In this document: positions 1 through 49,901 of the stretch, one piece after another
Position numbering within the stretch: position 1 is the first letter of the stretch
Layout: each line of letters begins with the position of its first letter
From: Deltaproteobacteria bacterium
GTDB lineage: Bacteria; Desulfobacterota; Syntrophia; Syntrophales; UBA8958
Direction: 5' to 3'
NCBI GenBank assembly: GCA_029553375.1
Contig: JAKPCH010000007.1
Location: forward strand, 1 to 49,901
Length of the DNA: 49,901 nt
Program-made: the position numbers and the translations under genes
Notes under the pieces: model-generated
The model's database searches: none
What the model was told of the DNA's origin: nothing
The model's input: only the letters and a program-made list of their open reading frames with translations

Positions 1-181
1 CTCGAATCTGGCCATCACCCTGGAGAACTTCACGGCGGCGGAGTCCACGATCCGCGACGTGGACATGGCATCTGAGATGACGAGCTTCACGAAGAACCAG
101 ATCCTCGTCCAGGCGGGCACGGCCATGCTGGCCCAGGCCAATGCCGTGCCCCAGCAGGTCCTCTCCCTCCTCAAGTCCTGA
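1..181 (+). CDS. fliC: Flagellin C-terminal end (partial)
   Basis: Only the last 59 codons are present; the gene enters from the left edge and stops with TGA at 179-181. The frame reads a typical flagellin C-terminal D0 helix: a LENFTAAES segment, then [10 protein letters not shown], then a Q-A-rich stretch ending QQVLSLLKS. This is the filament subunit, exported by the flagellar type III system. A strong terminator follows at 206-235, so it is probably transcribed separately from fliD. The variable centre and promoter are outside the window. Confidence 0.95.
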
Positions 182-205
182 GGGTTGGAAAGGGGTTGTT
201 AAAAC

Positions 206-235
206 GGGCCCCGCCCCCGGGCGGGGCCTTTTTTT
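206..235 (+). terminator. Rho-independent terminator after flagellin
   Basis: A perfect 10-bp GC stem (207-216 with 219-228) is followed by seven T (229-235), 25 nt after the flagellin stop. Its T-tract runs straight into the sigma54 element at 235-250. Confidence 0.92.
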
Positions 236-250
236 GGCAAAACCTTTGCA
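235..250 (+). promoter_or_regulatory. Sigma54 promoter of fliD
   Basis: TGGCAAAACCTTTGCA has GG and GC exactly 10 nt apart, as in the -24/-12 consensus. It lies 63 nt before the fliD start and just upstream of a sigma28-like site, giving tandem promoters. Confidence 0.8.
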
Positions 251-254
251 GGGG

Positions 255-282
255 TAAAGAAAGGGGAAAGATTTGCCGATAG
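255..282 (+). promoter_or_regulatory. Sigma28 (FliA) promoter of fliD
   Basis: TAAAGAAA (255-262), 12 nt, then GCCGATAG (275-282). The -10 is nearly the textbook GCCGATAA. The spacer is one nt longer than in enteric FliA promoters but identical to the flaG, flgM and 16277 sites in this window. Confidence 0.78.
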
Positions 283-313
283 GTAAGGTGAGAACCAGCG
301 TCGAGGTAGGTCC

Positions 314-3300
314 ATGCCATCGAGTACCAGCCTGATCAGCGGCCTCGCCAGCGGCCTCGACTGGAGCGGGATCGTCGACAAGCTCATCGAGGTGGAACGC
401 AAGCGGGTGACAGTCGTCTCCGACAAGAAGACGGAGTACGAAAAAAAGCTCGCCCAGTGGCAGTCCCTCAACACCAAGCTCCTCACCCTGAAGACGGCCG
501 TGGGGAAACTCAAGGACCCCGATGACTTCAACCTCTTCACCGCCTCCCTCACCACGGACAGCGCCGCCGTCGAGGCCGCCGATCTCCTCTCCGCCGCAGC
601 CTCATCCACGGCCGCCCCCGGTTCCTACAACCTGAAGGTCAACGCCGTGGCCACGGCCCAGAAGCTCTCCTCCCGGTCCTTCTCGTCGTCGGTGACGGCC
701 CTGGGGAACGACTACGCCGGGGACGTGGTCATCAACGGCGTCGTCGTCACCGTCACGGCCGAGGACACCCTGGCCACCCTGCGGGACAAGATCAACAACG
801 CCAACACGGGGGCCAACCCCACGGGCGTCACGGCGGGGATCGTCAACTACGGCAGCGGCGACTACCGCCTCATCCTGACGAGCGACGCCACGGGCGCCGC
901 GGGCATTTCCCTGAAGAACGGGGGCGCCGCGGACCTCCTGGGGGGTCTCGGTTTCTGGGACACGAGCCGGACGGCGAAGAACCCCCTGGCGGGGGGGGAC
1001 CGGACGGACCGCTTCACGAGCACCACCGTCGCTATCGGGAGCCTCCTGGGCCTGAGCAACCCCCAGGCGGCGGCGTCGGGAGAGATCGTCGTCAACGGCC
1101 ACGCCCTCGGCGGGATCGACCTCGCCACGGACACCCTCGACAGCCTCCTGACGAAATTCACCACCGCGGGCGTCGCGGCCAAGATCACGACGGAGGAGGA
1201 GGGGGGGCGGACCTACTACCGCCTCCTCGTGGAGGGGTCCGCCAACACCTACACGGACAAGAACAACATCCTCGAGACCCTGGGTCTCCTCACGGGCGGC
1301 CTGTCGGACGTCCTGGGGGTCACGGGGGACGTGGCCAACACCGCCTCGGGCCAGGTCATCACGGCCACGACCTTCCTCAAGGACATCGACGGCTACACGG
1401 GCTGGGCCGGGACGGACTACCTCCTTATCGAGGGGACGGACACCTCGGGCAATCCCGTCTCCGACAACACCTTCGCCATCGGCGACACGACGACGGTGGG
1501 AGACCTCCTCACCCGCATCGAGTCCCTCTTCGGCACCGTCACCGCCTCCGTCACGGGCGACGGGAAGATCAGGGTCATCGCCGACACGCCGGGGGCCACC
1601 TCCCTGGCCGTGAAGATCTCCGTCAAGGACGCGGGCGGCGAGACGGACACGACCCTCCGTTTCGACGCCGACGGCGACCTGGGGACGGCGGGGGTGGTCC
1701 GCAAACGGGAACTCGTCACCGGGGCCGACGCCTCCGTGACGGTGGACGGCGTCACCGTCACGAGATCCACCAACACCATCGACGACGTCATCACCGGCGT
1801 CACCCTGAATCTCCTCAAGGCGGACACGGACACCACCGTCACCCTCAAGGTGGGGCGGGACATCGACGCCGTCGTCTCCCTCGTCAGCGGCTTTGTTTCA
1901 GCCTACAACGACGTCGCCGCCTTCATCAAGACCCAGACGTCCTACGACGCGGAAAAGCAGCAGGCGGGGGGGGTCCTCTTCGGGGACGGGACCTTGATGT
2001 CCATCAAGACGGACCTCACCTCCATCCTCGTCCGGAACCTCTGGAACGCCTCGAGCCGGTTCTCGATCCTCGGCACCGTGGGGGTCAGCGTGGACATAAA
2101 CGGCCAGTTGAGCGTGAACGAGGCGACGCTCCGCTCCTCCCTCAACACCTACTTCACCGATGTCCAACGGCTCTTTGGCGCCTCCGGTCTCACGAGCACC
2201 GGCAGCCTCGAATATGTCTCCCACGGCCGGGACACAAAGGAGGGGACCTACGGTGTCACCATCACCCAGGCGGCGGCCCGGAGCACCTCCGCGCCCTCCG
2301 ACGCCGTCTCTCTCGGGGGAGACGAGGTCCTGACCATCACCTCGGGGTCGGCGCAGGCCCGGGTGGAGCTCCAAAGCGGCATGACCATGGAGAGGATCGT
2401 CAACGCCGTCAACAGCGAGCTGGCCAAGGTCTACACCCAGACCCTGGCGGGGTCCGAACGCCTCTACGCCGACGCCTCCCAGACGACCACCCTTCAGGAG
2501 TCCACCGTCTGGTCCTCCGTCTATGACGACGTGGGTCAAAGCGCCAACCTCCAGGACAACGACGTCATCACCTTCACGGGGACGAAGAGGAACGGGGCCT
2601 CCGTGAGCGGTTCCTACACCATCGGGGACGCGGACACGGACACCGTCGCCGGCCTCCTGTCGGCCATCGAGGAGGCCTTCGGTAACGAGGTGACGGCCGA
2701 CATCGACTCCTCGGGAAGGATCATCGTCACGGACCGCACCGCCGGCGCGAGTTCCCTCTCCCTCAGCCTCGACTTCAGTCAGGCCCACGACCTCGATTTC
2801 GGCTCCCTCTCCCCGGACAACGACGGCGGCACCAGGGGCCGCTATGCCATGGGGATCACGGCCTACGAGGATGAGGGTGGTCATCTCGTCCTGTATCACA
2901 ACAACTACGGGTCGGCCTACACCTTCACGATCCACCAGGACAACAACCTCCTCTGGACGGGGGGCGACCAGACGGTGGACAACGGTAAGGACGTGGCGGG
3001 GACGATCAACGGGGAGGCCGCCACGGGGACGGGCCAGGTCCTCAAGGGGGACGAGGGCCAGCCCAACGTCGCCGGTCTCTCCCTGCGCTACACGGGTACG
3101 GCAACGGGGGATATCGGCACCGTCACCCTCACCTACGGCGTGGCGGAGCTCTTCGACCGGGCCCTGTACGCCATCACGGACACCTACGACGGCTACCTTA
3201 CCCTCAAGCAGCAGTCCCTCGAGGATCTCGTCACGGACTACGACCGGCGGATCAGCGACATGGAGGAACGCCTGGCGAAACGCAAGGAGGAGATGCTCAA

Positions 3301-3400
3301 CCGTTACGTCAAGATGGAGCTGGCCCTCCAGAAGGTCCAGAACCAGAGCACCTGGCTCACGGGACAGATCAACGCCCTCTCCCGGATGTGGGGAGATTGA
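314..3400 (+). CDS. fliD: Flagellar filament cap protein FliD (extra-long)
   Basis: FliD forms the cap at the filament tip that folds incoming flagellin. The N-terminus (SLISGLASGLDWSGIVDKLI) is the classic FliD_N signature and the last ~70 residues form a coiled coil ending near TGQINALSRMWGD. At 1028 residues it is about twice the usual 450-600. The extra length is central: IN-motif-like stretches around residues 130-210 and 260-320, plus two copies of one module (about 372-440 and 754-829) built as G-T-x-x-x-G, F/YTIG, DLL..IE..FG, G.I.V.D and SSL. A related copy lies in FlgE. Two G8 tracts (991-998, 1966-1973) lie in frame. It is first in fliD-fliS-fliT-like; the ATG at 314 follows a GAGGTAGG element. 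The central region probably projects on the cap surface (inference). Confidence 0.96.
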   Translation: MPSSTSLISGLASGLDWSGIVDKLIEVERKRVTVVSDKKTEYEKKLAQWQSLNTKLLTLKTAVGKLKDPDDFNLFTASLTTDSAAVEAADLLSAAASSTAAPGSYNLKVNAVATAQKLSSRSFSSSVTALGNDYAGDVVINGVVVTVTAEDTLATLRDKINNANTGANPTGVTAGIVNYGSGDYRLILTSDATGAAGISLKNGGAADLLGGLGFWDTSRTAKNPLAGGDRTDRFTSTTVAIGSLLGLSNPQAAASGEIVVNGHALGGIDLATDTLDSLLTKFTTAGVAAKITTEEEGGRTYYRLLVEGSANTYTDKNNILETLGLLTGGLSDVLGVTGDVANTASGQVITATTFLKDIDGYTGWAGTDYLLIEGTDTSGNPVSDNTFAIGDTTTVGDLLTRIESLFGTVTASVTGDGKIRVIADTPGATSLAVKISVKDAGGETDTTLRFDADGDLGTAGVVRKRELVTGADASVTVDGVTVTRSTNTIDDVITGVTLNLLKADTDTTVTLKVGRDIDAVVSLVSGFVSAYNDVAAFIKTQTSYDAEKQQAGGVLFGDGTLMSIKTDLTSILVRNLWNASSRFSILGTVGVSVDINGQLSVNEATLRSSLNTYFTDVQRLFGASGLTSTGSLEYVSHGRDTKEGTYGVTITQAAARSTSAPSDAVSLGGDEVLTITSGSAQARVELQSGMTMERIVNAVNSELAKVYTQTLAGSERLYADASQTTTLQESTVWSSVYDDVGQSANLQDNDVITFTGTKRNGASVSGSYTIGDADTDTVAGLLSAIEEAFGNEVTADIDSSGRIIVTDRTAGASSLSLSLDFSQAHDLDFGSLSPDNDGGTRGRYAMGITAYEDEGGHLVLYHNNYGSAYTFTIHQDNNLLWTGGDQTVDNGKDVAGTINGEAATGTGQVLKGDEGQPNVAGLSLRYTGTATGDIGTVTLTYGVAELFDRALYAITDTYDGYLTLKQQSLEDLVTDYDRRISDMEERLAKRKEEMLNRYVKMELALQKVQNQSTWLTGQINALSRMWGD

Positions 3401-3431
3401 GGAGGAACCCAGATAACGAGGAGATGAGATC

Positions 3432-3896
3432 ATGTACGAAGACGCCCTCAACACCTACCGAAGGACGACCTTTTTCACCGCCGAGCCCCTGAAGCTCGTC
3501 ATCCTCTGCTACAAGGGGGCCGTCAACAGCCTCCGCCTGGCGAAGGAGGCCTATGAGCGGGGGGAATACGAGACGAAGGCGAAGGCCCTCCAGAAGACCC
3601 TCGACATCATCCACGAGCTCGACTCTTCCCTGGACATGAAGAAGGGCGGCGCCATCGCCGTGAATCTCCGCAACCTCTACCACTTCATGACCAAGGCCCT
3701 CATCGAGGCGGACCTGAAGCGGGACGTGAAGATGTTCGACCGCATCGCCTCCCTCCTCGAGGAACTGGAGTCGGCCTGGGAGGCGGCGGGGCGTTCCCTG
3801 GCGGCGGCGGGGACGGAGGGTGATGCGGCCGAGGAGAGACCCCGCCTCGATGCGGGGGCCCTGAGGGCGGCGCCCGTGAGGGCCTGGAACGCCTGA
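3432..3896 (+). CDS. fliS: Flagellin export chaperone FliS
   Basis: FliS binds the flagellin C-terminus in the cytoplasm, prevents polymerisation before export and, in CsrA/FliW systems, shares flagellin with FliW. The protein has 154 residues. The start MYEDALNTYRR is the usual FliS opening, and the helical body includes an I-x-x-L-x-x-S-L-D segment near residue 62. The tail after about residue 128 is Ala/Arg-rich and poorly conserved. It follows fliD by 31 nt with a purine-rich ribosome site (ACGAGGAGATG) before the ATG. fliD-fliS adjacency is widely conserved. Confidence 0.95.
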   Translation: MYEDALNTYRRTTFFTAEPLKLVILCYKGAVNSLRLAKEAYERGEYETKAKALQKTLDIIHELDSSLDMKKGGAIAVNLRNLYHFMTKALIEADLKRDVKMFDRIASLLEELESAWEAAGRSLAAAGTEGDAAEERPRLDAGALRAAPVRAWNA

Positions 3897-3917
3897 GGGA
3901 TCGGGGAGGTTTATCCG

Positions 3918-4337
3918 ATGACCGGGGGACGCCACGATCCGCGGGAGATCCGCAGGCGTAAGATCAAGGCCCTCGGGATGTACGTCGTCGCCACGAGAGA
4001 GCTGAGGGAGGCCCTGGAGGGGGGGGACTACGGCCGCGCCGAGGCCCTTATGGACCGTCGGGATGAGCTGGTGCGGGTCATCGGCGTCTTGGACCGTTAT
4101 GGGTCGCTCGAGGCGCCCTCTTTATCAGCCTCCCCGGCGGCAGACGAGGAGATCCGGGAGATGAGACGTCTCCTTGTGGCGGCAAGGGAGGAGAACGAAC
4201 GTTGCGCCGACCTCCTGGCTCAGCAGTGTCTTCACCTGCGGGAGGAGATCGCCCGTCTCGAAAAGGGGGAGAAAGGTCTGCGGCGTTACGGGGCCAGGGA
4301 TCCGGGGCAGGCCCGCTTCTTGAGCCTAAGATCTTGA
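3918..4337 (+). CDS. FliT-like flagellar chaperone (small helical protein)
   Basis: A 139-residue, charged, almost entirely helical protein 21 nt after fliS. Repeated E/R-rich heptads (REALEGGDYGRAEALMDRRDEL, then REENERCADLL, then LREEIARLEKG) resemble FliT/FlgN-type chaperones. FliT binds FliD in the cytoplasm and is usually encoded directly after fliS. Position, size and helical content support this role, but I see no residue signature unique to FliT, so the name is inferred from context. The C-terminal ~20 residues are basic. Confidence 0.7.
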   Translation: MTGGRHDPREIRRRKIKALGMYVVATRELREALEGGDYGRAEALMDRRDELVRVIGVLDRYGSLEAPSLSASPAADEEIREMRRLLVAAREENERCADLLAQQCLHLREEIARLEKGEKGLRRYGARDPGQARFLSLRS

Positions 4338-4348
4338 TTCCCTTCGAT

Positions 4349-4376
4349 TAAAGTTTTTGCCCCCCCGTGCCGATGT
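4349..4376 (+). promoter_or_regulatory. Sigma28 (FliA) promoter of flaG
   Basis: TAAAGTTT (4349-4356), 12 nt, GCCGATGT (4369-4376). The -35 is a perfect match and the -10 differs only at the end. It lies 26 nt upstream of the flaG ATG at 4403 and just after the fliT-like stop. Confidence 0.78.
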
Positions 4377-4402
4377 AGGGATTGAAAAAGGGGTTTCGGT
4401 AT

Positions 4403-4747
4403 ATGCAGGTCGGAGCGTTGAACACCATCATCAAGGACGGTTTGACCAAACCGCCACCGGAGGCCGGGGAGAACTTCAGTTCCCCGCGCCGGGATGACGG
4501 CGGTGGGGCCGCGGCGGTCGCCGAGGAGGCCGTCGCCTCCGTCGTGGAGGAGATGCAGGCCCGCGTCAACGGCCTGAATCTTAAGGTGGAGTACACCACC
4601 TACGGGGAAAAGGGGGAGAGGGTCGCCATCGTCGTCAGCGACCGGGAGACGGGCCGGGTGATCCGGGAGATCCCTCCCAAGGAGATCCAGCAGCTCTACC
4701 TCAGATTCCAGGAACTCCAAGGCATCCTCTTCGACCGACGGGCCTAA
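4403..4747 (+). CDS. flaG: Flagellar protein FlaG
   Basis: FlaG affects filament length and FliD function in several polar-flagellated bacteria; its mechanism is poorly defined. The 114-residue protein has a disordered Pro/Gly-rich N-terminus and a conserved C-terminal domain from about residue 45: a helix (VVEEMQARVNGLNLKVEY), then strands ending in VSDRETGRVIREIPPKE, the family's diagnostic motif. The ATG at 4403 is preferred because AAGGGG lies about 9 nt upstream, while the in-frame TTG at 4382 sits on the predicted sigma28 transcription start. It has its own sigma28 promoter and a terminator follows. Confidence 0.92.
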   Translation: MQVGALNTIIKDGLTKPPPEAGENFSSPRRDDGGGAAAVAEEAVASVVEEMQARVNGLNLKVEYTTYGEKGERVAIVVSDRETGRVIREIPPKEIQQLYLRFQELQGILFDRRA

Positions 4748-4771
4748 CCGTCTCTTACCCCCGCCCGATGT

Positions 4772-4795
4772 CCGGCCCGCCGGCGCCGGTTTTTT
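4772..4795 (+). terminator. Terminator after flaG
   Basis: A CCGGC/GCCGG stem (4772-4776 with 4785-4789) in a very GC-rich loop is followed by six T (4790-4795), 25 nt after the flaG stop. A further weak hairpin lies at about 4855-4883 between the convergent flaG and fliW. Confidence 0.6.
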
Positions 4796-4901
4796 CCCCT
4801 TCTGTAATTTCCCCCCGCTCGTTAATTGGTCGCTTTTATCGGTCCCGCAACGGCGATCCGAGACCCTTTTTCGGGATCCGCAACGGGAGGCGGGGCCTTT
4901 T

Positions 4902-5405
4902 TTATGTGGCCGCCGCCAGGGAACGGGCCAGGCTTAGCGCCTCTCCGTCCCCCGCCCTCATCCCCGCCTCCAGGTCCCGGCGGTGATCCAGGATGTCGTA
5001 CTGGAGGGGATATTCCTCGTCGGCGAGGATGACCTGGGCGGCCAGGCGGTTGACGGCGTTGATCAGGAGGGGGGCCCGGAGGTTGGCCATCATCCTCAGG
5101 GGCTGGGAACGGAGGGTGACGATGGCCAGGAGGGCCGCTTCCTCGTCCCTCGTGATCCCCAGCAGGTTGAGGTCGCTCTCGAAGACGGTGGGGTTGTAGT
5201 CCCTCTTGACGAGACGGGGGTTTACGACCACGAAGGCCACCGCCGGGTCGTCCACGGACTGGAGCCACATGAGGGGCGAGGGGTCTTCCGGGCGGAGGAG
5301 GACGAAACGGGTGAGTCTCTCGAAACCGAGGATGGGGCCCTTGAAATAGATGAACTCCTCCTCCTTCACCTCTATCTCTCCGAAACGGGTGGTATGGAAC
5401 TTCAT
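4902..5405 (-). CDS. fliW: Flagellar assembly factor FliW
   Basis: FliW binds either cytoplasmic flagellin or CsrA. When flagellin is exported, freed FliW binds CsrA allosterically and relieves translational repression of flagellin. The 167-residue protein shows the family pattern: an N-terminal strand pair with F-G-E-I-E-V, the segment FKGPILGFE near residues 21-29, P-L-M-W-L-Q-S-V-D near 44-52, and F-V-V-V-N-P-R near 58-64. The start overlaps the csrA stop by four bases (ATGA), so the two are translationally coupled. Last gene of the flgN-flgK-flgL-csrA-fliW unit. Confidence 0.95.
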
Positions 5406-5638
5406 GGTATCTCTCCTTCCTTAAAGTAGGTCATGACCTCTGCGAGGTCCCCGGGGGCCGTCGCCGCCTGCCGGTTCTCGGCGACGATCAGCTCGTAGAT
5501 TTCCGTGCGATGGACCGCCACCTCCCGGGGGGCCTCGACGCCGATGCGGACGGCGTTACCCTTGATCTCCAGGAGGGTGATCCTGATGTCGTTGCCGATG
5601 TTGATCCCCTCCCCCGTCTTTCTCGTCAGGATCAGCAT
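5402..5638 (-). CDS. csrA: Carbon storage / translational regulator CsrA
   Basis: CsrA is a dimeric RNA-binding protein that blocks translation by covering GGA motifs at ribosome sites; in flagellated non-enteric bacteria its main target is flagellin mRNA. The 78-residue protein begins [11 protein letters not shown] and has I-R-I-T-L-L-E-I then [15 protein letters not shown]. Arg44, essential for RNA binding, is present. The C-terminal tail of about 25 residues is longer than in short enteric CsrA (61 residues), as is usual where FliW is present. It follows flgL by 12 nt and overlaps fliW by 4 nt. Confidence 0.97.
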
Positions 5639-5650
5639 GATCTAGTCCCC

Positions 5651-6847
5651 TCAATCGAAGAAGTTGAGGATCGAGGCGTTCTGGAGGCGTGTCGCCACGA
5701 GGTAGGAGGCCTGCAGGGCCGCCTCCTTCGCCGAGAACTTTACGGACAGTTCGGCGATGTCCGCGTCCTCCAGGTCGCTGATCCTCTGGGCCAGGCTCGT
5801 CTCGAGATCCTTGAGGTTGTTCCGGGCGATCTCCAGGCGGTTGGCCCGGACGCCGCACCGGGAGACGGCGAGACTGACCTGATCCTGGGCGGCCTTGAGC
5901 TTGTCGATCTGGTCGGCGACACCCTGGGCGTCGTTGTCCTCCAGGGCCTTCTTGAGGTCGTTGAGGACCTGGAAGACCTCCACCTCGCCGCCGCCCTGGG
6001 CCGTGAAGGCCGCCGCCCCCGTGACGCCGTAGGGGGTGGAGGCGTTCTTGCCGACGGCGACGCGGAGTTCCTCGGCGTTGCCGCGGTAGTAGCCGGCGGC
6101 GTAGGCCTCGATGCGGAAGATGTCGCCGGCGCCGAATTCCCCCGCCGAGAAATCCAGGGTCACGCCGTCACCGAGATCGACGGTGTTTTGCAGGTCCCCG
6201 GCGGCGGACTCGGCGGACCACGTCTTCCCACCGTCCCGGGAGACCTGATAGGTGGCCTCCCCCTCGTCTCCCCCCTTGACGATCTTCACCACGAAGGTCC
6301 TGTTCTCCGTACCCGTGTAAGTGCCTCCCTTGGTCACCGTCCCCTGGTAGGTGTTCTCCGGGGCGGCGTAGGGGCCGTCGACGGCGGCGGCGGTGTAGTC
6401 CCTGCGGAAGGGTTCCGTGTCCGTTCTGGTCCCGGCGAAGAGATAGCGGTCCCCCAGTTTCGCGTTCGCCAGGGAAAGAAGACCGTCCAGGAGGACGTCC
6501 ACCTCCCGGGAGGCGATCTTCCGGGAGGAGGCGTTGGCCGTGGCGGAGGCCTGGGAGACGGCCAGCTCCGACGCCCGGACGAGGAGGTCCATGGCGCTGT
6601 TCAGCTTGGACTCCGTCTCGGCGAGCCAGGAATTCGTCTGCCCGATGTTGTCGCTGTAGAGTCCGACATCCGCGTTGGCCTGTTTCAGGGTCAACACCTG
6701 GGAGACGCCGAGGGGGTCGTCGGAGATGCGGTTGATCCGCTTCTGGCTGGCGAGCCTCGTCATCGCCTCCCCGTAATTGGTGTTGGCGACGAAGAGGTTG
6801 CGGATCGTCGCCTCGTACCTCATGCCGTCGGTGATGCGGATCGTCAT
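5651..6847 (-). CDS. flgL: Hook-filament junction protein FlgL (HAP3)
   Basis: FlgL forms the ring between FlgK and the filament. The 398-residue protein has flagellin-like ends: an N-terminal helix starting TIRITDGM with a following QKRINRISDDPLGV block, and a C-terminal helix with K-E-A-A-L-Q-A-S-Y-L-V-A-T-R-L ending in NFFD. The central region (about 140-290) is variable and contains a TYTGTENRTF segment. A strong ribosome site (TAGGAGGCGGG) precedes the ATG. It lies 10 nt downstream of flgK. Confidence 0.95.
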   Translation of the reverse strand: MTIRITDGMRYEATIRNLFVANTNYGEAMTRLASQKRINRISDDPLGVSQVLTLKQANADVGLYSDNIGQTNSWLAETESKLNSAMDLLVRASELAVSQASATANASSRKIASREVDVLLDGLLSLANAKLGDRYLFAGTRTDTEPFRRDYTAAAVDGPYAAPENTYQGTVTKGGTYTGTENRTFVVKIVKGGDEGEATYQVSRDGGKTWSAESAAGDLQNTVDLGDGVTLDFSAGEFGAGDIFRIEAYAAGYYRGNAEELRVAVGKNASTPYGVTGAAAFTAQGGGEVEVFQVLNDLKKALEDNDAQGVADQIDKLKAAQDQVSLAVSRCGVRANRLEIARNNLKDLETSLAQRISDLEDADIAELSVKFSAKEAALQASYLVATRLQNASILNFFD

Positions 6848-6857
6848 GTCCCGCCTC

Positions 6858-8261
6858 CTAATCCACGAGTTTCATCAGGGTCTCCAGAAGGTCGTCGGCG
6901 ACTCGGCAGAGTTTACCCGCCGCCGTGTAGGCCATCTGGAACTTCATGAGGTTCATCATCTCCTCGTCGAGGGAAACCCCCGAGACACTCTCCCGCTGGT
7001 TCTGCAGTTGGGTCAGGACGGCGTTCTGGTAGTCCGCGTCCCGGGAGGCCGCCGCCGCGTCCCGGCCGATGGTCCCGACGAGGGAGGCGTAGAAGCTCCC
7101 CAGGGTCGCGCTGCCCCCGCTCATGAGGAGTCTGTCCTTCAGGGCGGCTATCTCGGCGGCCTTCTCCCCGTCCCGAGCCGTGGTGGCCGAGGCGGCGATC
7201 TTGGCGGGGTCGGAGAGGATGGCGCCGTTGACGGTGATGTTGCGGGCGTAGGCCGTCGAGTTCTCGTCGGTGAGGACGAAGAACCGCTCCCCGAGGTTGC
7301 CGTCGGCGTCATAGGCCCCCGTGTGGACGTCGTTGACGGCGTCCATGAAGGTCTTGGCCAGCTCGTTGAGCTTGTCCTCGTAGTCCGGCAACAGACCGTC
7401 CCGGACGTCGAGATAGGCCCCCACGACCCCTTTGCCGCCGCCGGCGAGAAAATCGTTGAGGACCACTTGGGGGTTCTCCTTCAGGACGAGGTCCTGGAAA
7501 CCCGTCTGGCCGTTCTTGACGAGGGCCAAATCCCGGCTGCCGATGCCCTCCACGACGGCCTGACCGTTGGGGAGATAGACGTTGACGGCCCCGTTGGCGT
7601 CTTCCACCCAGTGGCACGACACCTGGCGGCAGAGGTCTTTCAGGACGAGGCCCCGCTCGTCCCGCAGGAGGTTCGTCTCCCCCCCCCGGGCGGAGAGGGA
7701 GGAGATCTCCTTGTTGAGGGCGGCGATCCGGGAGGTGAGGGAGTTGATCTGGGCCACGGAGTCTTTCAGACCCTCGTCGATGCCCAGTTGGAGATCGTAG
7801 ATCTGGTCCCCGTATGAATTGAACATCTCGGCCGCCGTCCTGGCCGCCGCGAGGAGGGCGTCTCTCTCCACCTTCCCGTCGGGGTGGAGGGCCAGGTCGG
7901 ACCAGGCCTCCCAGAACCGGTTGAAGGCGTCGTTGAGCTTGTTCCCCGTCGTCTCGTCGAAGACCGTCTCCACCTTCTGGAGGAGAGAGTATCTCGTGTC
8001 GCCGTATCCCGCCTTTTGCTGTTGCTGGGCCACCTGGTTTTCCGTGTAGGTGTCGAAGATCCGTTCGATGTCCGCCACCTTGACGCTGATCTGGGCGGCT
8101 TCGCTCCTGGCGTTCACCGACCCCGTCGCCGTCAGGACGGCCCGCTGGCGGGTGTAACCGGGGGTGTTGACGTTGGCGATGTTCCCCCCCGTGACGTCGA
8201 TGGCCAGCTGGTAGGAGGAGAGGGCGTTCAGGGAGACGTTCAGGATGCTGCCGATGGACAT
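6858..8261 (-). CDS. flgK: Hook-filament junction protein FlgK (HAP1)
   Basis: FlgK caps the finished hook and joins it to FlgL and the filament. The 467-residue protein opens with the rod/hook-family motif (ANVNTPGYTRQRAVL, about residues 29-43), has a long helical D1 segment (N-K-L-N-D-A-F-N-R-F-W-E-A-W) and ends with the C-terminal helix containing E-E-M-M-N-L-M-K-F-Q-M-A-Y. It is on the short side, with little of the D2/D3 domains. It follows flgN by 3 nt. Confidence 0.95.
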   Translation of the reverse strand: MSIGSILNVSLNALSSYQLAIDVTGGNIANVNTPGYTRQRAVLTATGSVNARSEAAQISVKVADIERIFDTYTENQVAQQQQKAGYGDTRYSLLQKVETVFDETTGNKLNDAFNRFWEAWSDLALHPDGKVERDALLAAARTAAEMFNSYGDQIYDLQLGIDEGLKDSVAQINSLTSRIAALNKEISSLSARGGETNLLRDERGLVLKDLCRQVSCHWVEDANGAVNVYLPNGQAVVEGIGSRDLALVKNGQTGFQDLVLKENPQVVLNDFLAGGGKGVVGAYLDVRDGLLPDYEDKLNELAKTFMDAVNDVHTGAYDADGNLGERFFVLTDENSTAYARNITVNGAILSDPAKIAASATTARDGEKAAEIAALKDRLLMSGGSATLGSFYASLVGTIGRDAAAASRDADYQNAVLTQLQNQRESVSGVSLDEEMMNLMKFQMAYTAAGKLCRVADDLLETLMKLVD

Positions 8262-8264
8262 GTC

Positions 8265-8777
8265 TCAACCCCTGCGGCTGATCAGTTTGCCGTTGACGGG
8301 CCGGTTTTGGATCCGGCCGTTTTCCTGGTATCCCGCCTCGGGGCACAGGAGACTCTGGAAGTAGTTCATCCAGCCCCGTGCATAGGCGAGGGCCGTTTCC
8401 GCCAGGCGGCGGTTTTCGTGGTTCAGGGTCCGGATTCGGACCGCGGCGAGACGCAGCTCCTCCTGGAGGCCACGCAGGCGCTCCCGCTCGGCCCCCTGGA
8501 ATCGGGAGACGAGGTGCGTCATGGTCAGTCCCTGGGGAGGGGTGTTGAGGTGGAGGGCGATATGGCGGAGGATGTCCCGTCGGGAGCGGTCCACGGCCTC
8601 GAGGCGGAGGAGGATCTCCTCCTTGGTCCGGTTGCTCGTCACGAGTTCCCCGACGGAGGAACCGACGATGGCCTCCCTCTCCGACCGCAGGACCCGCTCC
8701 ATCTCGTCGTACAGCTCCAGTTCGTGGTTCAGGGCCGACGTGAGGGTCGCGAAGAGTCGATTCAGATTTTCATCCAT
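8265..8777 (-). CDS. flgN: FlgK/FlgL export chaperone FlgN
   Basis: FlgN keeps the hook-associated proteins FlgK and FlgL competent for export. The protein is about 170 residues of helix (LNHELELYDEMERVL near the start, REAIVGSS, then LQEELR and a C-terminal ARGWMNYFQSLL). An upstream in-frame start at 8831 would lie inside the sigma54 promoter (8820-8835), so the ATG at 8777 is chosen; it has an AGGA element about 10 nt upstream. First gene of its operon. Identity rests on helical character and position before flgK. Confidence 0.85.
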   Translation of the reverse strand: MDENLNRLFATLTSALNHELELYDEMERVLRSEREAIVGSSVGELVTSNRTKEEILLRLEAVDRSRRDILRHIALHLNTPPQGLTMTHLVSRFQGAERERLRGLQEELRLAAVRIRTLNHENRRLAETALAYARGWMNYFQSLLCPEAGYQENGRIQNRPVNGKLISRRG

Positions 8778-8819
8778 GATCACATTCCTACCCGATGTCT
8801 GGACCTCGATAAACTTAGA

Positions 8820-8835
8820 AGCAAGGGTCATACCA
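8820..8835 (-). promoter_or_regulatory. Sigma54 promoter of flgN-flgK-flgL-csrA-fliW
   Basis: On the minus strand the site reads TGGTATGACCCTTGCT with the invariant GG-N10-GC. It is 43 nt upstream of the flgN ATG at 8777 and rules out the longer reading of flgN. Confidence 0.8.
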
Positions 8836-8921
8836 CTTGCCCGGCTTTCAAAGGGGGACGCCGCCCCGTCCAGGCGGAAATATCTTGATAAAGATCAATA
8901 ACTTGCAAATATCGTCGGCTT

Positions 8922-8953
8922 GATAAACAAGAGGCGGCCTCAGAGAGGCCGCC
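8922..8953 (-). terminator. Terminator after flgM
   Basis: A perfect 9-bp stem with a 3-nt loop (8933-8941 with 8945-8953) lies about 40 nt after the flgM stop. On the minus strand it is followed by a T-rich but interrupted tail (TCTTGTTTATC). It separates flgM from the flgN promoter. Confidence 0.65.
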
Positions 8954-8991
8954 AGGGGGTAGGGAATTTTTTTCCTATGGACGGATACGCC

Positions 8992-9300
8992 TCAGGCGAA
9001 GAGATCCAGCAGGTTTTCGCCGACGATCTTCCGGGCCAGGTCCTCCGCCGGTACCCGGTAACGCCCCTGATCGATCCGGTCCTGCAAGGCCTGGACCTTC
9101 TCTTCCCTCACCTCGGGTCGGTCCTTCAGGGCGGCCTTGATGTCGCTGAATTCCCTCGCCTTCTCCGAGATGTCCACCCTCTCTTCCCGGAGGGCCCCGG
9201 GAGGCTGCGCCCCCTTTTCGGAGGCGGCCTTGACGGCCTCACCCCGCTGGTACTGCTGGATCACCTGCAAGAGGGAGTCCCTGCTGTCCGATACCTTCAT
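8992..9300 (-). CDS. flgM: Anti-sigma28 factor FlgM
   Basis: FlgM binds FliA in the cytoplasm and is exported when the hook is complete, freeing FliA for filament genes. The protein has 102 residues: a disordered N-terminus, the V-D-I-S-E-K-A-R-E segment (about 42-50) that starts the sigma-binding region, and a C-terminal helical part ending VGENLLDLFA. It follows flgJ by 73 nt, a gap that holds a sigma28 site, so FlgM should be FliA-controlled (negative feedback), with read-through from the flgF operon also possible. Confidence 0.92.
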   Translation of the reverse strand: MKVSDSRDSLLQVIQQYQRGEAVKAASEKGAQPPGALREERVDISEKAREFSDIKAALKDRPEVREEKVQALQDRIDQGRYRVPAEDLARKIVGENLLDLFA

Positions 9301-9336
9301 GCCTTCACCTCTTCCTCGCGGGTCCTTTCAAACCCT

Positions 9337-9364
9337 ATATCGGCACGGAGGGGAAAAAACTTTA
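9337..9364 (-). promoter_or_regulatory. Sigma28 (FliA) promoter of flgM
   Basis: Minus strand: TAAAGTTT (9357-9364), 12 nt, GCCGATAT (9337-9344). Both elements are near perfect. It lies 36 nt before the flgM ATG. Confidence 0.85.
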
Positions 9365-9373
9365 TCCCCGCCC

Positions 9374-9694
9374 CTATCTTTTCCCGCCCTGGGCCGCCAC
9401 GGTCTTGAGCAACTGCCGGTAGAGGAGCTTCTGGATCCCCAATCCGCCGTTGTGTTTCGATAACTCCTCGGCGATGTGCTGGTCAAGGAACATGTGGTAC
9501 GTGTCCGTCTTCGTCGTCTGGGGGAAGAGGCCCCCCTGGGGCACCGTCCGGCGCATCTGCTTGAGGAGCTCGTAGGTGAAGAGGGCCTCGAAATCGGCGC
9601 ACACCTTTCTGAGCTGCCTCTCCTTCTCGGGGGTGAGGTTCTTTTTTTCCCCCGGCGCCGCCGCCGGCATGGTCGCCGCCGTTATCTCCGCCAT
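9374..9694 (-). CDS. flgJ: Rod-binding protein FlgJ (N-terminal domain only)
   Basis: FlgJ caps the growing rod. The 106-residue protein carries only the rod-binding domain: CADFEALFTYELLKQMRRTVP (residues about 32-52) is the family motif, followed by F-L-D-Q-H-I-A-E-E-L-S. The C-terminal muramidase domain of enteric FlgJ is absent, as in many non-enteric bacteria, so wall cutting must be done by another protein not seen here. Its start overlaps the flgI stop by one base. Confidence 0.92.
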   Translation of the reverse strand: MAEITAATMPAAAPGEKKNLTPEKERQLRKVCADFEALFTYELLKQMRRTVPQGGLFPQTTKTDTYHMFLDQHIAEELSKHNGGLGIQKLLYRQLLKTVAAQGGKR

Positions 9695-10869
9695 CAGATG
9701 ACCCTCAGCTCCGCCTGGAGGGCCCCGGCGGCCTTGATGGTCTGGAGGATGGTGATGAGGTCCCGCGGCGAGACGCCGATGGCGTTGAGGGACTGGACCA
9801 CCTCCTGGATCGTCACCCCCTGGGGGAGGACCATCAACTGCCTCTTTTCCTCCTGGACCTTCACCGTCGTGTCCTTCGTCACCACCGTCTGGCCCCCCGG
9901 TGCCACGACGGTCCCGCTCTTTTCGTCACGGATCGCCCCCGCGCCCTGTTCCGGCGGCCGCGGCGCGAAGGGGAGGGGCTGGGAGACCTGGAGGTTCTCC
10001 TTGATGGTGATGCTCAGGTTGCCGTGGGCCACAGCCACCGTGGAGATCCTCACGTTTTCCCCCATGACGACGGTCCCCGTCTTTTCGTTCATCACCACCA
10101 CGGCCGGTATCGCCACGGGGATGTCGACGTTCTCCATCTCCGCGACGATCTCCATGATGTGGGGGAGGTAAGCCTCCTTCACGCGGACGACCACCGTCCC
10201 CGAGTCCTTGGGGAAGGCGCTGATCTGGGCGCCCATGAGGGCGTTCAGGCGGGCCGCCATGTGCCGGACCGTGGTGAAGTCGGGGTTGTAGAGGTTGACG
10301 GTGAAGGTGGGTGACTGGGCGAAATCCGTCACCACTTCCTTCTCCACCAGGGCCCCGTTGACGACGATGCCCACGTTGGTCTGGTTCTTCGTCACCGCCG
10401 CGTTGGCCCCCCCGGCGGAGAAGCCGCCGAGGAGCACCGGCCCCTGGCAGACGGCGTAGATCTCCCCGTCGGGACCCCGCAGGGGGGTCATGATCAGGGT
10501 GCCCCCCTGAAGGCTCGTGGCGTCCCCCAGGGACGAGACGGTGCAGTCGATGCGCGTGCCGTTCTTGGCGAAGGGGGGGAGGTTGGCCGTCACCATGACG
10601 GCCGCCGTGTTCTTGGCCTTGACGTTGGCGATGCGGTCCCTCATGGAGAGGCCCTGGCGGCTGAGCATATTGGCGATGGTCTCACGGGTGTACCCGTTCT
10701 TCACGTCGTCCCCCGTGCCCATGAGACCCACCGTCAGGCCGTACCCCACGAGCTGGTTCGACCTGACGCCGCCGATGCCGGCGATGTCCTTGATCCGCGC
10801 CGCCTGGACGGGCGCGGCGAGGGCGAGGATGAGGATCGCGATGACGACCGTAAGGTGTGTCCTTCTCAT
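9694..10869 (-). CDS. flgI: Flagellar P-ring protein FlgI
   Basis: FlgI forms the periplasmic P-ring around the rod. The 391-residue protein has a Sec signal peptide (MRRTHLTVVIAILILALAAP, cleavage near VQA-ARI, about residue 23) followed by the strongly conserved opening RIKDIAGIGGVRSNQLVGYG and L-M-G-T-G-D. Conserved blocks continue through N-V-A-A-V-M-V-T-A-type and G-V-S-P-R-D-L-I-T-I-L-Q near the end. Length is typical. It lies 27 nt after flgH and overlaps flgJ by one base. Confidence 0.97.
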   Translation of the reverse strand: MRRTHLTVVIAILILALAAPVQAARIKDIAGIGGVRSNQLVGYGLTVGLMGTGDDVKNGYTRETIANMLSRQGLSMRDRIANVKAKNTAAVMVTANLPPFAKNGTRIDCTVSSLGDATSLQGGTLIMTPLRGPDGEIYAVCQGPVLLGGFSAGGANAAVTKNQTNVGIVVNGALVEKEVVTDFAQSPTFTVNLYNPDFTTVRHMAARLNALMGAQISAFPKDSGTVVVRVKEAYLPHIMEIVAEMENVDIPVAIPAVVVMNEKTGTVVMGENVRISTVAVAHGNLSITIKENLQVSQPLPFAPRPPEQGAGAIRDEKSGTVVAPGGQTVVTKDTTVKVQEEKRQLMVLPQGVTIQEVVQSLNAIGVSPRDLITILQTIKAAGALQAELRVI

Positions 10870-10896
10870 GACCTTCCTCCTCTCATACCCGGGTTG

Positions 10897-11604
10897 TCAG
10901 AAGGGCCACACCCAGTCGAGGATCCGGGTCCCCCACCCGGGCCTTGACTTGTCGTCCACGACCCCCGAACCCGTGTAGATGATCCGGGCGTCGGAGATGT
11001 TCTGGGAGTAGACGTAGTTCTCCGGGGAGACGTCCTGGGGCCTGACGATGCCCGTGATGACGATGTACTGGTCCTCGGCGTTGATCGTCACCTGCTTGCG
11101 CCCCTCGACGACCATGTTGCCGTTGTCCAGGACGCGGACCACCCGGCCGGAGATCCGGGCCTGGAGTTTGTTGCCCCGGCTCGTGTCGCCCGTGCCCTTC
11201 ATGGCGTTGACGGAACTGCCCCCCGCCGAGATGGAGGTCCCGAGATTGGGGTTCTTGTTGATGAGGGAGGTGTCGATCCCGAAGAGGGCGCTGATACTGG
11301 CGTTGGTGGAGGAGGCGCGGCTCGTGTTGGTCGAGGCCTTGTTCTGGCCGTCGGAGGTCTCGTCGATGATGATGGTGATCGTGTCGTTCACGTAGCGGGC
11401 CTTGTTGTCCGCAAAGAGCATGTTGCGGTTGTTCTCGCCCACCCAGAGGGACCCCGGGGCCGGTTTGAGATAGGGGGTCGGCGAGGCCGCGGGCAGGGAC
11501 TCGTAGATCTCCTTTTTCACGGCGTGTTCGGAGGCGCAGGCCGTCACCGCCAGGACAAGACAGGGCATAAGGAGCCTAAAAATCGATGACCACATAGTTT
11601 TCAC
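10897..11604 (-). CDS. flgH: Flagellar L-ring lipoprotein FlgH
   Basis: FlgH is the outer-membrane ring subunit. The 235-residue protein has a lipoprotein signal with lipobox LAVTAC (Cys23), then the conserved P-G-S-L-W and L-F-A-D-N-K-A-R-Y-V-N-D blocks (about 50-75) and a C-terminal half with V-V-E-G-R-K-Q-V-T-I-N and I-T-G-I-V-R-P-Q-D-V. Starts are GTG at 11604 (GGGAGGG 6 nt upstream) or ATG at 11595; both leave the lipobox intact. It overlaps the end of flgA by 29 nt. Confidence 0.96.
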   Translation of the reverse strand: MKTMWSSIFRLLMPCLVLAVTACASEHAVKKEIYESLPAASPTPYLKPAPGSLWVGENNRNMLFADNKARYVNDTITIIIDETSDGQNKASTNTSRASSTNASISALFGIDTSLINKNPNLGTSISAGGSSVNAMKGTGDTSRGNKLQARISGRVVRVLDNGNMVVEGRKQVTINAEDQYIVITGIVRPQDVSPENYVYSQNISDARIIYTGSGVVDDKSRPGWGTRILDWVWPF

Positions 11605-12325
11605 CCCTGACCCTCCCGTAGATGACCCGTTGGGAGGACATGTTCTTCACCCGGACGATGGCCCCCTCGGTGCCGTCCTCCTCACAGATCCCGAGGGTGG
11701 CGATCTGAATCGGCCCCCTCTCCAGGTGGAGTCTGACGACGTTGCCCCGCTTGACGAGGACCGGTTCCCTGAGGAGATAGGTGCTGATCTCCCCCCCGGC
11801 GGGGACGTTGTTCGTGAGCCTCTTGCCCAGGACCTGGTCGAGGCTCGTCGCCGTCTTGGGATCGATCCGGCGGACCCAGCGCCTCGTCACGGTCACGTCT
11901 CCGTGGTCGAGGACCTTGTTCCGCTCGAGGGATTCCCGGGCCACGACGACGGGTCTCAGGATCTCCATGCGGGCGTGGACCGTCACGGTACGGCGGGGTC
12001 CCCGGCGGTCGCCGATACGGACCAAAAACGCCGGATCGCCCACGTACTCTCCCGTGCCGATCCTTTCCACCTCGAGGACGAGGGACCCCTCATCGATGCC
12101 GGCGGCGGGGATCTCCAAGCCGGCGAAGGTTATCCGCACCTCCTCGGGCCGCCAGGGCATGGTGTTCTTGATGTACCCCTCGACGGCCCTCTGGACCCGC
12201 GCGCCCAGGGAGACGTCCCGGCCGTGGTGGGAGAGGGGGGCGGCGGCGAGGAGATCAGCCCTTGAGATTATTAATAATACCAAGCATAGCATCAGCCGTC
12301 TGGACGGCCTTGGAATTGATCTCAT
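11576..12325 (-). CDS. flgA: P-ring assembly chaperone FlgA
   Basis: FlgA is a periplasmic chaperone for FlgI ring assembly. It has 249 residues with an N-terminal signal (M-L-C-L-V-L-L-I-I from residue 12) and a C-terminal SAF-like region: D-H-G-D-V-T-V-T-R-R-W near 140, L-G-K-R-L-T-N-N-V-P-A-G-G near 165, then V-K-R-G-N-V-V-R-L. The chosen ATG (12325) overlaps the end of flgG by 71 nt. The ATG at 12292 would shorten the overlap to 38 nt and still keep the signal core, so the exact start is uncertain. Confidence 0.9.
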   Translation of the reverse strand: MRSIPRPSRRLMLCLVLLIISRADLLAAAPLSHHGRDVSLGARVQRAVEGYIKNTMPWRPEEVRITFAGLEIPAAGIDEGSLVLEVERIGTGEYVGDPAFLVRIGDRRGPRRTVTVHARMEILRPVVVARESLERNKVLDHGDVTVTRRWVRRIDPKTATSLDQVLGKRLTNNVPAGGEISTYLLREPVLVKRGNVVRLHLERGPIQIATLGICEEDGTEGAIVRVKNMSSQRVIYGRVRGENYVVIDF

Positions 12326-13040
12326 AGTTTCTCTGCCCCACGATCATCTTGACCATCTCGTCGATGACGTTGACGTTCGACATCTCGAGGAAATATTGGC
12401 TTATCGTGCCCCGCCCGTCCACGCCGGGGTTGCCGACGATGGGTTCGCCCGAGGCGTCCGTCTTGTCGAAGAGGTTCCTCCCGATGCTGGTGAGACCTGC
12501 GGGGTTGACGAAGCGGGCGAGCTGGATCTGCCCCACCTGGGAGACGGTGCCCTGCTGGTCCGTCACGGAGACGGAGCCGGTCTTGTCGATGGTGATGACG
12601 ACGGTGTTGGAGGGGATGTTGATGGTCGGTGTGAGGAGGAGCCCCTCGCTGTTGACGATGTTGCCGTCCTTGTTCATCTTGAAGTTCCCCGCCCGGGTGT
12701 AGAGGGTCTTGCCGGCGCCGTCGTCGATCTGGAAGAAACCGTCCCCCTCGATGGCCAGATCGAGGCTGTTGCCCGTCTGGACGTAGTCTCCCTGGGTAAA
12801 GATCTTCTGGGTGGAGATGGCCTTGACGCCCATCCCCAGCTCAATGCCCGCGGGGAGCTGGATGCCCGTGGACGACGTGGAACCCGCCTTGGTGAGGACC
12901 TGGTACATCAGGTCCTGGAAATTCGCCCGGGACTTCTTGAAGCCCACGGTGTTGATGTTCGCCAGGTTGTTGGCGATGACGTCCTGCTCGATCTGCTGGC
13001 CCGTCATGCCCGTGGCGGCGGTGAATAGGGATCTGATCAT
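12255..13040 (-). CDS. flgG: Distal rod protein FlgG
   Basis: FlgG forms the distal rod, the drive shaft through the rings. The 261-residue length is typical. The N-terminus has the rod/hook motif ANNLANINTVGFKKSRANF (about residues 23-41); the centre has L-A-I-E-G-D-G-F-F-Q-I; the C-terminus has L-E-M-S-N-V-N-V-I-D-E-M-V and Q-R-N-Y-E-I-N-S-K-A-V-Q-T-A-D. It follows flgF by 21 nt with a clear GGAGG ribosome site. Confidence 0.97.
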   Translation of the reverse strand: MIRSLFTAATGMTGQQIEQDVIANNLANINTVGFKKSRANFQDLMYQVLTKAGSTSSTGIQLPAGIELGMGVKAISTQKIFTQGDYVQTGNSLDLAIEGDGFFQIDDGAGKTLYTRAGNFKMNKDGNIVNSEGLLLTPTINIPSNTVVITIDKTGSVSVTDQQGTVSQVGQIQLARFVNPAGLTSIGRNLFDKTDASGEPIVGNPGVDGRGTISQYFLEMSNVNVIDEMVKMIVGQRNYEINSKAVQTADAMLGIINNLKG

Positions 13041-13061
13041 CTCTTCCTCCTAATGATAGGA

Positions 13062-13751
13062 TCAGGCGAGCCTGCCGACGCGGCCGGTCGATTGCTTGTC
13101 CTCGTTGTCGATGGTCTGGATCAGTTTCTGGTAGGCCTCTACGGTTCTATGGACGTCGATCATGTTCACCATCTCCTTCAGGACGCTGACGTTCGAGGCC
13201 TCGAGGAAACCGCTTTTAATGACGGGTTCCCTGACCTCCTCCCCCTGCTGGTTCGTCTCGAAGTAACCGGAGGCGTTCCTGGTCAGGAGGCGCTGGTCCT
13301 TGAAGCGGACGACGGACAGTTTCCCCACGGCGGCGCCGTCCACGAGGACCGTCCCGTCCCGGTCAAAACCGACCACCCCCCCGGTGATCTGAATCGGCCC
13401 CCCCGTCCCCCGGACCCTCTCGCCCGCCTGGGTGACGAGGTAACCATCCCGGTCGAGGGTGAAATCGCCCCGCCGGGTGTAGGCCAAGCCGTTGGCCTGC
13501 TGGATGACGAAAAACCCCTCCCCCTCGATGGCGAGATCAAAGCGGTTGCCCGTCGTCTGGAGGGCCCCCGGGCGAAAATCCGTCACCCGCTCCTCCTTGA
13601 CCCCTTCCGTCCCCCCCTCGCCGCCGGTGACGAGGAGGTACTCCTGTTTGAAACCCGGCGTCTGGGCGTTGGCCAGGTTGGCCGTCACCATGTCCAGGCG
13701 CCTCAGGGCGAGGTCACAGGCACGGGCGATCTCCTGAACGTCGTAGGCCAT
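13062..13751 (-). CDS. flgF: Proximal rod protein FlgF
   Basis: FlgF is a rod subunit between the proximal FlgB/FlgC rod and FlgG. The 229-residue protein has M-V-T-A-N-L-A-N-A-Q-T-P-G-F-K near residue 21, L-A-I-E-G-E-G-F-F-V-I in the middle and the C-terminal helix with N-V-S-V-L-K-E-M-V. The ATG at 13751 is chosen: AGGGG lies about 8 nt upstream, and an upstream frame opening at 13799 begins within the sigma54 promoter. First gene of flgF-flgG-flgA-flgH-flgI-flgJ. Confidence 0.93.
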   Translation of the reverse strand: MAYDVQEIARACDLALRRLDMVTANLANAQTPGFKQEYLLVTGGEGGTEGVKEERVTDFRPGALQTTGNRFDLAIEGEGFFVIQQANGLAYTRRGDFTLDRDGYLVTQAGERVRGTGGPIQITGGVVGFDRDGTVLVDGAAVGKLSVVRFKDQRLLTRNASGYFETNQQGEEVREPVIKSGFLEASNVSVLKEMVNMIDVHRTVEAYQKLIQTIDNEDKQSTGRVGRLA

Positions 13752-13782
13752 TGCACACCCCTTTTCGTTTAACCTGAGTTTT

Positions 13783-13798
13783 TGCAATAGGTATGCCA
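13783..13798 (-). promoter_or_regulatory. Sigma54 promoter of the flgF rod/ring operon
   Basis: Minus strand TGGCATACCTATTGCA with exact GG-N10-GC, 32 nt before the flgF ATG. Confidence 0.82.
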
Positions 13799-13957
13799 CG
13801 TCTCCATCTCTCCGACGGGGAGGGCGTGGCCTCCTGGAGGATGTAACCTATAGATTCTACTGGTTTTGCCCTGCCTGTCGGGGGCTTCGTTGGCTGGTCA
13901 TACAGGGGCGTCGTGAAGGGCTATGGGAGGGGGGAAATCTTTTCCCACCGTATGGTG

Positions 13958-14260
13958 TCAATCCGTTGACGAATGGGGGCGTCTCTTCTCGTTCAGACGG
14001 TAGACGAACGCCAAGATCTCGGCGACGGCCCGGTAGACCTTGGGAGGTATCTCCTCGTCCAGGTCGAGGCGGTAGAGGATCTGGACCAGGTGGGGGTCTT
14101 CCTTGATGGGGATGTCGTGCTTCTTCGCCAGGGCGATGATCTTTTCCGCGATGAACCCCCGCCCCTTGGCCGTGACCTTGGGGGCCCGGTCCTTCCCGGG
14201 GTCGTAGCGGAGGGCGGCGGCGAGGGGAGGCCGTTTCTCCCTTTTCCCCGTCTCAGGCAT
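13958..14260 (-). CDS. FlhB C-terminal-domain-like protein
   Basis: A 100-residue stand-alone protein resembling the cytoplasmic tail of FlhB. A-A-A-L-R-Y-D matches the segment after NPTH in FlhB, and [20 protein letters not shown] and [16 protein letters not shown] match the rest. The NPTH autocleavage site itself is missing. Such proteins (FhlB/YlqH) occur in many flagellar loci and may substitute for the released FlhB tail in export switching. Its start overlaps the fliK-like stop. Last of a four-gene tail behind a sigma28 site. Confidence 0.9.
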
Positions 14261-15395
14261 AGAGGCTCATGGCGGGGCCGCGGTTGATCACGTGTCCCTC
14301 GGCGTATTCACGGCGGCGTTGACCGAGGCGGGTGTCGACGGCGAGTTGGACCTCCCGGGCCTCGAGGCCCGCCGCCTCCAAGCCCCCCCGGAGTTCCGTC
14401 AGGAAGGGGGCGATGAAGGCCCCCGCCTCCTCGTCGCCGCAGGTGAGGCGGCAGCTGAGGGAGTCGCCCCTCATGGTCACCTCCGCCATGATCTCCCCCA
14501 GGTTGTCCATGTCGAGGAAAAGGACGAAGCGGTAGGAACCGTCTGTCTCCCCCTCCCTGTTCCCGCCTTCCCCCTCGACGTAGAGCTCCTGGAGGCGGAC
14601 GCCCCCGGGGAAGGCGGCGGGCAGGAAGAGGAGGTAAGGGCTGCCCCCTTCCCTGGCCAAGACGTTTATGACCTGCTGGGTCTCGATGGCCGAGAGGGAG
14701 GAGTTGAGGATTCCGAGGAGGTCCGCCGTCCCCTTTCCTTCGGCCGCGCCTTCCGCCCCCCGGGCCGCTGAGTCTCCCAGGGCCCGTTCCAGGCGGGCTA
14801 TCATGCCCTTCAGGCCCTCGTATCGTTTTAAGTTCCTGAGGTCTTTTTGGTTTTCGAGGGCGAGAAAGAGCCCCCTCTCCAGGAGGAGACCCAGATGGCG
14901 GGCGAAATCCTCGACGAGGGATCCCGCGTCGGGACCCTGGGGGCTCAGGACGAGGGAGTTGAGGAGGTCCCGGGCCCTCCCGGCCAGGTCGGCGACCTCC
15001 GGCGGCCAGGCCGTCGCCTCTTCGGCCGTCAGGGCCTGGGGAAGGAGGGCGAAGAGGTCCCGCAGGGCCTGGGGGGCCATGCGGTGGAGGAGAAGGTGGC
15101 GGCTCGCCGTCGCTGCCTCGGGGTAAGCGTCCCGGACGACCTGGAGGACCGTCTGGGCCCCCGTTTCGGTCACCCGCAAAAGGAGTTTATCCCCCGCCCC
15201 TAAGGAGAGGTCCGTCTGGGCCGTCAGGGGGTGGTTGCCGATGCGGATCAGGACCCGGCCGCCCCCCAGGTCCTCCATGACGAGACCTTCCACGAGGGCG
15301 CCCCGGACGAAGAGGGCCCCCTGGCGCTCCGGCGTGTCCGTCGTGATTCGGAAGATCCCGGGTACGGGGCTGGGGGGTGTGAGGGGGGTGATCAT
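14253..15395 (-). CDS. Second FliK-like hook-length-control-domain protein
   Basis: A 380-residue protein, distinct from the large FliK at 32859. The C-terminal ~110 residues match the Flg_hook domain that touches Flh[23 protein letters not shown], then [13 protein letters not shown]. The N-terminal part has a small beta domain ([21 protein letters not shown]) and a helical middle. It lacks the Pro/Thr-rich ruler of FliK. Adjacent to the FlhB-tail protein, it may form a partner pair acting late (inference). It overlaps the next gene by 4-8 nt on both sides. Confidence 0.8.
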
Positions 15396-15871
15396 GACCC
15401 TTCTTTAGTATCCCCTCCCTGGCGGAGGCGGGTGATGAGCTCCACCTCCCCCGCCGTCAGGCCGAGGCGGCCGGCTATCTCCTGGCTCGATAGTCCCGCG
15501 GCACGGAGCCTCAGGACCTCCCCATAGGCGTCCTCCGCAGGGGGAAAAGGACGATCCGGCTTTTCGTCGAGGCGCCTCAGGAGGTCCTCGGCCCTCTCGA
15601 CGAGGTCCCTGAGGCGCCGCTCCTTCTCGTCAAGGGAAAAGGCGAGGGATTTCAAAGTTTTGCGTCCCTCTTCCAGGGACTCGACAAACTGGGTGCTAAG
15701 CCTCTGGGACTCGTTGACGAGGTCCCTCAGGGCGGTAACCTCCTCCTTCGCGACGGAGGGGGTCCGGTCTCTCTTTGCCGAACGGCCGACGTACCAGAAG
15801 AAGGCCCCGATCAGAACCAACAGGGCCACGTCGAGGACGAGCTGGATGATGAGGAGGTTATGGATGGTCAT
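15392..15871 (-). CDS. Membrane-anchored coiled-coil/HTH protein (DUF2802- or SwrB-like)
   Basis: A 159-residue protein with three visible parts: an N-terminal membrane helix (about residues 5-28, LLIIQLVLDVALLVLIGAFF), a charged coiled coil (40-105) and a C-terminal helix-turn-helix-like domain (L-R-A-A-G-L-S-S-Q-E-I-A-G-R-L-G-L-T, about 125-143). The same architecture is known for SwrB, which activates export-apparatus assembly in Bacillus and sits at the end of its fla/che operon, and for DUF2802 proteins. Function here is unproven. The start is one base from the previous stop; the end overlaps the fliK-like gene. Confidence 0.7.
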   Translation of the reverse strand: MTIHNLLIIQLVLDVALLVLIGAFFWYVGRSAKRDRTPSVAKEEVTALRDLVNESQRLSTQFVESLEEGRKTLKSLAFSLDEKERRLRDLVERAEDLLRRLDEKPDRPFPPAEDAYGEVLRLRAAGLSSQEIAGRLGLTAGEVELITRLRQGGDTKEGS

Positions 15872-15872
15872 C

Positions 15873-16196
15873 TCAGGCCTTGATGTCGATATGGACCTTA
15901 CCCTTCTCCCCCGGGGCGGTCGCCGCCGGCGATCCCTCCGGCGCAGGTTGAGGGTTGTCGCCGCCTTCCCGGCGCCCCTTCCTGCCTCTCCCCTCCCGTT
16001 CCTCCTCTTCCCGGAGGCGGAGGAGTTCCGCTTCGTCCGTGTCCCGCACCCGTTCCTTCTGGCGTTTCCTCTCCTCGTTCAGTTGCAGGGCGAAGTGCCG
16101 CTGCTGCATGTCCGGGTGCTGCTGCTGGACCTGCTGGATCTTCTCCGCCACGTGGATCTGGGCGATGGATTGCTGAAGATCGACGGGCTTCAACAT
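15873..16196 (-). CDS. Unrecognised charged helical protein in flagellar locus
   Basis: A 107-residue soluble protein of no family I can name. Residues 1-40 are Gln/Val-rich and helical (MLKPVDLQQSIAQIHVAEK, then Q-Q-Q-H-P-D-M-Q-Q-R). Residues 40-75 are strongly charged with Glu/Arg repeats. A disordered Gly/Pro linker leads to a short ending V-H-I-D-I-K-A. No membrane segment. The even codon use and tight coupling (1 nt) to the next gene suggest it is real. First gene after a sigma28-like site, so it may be a late flagellar protein. Confidence 0.65.
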   Translation of the reverse strand: MLKPVDLQQSIAQIHVAEKIQQVQQQHPDMQQRHFALQLNEERKRQKERVRDTDEAELLRLREEEEREGRGRKGRREGGDNPQPAPEGSPAATAPGEKGKVHIDIKA

Positions 16197-16276
16197 CGCC
16201 CCCCACCTCCCGGCGGACCCCTTTTCCCGTATCTTGCCCCTTTCCTACCCATGTGGCGACCATCCCTTCGTAGGGG

Positions 16277-16304
16277 CCTTCGGCCCCGGCGGGAAAAAAC
16301 TTTA
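16277..16304 (-). promoter_or_regulatory. Sigma28-like promoter before the four-gene tail
   Basis: Minus strand TAAAGTTT (16297-16304) overlaps the stop region of the kinase-like gene, then 12 nt, then GCCGAAGG (16277-16284). The -35 is perfect; the -10 deviates at two places. A perfect GGGGCC/GGCCCC hairpin (16273-16287) overlaps the -10. Predicted leader about 70 nt to the gene at 16196. Confidence 0.6.
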
Positions 16305-17033
16305 GGGCCTGATCCTGATGATCCACTCCCGGTAGCCGTCACCGTCGGCGATGTCCGTCTCCGCCCCCAGGGTCCGAAGGAGGCAGAGGGCCATCCGGCC
16401 CGTGTCGCCCGACAAGACGGCACCCTCGGCGTCTTCGTCAGGATAGGGATTCCGCGCCCCTGTGGCGTGGCGGAGACGGAGGACGACGTTATCCCCCTCG
16501 CGGGACGTCCATACCTGGAGGGTCTTGTCCCCGGCCTCTCTTATGGCCTGCGCCGTCGCCCGGAGGATCCCCCAGAGGGCGAGGGAATAGAAGCAGTAGC
16601 GCCCCCTGACGGGCGGGAGCTCTTCTTCGATGTGGACCTCCTTCTTGATGCGGTGTTTGAACTCCAGGTAGTGGTCGGCCAGGCGGAGCTCCGCCGCCAC
16701 GAGACGGCCCAGGGCAATCAAATCCGCCTCGTCGTTGACGATCCCCTGGAACTTGTCGGCCACGTCCCTGAACATGTCGCAGAGACGTTCCGTCTCGCCG
16801 TTGATGGAAACCACGTCCTGTCTGAGGCGTCCGATGGTCTCTTCCCAGGCGTCGGTCCCCTTTTTGCCGTTCGCCAGCTGATCGAGGCGGCGCTTCATGA
16901 TCTGCCCCCGGCCTAGGATCCCGTTCAAGGGATTGGCGAAGTTGTGGATGATCCCGGGGATCAGCTCGGAGATGAAGGTGTCGGTGAAGGCCCTCTCCAG
17001 GGCGCCGTACAGTCTCTCCTGGGTGCTTTCCAT
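16302..17033 (-). CDS. Histidine-kinase-like protein with degenerate ATP-binding region
   Basis: A 243-residue soluble protein. Residues 25-45 resemble a HisKA phospho-acceptor helix: G-I-I-H-N-F-A-N-P-L-N-G, with His30 in place and the usual E/N positions altered. A second long helix follows (Q-D-V-V-S-I-N-G-E-T-E-R-L). The C-terminal half folds in kinase-like order, but the N-box lacks its asparagine (CFYSLALWGILRATAQAI) and the G1/G2 boxes are absent or weak (TGRMALCLLRTLGAE only), so ATP binding is doubtful. It may be a phosphotransfer or scaffold protein, in the manner of ChpT (inference). It lies 15 nt after the fliL-like gene in the fliA region. Confidence 0.7.
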   Translation of the reverse strand: MESTQERLYGALERAFTDTFISELIPGIIHNFANPLNGILGRGQIMKRRLDQLANGKKGTDAWEETIGRLRQDVVSINGETERLCDMFRDVADKFQGIVNDEADLIALGRLVAAELRLADHYLEFKHRIKKEVHIEEELPPVRGRYCFYSLALWGILRATAQAIREAGDKTLQVWTSREGDNVVLRLRHATGARNPYPDEDAEGAVLSGDTGRMALCLLRTLGAETDIADGDGYREWIIRIRP

Positions 17034-17048
17034 GGCTCTCTCCCTCTC

Positions 17049-17615
17049 TTAGAGGAGGATATAGCGGCTCGTGAATACCTCCTTGACGGCCCCGGCGCCG
17101 AGGAGGGTCTCCAGGGCCGTGGCTATTTCCCTCTTCAGGTCCTTTTTCCCCTCGGGGGTCAGGAGATCTTCCCTCTGCGCGTTCTTCAGGACCCCATAGA
17201 TGGCCCGGCGTATCTCCTCCTGACGACCCGCCGGGGCGGCGGCCCGGCCCGGGTCCGTTTCGACGACGAAACCGCAGTGGAGGATCCGCGTCCTCCCCTC
17301 CTTGTCCCGCAGGGGGAGCAGGAAGTCGTCGAACTCGTAACGCCCCCCCTGGACGACCGCTGCCGCCGGGGGGGGTGTCTTTTCCGCCGTTGTGGTAATA
17401 GGGGCCGGGGAGAGATGGTACCACATAAGACCGCCGACGGCAACGACGGCGGCCACCCCCAAGGCGATCCAGAACCACCGGCGCCGTTTTGGGGTGTCCC
17501 GGCGTTCCTCTCCCCCCTCGGGCGGCGGTTCTGCAGGGACGGGTTTCTCCGTCGTCCCCCCCTCGAGATTGGGGATGTCGATGACGTCTATCTGGGCCTT
17601 GCGCCTGGCGGACAC
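17049..17615 (-). CDS. Second FliL-like basal-body-associated protein
   Basis: A 188-residue protein with a cytoplasmic Pro/Arg-rich N-terminus, one membrane helix (about residues 46-66) and a periplasmic C-terminal domain. The ending, T-A-L-E-T-L-L-G-A-G-A-V-K-E-V-F-T-S-R-Y-I-L, matches the FliL C-terminal pattern (V..VyfteFvvQ in the main FliL). FliL-family proteins ring the stator and help its activation. This copy lies 12 nt after fliA, away from fliM. The domain is shorter and diverged, so the exact role is open. Confidence 0.75.
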   Translation of the reverse strand: MSARRKAQIDVIDIPNLEGGTTEKPVPAEPPPEGGEERRDTPKRRRWFWIALGVAAVVAVGGLMWYHLSPAPITTTAEKTPPPAAAVVQGGRYEFDDFLLPLRDKEGRTRILHCGFVVETDPGRAAAPAGRQEEIRRAIYGVLKNAQREDLLTPEGKKDLKREIATALETLLGAGAVKEVFTSRYILL

Positions 17616-17627
17616 GGTTTCGTCACC

Positions 17628-18356
17628 TCACGCCTCTTCCCCCGTGAAGGCCCTCAGGGCTCCCCGGAGGCGCAGGATGGCCTGGGAATGGAGTTGGCAG
17701 ACCCGGGATTCCGTAAGCCTCAGGACCTGCCCCACCTCCTTCATCGTCAACTCCTCGTAATAGTAGAGGGACATGACGAGGCGCTCCTTTTCCGGGAGGT
17801 CCTCGATGGCCTTGACGAGGGCGTGTCTCATCTCCTCGTTCGCCAGCAGGTCGAGGGGGTTGCCCCGATCGACCGTATCGAGCCAGTTGTCGTCGGCATG
17901 GTTGTCGATGTATTCCGGGGCGACCTCGTCGGCGCTGATCAAGGTGAAGGCCTGGGCCTCGTTTATGAGTTCGTGGTACTCGTCGAGGTCGATCCCGAGA
18001 TGCTCGGCCACCTCCTCCTCCGTCGGCGGCCGCTTGAGCTCCTTCCTCAGGGTCTGGAAGGCCTTCTCCATCCTGTTATCCTTCGCCCGGACGGACCGGG
18101 GTACGAAATCGTAGGACCGCAACTCGTCCAGGACGGCGCCGCGGATACGGAACTTGGCGTAGGTCTCGAAACGGATGTTCCGGGACGGGTCGAACTTGTC
18201 GAGGGCATCCATGAGGCCGATGATCCCGGCGTTCACGAGGGCCTCCTTGTCCGCCCCGTCGAGGGGCATGCGGGCCGTCAGGCGCGCCACGACGTTCTTC
18301 ACCAGGGGGGCGTACTGCATGATGAGTTCGTTGCGCTTCCCTTTATCCAAGGCCAT
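17628..18356 (-). CDS. fliA: Flagellar sigma factor FliA (sigma28)
   Basis: FliA directs RNA polymerase to late flagellar promoters. The 242-residue protein shows region 2 (Y-A-P-L-V-K-N-V-V-A-R-L near 16-27; D-A-L-D-K-F-D-P-S-R-N-I-R-F-E-T-Y-A near 49-66; R-G-A-V-L-D-E-L-R near 71), region 3 and region 4 with an HTH (L-T-M-K-E-V-G-Q-V-L-R-L-T-E-S-R-V-C-Q-L). Its targets in this window are the TAAA-N16-GCCGA sites. The start overlaps the flhG end by 14 nt, so it is expressed with the sigma54-driven motA export operon. Confidence 0.97.
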   Translation of the reverse strand: MALDKGKRNELIMQYAPLVKNVVARLTARMPLDGADKEALVNAGIIGLMDALDKFDPSRNIRFETYAKFRIRGAVLDELRSYDFVPRSVRAKDNRMEKAFQTLRKELKRPPTEEEVAEHLGIDLDEYHELINEAQAFTLISADEVAPEYIDNHADDNWLDTVDRGNPLDLLANEEMRHALVKAIEDLPEKERLVMSLYYYEELTMKEVGQVLRLTESRVCQLHSQAILRLRGALRAFTGEEA

Positions 18357-19239
18357 GGTCGATGACGCCGTCGCCGAAGAAAACGAGGTTTCCCTCGTCG
18401 GTGAAGATGGGTTTCTCGTCGCGGATCTTCTCCGCCAGGACCATGAGACAGCGGCTGGCCGTCGTGTGGGGAAAGATCTCCGCCAGGGCCTTCTGACGGC
18501 GTATCGCCTCCTTGAACTTGGGATCGAAGGGGATGAAACCCAACAGCTCGATCTGGATGTTCAGGAAGCGGTCCGTCGCCTGGCGGAGGCGCTTGAATAT
18601 CTCCGTCGCCTCGTGGTTGTTTCTGGCCATGTTGACGAGGATGCGGAACCTCTTGCGGGCGTAGTTCTGGTACATGATCTTCATGAGGGCGTAGGCGTCG
18701 GTGAGGGATGCCGGTTCCGGCGTCACGACGACGACGATCTCCTTGGCCGCCAGGTTGAAGTAGGTGACGTTGCCCGAGATCCCCGCCGCCGTGTCGATGA
18801 TGAGGAAATCGGGACGTTCTGAGAGGCCGTTGAGGGCGTCGAGGAGGGTGAGCTTGTGTCCCCTCGACAGCTCCGCCATCTCCTCGATCCCCGAAGAGGC
18901 GGGGAGGATCATCATCCCCCCCGGGCCCCGGACGATGATCTCCTCCAGGGTCTTTTCCCCCTTGAGGAAGTGGTAGAGGTTGTAACGGGGGGCGAGACCG
19001 ACGACGAGGTCGATGTTGGCCAGGCCCATATCGGCGTCCAGGACCATGACCCTTAGCCCCATCGTGGCCAGGACGTAGGCCAGATTGGCGGCGATGTTCG
19101 TCTTGCCCACCCCTCCCTTGCCGCTGGTGATGGTGATGACGCGGATGGCCCTTTTCCGCTCCCCCATGGGCGCTCTTCTCCTCTCCCCTTCCCCTGTCGC
19201 GGTGTTGACCATTTCCCTGAGTGATGCCGCCTGATCCAC
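18343..19239 (-). CDS. flhG: MinD-like ATPase FlhG (FleN)
   Basis: FlhG controls flagellar number and position together with FlhF. From the GTG at 19239 the 298-residue protein begins V-D-Q-A-A-S-L-R, the known N-terminal DQAxxLR helix that stimulates FlhF GTPase. This and an AGGAGG site 4 nt upstream decide the start over longer readings that run into flhF. The deviant Walker A GKGGVGKT is at residues 40-47, with switch segments D-A-D-M-G-L-A-N-I-D and I-I-D-T-A-A-G. A C-terminal amphipathic membrane-targeting helix is plausible but not obvious. It lies 14 nt after flhF and overlaps fliA. Confidence 0.95.
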   Translation of the reverse strand: MDQAASLREMVNTATGEGERRRAPMGERKRAIRVITITSGKGGVGKTNIAANLAYVLATMGLRVMVLDADMGLANIDLVVGLAPRYNLYHFLKGEKTLEEIIVRGPGGMMILPASSGIEEMAELSRGHKLTLLDALNGLSERPDFLIIDTAAGISGNVTYFNLAAKEIVVVVTPEPASLTDAYALMKIMYQNYARKRFRILVNMARNNHEATEIFKRLRQATDRFLNIQIELLGFIPFDPKFKEAIRRQKALAEIFPHTTASRCLMVLAEKIRDEKPIFTDEGNLVFFGDGVIDHGLG

Positions 19240-19253
19240 CGTGCCTCCTGGGC

Positions 19254-20414
19254 TCAATGAAGGGTGTTTCTCAAGATGAGCCTCGCCAGGTTGGCGGGTC
19301 CCACCGCCTCGATGTCCCGGGGGACGTCCTGTCCCGTCGTCACGTAACGGGCGGGCCTGCCCGTCGCGGCGAGGACCTCGAAAACGGCGCCGAAGGTCCG
19401 GCATTCGTCGAGCTTCGTGAAGAGTAGTTCGTCGTACCCCAGGGCCTCGTAAGACCTCGTCGTCTCCCTGAGGTGATCCCGTGCCGCCGTGGGGCACAGC
19501 AGGAGGTGGACATCCACGGCCCCGCGGTCTCTAAACATCTCTCTCAGGCGCCGCAGGTGATCCCCGTCCCTTAGGGGTTTGCCCGGCGTGTCCACGAGGA
19601 TGATCTCCCGGTCGGCGAAACCGTCAAGGGCCCGACGGAAACCCTCGGGGTCCTCGGCGACGGCGAGGGGCACGCCCATGATCCTGGCATAGACCTTGAG
19701 CTGCTCCACCGCGGCGATGCGGAAGGTGTCCGTGGTTATGAGGCCCGTTTTCCTTTTCTCGTTAAGGTGGTAACGGGCCGCCATCTTGGCGACGGTCGTC
19801 GTCTTACCGACCCCCGTGGGGCCCACGAAGGCCTTGATGCGACCCCTACCGGTGTCCTTGGGGGGCGAAGGCAAAACGGAGGCCAAAAGATCCTCGGCGA
19901 TGGCGAAGATCTCCTCGCCCCCCTTGGCCCCGGCGAAACGGGGATCCTTCAGGATCATGGCGACGAGCCTCGCCGCCCGGGTCTTGCCGACGCCGTTGTC
20001 GATGAGGGTCCGATAGACCTTGACGAGGGGTTCGTCACCCGTCTTCGACCACCCCTGACCCATGAAGTCCAAAAGGGTCTCCATGCCCTCCTTGATCTGG
20101 GCGAGATCCTCCCGGAGGTCTTTATAGGAGTCGAGGTCCGGAATCGCTCCCCGTTGGACCTTGTGGTGCCGGCCTTCCTCCGGCCGATCTTCTTTCTCCT
20201 CTCCGGGGCGTTTCGGGGGCTCGGTCCTTTCCAGTCTCGCCCGTCCGGCCGGGGGTGGGTCACCCCGGTCCACGGCGGCGATCACCTCGATGAGGCGGGG
20301 CTTGGTGTTGCGGAGGGTCTTGGTGGACAGGACCACCGCCTCCGGCCCCAGGTCGTTCTTGATGCTCTGGAGGGCCTCCTGGATACTGGCCGCCTCGTAA
20401 CGTTTCACCTGCAT
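19254..20414 (-). CDS. flhF: Flagellar biosynthesis SRP-like GTPase FlhF
   Basis: FlhF marks the site, usually the pole, where the first flagellar proteins assemble. The 386-residue protein has an N-terminal B domain starting MQVKRYEA, an N domain, then the G domain with G-P-T-G-V-G-K-T-T-T-V-A-K-M (about residue 195), D-T-F-R-I-A-A-V-E-Q-L and D-T-P-G in place of the more usual DTAG. Its partner FlhG follows. The start lies 1 nt after the flhA stop, so the genes are tightly coupled. Confidence 0.96.
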   Translation of the reverse strand: MQVKRYEAASIQEALQSIKNDLGPEAVVLSTKTLRNTKPRLIEVIAAVDRGDPPPAGRARLERTEPPKRPGEEKEDRPEEGRHHKVQRGAIPDLDSYKDLREDLAQIKEGMETLLDFMGQGWSKTGDEPLVKVYRTLIDNGVGKTRAARLVAMILKDPRFAGAKGGEEIFAIAEDLLASVLPSPPKDTGRGRIKAFVGPTGVGKTTTVAKMAARYHLNEKRKTGLITTDTFRIAAVEQLKVYARIMGVPLAVAEDPEGFRRALDGFADREIILVDTPGKPLRDGDHLRRLREMFRDRGAVDVHLLLCPTAARDHLRETTRSYEALGYDELLFTKLDECRTFGAVFEVLAATGRPARYVTTGQDVPRDIEAVGPANLARLILRNTLH

Positions 20415-20415
20415 G

Positions 20416-22494
20416 TCATATCTCCACCAAACCGAAAGAGGTTATCGTGGCCTCCCGGCTGATCTCGTTGTGGGCCAGGACGGCGATGTTGGGGAAGAAA
20501 CGGTCCAGGAGCTTCTTGAAGTGGATCCTCACGTTCGGGGAGCAGAGGATGACGGGGGGGAGGCCCCGGGCCATGAATTCCCCTACGAATCCCTGGATCT
20601 TCTGCATGATGCCCTTGACGACCTTGGGGTCCGCGGAGACGAAGGACTCGTGTTCCGTGTGCTGCACCGACTGGTGGATGATGTCCTCGATCTCCGGGGA
20701 GAGCATGACGGCCGTGATGTTCCCCTGGGGGTCCATGTACTGGCGGGTGATGGACCTCGCCAGGGCCTGACGGACGTATCCCGTCAGGATATCGACGTTC
20801 TTCGTCAGGGGCACGTAGTCGGCGAGGGTCTCGATGATGGTCATGAGGTCCCGGATGGAGACCCGCTCCCTGAGGAGGCGCTGGAGGACCTTCTGGAGGA
20901 TCCCCAGGGGGACCGCCTTGGGGACCAGGTCCTCCACGACCCTGCCGTAGGTCTTCGCCAGGTTGTCCAGGAGGGCCTGGACGTCCTGGCGCCCCACCAA
21001 CTCCTCGATGTTGCCCTTGATGATCTCCGTGAGGTGGGTCGTCAGGACCGTGGCGGGGTCCACGAGGACGACCCCCTTCGCCTGGAGGAGGTCTTTCGCC
21101 CTTTCCTGCACCCAGACGGCGGGGAGACCGAAGGCGGGTTCCCGGGTGGGGATGCCGGGTATCTTCTCGTCCGTCCCCTCGGGGGTGATGGCGAGGAGAT
21201 AACCGGGCATGAGCTCCGCCCGGGCGACCTCCGTCCCCTTGATGAGGAGGCTGTACTCGTTGGGGTTGAGCTGGAGGTTGTCCCGGATGTGGATCGCCGG
21301 GATGACGAAGCCCATCTCCTGGGCGAGCTGCCGCCGCAGGGCCTTGATCCTCCCCAGGAGTTCCCCGCCCTGGGAGACGTCCACGAGGGGGATGAGGCCG
21401 TAGCCGACCTCCAGGCCCAGGGGATCGAGGGGCGTCAGGGCCTCGAGGGTGTCCACGGGTTCCGGGGCGGGGGGCGGGGCCGGTTCCAGTTCCTTCCTCT
21501 CCACCTCCCTCCCGCCGATGCGGTAGGCCAAAAAGGCCATGGCCACGGCCACGACGATGAAGGCCGCCTTGGGCATGCCGGGAACGAGGGCGAAGACGAA
21601 GACGAAGAAGGCCGTCAAGGCGAAGGCCTTGGGCTGGGAGAAGAGCTGGTTCTTCATCTCTTCCCCCAGTTCCGCCGCGTCGGAGGACCGGGTGACGAGG
21701 ATGCCCGCCGCCGTGGAGATGATCAGGGCGGGGATCTGGGTGACGAGGCCGTCGCCGATGGTGAGGAGGGAATAGGTCCGGGCGGCGTCGGCGACGCCCA
21801 TCCCCTTCTGGAGGACGCCGATGACGAGGCCGCCGACGATGTTGACCAGGAGGATGATGATGCCCGCGATGGCGTCGCCCCGGACGAACTTGCTGGCGCC
21901 GTCCATGGCGCCGTAGAAGTTCGCCTCGTTTTCGATGGCCCGCCGCCGCTGCCGGGCCTCCGCCTCGGTGATGAGGCCCGTGTTCAGGTCGGCGTCGATG
22001 CTCATCTGCTTGCCCGGCATGGAGTCGAGGGTGAAGCGGGCAGCCACCTCGGCGATGCGCGTCGCCCCCTTGGTGATGACGACGAAGTTGATCAGGACCA
22101 GGACACAGAAGACGATGAAGCCGATGACGTAGTTCCCCCCCACGACGAAGGTCCCAAAGGCCTTGATGACCTGGCCCGCCGCGTCGGTGCCCTTGTTCCC
22201 GTACAGGAGGATGAGGCGCGTGGAGGCCACGTTGAGGGACAGGCGCATGAGGGTGGCGATGAGGAGGACGGAGGGGAAGACGGAGAAGTCCAGGGGTTTC
22301 TGGACGGACATGGCCATGAGGAGGATGACGATGGCGGCGGCGATGCTCATGGAGAGGAGGAGGTCCAGGACCACCGTCGGCAGGGGGACGATCATCACCG
22401 TCAGGATCCCCACGACGCCCAGGGCGAGGGCGAAACCGCTGCTCCTCGTCAGGTCCGTGAAAAAACTGTTTCTGGCGGAAAGGGAAACGGCCAT
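20416..22494 (-). CDS. flhA: Flagellar export gate protein FlhA
   Basis: FlhA is the nonameric inner-membrane gate of the flagellar type III export system. The 692-residue protein has about eight membrane helices in the first ~320 residues, with the family motif R-L-S-L-N-V-A-S-T-R-L-I-L and the cytoplasmic loop T-K-G-A-T-R-I-A-E-V-A-A-R-F. A long cytoplasmic domain follows that docks chaperone-cargo complexes. ATG at 22494 is listed; a TTG at 22506 would add four residues and overlap flhB by 8 nt, and the sequence does not settle this. Confidence 0.97.
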   Translation of the reverse strand: MAVSLSARNSFFTDLTRSSGFALALGVVGILTVMIVPLPTVVLDLLLSMSIAAAIVILLMAMSVQKPLDFSVFPSVLLIATLMRLSLNVASTRLILLYGNKGTDAAGQVIKAFGTFVVGGNYVIGFIVFCVLVLINFVVITKGATRIAEVAARFTLDSMPGKQMSIDADLNTGLITEAEARQRRRAIENEANFYGAMDGASKFVRGDAIAGIIILLVNIVGGLVIGVLQKGMGVADAARTYSLLTIGDGLVTQIPALIISTAAGILVTRSSDAAELGEEMKNQLFSQPKAFALTAFFVFVFALVPGMPKAAFIVVAVAMAFLAYRIGGREVERKELEPAPPPAPEPVDTLEALTPLDPLGLEVGYGLIPLVDVSQGGELLGRIKALRRQLAQEMGFVIPAIHIRDNLQLNPNEYSLLIKGTEVARAELMPGYLLAITPEGTDEKIPGIPTREPAFGLPAVWVQERAKDLLQAKGVVLVDPATVLTTHLTEIIKGNIEELVGRQDVQALLDNLAKTYGRVVEDLVPKAVPLGILQKVLQRLLRERVSIRDLMTIIETLADYVPLTKNVDILTGYVRQALARSITRQYMDPQGNITAVMLSPEIEDIIHQSVQHTEHESFVSADPKVVKGIMQKIQGFVGEFMARGLPPVILCSPNVRIHFKKLLDRFFPNIAVLAHNEISREATITSFGLVEI

Positions 22495-22498
22495 GTCC

Positions 22499-23572
22499 TC
22501 ATCCAACCCGCCCGTTCCTCAGGGCGTAAACGTAAGCCAGGATCTCGGCGACGGCGCGATAGAGGTTCTCGGGGATCGCCCCGTCCACATCCACCAGCTT
22601 ATACAATACCCGTGCCACCTCCCTGTTCTCCACGACGGGGACGCGGTGCTCCCGGGCCAGCTCCTTGATCCGTTCCGCCACGTGGCCCGCCCCCTTGGCG
22701 ACCACGACGGGGGCGGACATGAAAGCGGCGTCGTACCTGAGGGCCACGGCCAGGTGGGTGGGGTTGGTGATGACCACGTCGGCCTTGGGCACGGCGGCCA
22801 TCATCCTCTTCCTGGCGGCCTCCCGCTGGAGACGGCGGATCCTGCCCTTGACGAGGGGGTCGCCCTCCGTCTGCTTGTGCTCGTCCTTCACCTCCTGCCT
22901 CGTCATGCGGAGGTTCTTTTCGTGTTCCCACCGTTGGTAGAGGTAGTCGCCCACGGCCAGGACCAGCAGGAGCCAGCAGACGTTGCCGAGGATGACAAAG
23001 GAATTGGTCCCCAAGAAGCTCAGGACCTGCCAGGGACCCTGGGCCATGAGGGGGAGGATCCCGGGAATCTCGGAGCGGATGGAGAGATAGGCCACGACGC
23101 CGACGAAGCAGATCTTGGCCGTGTTTTTCGTCAGTTCCACCCAAGCCCGGGGACCGAAGAGGTTCTTGGCCCCCTTGAGGGGGTTGATCTTCCCGAGGCG
23201 GGGCAGGACGGGCTCGGCGGAGAAGATGAACCCCACCTGGAGGAGGTTGGCCAGGATCGTCACGGTGACGACGACCAGGAAAAGGGGCAGGAGCATGACG
23301 AGGACCCCCCCCGCGACGGAGGCGAAGAGGGGGAGGACGTCCTGGGCGTTGAGGGGGGTGACGGCGGCGCGGCTCAGGATGGTGGAGGTCATGGACATCA
23401 GCTTCCGGAGGAGGTCCGAGGCGTTGAAATACATGAAGACCAGGACGCCCCCCAGGATGGCCACGGAGGGGATTTCCCGGCTCTTCGCCACCTGCCCCTT
23501 CTTGTGGGTGTCCTCGCGGCGCTTGGGTGTCGCTTGTTCTGTTCGTTCCTGGTCCCGGTCGCCCTCGGCCAT
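22499..23572 (-). CDS. flhB: Flagellar export switch protein FlhB
   Basis: FlhB sets export specificity, switching from rod/hook to filament substrates after contact with FliK. The 357-residue protein has an N-terminal cytoplasmic segment (R-T-E-Q-A-T-P-K-R-R-E-D), four membrane helices (about 35-55, 85-110, 150-165, 190-210) and a C-terminal domain with the self-cleaving motif NPTH at residues 270-273. The tail that follows matches the stand-alone protein at 13958. It lies between fliR and flhA. Confidence 0.98.
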   Translation of the reverse strand: MAEGDRDQERTEQATPKRREDTHKKGQVAKSREIPSVAILGGVLVFMYFNASDLLRKLMSMTSTILSRAAVTPLNAQDVLPLFASVAGGVLVMLLPLFLVVVTVTILANLLQVGFIFSAEPVLPRLGKINPLKGAKNLFGPRAWVELTKNTAKICFVGVVAYLSIRSEIPGILPLMAQGPWQVLSFLGTNSFVILGNVCWLLLVLAVGDYLYQRWEHEKNLRMTRQEVKDEHKQTEGDPLVKGRIRRLQREAARKRMMAAVPKADVVITNPTHLAVALRYDAAFMSAPVVVAKGAGHVAERIKELAREHRVPVVENREVARVLYKLVDVDGAIPENLYRAVAEILAYVYALRNGRVG

Positions 23573-23615
23573 AACCCTGTCCGTTTTATGACGGTGTCGT
23601 CAGATATTCAGCATG

Positions 23616-24398
23616 TTATTGGACGATCTGGAACAGGACCCGCAGCTCCTTCTGGAGACCGAGGAACAGCTGCCCCGTCAGCCTCACGAAGAGGGGAATC
23701 CCCAACCCCAGGAAGATCAGTCCCACGGCGATCTGAAGGGGAAACCCCACGATGAAGACGTTGATCTGGGGGACCGTCCGGGCGATGACGCCCAGGGAGA
23801 CGTTGATGAGAACGGCCACGGCGAGGACGGGGGCGCTCAGCTGGAGGGCGATGCGGAAGACGTCGGCCGTGAGGCGCAGGAGCATGGTCATCAGCGACCC
23901 CTTGAGGGACAGCGCGAAGGGCGGGAGGTACTGGTAGCTGTCCCTGAGGGCGGCCAGGAAGATGTGGTGGCCGTCGACCATGAGGAAGACCAGGGCCCCC
24001 ATGAGATAGAGGAACTCGGAGACGATGGTGATCTGGACGCTCGTCAGGGGATCGAAGATGTTGGCCATGCTGAGGCCGATCTGGAGACCCGTCAATTCCC
24101 CCGCCGCCTGGATGGCCATGAAGAGGCAGCGGCAGGCGAAGCCGATGAGGATCCCGATGAGGACCTCCTGGGACATGGCCGTGGCGAGGAAAAAGAGATC
24201 GGCCGTGAACAGGTCGGGGACCTCGATCCTGATGAGGGGATAGAGGATGAGGGTGACGAGGATCCCCAAACCCCCCTTCACGCGGGCCGGCACGGCCCGG
24301 TCCCCGAAGACGGGGATCATGACCAGGATGGTCGTGACCCTCAAGAAGATCAGGATGAAGGCCGAGACCTGTTCCGGGGTGACGATGGGGAAGCTCAT
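23616..24398 (-). CDS. fliR: Flagellar export protein FliR
   Basis: FliR is part of the FliP5-FliQ4-FliR1 export gate core. The 260-residue protein has about six hydrophobic helices and the family order (FLRVTTILVMIPVFGDRAVPARVK near residue 20, E-L-T-G-L-Q-I-G-L-S-M-A-N near 92). ATG at 24398 follows a GGGGGAGGG element. The frame is open upstream through fliQ but without hydrophobic character, so the short form is chosen. It lies 11 nt after fliQ and 43 nt before flhB. Confidence 0.96.
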   Translation of the reverse strand: MSFPIVTPEQVSAFILIFLRVTTILVMIPVFGDRAVPARVKGGLGILVTLILYPLIRIEVPDLFTADLFFLATAMSQEVLIGILIGFACRCLFMAIQAAGELTGLQIGLSMANIFDPLTSVQITIVSEFLYLMGALVFLMVDGHHIFLAALRDSYQYLPPFALSLKGSLMTMLLRLTADVFRIALQLSAPVLAVAVLINVSLGVIARTVPQINVFIVGFPLQIAVGLIFLGLGIPLFVRLTGQLFLGLQKELRVLFQIVQ

Positions 24399-24409
24399 CC
24401 CTCCCCCCG

Positions 24410-24679
24410 TCAGCGGACGTACATGGGGATGTTCTGGAAGAGGCGGGTGGTGAAGTCGATCATGACCTGGATGATCCACGGCAAGGTGGCCACGAGGGTC
24501 ACCAGGCAGGCGACGATCTTGGGCACGAAGACGAGGGTGATCTCCTGCACCTGGGTCACCGCCTGGATGAGGCTGACGAAGACCCCCACGAGGAGGCCGA
24601 CGAGGAGGATGGGCGCCGCCGTCAGGAGGGTCACCTTGACGGTTTCGGCCATGAGGCCCACGATGAGATCTGCGGTCAT
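24410..24679 (-). CDS. fliQ: Flagellar export protein FliQ
   Basis: FliQ is a small two-helix subunit of the export gate. The 89-residue length is typical. Helices lie at about 15-38 and 52-75, with the conserved L-I-Q-A-V-T-Q-V-Q-E-I-T-L-V-F-V-P-K stretch between. It sits in the standard fliP-fliQ-fliR order, 19 nt after fliP. Confidence 0.97.
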   Translation of the reverse strand: MTADLIVGLMAETVKVTLLTAAPILLVGLLVGVFVSLIQAVTQVQEITLVFVPKIVACLVTLVATLPWIIQVMIDFTTRLFQNIPMYVR

Positions 24680-24698
24680 GTCTTCCCCTTTCCTTTCG

Positions 24699-25472
24699 TT
24701 ATTGGAAGCTCCTGACGAGGGAGGTCACCACCAGGTTCCAGCCGTCCACGAGGACGAAGAGGAGGAGCTTGAAGGGGAGGCTCAGCATGATGGGCGGCAG
24801 CATCATCATCCCCATGGAGAGGAGGATGCTCGAGACGACCATGTCGATGACGAAGAAGGGGAGGTAGATCATGAAACCGATCTGGAAGGCCGTCTTGAGC
24901 TCGCTGATGACGAAGGCGGGGATCAGGGCCGTCAGGGGTACGTCCGTCGGTTTGCGGGGCCTCTCCCCCTGGCTCATCTTGATGAACAGGGCCAGGTCCT
25001 TCTCCCGCGTCTGCTTGAGCATGAACCCCTTGATGGGTACGGCCGCCCTATCCATGGCCTCTTCGCCCGAGATCTCCTCGTCGTAGTAAGGCTTGAGGGC
25101 CTCGGTGTGGACCTGGTTCCAAACGGGGGCCATGATGAAGAAGGTCATGAACAAGGCCAGGCCGATGATCACCTGGTTGGGGGGGATCTGCTGGGTCCCC
25201 AGGGCGTGGCGGAGGAGGGAGAGGACCACGACGATCCGGGTGAAGGAAGTGAGGAGTAGGAGGATGGCGGGCGCCAGGGAGAGGACCGTGAGGATGAAGA
25301 GGAGCTGGATGACCGTCGCCGTCTTGGCCGGTCCGCCCCCGGGTCCGCCGATGGTGAGGCTCACGTTGGGGATGGGCATGGTTTGCGCCCCGGCGGCGGA
25401 GGTCAAGATAAGGATGAGGGCCGCCGCGATGGCCCCCGTGAACAAGATGGCTCTGCCCCTGCGGTCGATCAT
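24699..25472 (-). CDS. fliP: Flagellar export protein FliP
   Basis: FliP forms the five-subunit entrance of the export channel. The protein has 257 residues, with a cleavable signal ([10 protein letters not shown], residues about 18-28), typical of FliP. Membrane helices follow, with [20 protein letters not shown] and [18 protein letters not shown] as family motifs. The ATG at 25472 overlaps the fliO stop (ATGA); the frame upstream is fliO shadow. Confidence 0.97.
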
Positions 25473-25849
25473 CTCCCCCACCTCCCCTTCAGGCCCTTGA
25501 AGAGGTCGAGGAGGGGCGACGGCCGCAGGCCCGCGGGCGTGGAAGAGTTTACCGTCTCCCGCCGCAGCCTCTCCAGGCCCTTTTCGTCGGCGATCTCCGC
25601 CAGGAGGTTGATCGCCTGGTCCGTGACCCCCACGACGAGGACGCGGTCCAGGACCCTCAGGATCATGACGGCGCCCTTGGGACCCATGGGGCGGGCCGAG
25701 ACGACGTCGATGCCTATCCCCTCCCCGAGGCCCGGCCCCGTCTGGCCCGTGAGGCGCTTCAAGAGGTATACGGCCCCCACCATGATCCCCAAGACCAGGG
25801 CCAGGGCGAAGAGCATCTTCAAGAATGAGGTCAGATAGGATGGTTCCAT
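25469..25849 (-). CDS. fliO: Flagellar export assembly protein FliO
   Basis: FliO helps assemble the FliP ring. The 126-residue protein has one N-terminal membrane helix (about residues 10-30, [19 protein letters not shown]) and a small cytoplasmic domain with [15 protein letters not shown] and V-V-G-V-T-D. It lies between fliN (12 nt) and fliP (4-nt overlap). Confidence 0.92.
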
Positions 25850-25861
25850 CCGTAACGGGCC

Positions 25862-26320
25862 TCACTTCAGCTTGTTGACCCGTTCGGCCGGCGAGATGAT
25901 GTCCGTCAGGCGGACGCCGAACTTTTCGTTGACCACCACCACCTCCCCCCGGGCGATGAGACGGTTGTTGATGAAGACGTCCATGGGTTCGCCCGCCAGT
26001 TTCGTGAGCTCCACCACGGACCCCTGGCCGAGCTGGAGGAGCTCGCTGATGAGCATGCGGGTCCGCCCCAGCTCCACCGTCAGGTTCAGGGGGATGTCGA
26101 GGATGAAGTTCAGATCCAGGTTACCCGCGGGGCCGTCCGTCTTCTTCACCTCCTCGAAGGAGACGGCGTTGACCTCCGTCTTGCGGGCGGGCTGCTGGGA
26201 GAGCTTCATCTCCTCGGCGACGTCGTCCCACGTGAGCTCGTCGTCACTCTTTCCCTTTCCTTCCTGGCCCGTCTCCTGTTCGATGTCTTTCAACAGGGCG
26301 TCGATCTCGTTCTGTTCCAT
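25862..26320 (-). CDS. fliN: Flagellar switch protein FliN
   Basis: FliN forms the lower part of the C-ring and binds CheY-P and FliH. It has 152 residues; the conserved C-terminal SpoA domain (about 75-150) includes [24 protein letters not shown] and [15 protein letters not shown]. The N-terminus [13 protein letters not shown] looks like the CheY-binding peptide normally found on FliM, as in FliY proteins. Only one SpoA domain is present. It lies 3 nt after fliM. Confidence 0.96.
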
Positions 26321-26323
26321 GTC

Positions 26324-27307
26324 TCAATCCTCTTCGCTGTAAATGATCTCGGCGATCTGTACCGCCTGGGCCCCCTTGTAGACCCCGGGGAAGCCGGCGA
26401 ACTTCTTCACCCCTTCGATGTATATGGGCAGGGGTTCCCCCGCCGGTTGGTCGAGGGGGATGATGTCGCCCCGCTGGAGGCGCACCACCTCCCCCGCCGA
26501 AAGCTGGGTGCTGCCCAGCTCGACGACGACCTCAACCTCGGCCTTCATGAAATTCTTGACGAAACGGTCGATCATGCGGCGGTCGACCTCCAGCTCCTCG
26601 CTCTGGAAACCCGCCTGGAGCTTCTCCCTCAGGGGTTCGAGGGAGGCGTAGGGGATGCAGAGGGTCATGAGGCCCGAGGAGTACTCCACCTCCACCTCGA
26701 AGTTTACGACCACCACCACGTCCGTGGGGGAGACGATCTGGACGAACTGGGGGTTGACCTCGGAACGCTGGTAGACCATGGACACCTCCGTCAGGCCCTT
26801 CCAGGTCTTTTCCAGGTCCGCCAGGGCGTTGATGACGACGCGGCGGATGATGTTGTTCTCGATGGCCGTGAACTCCCGCCCCTCCACCTTGAAGGTGTCC
26901 CGACCCGTCCCCCCGAAGAGGATGTCCACGAGCATGAAGATGACCTTCGCCTCCACGACGAAGAGGGAGGTCCCCCTCAGGGGCTCGATGCGGAAGAGGT
27001 GCATGCTCGTGGGCACGGGCAGGGTCTTGAGGAATTCGCCGAACTTGATCATGTCGATGGAGATGGCCGTCACGCTCGTGACCTTCCGCAGGAGGGAGGT
27101 GAGGGTGGCCCTGAAGAGGCGGGCGAACTTCTCGTTCATCATCTCCAGGGTCGGCATCCGCCCCCGGATGATGCGGTCCTGGCTCGTCAGGTCATAGGGC
27201 ACCACCTCGGAAGGGTCGTGGAGATCCTCCGTCTCCGTCTCGATCTCACCCCCGGAGATACCCCTCAGGAGGGCGTCGACTTCTTCCTGGGTCAGGATCC
27301 TGTTCAT
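26324..27307 (-). CDS. fliM: Flagellar switch protein FliM
   Basis: FliM is the middle C-ring subunit; its N-terminal peptide binds CheY-P. The 327-residue protein begins M-N-R-I-L-T-Q-E-E-V-D-A-L-L, the CheY-binding motif. The middle CheC-like domain (about 40-230) has P-T-L-E-M-M-N-E-K-F-A-R-L-F-R-A-T and F-G-G-T-G, and the C-terminal SpoA domain has L-Q-R-G-D-I-I-P-L-D. Length is typical. Spacing: 12 nt after fliL, 3 nt before fliN. Confidence 0.97.
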   Translation of the reverse strand: MNRILTQEEVDALLRGISGGEIETETEDLHDPSEVVPYDLTSQDRIIRGRMPTLEMMNEKFARLFRATLTSLLRKVTSVTAISIDMIKFGEFLKTLPVPTSMHLFRIEPLRGTSLFVVEAKVIFMLVDILFGGTGRDTFKVEGREFTAIENNIIRRVVINALADLEKTWKGLTEVSMVYQRSEVNPQFVQIVSPTDVVVVVNFEVEVEYSSGLMTLCIPYASLEPLREKLQAGFQSEELEVDRRMIDRFVKNFMKAEVEVVVELGSTQLSAGEVVRLQRGDIIPLDQPAGEPLPIYIEGVKKFAGFPGVYKGAQAVQIAEIIYSEED

Positions 27308-27319
27308 GCCGCCTTTCCC

Positions 27320-27820
27320 CTATTGGACGACGAACTCGGTGAAGTAGACGCGGGACACCTTGGTGGTGTTGAGGAAACTGTTGAGGCGCATGGCGATCTC
27401 CTCCCGGAGGCGCTGTTTCCCCGCGACGTCCATGAGCTCTTGGTAGGTCTTGGCCGACAGGAGGTCGAGGATGTTGTCCCTGAGCTTCGGTTTCAAAAGG
27501 TCCAGCTCCTTGACGCCCTGAGGATCGGAGATCTCGAGCTGGATGACCAGCTTGAGGTACCGCTCGGCGTTGGCGTCCCGGAGGTTGATGATGAAGGGAT
27601 CCATGGGCCAGACGGTCCCGATCTGGGCGGGCGGTGGTGAAGCGGCCTTCTTCGTCGGGGCGAGGATGACGAGATAGTAGTAGGCCCCGCCCGCGACGGC
27701 ACCGGCGACGACGAGGAGAGCCGCGCCGATGATCAACCACTTGACGAGGGGCTTCTTCTTGCCCTCCTGTTCCTGTTTCCCCTTGTCTTCCTGTTCTTCG
27801 TCACGACCAGCTTTGGCCAT
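27320..27820 (-). CDS. fliL: Flagellar basal-body protein FliL
   Basis: FliL surrounds the stator in the inner membrane and supports torque at high load. The 166-residue protein has a charged cytoplasmic N-terminus, one membrane helix (about 26-52) and a periplasmic domain ending in V-S-R-V-Y-F-T-E-F-V-V-Q, the family terminus. The ATG at 27820 follows AAGGAGG at good spacing. The upstream TTG in frame at 27835 would overlap the motB-like stop and is less likely. Confidence 0.94.
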   Translation of the reverse strand: MAKAGRDEEQEDKGKQEQEGKKKPLVKWLIIGAALLVVAGAVAGGAYYYLVILAPTKKAASPPPAQIGTVWPMDPFIINLRDANAERYLKLVIQLEISDPQGVKELDLLKPKLRDNILDLLSAKTYQELMDVAGKQRLREEIAMRLNSFLNTTKVSRVYFTEFVVQ

Positions 27821-27831
27821 CACTGCCTCCT

Positions 27832-28518
27832 TCAAGGTTTTTCCATCGTTATGGTCATCGTCACGGGCCGGTAGTCCTCCCCACCCTCAGGCGACGGGGG
27901 GGTGACGGTGAGGTTGATCCTCTCCGGGCTCAACCCGCCCCCCGCGGTGAGGAAGTCGGCCACGGCGGCGCCGGCGCGGTGAGGGGCATCCCCCGCCGAC
28001 CGGGGTGCCTCCAGGGTCACGAAGGCCCCCGCGCCGCGGGCGGGACCGGAGACCGCCGCCAGGAGGGCGGCGCCGTGGTCCGTGAGGGCCGCCGAAGACG
28101 GATCGAAGAGGGCCGCCGCGGGGATCCTGATGGTGACGCTGCCGGGGATCCGGGCGCAGAAGACGTAGGGGTGCCCCGCCAGGACCGTTTTGAGGCCCTC
28201 GTGGAGAGCGGCGAGCCTGAGTTCCCTCTCCGCCTCCCGGCGCGCCTTCTCCGTCTCGATCCCCCGGTCCGACAGGGGCCCCACGAGGGGCGAAAGGATC
28301 CTCGCCGCCCCGGCGGTCTCCGCCCCGAGGGCCCGGCGGACCGAGGCGGCGGCGTCCTTCAGGAACTCGCCCCTGACGCTGGAGAAGGCGATGATGAGGA
28401 CGAAGAAGGTAAAGAGGAGGGTCAAGAGGTCGTTGAAGGTGACGAGCCAGCCCTCGGCCTGCCCGGTCGCACCCGCCTCTTTCGTTGGCTTTCTCAGTGT
28501 CGGATACATCTTCACCAA
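27832..28518 (-). CDS. MotB-like stator protein with proton-binding Asp
   Basis: A 228-residue protein with a MotB/PomB-type plug and single membrane helix: G-W-L-V-T-F-N-D-L-L-T-L-L-F-T-F-F-V (residues 23-40), in which Asp30 is the predicted ion-binding residue. The periplasmic part has an OmpA-like order (I-R-I-P-A-A-A-L-F-D-P-S-S-A-A-L-T, then a C-terminal strand region) but is short, and the usual peptidoglycan-binding TD..R..N signature is not clear. It lies 13 nt before fliL, 6 nt after the other MotB-like gene. Probable partner of the MotA at 29117. Confidence 0.82.
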   Translation of the reverse strand: MVKMYPTLRKPTKEAGATGQAEGWLVTFNDLLTLLFTFFVLIIAFSSVRGEFLKDAAASVRRALGAETAGAARILSPLVGPLSDRGIETEKARREAERELRLAALHEGLKTVLAGHPYVFCARIPGSVTIRIPAAALFDPSSAALTDHGAALLAAVSGPARGAGAFVTLEAPRSAGDAPHRAGAAVADFLTAGGGLSPERINLTVTPPSPEGGEDYRPVTMTITMEKP

Positions 28519-28524
28519 TCGCCC

Positions 28525-29124
28525 TTATGTGGTCAAAAGGACCATGATCTCTCCCCCCGCGGCGTCGCCCGGGCAAGGGCTCCCCTGTGCCCCGGCCGTG
28601 ACCATGGCGGGGGAAACGCCCCCCTCCCGGACGAAGAGGCTCCAGAGGAACTCCGCCCGGGCCGCGGCGGTCTCCCAGTCGGGCCGGGGGTTGCCCCCCT
28701 CGCCTGAACGGCACTCCGCGGCCGTCGTGACGTGGACACGGTAACGGTTCGACAGGGCCTGGCGGGCCAGCTCCCTGACGAGGGGACGGGCCCCGGGGAG
28801 GGGCTCGACCAGGCCCGGGGCGAAGACGACCCCCCTGGCGAGGCGGATCCTCACCCCCCCGTCCGTTTTTTCCACGAAGATCCCCCCGTCGGGGCCCGGC
28901 AGGCGGCGCGCCAGGACCTCCACCTCCGAGGGGCCGCCCCCCTTATGCTTTCCCAGGGCCGTCTCCCTCATCTGCGTGAGGCGGGACACCCCCAGGGTGG
29001 AGTGGGCGGCGAGGGTGACGAAGAAGACCAGAAGGACCATGATCAGGGAGGCGTAGACGGTCTGCCATTGCCCGCCGTAGGACTCCCGCTTCACCTTGTT
29101 GTCTTGGGGGACCCTCTCAACCAC
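28525..29124 (-). CDS. MotB-like protein lacking the ion-binding Asp
   Basis: A 199-residue protein if started at the GTG at 29124, which overlaps the motA stop by 8 nt. Its membrane helix G-Q-W-Q-T-V-Y-A-S-L-I-M-V-L-L-V-F-F-V (18-36) aligns without gaps to the next gene's helix, but Ser26 stands where that protein has Asp30. The periplasmic part keeps a weak OmpA-like pattern (V-R-I-R-L-A-R-G-V-V-F-A-P-G, then A-A-A-R-A-E-F-L-W-S-L-F). Alone it could not conduct protons. It may pair with the Asp-bearing neighbour or have another envelope role (inference). Confidence 0.75.
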   Translation of the reverse strand: MVERVPQDNKVKRESYGGQWQTVYASLIMVLLVFFVTLAAHSTLGVSRLTQMRETALGKHKGGGPSEVEVLARRLPGPDGGIFVEKTDGGVRIRLARGVVFAPGLVEPLPGARPLVRELARQALSNRYRVHVTTAAECRSGEGGNPRPDWETAAARAEFLWSLFVREGGVSPAMVTAGAQGSPCPGDAAGGEIMVLLTT

Positions 29125-29887
29125 TGTAGAACCTCGAACGCCGCATCTTGGGGGAGATGAAGGAGTGGAGTTTCTGCTCCAGGATCCGGGGATTCTCCCC
29201 CGCCTGGATGGATAGGACACCCTTGATGATCAACTGCTTGCACAGGATCTCCTCGGCGCTCCTCCGCCTCAGCTTGCCCGCCATGGGGTGGAAGAAGAGG
29301 TAGGCCAGAATCACGCCGTAGAACGTCGTGACGAGGGCGACGGACATGGAGGGACCGATGGAGGTCGGTTCGTTCATCTTCATGAGCATCTGGATCAGGC
29401 CGATGAGGGTCCCCGTCATCCCCATGGCGGGGGCGAAGTTCCCCATGCTGGTGAAGATCTCGGCCCCCAGGCGGTGCCTCTCGGCGATGTAGTCCACCTC
29501 CGTCTCCAGGATGTTGGCCAGGGTGTGGGGTTCGTACCCGTCGAGGACCATGTCGATGCCCTTTTTCAGGAAGGGGTCCCGGGAGAAACGCGACGGGTCC
29601 TGGAGGGCGATGAGCCCCTCCTTGCGGGCCATGCGGGACATCTCCACCATGACGGGGATGAAGTCCTCCGCCCGGTGCTCCCGCTGTAAGAAGGCGTTTC
29701 TGGCCACTTTCAACACCCTCAGGACGTCCGGGAGGGGGTAGTTGATCAGGACGGCGCCGCAGGTCCCCCCCAGGACGATCATGGCGGCGGGGCCGTCGAT
29801 GAACCAGCCGAGGCCCCCGCCGGACACCATGGCGGTGACGACGAGGGCGAAGGCCACGAAGATGCCGATCAGGGTCGCGAAGTCCAA
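29117..29887 (-). CDS. motA: MotA/PomA-type stator protein
   Basis: MotA forms the pentamer around the MotB dimer and drives the rotor. The 256-residue protein has four membrane helices (about 3-25, 30-50, 150-170, 180-200) with family motifs G-W-F-I-D-G-P-A-A-M-I-V-L-G-G-T, A-P-A-M-G-M-T-G-T-L-I-G-L-I-Q-M-L and a conserved cytoplasmic loop (G-L-I-A-L-Q-D; F-L-K-K-G-I). This is the PomA-like subfamily, unlike the MotA at 47104. The start is TTG at 29887. First gene of the long motA-fliL-flhA-fliA operon. Confidence 0.93.
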   Translation of the reverse strand: MDFATLIGIFVAFALVVTAMVSGGGLGWFIDGPAAMIVLGGTCGAVLINYPLPDVLRVLKVARNAFLQREHRAEDFIPVMVEMSRMARKEGLIALQDPSRFSRDPFLKKGIDMVLDGYEPHTLANILETEVDYIAERHRLGAEIFTSMGNFAPAMGMTGTLIGLIQMLMKMNEPTSIGPSMSVALVTTFYGVILAYLFFHPMAGKLRRRSAEEILCKQLIIKGVLSIQAGENPRILEQKLHSFISPKMRRSRFYSG

Positions 29888-29944
29888 CGCTCAGGTACCT
29901 CGAAGGCTGTGGGGGTGAACGGCCACCTCCCGGCATTCTTGAAT

Positions 29945-29960
29945 AGCAAGTTGGGTGCCA
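29945..29960 (-). promoter_or_regulatory. Sigma54 promoter of the motA-fliLMNOPQR-flhBAFG-fliA operon
   Basis: Minus strand TGGCACCCAACTTGCT, almost the full consensus with GG-N10-GC, 57 nt before the TTG start of motA. No other strong promoter is visible until the sigma28-like site at 16277, so it may drive about 13 kb. Confidence 0.88.
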
Positions 29961-30092
29961 TTGATCGGGGATATGGAAAAGGTTATTTGAATCAATGCCT
30001 TGGGTTTGATGACGGGGAGCTGACGGTCCTGGGAACGGCGGCGCCGCGGGGGTGGTACGGCGCGATGTCATTATCTTGACAGTCGGCGGCTG

Positions 30093-30350
30093 TCAGGCCC
30101 AGGTGTCGATGATGGAACCCTTGGGGGTGAAGGGACGGGGGGAGGGGGGAGCGGGGGCTGCCGGGGGCCGCCGGGTGCCCGCCGCCTCGGTACCGGTCTC
30201 ATCCCAGGAGGAGATATCGACGATGTCTTCCCGGGCGACGGCCCCGACACCCCGTTGGCGCTCCAGGACCTCGCCCTGGCGGTAGGGTCTCGGTGCGGCA
30301 GGCTGGGGCCGCTCGGTATAGGCGGTGGGAACGGTCGCCTTTACATTCAT
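30093..30350 (-). CDS. Small unrecognised protein downstream of flgE
   Basis: An 85-residue Pro/Ala/Arg-rich protein beginning M-N-V-K-A-T-V-P-T-A-Y, with a short ordered-looking acidic segment (R-E-D-I-V-D-I-S-S-W-D, about 40-50), then a Pro-rich linker and a conserved-looking end K-G-S-I-I-D-T-W-A. No membrane helix or signal peptide. It lies 151 nt after flgE on the same strand. I cannot assign a family. The GC-rich composition makes chance reading frames common, so it is a moderate-confidence gene. Confidence 0.5.
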   Translation of the reverse strand: MNVKATVPTAYTERPQPAAPRPYRQGEVLERQRGVGAVAREDIVDISSWDETGTEAAGTRRPPAAPAPPSPRPFTPKGSIIDTWA

Positions 30351-30466
30351 AAGAAGAACGAATGGTTAGGTTGTCTGTGACCCGGTCCGTGACGCCGCCG
30401 CTCCTTACCTGGTCACGATGTTCACAGTTTCCCCGGGATGTCAAGGGCGGCGGCACGGATTTATTT

Positions 30467-30482
30467 AGCATCATTCATGCCG
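30467..30482 (-). promoter_or_regulatory. Possible weak sigma54 site before the small gene at 30093
   Basis: Minus strand CGGCATGAATGATGCT keeps GG-N10-GC but has C for T at the first base and ATGC for TTGC. It lies just after flgE. A TTGACA hexamer also lies in this gap without a good -10. Confidence 0.3.
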
Positions 30483-30501
30483 CCGCCCGGTGGTCTTATC
30501 C

Positions 30502-32157
30502 TTAACGCTTGATGTTCATCAGCTCCTGGAGCATCTCGTCGGCGGCGGTGATGATCCGGGAGTTGGACTGGTAGGCCCGCTGGGCCGCGATCATCTTGAT
30601 GAACTCCCTGGCCACGTCGGTGTTGGAGATCTCGAGGGAGTGGGACTGGAGCTTGCCCATGCCGCCCTCGGAGGGGTTGCCGACGGTGGGGGCCCCCGAT
30701 TCCGCCGTCTCGGTGAAGTAGCTACCGACCTTGAAGAGGCCGCCGTTATTCGTGAAGCTCGCCGTGAGGATCCGGGCGAGTTCCTGTTGCTGTCCGTTGG
30801 TGAAGAAGCCCTGGATGATCCCGTTGGCGCTGATGTCGATGGAGCTCAAGAGACCGGCGGGGTAGCCGTCGTTGCTGGAGGAGGTCACGCGGGAGTCGAG
30901 GGCGTAGCTCGTGATCTCCGGGGCCTTGTCGGAGGTGAGGTCCCAGGTGATGATGCCGTCCTTGCCCCAGGACTCGTTCTGGGAGGAGAAGTCGAAGTCG
31001 ATGTCGGCCTTTTCGAGGTCCTCGTTGCCCACCTGGCCCAGGGGGTTGGTGAAGGAGGGGGTGCCGAAGACGGCGACCTCGGCCGTGCTTTTGACGCCGT
31101 CGAAGACCAAATCCAGGGAACTCTTCCCCGTCACCCGGTCGATGAGGACGATCCTCCCCCCGACGAGGTTGGCCTCGACCTTGTCGCTGCCGCCGAAATT
31201 GGTTTCGATGTCGTCCAGGAGGTCGGCGATGGTGTTACCCGCGGCGATGGTGAAGGTCTGTTCGGCCACGGCGTTTCCGTCGTGGTCAGTTCCTGAGTAG
31301 ACGATGGTCTTCCCTGTCGAGAGGTTGTACGCCGCTCCATCTTTATCGTAGAGGGTGCCGAAGAGGGTGTCCTTCGTGACGGCCGTATCGTGGGCGGCGG
31401 TGGTGTAGACGACGTCGCCGGCCAGGATCTGGCGGGTCTTGTCCGTCACCAGGGCGCCCTCGTCGTCGAACTCCATCCAGCAGCCCTTTTCGGGAATGAC
31501 GGAATCACCATCGTCGATCTGCGCCGAGAGGCACCAGAGCCGCTGGGTCTCCACGGCCCGGTCGAAGCGGACCGTCAGGGAGTGCTTCTGGCCCGTGGAG
31601 TCGTAGATGCTCTGGGAGGCGGTGAAGTAGTTCGTGGCGTCCGTGGCCTCCGTCTCGACGTTGAGGTTGAGACCCAGACGGAACAGCGTCGTCTCCTGGG
31701 GTTTCGACTTGCGGCCCGTGAGGTTGATGTTGGTCATGGAGGCCGATTCTTTCCCGCTGTTGTCGATCATGTGGCCCTGGACGAGGTAGCCGCTCGTGTC
31801 GGCGAGGTCGCCGTCCTTGTTGATGTAGAAGGATCCCGCCCGGGTGTAGTAGGTCAGGTCCTCCTTCGGGTTCTTGACGATGAAGAAGCCCGTCCCGTCG
31901 ATGGCCACGTCCGTGGCGTTGCCCGTGGACTGGAAGGAGCCCTGGGCGAACTGGGTGGTGACGGCCGCCACGCCCACGCCCTGGCCCACCTGCATGGAGG
32001 TGCCGCCGGAGAGGCTCTGGCTCAGCATGCTGGCGAAGCTGGCGTCGCTGCACTTGAAGCCGATGGTGTTGGCATTGGCCAGGTTGTTGCCGATGACGTC
32101 GAGCTGCTTGTTGCTCGCCGAGAGGCCCGTCGTTCCGATCCAGAGTGCGCTTGACAT
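30502..32157 (-). CDS. flgE: Flagellar hook protein FlgE
   Basis: FlgE is the hook subunit, the flexible joint between rod and filament. The 551-residue protein starts with the hook/rod motif (V-I-G-N-N-L-A-N-A-N-T-I-G-F-K, about 21-35), has V-A-I-D-G-T-G-F-F-I-V near 84, and ends with the C-terminal helix (L-E-I-S-N-T-D-V-A-R-E-F-I-K-M-I and Q-R-A-Y-Q-S-N-S-R). It is longer than enteric FlgE (about 400). The extra central part holds a module (about 285-357) resembling the two repeats in FliD. A strong AAAGGAGG precedes the ATG; 25 nt after flgD. Confidence 0.96.
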   Translation of the reverse strand: MSSALWIGTTGLSASNKQLDVIGNNLANANTIGFKCSDASFASMLSQSLSGGTSMQVGQGVGVAAVTTQFAQGSFQSTGNATDVAIDGTGFFIVKNPKEDLTYYTRAGSFYINKDGDLADTSGYLVQGHMIDNSGKESASMTNINLTGRKSKPQETTLFRLGLNLNVETEATDATNYFTASQSIYDSTGQKHSLTVRFDRAVETQRLWCLSAQIDDGDSVIPEKGCWMEFDDEGALVTDKTRQILAGDVVYTTAAHDTAVTKDTLFGTLYDKDGAAYNLSTGKTIVYSGTDHDGNAVAEQTFTIAAGNTIADLLDDIETNFGGSDKVEANLVGGRIVLIDRVTGKSSLDLVFDGVKSTAEVAVFGTPSFTNPLGQVGNEDLEKADIDFDFSSQNESWGKDGIITWDLTSDKAPEITSYALDSRVTSSSNDGYPAGLLSSIDISANGIIQGFFTNGQQQELARILTASFTNNGGLFKVGSYFTETAESGAPTVGNPSEGGMGKLQSHSLEISNTDVAREFIKMIAAQRAYQSNSRIITAADEMLQELMNIKR

Positions 32158-32182
32158 ATCTTTCGTCCTCCTTTGGGAAGTT

Positions 32183-32842
32183 TTATCCTTGTTTGACCTG
32201 TTTGATGTCCGTGAAGGCGATCTCCTTGCCCCCCACGGTCACGTAGACGGCCTGATCCTTGAAACTGACCGCCGTGACCTTGCCCTGGACGAGGGGCGTG
32301 GCGGTGACGACTCCCCCTTCGGCGTTGGTCGCCGTGATGCGCACCTTGTGGGTCCCCGTCCGGGAGGAACCGTTGCCCCACGTCACCGTGTTGAGACCCC
32401 CCCGCTGGTCGTTGAGCCTGATGGTGTCGATGAGGCGGCCCGCCTCGTCCTGGATGGTGAGGGTCACCGCCGCGGCGTCGCCGGCGAGGTCGTAGGCGAT
32501 GTCCACGGGACCGCCGGCGGCCTCGAAGGTGTCGCCCCCCGCGGCGGAGACCTCCTTGCCGATGAGGCTCACCGCCTGGAGGTTCGCCTGGCTCATCTGA
32601 TAGACCCCGAGGTTCTTGATGCCCGTATTGAGATTGTAGAGCTGCTCGAGGCTGGAGAACTGGGCGAGCTGAACGGCGAAATCGGTGCCGCTCATGGGGT
32701 TCAAGGGGTCCTGGTTCTTGAGCTGGGCCACGAGCATCTTCAGGAAGTCCTCCTTGCCCAGGGTCTGGCCGGTGGCCTGGGTCGTCGTGGAGGTCTTGGC
32801 GTACTGACTGATGATGTTGTCGATCCCGTTGATATCGGCCAT
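32183..32842 (-). CDS. flgD: Hook cap / scaffolding protein FlgD
   Basis: FlgD caps the growing hook and is replaced by FlgK. The 219-residue protein has the family N-terminal motif K-E-D-F-L-K-M-L-V-A-Q-L-K-N-Q-D-P-L-N-P (about 30-49) and M-S-G-T-D-F-A-V-Q-L-A-Q-F-S-S-L-E-Q. The C-terminal Tudor/FnIII-type part has a strand pair before T-K-V-R-I-T-A-T. A GGAGG site precedes the ATG, 16 nt after fliK. Confidence 0.97.
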   Translation of the reverse strand: MADINGIDNIISQYAKTSTTTQATGQTLGKEDFLKMLVAQLKNQDPLNPMSGTDFAVQLAQFSSLEQLYNLNTGIKNLGVYQMSQANLQAVSLIGKEVSAAGGDTFEAAGGPVDIAYDLAGDAAAVTLTIQDEAGRLIDTIRLNDQRGGLNTVTWGNGSSRTGTHKVRITATNAEGGVVTATPLVQGKVTAVSFKDQAVYVTVGGKEIAFTDIKQVKQG

Positions 32843-32858
32843 CTTATCTTCCTCCTTT

Positions 32859-35126
32859 TCAGGCGAAGAGACTGAGCGTCCCCGTGCCGGGGCCCGGGGG
32901 GGTGTCCTGGTATGACGGGGCGGGTTGGTTGATGCCGCCTCCCTTGTCCTGTCCTTTGCCGGACCAGCCGCCGGCGGGACCTTCGCCGCCCGTCTGGCCC
33001 GGCGAGCCGCTGAAGGTATGGGCGCCGCCGCCGTTACCCGTATCGGCCGGGCGGTCGTAGACGATGTCGATGGAGCCCACCTGGAGGCCCTGATGCCGGA
33101 GGTTATCCTCGAGGTCCCCCAGGTGTCCCCTCAAGAGGCCCTGGACCTGTTCGTTTTCGACCCTCATCGTGACGTCCACCTGGCGGCCCCGGACGGTGAC
33201 CTCCATGGTGACCCTCCCCAGGCTCTCGGGTTGGAGACGGAGGCGCACCCTTCCCCCCTCGCCCCTGAAGGCGGCCAGGCCGTCCATGACCTGGGCGATG
33301 ACGGGTCGGGGGGAAGCGGCGGCCTCGCCCTTCTGGGCCGGGGCGGTTTTGGAGAAATCCGTATCGGGGGTGAAGACCGCCGTCGTCGGGGAGCGCCCGG
33401 CGTCGTCGTCAGGGCGGCCGGCCTCCCCGTCACGGAAAGGGAAGGGTCCGGAGCCGTCGCCCCGGACGGGCGCGGTGACACTACCGGCGAAGGGGAGGGA
33501 CCGTTCCCCGCTTTTACCTTCCGGGGCGGCTTGGGGCGTCGGCCTTTCCGCCGCCTTCCCGTGGGTCCCCTCCCCGACGGGGTTTTGGTGGGGGAAGGCC
33601 ATCGGCCCGGGGGAGGGGCGTTCGGCGATCCCCCCTTCGGGGACGGGGACGGCCTTGGCGGTTTGACGGGGATCAAAAAGATCAGGCGCGGCAGCCTGGA
33701 CAGCGGCAGGCGGCGGGGCGGTCCCGGTCAGGGTGTGGTCTCGGCCTGGAGGGGGTGCGATGGGGCGCGCGAGGTCTCCCGGGGCGGTCCTGGCGGTGGT
33801 GGCGCCACCGTCCGGTTCCGTGTCGCCGGGGATGGTGAAGGTCTCCGCCTCGGGCATTGGCCTGGCCCCTGTCGTTTTCGCGGCAGGCAGGTTGTTGTCC
33901 GCCGCGGCATCGGCGTCGTCCCCGGCGGTGCGGGCGATCCGGTTCTCGTCCGTCACGGTGACGCCGGTGCGGTTGTTGGAGACGGTCTCGAAAAGGACGA
34001 TCCGGTCGAAAAGGGAAGCAGGTCGTGTTCCCCGGCTGGTCTGGGGACCATTGCCTCTTTCCGCCGCCTCCGCGACGTATCGGCCCTCTTTCGCCCCGGT
34101 GAAGAACGGCGGCAAACCGGCGGGTATCGCCTTGGCCCCTGTCGTTTCCCCGGCCGGCCGGCGGTTGCCCACTACGGCCTGGGTTAGCCCGGCGGAGGGG
34201 GTGACCCGGTTGTCGTTTATTTCGGTAACGCCGGCAGTAGTAGTTTTGACACCGGGGCGCTCGGGAGAGGCGGCCTTCAAGGTCTCCCGGGGGCCGACAG
34301 GAAGATCGGGCTCCGTGGCCTGGACAGCGTCAGGCGGCGGCGGGGCGGTCCCGGCCAGGGTGTGGTCTCGGCCTGGAGGGGATGCGATGGGGCGCGCGAG
34401 GTCTCCCGGGGCTGTCTTGGCGTCGGCGCCTTCACTATCCATCGGGGGCGTCTTGTCCTGGTGGAGGGTAAAGGGTTTCTCCGCGGGCATCGACACGGCG
34501 ATCGAAGTTTCCCCGGCCGGCCGGCGGTTGATTGTAGGGGCGTCGGCGGCTTGAGCTGCGGGACGTTCCGTCGAGGCCTCTTGGATCTCGGGGGTTAGAC
34601 CCGCCGGGACGGGGGGAGAAAGTTTTTCCTCCCCGAGCCGCGACACGTAAACGTAACCCATCTGAGAGTTCTTAAACCCGGAGACCGCCTCCCGTCCCTC
34701 GGGGGGCCGCGCGGACCCCGGCAGGGGTTCCCCGGATGCCCCGATCATCTCCGCGAGGCCCTCCGCGGGGGCCGCCGCGGCGGGTGCGGGGGTCGGCCCG
34801 CCGGTGACGGTCTCGAGGGGGGCTCCCTCAGACGCCGCGGGGGACAGCGGGCCTCCCTGAAGAGGGAAAACCGCCAGGGGCGGAGCCGTTGACGGGAGGT
34901 TGCCGTCCGTGACCTGTACCTCGTTTTCCACGGCGCCGTCTTGGGCGGAGACGCCCTGCCCCCCTTGCCCTGCGATGGTCGTGGGGGTCAGGCAGGCCGC
35001 GAGGAGGACGGCGAAATCAGGGAGGAGACCCCCGGGGACCTGGGGTCCCGCCGCGGTCGTTCCCAAGAAGAGATCCGCCCCGCCTGGGGGGGTGGCGATG
35101 CCGGTCTGGATCGATATATCTTGCAT
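32859..35126 (-). CDS. fliK: Hook-length control protein FliK with internal repeats
   Basis: FliK measures hook length during export and then triggers FlhB. The 755-residue protein is unusually long (enteric about 400). The Pro/Ala/Thr-rich N-terminal and central region, with no cysteine-rich or membrane parts, is the ruler. The C-terminal Flg_hook domain is clear: V-R-L-R-L-Q-P-E-S-L-G-R-V-T-M-E-V, then L-R-G-H-L-G-D-L-E-D-N-L-R. The ruler contains long repeats, including two DNA copies of about 100 bp, and three R-P-A-G-E-T-like segments. The ATG at 35126 is chosen because the upstream ATG at 35165 falls inside the sigma54 promoter. First gene of fliK-flgD-flgE. Confidence 0.93.
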   Translation of the reverse strand: MQDISIQTGIATPPGGADLFLGTTAAGPQVPGGLLPDFAVLLAACLTPTTIAGQGGQGVSAQDGAVENEVQVTDGNLPSTAPPLAVFPLQGGPLSPAASEGAPLETVTGGPTPAPAAAAPAEGLAEMIGASGEPLPGSARPPEGREAVSGFKNSQMGYVYVSRLGEEKLSPPVPAGLTPEIQEASTERPAAQAADAPTINRRPAGETSIAVSMPAEKPFTLHQDKTPPMDSEGADAKTAPGDLARPIASPPGRDHTLAGTAPPPPDAVQATEPDLPVGPRETLKAASPERPGVKTTTAGVTEINDNRVTPSAGLTQAVVGNRRPAGETTGAKAIPAGLPPFFTGAKEGRYVAEAAERGNGPQTSRGTRPASLFDRIVLFETVSNNRTGVTVTDENRIARTAGDDADAAADNNLPAAKTTGARPMPEAETFTIPGDTEPDGGATTARTAPGDLARPIAPPPGRDHTLTGTAPPPAAVQAAAPDLFDPRQTAKAVPVPEGGIAERPSPGPMAFPHQNPVGEGTHGKAAERPTPQAAPEGKSGERSLPFAGSVTAPVRGDGSGPFPFRDGEAGRPDDDAGRSPTTAVFTPDTDFSKTAPAQKGEAAASPRPVIAQVMDGLAAFRGEGGRVRLRLQPESLGRVTMEVTVRGRQVDVTMRVENEQVQGLLRGHLGDLEDNLRHQGLQVGSIDIVYDRPADTGNGGGAHTFSGSPGQTGGEGPAGGWSGKGQDKGGGINQPAPSYQDTPPGPGTGTLSLFA
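33694..33795. repeat. Direct repeat copy 1 within fliK
   Basis: About 100 bp nearly identical to 34318-34421, about 625 bp apart. Both encode a segment reading A-P-G-D-L-A-R-P-I-A-x-P-P-G-R-D-H-T-L and following residues. Confidence 0.85.
34318..34421. repeat. Direct repeat copy 2 within fliK
   Basis: Partner of 33694-33795, differing at a few bases and by a 3-bp length change near the start, which keeps the frame. Confidence 0.85.
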
Positions 35127-35160
35127 GAAATGCCCGTTCGCTTTCGTTTGCCCAATATTG

Positions 35161-35176
35161 TGCAACGCCCATGCCA
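35161..35176 (-). promoter_or_regulatory. Sigma54 promoter of fliK-flgD-flgE
   Basis: Minus strand TGGCATGGGCGTTGCA with GG-N10-GC, 35 nt before the fliK ATG at 35126. Confidence 0.83.
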
Positions 35177-35783
35177 GGCGTTATTTTTCGATAACGCCGA
35201 GTAAATTCAATAATTTATTGCCGTCGCGGAACACGGCGCCGGCGGAAATTTTTTCCGCCGCCCCATCAAGCCGACGGGCCGATTTGATTCCATGTAACCG
35301 GGCTGTTTCTCCTCTTGTCTCCACAACCGGCCCGGCGCCGGGGACGGGCGTTTTTTGGGGGGGCGTCAACGGCGTCCTGGGGGATGATTGATGATCGCCG
35401 TGATTAGTAATGATGAGCACGCAACTTATCGAAATCATAGCATATTCGTCGAATAATCGAAAAAATTCAATGATTACCGCAGCGTAGCATTTCGCCCAAT
35501 GATTACAATAACTTAAGTTTGATTAGCGACTAATTTTTTTCCGGGGGGCCCTATCCACCTCCTCCCGCCGTCCGCGGGCCGGAAAAAACGTTTTCATCCC
35601 AAGGGGTTACAGTGGGGGCAACCGTCGGCCTGGGAAAATAACCGAGGTGCGGCGGGGCTGAAGGCAAGCGGGCCGTCGCGGGGATAGAAAAACCCCGGGT
35701 CGAGGGGTCTCGCCCGGGGGTGGGGAGGGGTGAAGCTACGGTGTCTCAATACCTGAAAAGTTCCGGGACAAGGCCCGGGGACT
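35177..35783. other. 607-bp gene-free region with AT-rich core
   Basis: I see no convincing gene. From about 35390 to 35540 the sequence is strongly AT-rich against a GC-rich background. It holds two copies of CAATGATTAC (35468-35477 and 35497-35506). A perfect 8-bp hairpin lies at 35241-35259, and an imperfect inverted repeat with T-run/A-run ends spans about 35533-35588. The right end holds the terminator at 35688-35720. The left end is the upstream side of the fliK sigma54 promoter, so activator binding sites are plausible but not shown. Confidence 0.6.
35688..35720 (-). terminator. Terminator of the flgB-fliJ-MotE-like operon
   Basis: On the minus strand an 11-bp GC stem with one bulge (35709-35719 with 35693-35704) and a 4-nt loop is followed by five T (35688-35692), about 65 nt after the last stop. 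Confidence 0.85.
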
Positions 35784-36350
35784 TCACTCCTTGGCGGGGG
35801 CCGCGGGGGAGACCCGGACGATCTCCCGGGTGATCTCCACGGCCTTGGCGACGGGCACGTGGGAGAGGACCGTCCCCGCCTTGTCCTTCTTCATGTTCAT
35901 GGCGATGCCCGCCGCCGTCTTCGTGTCGAGCTTCTCCATCATGGCCCCGGCCTTGGCGGGGGCGGCGTTTTCGTAGATCTTCGCCAAGTCCTTGTAACGC
36001 TTAAGGTCTTCGGCCTTTTCCGCCGCCAGCTTGGCGTCGAGGCGCTTCTCGAGTTCCGTGAGGGCGTCGATGCGGTCCTGGATCTCCTTCTTGATCGCGG
36101 CGAGACGGCCCTCCTCCTCCCGCAGGGCCGCCTCCTTCGCGTTGACCTCCCCCATCTTCTTCTCGAGGAGGCTGTAGAGGTCCCGCTCCTTGGCGAGGTC
36201 GTCGGCTGCGGTGTCACGGACGGCGTCCGCGGAGGCGCCGGGGGTCGGGGGGGCGGTGATGGTCTTGCCGAAGAGCTGCCCCGTCGCGACGACCTTGAGG
36301 CAGACGAGGGCGACGCACACAATCTGGATGATGATGAGGGTCTTTTTCAT
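35784..36350 (-). CDS. MotE-like / MgtE-N-domain flagellar protein
   Basis: A 188-residue protein with an N-terminal signal or membrane helix (residues 1-22), a coiled coil (about 55-120, E-E-G-R-L-A-A-I-K-K-E-I-Q-D-R-I) and a C-terminal MgtE-N-like helical domain (Y-E-N-A-A-P-A-K-A-G-A-M-M-E-K-L-D, M-N-M-K-K-D-K-A-G-T-V-L). Proteins with this plan (MotE in rhizobia and others) are periplasmic or membrane chaperones near flagellar genes. The start overlaps fliJ by four bases (ATGA). Role here is inferred from architecture and position; it is the last gene before a terminator. Confidence 0.75.
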   Translation of the reverse strand: MKKTLIIIQIVCVALVCLKVVATGQLFGKTITAPPTPGASADAVRDTAADDLAKERDLYSLLEKKMGEVNAKEAALREEEGRLAAIKKEIQDRIDALTELEKRLDAKLAAEKAEDLKRYKDLAKIYENAAPAKAGAMMEKLDTKTAAGIAMNMKKDKAGTVLSHVPVAKAVEITREIVRVSPAAPAKE

Positions 36351-36787
36351 GGTTCCTTCCTCCCGTGTCTCAGGACGGCGGTCTCGTCCGCCGCCAGCCT
36401 CTCCAGGGACGCCCGGAGCTGCTTGTATTCCTCGAAGTGCCTCTCCTTGAGGTTCTCGAGGATCTTGCGGTCCTTCATGACCTCCATGAGGGCCCGGCGC
36501 TTCCCCTCCACCTCCTCGCGGAGACGGGCGACCAGGGCCCCCTGGGTGTCCATCTTTGCGTTCCACACCTTGAGATAGGTCACCTCCATCTCCAGTTCCT
36601 GGGCGGGCTGGGGTTCGGGATGTTTGGCCCGGAGACGGTTAAGCATCCGCTCCTTTTCCCTTCCCATGGCGGCGAGTCTGTCCTTTTCCGCCTCCAGGGC
36701 CCGGGCGAGTTCCCTGTATTCCCCCAGGAGCTGGTCCTCCTTGGCCTTGCGGGCGTCGAGGACGGACTGGAGCTTGAAGACGAACAT
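36347..36787 (-). CDS. fliJ: Flagellar export protein FliJ
   Basis: FliJ is the coiled-coil stalk of the FliI ATPase and links it to FlhA. The 146-residue protein is one long antiparallel coiled coil, starting with F-K-L-Q-S-V-L-D-A-R-K-A-K-E-D, typical for the family. It lies 2 nt after fliI and overlaps the MotE-like gene. Sequence conservation in FliJ is low, so position adds to the call. Confidence 0.9.
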   Translation of the reverse strand: MFVFKLQSVLDARKAKEDQLLGEYRELARALEAEKDRLAAMGREKERMLNRLRAKHPEPQPAQELEMEVTYLKVWNAKMDTQGALVARLREEVEGKRRALMEVMKDRKILENLKERHFEEYKQLRASLERLAADETAVLRHGRKEP

Positions 36788-36789
36788 GC

Positions 36790-38133
36790 TTACCTACCCC
36801 GGAAGAGGTCCTGCATCAATCTCTTCGTCCGGGCGAGATCGACCTTCTCGTTGATCCCCTGGCGGAGGAACTCGTTGACCCCGTCGATCATGCTGACGGC
36901 GTAGTCGATCTCGGCGTTGGACCCCTTGACGTAGGCCCCGATGTTGATGAGGTCCTCGGCCTTCTTGTAGGTGGCGATGATGTTCTGGATCCGCCCGGCC
37001 ATCTGGAGCTGCTCCTTGTCCACCACGTCGATCATGACCCGGCTGATGCTCTGGAGGACGTCCACGGCGGGGTAGTGGCCGGCGTTGGCCAACTCCCGCG
37101 TGAGGGTCACGTGACCGTCGAGGATGGAACGGGCGGCGTCGGCGATGGGCTCGTTGAAATCGTCCCCCTCGACGAGGATGGTGTAGAGACCCGTGATGCT
37201 CCCCTTGCCCTCCAGCTTGCCCGACCGCTCCAGGAGCTTCGGCAGGAGGCTGAAGACGGAGGGGGTGTAGCCCTTCGTGGTGGGAGGTTCGCCCACGGAG
37301 AGGCCGATCTCCCGCTGGGCCATGGCGAAGCGGGTCAGGGAGTCCACCATGAGGAGGACGTCCTTCCCCTGATCGCGGAAGTACTCGGCGATGGTCGTGG
37401 CCACGTAGGCGGCCCTCATGCGGATGAGGGGGTGCCTGTCCGAGGCAGCCACGACGACGACGGAGCGCTCCAGGCCCTCCCGGCCGAGACTTTTTTCGAG
37501 GAACTCCCTCACCTCCCGGCCCCTCTCCCCGATGAGGCCGATGACGTTCACGTCCGCCTGGGTGTTGCGGGCGATCATGCCGAGAAGGACGCTCTTGCCC
37601 ACCCCCGACCCGGCGAAGATGCCCATCCTCTGACCCTTGCCGCAGGTGAGGACCCCGTTGATGGCCTTGATGCCCAGGTCGATGGGTTCCGTGATCCGGC
37701 CCCTCTTGAGGGGGTTGATGGGGTCGGCGTAGATGGGGTAGGTGACCTCGGGGGTCACGGGGCCCTGGTCGTCGATGGGCTGGCCGAGGCCGTCCAGGAC
37801 CCGGCCGAGACACTGGGGGCCGATCCCCACGGAGGCCTGTCTGCCCAGGGAGACGATGCGGCAGCCGGGGCTGAGGCCCTGGATGGTGTCCAGGGGCATG
37901 AGGAGGACCTTGCCCTTGCGGAAACCGACCACCTCGGCCGTGACGGGTTTTTCCCTGCCGGCGGTGTAGATGGCGCAGACCTCCCCGAGTGACACGGCGG
38001 GCCCGTGGCCCTCGACGATGAGCCCCACGATCTCGCTCACCTTGCCGTGGATCTGGATGAAGTTCCCCGTATCGAGGATCCGGTGGTACCGGCTTAGGTC
38101 GATCTTCAGGGCGGCGTCAAGACCGGAGGGCAT
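36790..38133 (-). CDS. fliI: Flagellar export ATPase FliI
   Basis: FliI is the F1-like ATPase that powers substrate unloading at the export gate. The 447-residue protein has a Walker A A-G-S-G-V-G-K-S (174-181), G-E-R-G-R-E-V-R-E-F-L near 203, Walker B L-L-M-V-D-S-L-T-R-F-A near 265, and P-S-V-F-S-L-L-P-K-L-L-E-R-S-G as in the family. It overlaps the end of fliH by 17 nt. Confidence 0.98.
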   Translation of the reverse strand: MPSGLDAALKIDLSRYHRILDTGNFIQIHGKVSEIVGLIVEGHGPAVSLGEVCAIYTAGREKPVTAEVVGFRKGKVLLMPLDTIQGLSPGCRIVSLGRQASVGIGPQCLGRVLDGLGQPIDDQGPVTPEVTYPIYADPINPLKRGRITEPIDLGIKAINGVLTCGKGQRMGIFAGSGVGKSVLLGMIARNTQADVNVIGLIGERGREVREFLEKSLGREGLERSVVVVAASDRHPLIRMRAAYVATTIAEYFRDQGKDVLLMVDSLTRFAMAQREIGLSVGEPPTTKGYTPSVFSLLPKLLERSGKLEGKGSITGLYTILVEGDDFNEPIADAARSILDGHVTLTRELANAGHYPAVDVLQSISRVMIDVVDKEQLQMAGRIQNIIATYKKAEDLINIGAYVKGSNAEIDYAVSMIDGVNEFLRQGINEKVDLARTKRLMQDLFRGR

Positions 38134-38776
38134 CCCTCATGACCTCGAACTGCTCTTCGACCCGGGCGTCCACCTCGCCGAAGCGGGTCTCGACGACGGC
38201 GCCCCCTCGCCCGACGGCGGGGTCCGACTGGAGGATGACGTTCTTCATCCCGTCGATGCCCCTGAGGAAATCCTCCTTGATCTCCATGAGATAGCGGTGG
38301 TCCTCCGGGTGGAGGCGGATGACCATGTCCTCCCTGTCCAGGAGCTGCTCGATGGCGCCGTGGAGGACGTGGCGGATCACCTCGGGGTTTGTCGTCACCT
38401 CGTGGTGGATGATCTTCCGGGCCATGGCGAGACATAGTTCCAGGATGTCCCTCTCCGCCCCGGCGACGAGGTCCCGGCGGCAGGCGGCGAGGGCGGCGAC
38501 GATCTCCCCCAGGGCCTCCACCTGCCGCTGCAACTCCCGGCGGTAGCCCTCCCGGGCCTCCCGGAGGCCCTCTTCCTTTCCCCGGGCGAAGGCCGCCGCC
38601 TCCCGGGCCTGGGCCTCCTTGAGGAGGGTCTCCTTCAGGGCCAGGAGCTCGTCGTTCTTCGGGGTGGTGGTCGAAGAAGGTTTCTCGCCGCCGTCGAAGC
38701 TCGTCCTCTGGAATCCCCCCCCTCTCACCGGGGCGGGGCCGACGACGGTGACCTGCTCCCTCTTGATGACCTTCAT
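38117..38776 (-). CDS. fliH: FliI regulator FliH
   Basis: FliH is the stator-like regulator that links FliI to the C-ring through FliN. The 219-residue protein has a charged N-terminus, an A-x-x-x-G-type central coil (F-A-R-G-K-E-E-G-L-R-E-A-R-E-G-Y) and a C-terminal domain with V-I-L-Q-S-D-P-A-V-G-R-G-G-A-V-V-E-T and F-G-E-V-D-A-R. It lies 1 nt after fliG and overlaps fliI by 17 nt. Confidence 0.94.
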   Translation of the reverse strand: MKVIKREQVTVVGPAPVRGGGFQRTSFDGGEKPSSTTTPKNDELLALKETLLKEAQAREAAAFARGKEEGLREAREGYRRELQRQVEALGEIVAALAACRRDLVAGAERDILELCLAMARKIIHHEVTTNPEVIRHVLHGAIEQLLDREDMVIRLHPEDHRYLMEIKEDFLRGIDGMKNVILQSDPAVGRGGAVVETRFGEVDARVEEQFEVMRDALRS

Positions 38777-38777
38777 C

Positions 38778-39773
38778 TCACACGAGCTCGTCTTCTTCGC
38801 CGCCCCGGGAGATGACGATGCGGCCCTCGGCCTCGAGGCGTTTGGCGATCTCGAGGATGGCCCGCTGGCAGGCCTCGACCTCGGAGACGCGGATGGGCGG
38901 CATCATCTCCAGGTCTTCCTTGAGCATCTCGGCCCCCCGGCGGGACATGTTCCGGTAGATCTTCTGACGCATCGTCTCGTCCGTGAGTTTGAGGGCCTTG
39001 GCCAGCTCCTCGCCGCTCACCTCCTTGAGGATCTCCTGGAGGCTCCGGTCGTCGAGTTTCAGGACGTCGTCGAAGGTGAACATGAGACTCCTGATGGTGT
39101 TGGCCAGCTCGGGGTCCCTCTCCTCGAGGGCGTCCATGATGGCCGTCTCGACGGTTCGGCCCAGGCGGTTGAGGATCTCGGAGGTCACCTTCACGCCCCC
39201 CACCTGGAGGTCGCTCACCCCCCCCGAGGCGATCTCCTTCTCCAGGGTCTTGGCGATCTCCTCGATGAACTCGTGGGGGACGCTCTTGAGGGTCGCCATG
39301 CGGCGGACGATCTCGCACTGCATCTCGATGCCGAAGTTCTCCAGGATCTCCGCCGCCTGGTCCGGCTTGAGGTGGACGAGGATGAGGGCGATGGTCTGGG
39401 GGTGCTCCGACTTGGTGAACTCCATCAGGACCTTGGGGTCGATGTCCCGGAGCTTGTCGACGATGGGGTTGTCGCCCCCCCGCACCTTGTCCACGTCGTC
39501 GAGGATCTGCTGGGCGTTCTTCTCCCCGAGGGCCTTCATGACGATGTGCTTGGCCACGCCGTCCTGGACGGCGATGGTCCCCCCCGCCTCCTTGGCGAGG
39601 GTGAGGAAGTCCCGGGCGACGGACTTGATGACGTCGTCGGGGATGGTGGTGATGCGGTTCATGTACTTCCCGACGCGCCTGATCTCCTGGGGGCGGAGGT
39701 TCTTCATCACCTCCGCCGCCACGTCCACGTCGAGGGTCAGGAGCATGATGGCCGCCTTCTCTTCGTTCGTCAT
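38778..39773 (-). CDS. fliG: Flagellar motor switch protein FliG
   Basis: FliG is the upper C-ring protein that meets the stator. The 331-residue protein contains the EHPQ motif (S-E-H-P-Q-T-I-A-L-I-L, about 124-134), I-M-F-T-F-D-D-V-L-K-L-D-type C-terminal torque region (here M-F-T-F-D-D-V-L-K-L-D near 240) and R-A-I-L-E-I-A-K-R-L near the end. Strong ribosome site TTAGGAGG. It lies 10 nt after fliF. Confidence 0.98.
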   Translation of the reverse strand: MTNEEKAAIMLLTLDVDVAAEVMKNLRPQEIRRVGKYMNRITTIPDDVIKSVARDFLTLAKEAGGTIAVQDGVAKHIVMKALGEKNAQQILDDVDKVRGGDNPIVDKLRDIDPKVLMEFTKSEHPQTIALILVHLKPDQAAEILENFGIEMQCEIVRRMATLKSVPHEFIEEIAKTLEKEIASGGVSDLQVGGVKVTSEILNRLGRTVETAIMDALEERDPELANTIRSLMFTFDDVLKLDDRSLQEILKEVSGEELAKALKLTDETMRQKIYRNMSRRGAEMLKEDLEMMPPIRVSEVEACQRAILEIAKRLEAEGRIVISRGGEEDELV

Positions 39774-39783
39774 CCCCGACCTC

Positions 39784-41331
39784 CTAACGCACCCAGTTCC
39801 TCAGGATCTCGGCGAACCTCTTGGCGTCCGCGGCGGCGAGCTGGCGCACGATCTCCGCCTCCGTCTGGGGGGCCTTCTCGGCGGGGGCGCCCACGAGGGG
39901 CACGCCCTCTCCTCCGGGCAAGGAGGGGGCGGTCATGGACGCCGTCCCCATCCCGGCCGCCGGGGCGACATAGGTCGTCGGGACGGCGGCGACGGCCCTC
40001 ACGAGGGGCCTCACGACCCAGAGGAGGACGACGACGAAGGCGGCGACGATGAAGACGTACTTGACGAGGGGCAGGGCGCTGCGCAGGGCCTCCTGCCAAC
40101 CGCCGCCGGTCAGGGCGGCGTCGGCCTCCATCTTGGTGAAGGGCATGCTCGTCACGACGACCTGGTCACCCCGGGCGGCGTTGAAACCCGCCGACTTCCT
40201 CACGAGCTCCTCGAGGGACTCGAGTTCCTTCTTGGACCGCTCCTGATAGACCTCCTTGCCCTTGTCGTCCTTCGTGTAGATCCCGTCCACGAGGACGGCG
40301 ATGGAGAGCTTCCGGATCTCCCCCACGGGCATGACGGTCTTGTTGACGACACGGTTGATCTCGTAGTTCACCACCTCGTCCACCTTCTCCCGCTCCTGCC
40401 CCCCCGCCGGTCCCTTGGCGCCGGGGGCGCTGCTGGACGTTTTCTCCGTCTGGCGCTGGGAACTCCGCACGACGGGGGACTCGGGGTCGTAGGTCTCCTC
40501 CGTCTTCTCCGTCACCCGGAAGTCGAGGTCCGCCGCCACGCGGACGACGGCCTTGCCCTTGCCGACGACGTTCTCCAGGAGGCTCTGGACCTGGGCGGCC
40601 GTCTCCCGCTCGATGTTGCGCCGGTACTCCGCCTGGGTGTTGGAGAGGTGGGCCGTCTTGGCGTCGCCGGGGTTGCGGGAGAGGATGTTGCCCTTCGTGT
40701 CCACGACGATGACGTCGTCGGGGCTGAGGCCCTCCACGCTCTTGGCGACGAGCTGGGTGATACCGTCGACCTGCCCCTCCCTGAGGGTCCGCCCCCCCTT
40801 GAGTTTGATGGTCACCGAGGCCGTCACCTTCTTCTGCTGGTCCGCGAACAGGGTGTCCCGGGGGAAGGCGATGTGGACCCGGCTCTGCTCCACCTCGTCC
40901 ATGCCGTTGATGGTCCGGGCCAGTTCTCCCTGGAGGGCCCGGCGCAGGTTGACCTGCTGCTCGAACTCCGTGGCGCCGAGGCTCTTGTTGTCGAAGATCT
41001 CGTAGCCCACGATGCCGCCCCGGATGACGCCGGAGGCGGCCATCTCCATCCTCAACTCCGGGATGCGGTCGGCGGGGGCATAGACGGCGTCGCCGCGGGG
41101 CGAGACCTTGTAGGGGACCTTCTTTTCCTGGAGCTTCGCCACCACGGCGGAGGCGTCCTCGTTCGTGAGGCCCGAGAAGAGGACCTGGTAGTCCGCCTGG
41201 TTGGTCAGGTAGGCGAAGACGCCGACGAGGAGGAGGGAGACGAGGCCCGCCGCGGCGATCCCAATCCTCGTTTTCGCAGGTAACTTATTGAAATTATTGA
41301 TAAATCCGGTTATGGTATCCAAGGGGTTCAT
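39784..41331 (-). CDS. fliF: MS-ring protein FliF
   Basis: FliF builds the MS-ring, the base of the rod and the housing of the export gate. The 515-residue protein has membrane helices near residues 23-42 and about 423-445. Between them lies the YscJ-like periplasmic region (Y-Q-V-L-F-S-G-L-T-N-E-D-A, P-Y-K-V-S). The cytoplasmic end (K-R-F-A-E-I-L-R-N-W-V-R) is the FliG-binding segment. Length is typical. It lies 16 nt after fliE. Confidence 0.97.
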   Translation of the reverse strand: MNPLDTITGFINNFNKLPAKTRIGIAAAGLVSLLLVGVFAYLTNQADYQVLFSGLTNEDASAVVAKLQEKKVPYKVSPRGDAVYAPADRIPELRMEMAASGVIRGGIVGYEIFDNKSLGATEFEQQVNLRRALQGELARTINGMDEVEQSRVHIAFPRDTLFADQQKKVTASVTIKLKGGRTLREGQVDGITQLVAKSVEGLSPDDVIVVDTKGNILSRNPGDAKTAHLSNTQAEYRRNIERETAAQVQSLLENVVGKGKAVVRVAADLDFRVTEKTEETYDPESPVVRSSQRQTEKTSSSAPGAKGPAGGQEREKVDEVVNYEINRVVNKTVMPVGEIRKLSIAVLVDGIYTKDDKGKEVYQERSKKELESLEELVRKSAGFNAARGDQVVVTSMPFTKMEADAALTGGGWQEALRSALPLVKYVFIVAAFVVVLLWVVRPLVRAVAAVPTTYVAPAAGMGTASMTAPSLPGGEGVPLVGAPAEKAPQTEAEIVRQLAAADAKRFAEILRNWVR

Positions 41332-41347
41332 GGCGGCGCCTGCTTCC

Positions 41348-41647
41348 TTACACGGTCATGCGCATGATCTCCTGGTAGGCGTCGAGGACCTTGTTGCGGA
41401 CCTGGAGCATGGTCCGGAAGGTGATGTCCGCCTTCTCGAGGGCGATGATGGCCTCGTGGATACTGCCCTGGTTTTGGAGCTGGAGCCTCTCCACGGCCTC
41501 GTCGGCCCGGTTCTGGAGGTCGTTCACCTCCCTGACGGCCGCCTTCAGGGTCTCCCCGAAGGAGCCGGCGGCGCCCGACGGCGCCCCCCCCTTGGCGCCC
41601 CCGGCGGCGGGGGTGATCATGGCCGGTTTGATGGACATGGTCTTCAT
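41348..41647 (-). CDS. fliE: MS-ring/rod adaptor FliE
   Basis: FliE joins the MS-ring to the rod and is the first exported substrate. The 99-residue protein has a disordered Gly/Ala-rich N-terminus and the conserved C-terminal helices: S-F-G-E-T-L-K-A-A-V-R-E-V-N, H-E-A-I-I-A-L-E-K-A-D-I-T-F and Q-V-R-N-K-V-L-D-A-Y-Q-E-I-M-R-M. It lies 43 nt after flgC. Confidence 0.96.
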   Translation of the reverse strand: MKTMSIKPAMITPAAGGAKGGAPSGAAGSFGETLKAAVREVNDLQNRADEAVERLQLQNQGSIHEAIIALEKADITFRTMLQVRNKVLDAYQEIMRMTV

Positions 41648-41690
41648 TGTTCCCTACCTCTCATTGGTGTCCGGCTCTTACGCAAACAAA

Positions 41691-42116
41691 TCATTTCCCG
41701 ATGTCGAGGGCCTTGAGGGTCATGCTCTTGGTGGCGTCGAAGGCGGAGACGCAGGCCTCGAAGGACCGGCTCGCCGAGATCATGTCGGCCATCTCCGTCA
41801 CGACGTTGACGTTCGGCAGGGTCACCATCCCCCGGGCGTCCGCGTCGGGATGGGACGGATCGTAAACCTGACGCCCCCCACCGGCGTCTTCCACGACCGT
41901 CTCCTTTTTGACGGTCTTGAGGGCCTCCTCCATGGCGCCGGCAAAGGGGGAGGCCACCTTCTCGGAGGAGAGGACGAGGCTCCGGCGGCGGTAGGGTCCC
42001 CCCTCGGGGGTCCGGGTCGTGTCGATGTTCGCCAGGTTGCTCGCCACGACGTCGAGGCGGGCGCGCTGGGCCGACATGCCGTCGGCGCAGATCTTGAAGG
42101 TCGTGGAAAGGTCCAT
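41691..42116 (-). CDS. flgC: Proximal rod protein FlgC
   Basis: FlgC is a proximal rod subunit. The 141-residue protein has the rod motif D-V-V-A-S-N-L-A-N-I-D-T-T (about 22-34) and the C-terminal N-V-N-V-V-T-E-M-A-D-M-I-S-A-S-R-S-F-E. It lies 1 nt after flgB, with GGAGGGCAAG before the ATG. Confidence 0.97.
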   Translation of the reverse strand: MDLSTTFKICADGMSAQRARLDVVASNLANIDTTRTPEGGPYRRRSLVLSSEKVASPFAGAMEEALKTVKKETVVEDAGGGRQVYDPSHPDADARGMVTLPNVNVVTEMADMISASRSFEACVSAFDATKSMTLKALDIGK

Positions 42117-42117
42117 A

Positions 42118-42498
42118 CTACTTGCCCTCCTTCAAAACGGCGTTGATGGTGCGAAACTTCCTCGCCAGCATCTCGATGGCGGCGTTGTACATGAGGTGGT
42201 TTTCCGACAGGCGGGCCATCTGCTCGTCCAGAACGGGACGATCCGGGGAGACCTCGACCTCCGTGGCTACGGCCTCTTCCCCCTTCACGCCGGTGAAGGG
42301 CAGGTGACGGGGGTGGGTCGTCCGCGGGGAGAGGGGGGCGGCCTTGCCCGACCCCTCGCCCCGGAGGGCGACGTCGGCGGCGCGGTAATCGGCCACGTCG
42401 AGGTTGGCGATGTTGGACGTCAGGACCTGGTGTCGTTTCGCCCGGTAATCGAGCATCCCCGAAAGGACGGCCACGGTCTTGTTGAAGAGGGACGGCAC
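42118..42498 (-). CDS. flgB: Proximal rod protein FlgB
   Basis: FlgB is the first rod subunit above FliE. The 126-residue protein has L-T-S-N-I-A-N-L-D-V-A-D-Y-R-A (about 26-40) and the C-terminal helix M-Y-N-A-A-I-E-M-L-A-R-K-F-R-T-I. GTG start at 42498 with GGAGG upstream. First gene of flgB-flgC-fliE-fliF-fliG-fliH-fliI-fliJ-MotE-like, from a sigma54 promoter. Confidence 0.96.
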   Translation of the reverse strand: MPSLFNKTVAVLSGMLDYRAKRHQVLTSNIANLDVADYRAADVALRGEGSGKAAPLSPRTTHPRHLPFTGVKGEEAVATEVEVSPDRPVLDEQMARLSENHLMYNAAIEMLARKFRTINAVLKEGK

Positions 42499-42526
42499 GG
42501 TCGGACCTCCTGTTTACCCCTTCGAT

Positions 42527-42542
42527 TGCAAGGGACGTACCA
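42527..42542 (-). promoter_or_regulatory. Sigma54 promoter of the flgB basal-body operon
   Basis: Minus strand TGGTACGTCCCTTGCA with GG-N10-GC, 29 nt before the flgB GTG and 2 nt after the flrC stop. Confidence 0.84.
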
Positions 42543-42544
42543 TG

Positions 42545-43930
42545 TCACAGGTCCTCGAGGCGGTACTCGTGGAGTTTGTTCCTCATGGTCCGGACGGAGA
42601 TCCCGAGGATCTGGGAGGCCTTGGTCCTGTTTCCCCCCACCCGGTTCAGGGTGTCGATGATGACGGCCTTCTCCAGGTCCCGGAGGGTCATGTTGCCCCC
42701 CGCCGTCAGGGCCTCGGGGAGGCGGGACGGGGTATCCTCCGTTTCTGAGGTGTCGAGGGGGGGGGCAAAGGTGCCGTCGAGGCCCAGGTGCTCGGGACGG
42801 ATCACGGGGCCTTCGCAGACGAGGACGGCCCTCTCCATGACGTTCTCCAGCTCCCGGACGTTCCCCGGCCAGTCGTAGGCCTTCATGAACTCCAGGGTCT
42901 CCCGGGAGAGGGACGGCCGGTCCTTCCCGGAGAAGAAGGAGAATTTCTTGACGAAGTGCTCCGCCAGGACGGGGATGTCCCCTTTGCGCTCCCTCAGGGG
43001 GGGGATGACGACGGGGATCACGTTGAGGCGGTAATAGAGGTCCTGGCGGAACCGCTTCTCCTCCACGGCGGCCTTCAGATCGACGTTCGTCGTCGCGATG
43101 ACCCTCACGTCGACCGGGATGGGGCCCTTGCCCCCGAGGCGGTCGATTTCCCCCTCCTGGAGGACCCTCAGGAGCTTGGCCTGGAGCTGGACATCCATTT
43201 CGCTCACCTCGTCGAGGAGGAGGGTCCCGCCGTCGGCCATCTCGAACTTGCCGATCTTCCTCTGGACGGCCCCCGTGAAGGCCCCTTTCTCATAGCCGAA
43301 CATCTCGCTCTCGAGGAGGTTCTGGGGGATGGCGGCGCAGTTGACGGCGACGAAGGGGCGATGGCGCCGGTCGCTGTGGAGGTAGATGTACCGGGCCGCG
43401 AGTTCCTTCCCCGTGCCGCTCTCCCCCTGGATGAGGACCGTGGCCCGGCTCTTGGCCACGGCCCGCAGGCGCTTCAGGAGGGCCTCCATGGAGGCTTCGA
43501 CGGTGATGATCTCCTTCGTGGGCGACGATTTCCCCTCCATGGGGTGGGGCGCCTCCTTCCCCGGCCCCGTCTGGGAGGCGAGGCAGTTGTTCACGGTGAA
43601 CTCCAGGTCGTCCAGGGAGAAGGGTTTCATGAGGAACTCCGCCGCCCCTTCCTTCATGGCCTCCACGGCCGTCTTGACGGTGCCGTAGGCCGTGATGATG
43701 ATGACGGGTGTCTGGGGGGAGATCTTCTTGATCCTCCTGAGGACCTCCATCCCCCCCATCTTGGGCATCCGCATATCCGTCACGACGACGGCGTAGTCGT
43801 CCTGTTCGAAGAGTTCGACGGCCTCCTGGCCGTTGCGGGCCGCCGTGACCTCGTAGCCCGCCGCGGCCAGGGATTCCGCCAGGGCCGCCCTCATGGTGTC
43901 TTCGTCATCGACGATCAGGACCCTTCTCAT
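42545..43930 (-). CDS. flrC: Sigma54-dependent flagellar response regulator (FlrC/FlbD/FlgR type)
   Basis: This activator opens sigma54 promoters after phosphorylation by its kinase. The 461-residue protein has a receiver domain (acid pocket D8-D9, phospho-acceptor D52, T80, K102), an AAA+ domain with Walker A GESGTGKE (169-176), the sigma54-contact loop GAFTGA (216-221) and Walker B L-L-L-D-E (237-241), and a Fis-type HTH at the end (R-V-G-G-N-R-T-K-A-S-Q-I-L-G-I-S). It is the likely activator of the sigma54 promoters here. The linker before the HTH carries a C9 tract (42757-42765). It overlaps the kinase gene by 4 nt. Confidence 0.93.
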   Translation of the reverse strand: MRRVLIVDDEDTMRAALAESLAAAGYEVTAARNGQEAVELFEQDDYAVVVTDMRMPKMGGMEVLRRIKKISPQTPVIIITAYGTVKTAVEAMKEGAAEFLMKPFSLDDLEFTVNNCLASQTGPGKEAPHPMEGKSSPTKEIITVEASMEALLKRLRAVAKSRATVLIQGESGTGKELAARYIYLHSDRRHRPFVAVNCAAIPQNLLESEMFGYEKGAFTGAVQRKIGKFEMADGGTLLLDEVSEMDVQLQAKLLRVLQEGEIDRLGGKGPIPVDVRVIATTNVDLKAAVEEKRFRQDLYYRLNVIPVVIPPLRERKGDIPVLAEHFVKKFSFFSGKDRPSLSRETLEFMKAYDWPGNVRELENVMERAVLVCEGPVIRPEHLGLDGTFAPPLDTSETEDTPSRLPEALTAGGNMTLRDLEKAVIIDTLNRVGGNRTKASQILGISVRTMRNKLHEYRLEDL

Positions 43931-44673
43931 GGGTGATCCACCCCCTCCATGAATTGTCTCCGCCCCGGGAAGAACGGGGCGTCACCGGGCGGGAAGGCCA
44001 CGGTCATGGACACCCCCCCCTCTGGTTCCGCCGCGAAGGTGAAGGCGCCGCCGTGAAAGGCGACGATGCTGTGGAGGACGGCGAAGCCCAGACCCGCCCC
44101 CCGGTCCGATCCGGAGAGGAAGACCTCGATGGGCGAGGGGCCGAAGACGCCCTCTCCGGTAGGGCTTTCTGAGACCTTCAACGTCACGTGGGACGACGGG
44201 CCCGGTCCCGAAACCCCCGTCTCGATCCCGAGACGGCCGCCCTCGGGGAGGGAGTTCAGGCAGTTGAAGATCAGGTTGATGAAGAGGTGCTTGAGCATCT
44301 CCCGGTTCCCCCGGACGACGGCCCCCCCCTCGCCGTAGCGGACCGTGAGGAAGGGGATGGAATCCCCGGCCGTCGGTCCCGCCGCGCCGAGGATCTCCTT
44401 GAGGAGGCCGTTGAGGTCCACCTCCTCCCGGCTGAGGCCGAGGAGCTTGCTGGCCGCCATGAACTCCGTGATCCGCCGGTCGATGAGGCGGACGGCCTCG
44501 ATGATCTGGGACAGGCGCTGGCGGTCCGTCTCGTTCCGTTGGCCCTTGAGGAGGAGGGAGGCCATGAGCTCGATGCTCCCCAGGGGGTTGCGGATCCCGT
44601 GGGCGACCTCCTGGGCGAACTCGTGGAGGATCCGGATGGTCTCCTCGGCGGCCATGTCCCCTCTGCCCCTCAT
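43927..44673 (-). CDS. Soluble flagellar histidine kinase (FlrB/FlgS type)
   Basis: The probable partner of FlrC. From ATG 44673 (ATGA overlap with the TPR gene) the 248-residue protein has no membrane or sensor domain: it goes almost directly into a HisKA helix with His25 (E-V-A-H-G-I-R-N-P-L-G-S). The ATPase part has an N-box (F-I-N-L-I-F-N-C-L-N-S-L-P-E-G-G), but the G1 box is weak (V-S-E-S-P-T-G-E-G in place of D-x-G-x-G). The G2 box G-A-G-L-G-F-A-V is intact. FlgS of Campylobacter and FlrB/FleS also sense export-apparatus assembly from the cytoplasm (known family); the same here is inference. Confidence 0.88.
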   Translation of the reverse strand: MRGRGDMAAEETIRILHEFAQEVAHGIRNPLGSIELMASLLLKGQRNETDRQRLSQIIEAVRLIDRRITEFMAASKLLGLSREEVDLNGLLKEILGAAGPTAGDSIPFLTVRYGEGGAVVRGNREMLKHLFINLIFNCLNSLPEGGRLGIETGVSGPGPSSHVTLKVSESPTGEGVFGPSPIEVFLSGSDRGAGLGFAVLHSIVAFHGGAFTFAAEPEGGVSMTVAFPPGDAPFFPGRRQFMEGVDHP

Positions 44674-46406
44674 AGATCCGGGTGAGCCCGGCGCCACCTG
44701 ACCTCGGCCAGACAGTGGTCGCCGAGCTTCGTCCAGAACGGGTCGGCGGTGCCTTCTTTCAGGCGGGAAAAGACCTTTTCGGCCCCCTCCCAATCCCCCT
44801 TCTTCGCCAGGCTCCGCCCCATGCGGTAGATGATCCACCGCCGCCCCTCCCCCTGGGTCTTCTGGAGGGCCTCCTCGAGGGCCGCCGGGTCCCCCGGGAC
44901 CTCCTCATTGTTCTCGAAGTCGCCGCCGGGGGTCTTTTCCGGCCCCTTGACGGCCTCGGCGAGGCGGGCCAGGATCTTCTTGTCCTTGACGGCCGTCCGG
45001 AGATAGTTCAGGAGTCGGTCCCTCTCCTCCCTAAGGGAAAGAACGCCGAGGCTGTCGGCGACCTCGAGGAGGGTCTCGGCCTCGTCGCGGCCGAAGATCC
45101 CCAGGGGGGCCGTCCGGAAGTAGAGGGCCGCCACGGCGAGGTGGTCTTGGGCGGCGTGCTTTTCCTTCAGGAGCCCGACGGCCGTCTCCCGGAGACGTCC
45201 CCGCACCTCCTTTGCGTATGGTCCCTCGGGGAAGCGGCGGAGGAAGGCCATATCCGCCGCCAGGGCCTCGGCGGACCGTCCTTTTTGGAGGAAGGCCCCG
45301 CCGATGTGGTAGCGGACCTCCTCCTCCAGGTCCCGCGGCAGAAAAGACGACGACAGGAGGCCCTCACAGGCCCCCAGGGGATCGGTGTAGGGGGCGTGAC
45401 CCGTCAGGTAGAGGGGGACACGTACCTGGGGGTGCCTCATCCCCAGGGCGGCCAGGTAAACGACGGCCCGGCGGGCTTCCTCGCCGTTCGGGTGGCGGTC
45501 CAGAAGGAGGGAGAGGACAGCGGCGGCCGCCTTGACCCGCCCCGTCTCCGCCAGGGACCGCCCGAGGAGGTAGAGGGCCTTCCCGGCCCGGGGCTCCTGG
45601 GGGTAGAGGCTCACAAATGAACTGAGGAACTCGACGGCCTCGGGGAACTCCTTCACCTGGAAGGCCGTCACACCCATCTGGAAGAGGGCCTCCTGGGGCA
45701 CCTCCTGGTACGCCGGCCATTGCTTGAGATAGGAGCGGAAAATCTCGGCGGCCTTGTCGTAACGCCCCAGATTGAAGGACGCGGAGGCCAGGCCCAGGAG
45801 GGCCGCCTTGACGAAGGTCCCGTCTTTATGCCCCTTGAGGTACTCCTCGTACCTCTCGGCGGCCTGTTCGTACCGACCGATCAGGGCGAGGTCCGAGGCG
45901 AGGCGGAAGAGGGCCTCCGGGCCATGGGCCGAAGTGGGGTAGAACTTGAGGAGGTTCTGGGAGGCGGCCACGGCCTCGTGGTAGAATTTAAGGGTCTCGT
46001 AACTGACGACGAGACGGAGGTAGACCTCGTCGTTGCCCTCCCGGGGGTCGGGGTACTGCCTCAATATGTATTTGTAATGATCGACGGCGGCGAGGTGTTG
46101 GCCGAGGCGGTGGTAACAGTCCGCCGCCTTTCTCGCGGCCCTCTCGTACAGGGCGGGATCGACGTTCCCCTGACGCATGGTCTCCTGGAAGAGGGCGGCG
46201 GCGTTATTGTAGTCCCCTTTGTCGAACAGGGCCGTGGCCCGTTCGAAGGCCGTCCCAACGGCGTCAATATTCTGACGTGACTCCATCCCCGGGGCGGCGG
46301 CTTCCCCCTGCCCGGGAGGGGAGGGGAGGGCTTTATCACCCCCGGCGATCAAGACAACCGCCGCCAAGGCGCACAGGATGAAAAGGAAAGGGTTGCGCAT
46401 CTCCAT
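44670..46406 (-). CDS. Exported tetratricopeptide-repeat protein
   Basis: A 578-residue protein with an N-terminal signal or membrane anchor (residues 3-22, R-N-P-F-L-F-I-L-C-A-L-A-A-V-V-L-I-A-G) and many TPR-like helical pairs: A-T-A-L-F-D-K-G-D-Y-N-N-A-A (~57-70), Q-H-L-A-A-V-D-H-Y-K-Y-I (~102), then repeats to about 360 and again near 490-560 (M-G-R-S-L-A-K-K-G-D-W-E-G-A-E). It resembles BamD/YbgF-type periplasmic TPR proteins. It is the first gene of the kinase/FlrC operon and probably acts in the periplasm or at the inner membrane. Function unknown; overlaps the kinase by 4 nt. Confidence 0.82.
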   Translation of the reverse strand: MEMRNPFLFILCALAAVVLIAGGDKALPSPPGQGEAAAPGMESRQNIDAVGTAFERATALFDKGDYNNAAALFQETMRQGNVDPALYERAARKAADCYHRLGQHLAAVDHYKYILRQYPDPREGNDEVYLRLVVSYETLKFYHEAVAASQNLLKFYPTSAHGPEALFRLASDLALIGRYEQAAERYEEYLKGHKDGTFVKAALLGLASASFNLGRYDKAAEIFRSYLKQWPAYQEVPQEALFQMGVTAFQVKEFPEAVEFLSSFVSLYPQEPRAGKALYLLGRSLAETGRVKAAAAVLSLLLDRHPNGEEARRAVVYLAALGMRHPQVRVPLYLTGHAPYTDPLGACEGLLSSSFLPRDLEEEVRYHIGGAFLQKGRSAEALAADMAFLRRFPEGPYAKEVRGRLRETAVGLLKEKHAAQDHLAVAALYFRTAPLGIFGRDEAETLLEVADSLGVLSLREERDRLLNYLRTAVKDKKILARLAEAVKGPEKTPGGDFENNEEVPGDPAALEEALQKTQGEGRRWIIYRMGRSLAKKGDWEGAEKVFSRLKEGTADPFWTKLGDHCLAEVRWRRAHPDL

Positions 46407-46455
46407 GGGTCTCTTGAGGTTTTACCCGCTCGGGGCCTGGTCTCGCTGAGAAATT

Positions 46456-46471
46456 TGCAATACCTATACCA
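46456..46471 (-). promoter_or_regulatory. Sigma54 promoter of the TPR-kinase-FlrC operon
   Basis: Minus strand TGGTATAGGTATTGCA with GG-N10-GC, 50 nt before the TPR start. It points away from the pilZ promoter at 46492-46507, with 20 bp between the two -24 elements. Confidence 0.75.
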
Positions 46472-46491
46472 ACGTGGGGCCGCCGACGGTG

Positions 46492-46507
46492 TGGCACCCC
46501 CTTTGCT
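46492..46507 (+). promoter_or_regulatory. Sigma54 promoter of pilZ-motA-motB
   Basis: TGGCACCCCCTTTGCT matches the consensus closely with GG-N10-GC, 39 nt before the GTG start at 46546. Confidence 0.88.
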
Positions 46508-46545
46508 TAAAAGTTGTGCGATGATCCCAAGAGGAGGACTTGCCC

Positions 46546-47088
46546 GTGTCGCCGTCGGAATCGGAGCTGGAGAACCGTAGGGAGTATTCCCGGGTTTATG
46601 CCTATGTCCCCCTGGCCGTGAGGGTGGTGCCGCCGGAGGAGAGACCCCTGGTCCACAGCCGTTTCTTCGGCGAGACCTCCGTCCCCAACGTCCATGTCTA
46701 TCCGGACATGGAGGACACCATGCTCGACGAGTGGCTGCGGATCCTCAACGCCAAGCTGGACACGATCATCCGTTTGCTGACGATCCAGGGGGAGGGGTTC
46801 CACACCCTCCCCTACCGGGCGGTGAACATCAGCGGCAGCGGCATCCGCCTGACCGTCCACGAGGATGTCAGGTTGGGGGACATAATCGAACTGAAGATGA
46901 TCATCACCGGCTCGAGGCTCACCAACCTCTATCTCTACGTCTACGCCGAGGTCCTCAAGGTGGAGGAGCAGACGTCGGGGAGGATCGTCGCCGCCCGCTT
47001 CATCAGGATGGACGACGCCATCAGGGACGAGATCGTCCGTTTCGTCTTCGAGCGGGAGCGGGAGATCCTGAGGGAAAAACGAAAGTAA
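46546..47088 (+). CDS. PilZ-domain protein with long helical insertion
   Basis: A 180-residue cytoplasmic protein. It has both c-di-GMP-binding motifs of PilZ: R-R-E-Y-S-R (11-16, RxxxR type) and N-I-S-G-S-G (94-99). They are normally about 20-30 residues apart; here about 77 residues separate them and include a likely helix (D-E-W-L-R-I-L-N-A-K-L-D-T-I-I-R, 61-76). It lies just before motAB, so it may slow or disengage this stator when c-di-GMP is high, like YcgR (inference). GTG at 46546 is 8 nt after GAGGAGG and preferred over the TTG at 46540. Confidence 0.85.
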   Translation: MSPSESELENRREYSRVYAYVPLAVRVVPPEERPLVHSRFFGETSVPNVHVYPDMEDTMLDEWLRILNAKLDTIIRLLTIQGEGFHTLPYRAVNISGSGIRLTVHEDVRLGDIIELKMIITGSRLTNLYLYVYAEVLKVEEQTSGRIVAARFIRMDDAIRDEIVRFVFEREREILREKRK

Positions 47089-47103
47089 GGGGACCGGGTT
47101 TCC

Positions 47104-47961
47104 ATGTTCATCATCGTAGGTTTCGCCGTCGTCGCCCTTTCCGTCATCGGCGGCTACCTCCTCGAAGGGGGCAACCTCTCCGTCCTCGTCCAGCCGGCGG
47201 AGATCCTGATCATCGGTGGTGCCGCCATTGGGGCCTTCATCATCTCCAACCCCATGAAGATCCTCAAGGCCGCCGTCCAGGGTATCGCAGGCCTCCTGAA
47301 GAACAAGGTCTACACCAAGGGGGACTACCTCGAGGCCCTCGCCCTCCTCAACGGGATCTTCTACAAGATCAGACAGCAGGGCCTCGTGGCCGTGGAGGCC
47401 GATGTGGACGAGCCGCAGAAGAGCCCCCTCTTCAACCGCTATGAGAGCGTCATGAAGAACCACCGGGCCCTGGGCCTCATCACCGACACCCTGAGGATGG
47501 TCATGACCACCACCATCGCCCCCCACGAGCTGGAGGCCCTCCTGGAAAACGAGATCGAGGGCCATTTCGAGGAGTTGCTCTCCCCCTCCAAGAGCATCGG
47601 CTTCGTCGCCGACGGTCTGCCCGGCCTCGGTATCGTCGCCGCCGTCCTCGGCGTCGTCCTCACCATGGGGAAGATCGGCTCTCCCCCCGAGGTCCTCGGG
47701 CACAGCATCGGCGCCGCCCTGGTGGGCACCTTTTTGGGTGTCCTCCTCTGCTACGGTTTCGTCGGCCCCCTGGGGCGTCACCTGGAACACGTCGCCCACG
47801 AGGAGACCCAGTACCTCACCGTCTTCAAAACGGCCCTCGTCGCCTTCGTCGGGGGGGCCGCCCCGAAGGTGGCCGTGGAGTTCGGGCGCCGCGTCATCCC
47901 CCACGACGTCAAGCCCCCCTTCGAGGAGGTCGAGGCGGTCCTCAAACAGATGAAGAAGTGA
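47104..47961 (+). CDS. motA: Flagellar stator protein MotA (second system)
   Basis: A 285-residue MotA of the proteobacterial subfamily: membrane helices near 1-20, 30-50, 170-190 and 200-220; motif G-G-A-A-I-G-A-F-I-I-S-N and later G-L-G-I-V-A-A-V-L-G-V-V-L-T-M. It is clearly different from the PomA-like protein at 29117. It follows the PilZ gene by 15 nt and precedes motB by 15 nt. Confidence 0.96.
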   Translation: MFIIVGFAVVALSVIGGYLLEGGNLSVLVQPAEILIIGGAAIGAFIISNPMKILKAAVQGIAGLLKNKVYTKGDYLEALALLNGIFYKIRQQGLVAVEADVDEPQKSPLFNRYESVMKNHRALGLITDTLRMVMTTTIAPHELEALLENEIEGHFEELLSPSKSIGFVADGLPGLGIVAAVLGVVLTMGKIGSPPEVLGHSIGAALVGTFLGVLLCYGFVGPLGRHLEHVAHEETQYLTVFKTALVAFVGGAAPKVAVEFGRRVIPHDVKPPFEEVEAVLKQMKK

Positions 47962-47976
47962 GGGTCCTGAAGGGTC

Positions 47977-48771
47977 ATGGAGCAGCAACCCATCATCAGG
48001 AGGGTCAAGAAGCGCCGCAGCCACGACGCCCACGGCGGCTCCTGGAAGGTCGCCTACGCCGACTTCGTCACGGCCATGATGGCCTTCTTTCTTCTCCTGT
48101 GGCTCATCACCATGGTCTCACCGGAGAAGCGCCTCGCCCTCTCGGAGTATTTCCGGAACTTCAACCTCTTCAAGGAACAGACCGTTGCCGCCGGCCGGGG
48201 GATAACGGCGCAGCAGCAGGGACTGGTGGGGGACCGCCCGCCCAAGGTGGCCATGGCGGGGGCTACGGAATTGAGACAAAAGGCGAGACAGGAGAAACAG
48301 CTCCTCGCCGAGCGTCTCAAAGGGGTCGTGGACGAGAAGCTGGGGTCCTACAAGGACCAGATCTACATCGATATCGTGGAGGGGGGGGTGCGGATCCAGG
48401 TGGTGGACACGGAGGGGAGCGTCATGTTCCCCCTCGGCAGCGCCGAGCCGACGCCGCGGGCCCGGCAGATCATCGCCGTCATCGCGGATCAGCTCAAGGA
48501 CCTCCCCCACCGGGTGGCCGTGGAGGGTCACACGGACTCGGCGCCCTTCCGGTCCTCCCAGATCACCAACTGGGAACTCTCTTCCGCCCGGGCCTCCGCC
48601 GCCCGGCGGGAATTGGAGAAGAACGGCTTCGACCCCGCCAAGATCGCCCGGGTCGTGGGTTTCGCCGACCAGGAACCCTTCGTGAAGGACAACCCCCGGG
48701 ATCCCCGGAACCGGCGCATCAGTATCATCGTCCTCTCCCATCAGGGGGAGTTGACGAAACCCTCGAGTTGA
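47977..48771 (+). CDS. motB: Flagellar stator protein MotB (second system)
   Basis: A complete 264-residue MotB: a short basic N-terminus, the plug/helix S-W-K-V-A-Y-A-D-F-V-T-A-M-M-A-F-F (22-38) with the proton-binding Asp29, a linker, and the OmpA-like peptidoglycan-binding domain (V-E-G-H-T-D-S-A-P-F, W-E-L-S-S-A-R-A-S-A-A-R-R, N-R-R-I). A G8 tract lies at 48381-48388. Paired with motA at 47104 behind the PilZ gene. No clear terminator follows; the convergent cheX ends 16 nt on. Confidence 0.97.
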   Translation: MEQQPIIRRVKKRRSHDAHGGSWKVAYADFVTAMMAFFLLLWLITMVSPEKRLALSEYFRNFNLFKEQTVAAGRGITAQQQGLVGDRPPKVAMAGATELRQKARQEKQLLAERLKGVVDEKLGSYKDQIYIDIVEGGVRIQVVDTEGSVMFPLGSAEPTPRARQIIAVIADQLKDLPHRVAVEGHTDSAPFRSSQITNWELSSARASAARRELEKNGFDPAKIARVVGFADQEPFVKDNPRDPRNRRISIIVLSHQGELTKPSS

Positions 48772-48786
48772 TCTGACTCAAACCCC

Positions 48787-49251
48787 CTAACCCCTGTTAA
48801 GGCAGACGTCGACGACGAAGGAACCCGCCTCGGTCTCGAAGGGGATGATGATGCTCGGTCCCCCCAGGACGTGGAGGATGGAGTGGTTCTTCCCGGACAC
48901 CACCGTGGGGATGGCGGCGGTGATATTGTAGCCCGCCGCCTCGAGCTTCTTCCTCGCCACCCCCGAGACCATGTTGGTCAACTCGCCCACGGCGTCCTTG
49001 ATGTCCCCGTTGATATCCTGAATCTCTTCCCCCAGCATGTTGCCCACGATCTGGAGGATGGCGCCGGCGCTGAAGCTCAGGGCCAGGGAGCCCCGGGCGT
49101 CCCCCGTCATGCCGATGATGCCCGAGATGTCCCCCTTGGCGAGGTTGTCCTTCTTCAGGTAGGGTTTGCCCGCCACGGGCTCGACGAAGGCCATCGTCTT
49201 CAACACCTCGACGGTGGCCTCCAGGAAGGGATTGATGAATGCCACGTTCAT
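48787..49251 (-). CDS. cheX: CheY-P phosphatase CheX
   Basis: CheX removes phosphate from CheY-P, ending the switch signal. From ATG 49251 the 154-residue protein has the CheC/CheX-like signature with the catalytic pair Glu90 and Asn93 (E-L-T-N) in A-V-G-E-L-T-N-M-V-S-G. The N-terminus M-N-V-A-F-I-N-P-F-L is family-typical. AGGAAAG lies about 10 nt upstream of the start. It lies 29 nt after the cheY stop, on the same strand. Confidence 0.92.
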   Translation of the reverse strand: MNVAFINPFLEATVEVLKTMAFVEPVAGKPYLKKDNLAKGDISGIIGMTGDARGSLALSFSAGAILQIVGNMLGEEIQDINGDIKDAVGELTNMVSGVARKKLEAAGYNITAAIPTVVSGKNHSILHVLGGPSIIIPFETEAGSFVVDVCLNRG

Positions 49252-49280
49252 GATGAATCTTTCCTTTCCTCCCCCGGCCG

Positions 49281-49655
49281 TCAACCGAGTATTTTGCTGA
49301 TCTTTTCGTTGAGGGTCTCCGGCGTGAAGGGCTTGACGATGTAGTTGCTCACCCCGGCCTTCACGGCGGCGATGACGTTCTCCTGGAGGGCCTCCGCCGT
49401 GACCATGAGAAAGGGGGTCTTGGAGAGGGCGGCGTCGGCCCGGACCTCCTTGAGGAGTTCGAGGCCCGTCATGTTGGGCATGTTCCAGTCGGCGATGATG
49501 AAGTCGATGTGCTGGGATCTCAATATCCTCAGGGCGGCGACGCCGTCCTCGGCCTCGACGATGTTCTCGAAGCCGATCTGCTTGAGGATGTTCCTGATGA
49601 CCTTGCGCATCGTCGCGAAGTCGTCCACGACGAGGATCTTGATGTTCTTGTCCAT
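49281..49655 (-). CDS. cheY: Chemotaxis response regulator CheY
   Basis: CheY-P binds FliM to change motor behaviour. The 124-residue single receiver domain has Asp11, Asp12, phospho-acceptor Asp56 (I-I-A-D-W-N-M-P), Thr86 and Lys108, all expected for an active CheY. The sequence K-V-I-R-N-I-L-K and A-E-D-G-V-A-A-L are typical. AGAGGAGG precedes the ATG by 4 nt. It sits between two phosphatase-type genes; no cheA lies in the window. Confidence 0.96.
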
Positions 49656-49675
49656 GTCACCTCCTCTGATGTTCG

Positions 49676-49901
49676 TCAACCGCTCTTTATACGGACTATG
49701 GCCTCCAGATAGGCCCGGCCTTCCACGTCGTAGGCGAGGGTGATCGCCGTCTCGTCCGCCGCCGTCTGGCCCTCGATCTCTTCCGGGGCGCGGCGGGCGG
49801 GGAGGGAGAGACGGTAGTACCGCTCGGGATCCAGGTGCTGGAGGAAGGCGCCGCCGAGGATGTTCAGGCATTCCTTGAGGCAGTCCTCCCGGACCTGTTC
49901 G
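49676..49901 (-). CDS. CheX/CheC-like protein, C-terminal part (partial)
   Basis: The gene enters from the right edge; 75 codons are visible, ending in TGA at 49676-49678. The segment [14 protein letters not shown] has the E-x-x-N spacing of CheX/CheC phosphatase motifs; the end reads [16 protein letters not shown]. It is 20 nt upstream of cheY. It may be a second CheX-type protein or a CheC/FliY relative; the N-terminus is outside the window. Confidence 0.7.

Follow-up and report, generated by a model that had tools for sequence, protein, structure and literature searches.

Why would a flagellar locus that already encodes a complete FliK and a complete FlhB carry a second FliK-like protein and a stand-alone piece of FlhB behind what looks like a late promoter? 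The hook-to-filament switch is treated as a single irreversible event that involves one FliK and one FlhB. In other bacteria, FliK flips FlhB at hook completion, FlgM leaves the cell and FliA is freed. The window that we analysed, by which we mean the whole stretch of 49,901 nucleotides, is a single flagellar locus on the minus strand. It runs from flgD-flgE, through fliR-flhB-flhA-flhF-flhG-fliA, a second fliL, a kinase-like gene and a four-gene block, to flgF-flgG-flgA-flgH-flgI. The block (16304-13958, minus strand) consists of a sigma28-like site followed by orfA, a swrB-like gene, fliK2 and flhX, and fliA, which encodes sigma28, is located upstream of it (17628..18356, minus strand). The four genes are all open and co-directional on the minus strand, and they overlap or abut each other, with overlaps or gaps of only a few bases. 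The inventory given by the original prediction, four genes behind a sigma28-like site, was borne out by the open reading frames, by Pfam and NCBIfam profiles and by a promoter scan. FliK2 and FlhX are second copies, because the main FliK (768 amino acids, ending in LSLFA; 32859..35165, minus strand) and the main FlhB, which has the NPTH motif (22499..23572, minus strand), are encoded elsewhere in the window. Between fliA and the block there is a second FliL-like protein (17049-17615, minus strand; PF03748, E 1e-11), additional to the FliL-like gene at 27320-27835 and found at the same place in several relatives. It is followed by a degenerate histidine-kinase-like protein (16302-17033, minus strand; HisKA at E 0.06 only; sequence IHNFANPLNGILGRGQIM), whose gene usually lies just before orfA within the taxonomic order and whose stop codon overlaps the -35 element of the sigma28 site.

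FlhX (100 amino acids; 13958..14260, minus strand) corresponds to the FlhB C-terminal domain alone. Comparison with PF01312 gave a match to the C-terminal part only (positions 261-335 over 74 of the 100 amino acids, E 2e-23), with no membrane part, and the protein also matches structures of the FlhB C-terminal domain such as 3b1s. At the place where the main FlhB keeps ITNPTHLAVALRY, FlhX has PPLAAALRY. Both results bear out the earlier description of this gene as a stand-alone FlhB tail lacking NPTH, which here coexists with a full-length NPTH FlhB (23572-22499). A lone FlhB C-terminal domain beside a full-length FlhB is what FlhX has in common with HP1575 of H. pylori, Cj0848c and the 'FlhB-like' proteins of TIGR00789. 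It differs from these in belonging to a four-gene unit with a sigma28-like site in front and in its score against TIGR00789 (flhB_rel), which is 108.6 bits and thus under the cut-off of 117.35. Since that cut-off was not reached, and 0 of 148 genomes of the phylum passed it, the name 'FlhX' is descriptive here, and we do not assign the protein to TIGR00789. FlhX is already a named component, and 'flhX-fliK' has been mentioned for Nitratiruptor (PMC9321776); HP1575 is a 'spare part' that, according to the title of Wand 2006, permits export after deletion of the FlhB C-terminal domain. The claim that the locus is an undescribed system consequently fails for the pair: FlhX, its pairing with FliK and the 'spare part' role, the last as worded in that title, are already known.

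FliK2 (380 amino acids; 14253..15395, minus strand) is predicted to contain a beta-domain (residues ~27-89), a helical domain (92-249) and a T3S4/Flg_hook domain (254-366), and it ends in the tail MSLYA. The Flg_hook (T3S4, switch) domain was matched by profile at 14334..14549 (minus strand), with a score of 30.2 bits against PF02120, whose cut-off is 29.8. In the AlphaFold2 model (mean pLDDT 76) all three domains are present. When this model was compared with known structures by Foldseek, the matches included the PscP switch domain 5cuk (probability 1.00, E 0.018), along with FliK 2rrl (probability 0.94, E 0.11), in a list whose other entries are unrelated and in which none reaches E 0.001. 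Alignment to 5cuk with VIA-align gave a Z of 6.2 over 76 residues, spanning 269-354. Matches of the N-terminal region to S1/OB-like folds (about Z 6) and to helical copper-storage bundles (Z 7.5) fall in the range of common arrangements and were rejected as signs of kinship. FliK2 shares with FliK a T3S4 domain over the Pfam cut-off and a predicted fold like that of 5cuk, and its C-terminal tail resembles that of FliK, in the copy of the window as a near match. It differs in being short, in having an N-terminal half that is predicted to be folded, with a beta-domain instead of the long flexible ruler, and in that its gene adjoins flhX and not flgD-flgE. The earlier wording 'without ruler' is compatible with these data, given 380 residues with a predicted folded N-terminal half, free of any long flexible region, against the 768 residues of FliK. 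At three loci (L066, L068 and L069) FliK2 is about 740 amino acids long, double its usual size, and still lies directly before flhX. The N-terminal part of FliK2 varies greatly; the pairing and the switch domain are constant.

Conservation of the block had been proposed as a check, and it was passed. FliK2 was found in 33 of 60 genomes of the same order, and FlhA, used as a marker of flagella, in 32 of 60. With the own genome left out and the lists compared by eye, FliK2 was present in 29 of 31 FlhA-positive relatives, the two relatives without it being 80-82% complete, and the order kinase-like gene-orfA-swrB-fliK2-flhX-flgF recurred in almost all loci of the same taxonomic order. In the sample of the phylum, 62 genomes carried a short FlhX; 43 of them had a PF02120 gene at most 700 nt from it, and in 42 of these 43 a further FliK was encoded elsewhere. 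Two FliKs occurred in 2 of the 29 FliK-bearing genomes of the phylum without a short FlhX, and in one of these two (G079) FlhX was probably missed, hidden in a long open frame. When 40 loci were read directly, fliK2 was the gene just ahead of flhX in 31-32 of them, in most cases overlapping it or no more than 25 nt away. A cross-phylum scan of named genomes, in which an alignment of closer FlhX sequences served as query, detected the fliK2-flhX pair also on contigs labelled Nitrospirae, Nitrospinota, Tectomicrobia, Gemmatales, Hydrogenedentota, Methylomirabilota and Firmicutes. This pairing across phyla supports the proposal that the two proteins are natural partners. Apparent FliK2-FlhX fusions (open frames of 450-526 amino acids in G075, G148, G168 and G069) were rejected, each case consisting of two separate frames. 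It could be argued that FliK2 and FlhX, as paralogues of core parts, are redundant back-ups of FliK and FlhB with no timing or switching role of their own, a back-up role being reported for HP1575. Near-universal retention in flagellate relatives, a gene order kept across phyla and the conservation of promoters and tails that we describe below make this very unlikely.

The first gene of the block encodes OrfA (107 amino acids; 15873..16196, minus strand), previously listed as an unknown charged protein. That label was right insofar as no Pfam or NCBIfam profile gave a match above cut-off, on which ground membership in a known family was rejected, but it missed a FliK-type C-terminal tail. This tail was overlooked in the original prediction and is the most novel element of the block. 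The predicted structure of OrfA (pTM low, 0.30) comprises two helices (4-26 and 28-74), a disordered linker and the tail. The tail, IDIKA (15876..15890, minus strand), is the best-conserved part of the C-terminal half: the last five columns of the OrfA alignment reach 2.8-3.5 bits, and the preceding 40 columns mostly 1-2 bits. Written as [VIL][DNS][VILF]x[AV] over the five C-terminal residues, a pattern chosen after viewing the sequences, the motif was present in 40 of 50 OrfA and 68 of 117 FliK2 proteins. It was present in 0 of 624 proteins from 16 other flagellar families of the same loci, which share genome and composition with the motif carriers. The main FliKs of the phylum fit in 17 of 20 cases, counted by eye, with ends such as LDIFA, INLFA, LDLFA and IDVHV, and E. 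coli FliK ends in VDIFA. As the counts indicate, FliK2 tails are looser than OrfA tails, and MSLYA of the FliK2 in the window is a near match outside the strict pattern; the FlaG of the window, compared by eye, ends in FDRRA and does not fit. Using a tail pattern ending in A, V or I, which catches OrfAs too diverged for the profile, we found a small charged open reading frame with the tail directly 5′ of the SwrB-like gene in 58 of 68 loci; by tail or profile, an OrfA-like protein preceded this gene directly in 63 of 68. The same search before other genes returned almost nothing, except for flhX, whose neighbour is FliK2.

In the model proposed for Salmonella, FliK brings about the switch with its final five residues, which engage the cleaved C-terminal domain of FlhB, destabilise it and eject it; the function of this trigger tail is known from Salmonella only (PMC13344023). 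From its sequence, the OrfA tail may bind FlhB or FlhX. Tails common to FliK, FliK2 and OrfA would also suit a FlhX that acts as a cytosolic sink for them, which would keep surplus FliK from triggering nascent gates too early, with no second switch taking place. FlhX is soluble, with neither membrane part nor NPTH, and its gene overlaps fliK2, which suggests that the two are translated in a coupled way; both points are in keeping with titration. Against it, export with the FlhB C-terminal domain deleted, which the title of Wand 2006 attributes to HP1575, implies that FlhX-type proteins can work at the gate itself, and we regard pure titration as distinctly unlikely.

The second gene (15392..15871, minus strand) encodes a protein with an N-terminal hydrophobic segment, a coiled coil and a C-terminal HTH-like region. 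It had been called SwrB/DUF2802-like. The comparison with DUF6115 narrowly exceeded the cut-off (27.5 bits against 27), which supports the SwrB part of the name, and that with DUF2802 remained below it (31.3 bits against 33.5). Through these family profiles it can be likened to the SwrB/DUF6115/DUF2802 proteins, with which it shares an N-terminal membrane segment, a coiled coil, an HTH-like end and a position after fliA/sigD. In the block, this gene is followed by fliK2-flhX. The setting is different in four other genomes, three from Brevibacillus and one from the Syntrophomonadaceae, which encode an OrfA homologue together with a DUF6115 protein after sigD and before rpsB-tsf-like genes; this is the place that swrB has in B. 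subtilis. One gene separates sigD from orfA-swrB there, and in the Brevibacillus locus tested (L186, 2003-3412) it is a FapA gene (PF03961). The orfA-swrB pair therefore also occurs without an adjacent fliK2-flhX, and the four-gene block is a union of two pairs, orfA-swrB and fliK2-flhX. By description, the SwrB-like protein can also be likened to Flk/Fluke of Salmonella, which acts on the specificity switch as an accessory protein anchored in the membrane (PMC13344023) and has its anchor at the opposite end.

SwrB of B. subtilis activates early export, through FliP, and not the switch, and SwrB-like proteins have been described as confined to the genus Bacillus (PMC4526659). An early role like that of SwrB is the strongest rival to a role in switching: the genes would be expressed mainly with the fliA operon, from sigma54, and would help to open the gate for rod and hook, the sigma28 site only boosting their expression. 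Besides the precedent of B. subtilis, the Firmicutes orfA-swrB pairs after sigD without fliK2-flhX and the location of the block between fliA and flgF-flgG speak for it, and the promoters bear on it from both sides. The sigma28-like promoter TAAAGTTT-N12-GCCGAAGG (16277..16304, minus strand) starts at the stop codon of the preceding gene, about 108 nt before orfA. Its weighted score is 20.5 out of 24; 100 shuffles of the region upstream produced none as high, and in the window it is the fourth best. The three better sites precede flgM, flaG and fliD, which are typical late genes, and the first 14 bases of the orfA site are those of the flgM site. Its -10 element is imperfect, GCCGAAGG instead of GCCGATAA, with an A for the last T of the pattern core; a site of the sigma28 type, TAAA-N15/16-GCCGATAA, is thus found upstream of orfA in the form admitted by the survey pattern, TAAA-N15/16-GNCGA[TA] within about 200 nt upstream. 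A perfect short inverted repeat, GGGGCCGAAGGCCCC (16270-16290, minus strand), overlaps this -10 element; it might serve as an operator, form a hairpin or simply have arisen by chance in DNA of high GC content. Elsewhere in the window, a FlaG-like gene (4349-4747, plus strand) has a strong sigma28-like site, TAAAGTTT-N12-GCCGATGT.

Across loci, sigma28-like sites preceded 25 of 54 orfA genes, including one Nitrospirae and one Nitrospinota locus, the number of independent loci being lower than 54 because some are the same genome in two collections. Before other well-sampled families of the same loci the rate was 0-3%, about 1% overall, and the kinase-like gene had such a site in 1 of 13 cases. 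Only 3 of 118 fliK2 genes had one directly upstream, and general sigma28 control of all fliK2-flhX pairs was rejected. FliA timing, as originally predicted, thus stands for about half of the orfA loci and does not extend to the pair in general. The other orfA loci, about half, without a recognisable sigma28 site, would suit early expression with the fliA operon; the conserved site before the first gene of the block argues against it, and so does flgF. A sigma54-like -24/-12 site, TGGCATACCTATTGCA (13783..13798, minus strand), an exact match, precedes flgF and marks the end of the unit formed by the block; such sites were found before flgF in 52 of 91 loci, and flgF consequently need not share the transcript of the block. 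Further sigma54-like sites lie at the start of the main fliK (35161..35176, minus strand), which belongs to the early class, and within the last part of flhB, some 100 nt ahead of flhA (22602..22617, minus strand), for the fliA operon. The latter agrees with the predicted sigma54 (RpoN) dependence of the Geobacter fliA operon (PMC2725144). With a sigma28-like site before orfA and sigma54-like sites before flgF and the main fliK, the block looks like a separate late unit among early ones, and of the two FliKs in this genome one is early and the other probably late. A terminator scan of the block and its edges gave no more sites than shuffled sequences, and read-through into the block from the upstream fliA operon is possible. 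All in all, we consider that early export activation as the main role of the block is on the whole unlikely.

The explanation that we prefer, tentatively and at a little short of an even chance, is that the block is transcribed as one unit, late in this lineage, and that its products act on the FlhB export switch. FliK from the sigma54 operon would flip FlhB at the complete hook, FlgM would exit and FliA would be free. As the promoter sequence and its conservation suggest, FliA would then transcribe orfA-swrB-fliK2-flhX. FlhX, as a soluble counterpart of the cleaved C-terminal domain of FlhB (FlhB-CC), would dock on FlhB in the place of FlhB-CC, which in Salmonella is ejected at the switch (PMC13344023). 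FliK2, with its T3S4 switch domain and trigger tail, would load, lock or remove FlhX, and OrfA, in which the same tail is borne by a helical stalk and a switch domain is lacking, might compete for the same site or guide its use. The SwrB-like protein would provide a membrane anchor. As an outcome, the export specificity of finished machines would be held or reset. Late expression, docking of FlhX in place of the ejected FlhB tail and action of FliK2 and OrfA on FlhX are what we infer, and a second switching event after hook completion is plausible from the sequence. The more specific statement, that in this and related lineages the FlhB switch is acted on again after hook completion by means of FliA-made FlhX, FliK2 and OrfA, we hold with greater reserve, as somewhat doubtful.

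The literature searched contained no mention of an OrfA family carrying a FliK-type tail, of such a family paired with SwrB-like genes across phyla, or of switch parts grouped in a sigma28-led unit; the search covered few subscription journals and is no proof of novelty. SwrB-like proteins are extended here beyond Bacillus to other phyla. The tail common to OrfA and FliK suggests a place in the export-switch machinery for a small protein that is widespread but unannotated, and it provides a concrete target of five residues for mutation. Conserved spare switch parts that are probably expressed only after the switch would make later maintenance, repair or reset of export specificity testable. 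If action on the switch is indeed repeated, OrfA would be an effector of a new class, consisting of no more than a helical stalk and a FliK trigger tail, the export specificity of the finished machine would be set or reset, and switching would not be one irreversible event.
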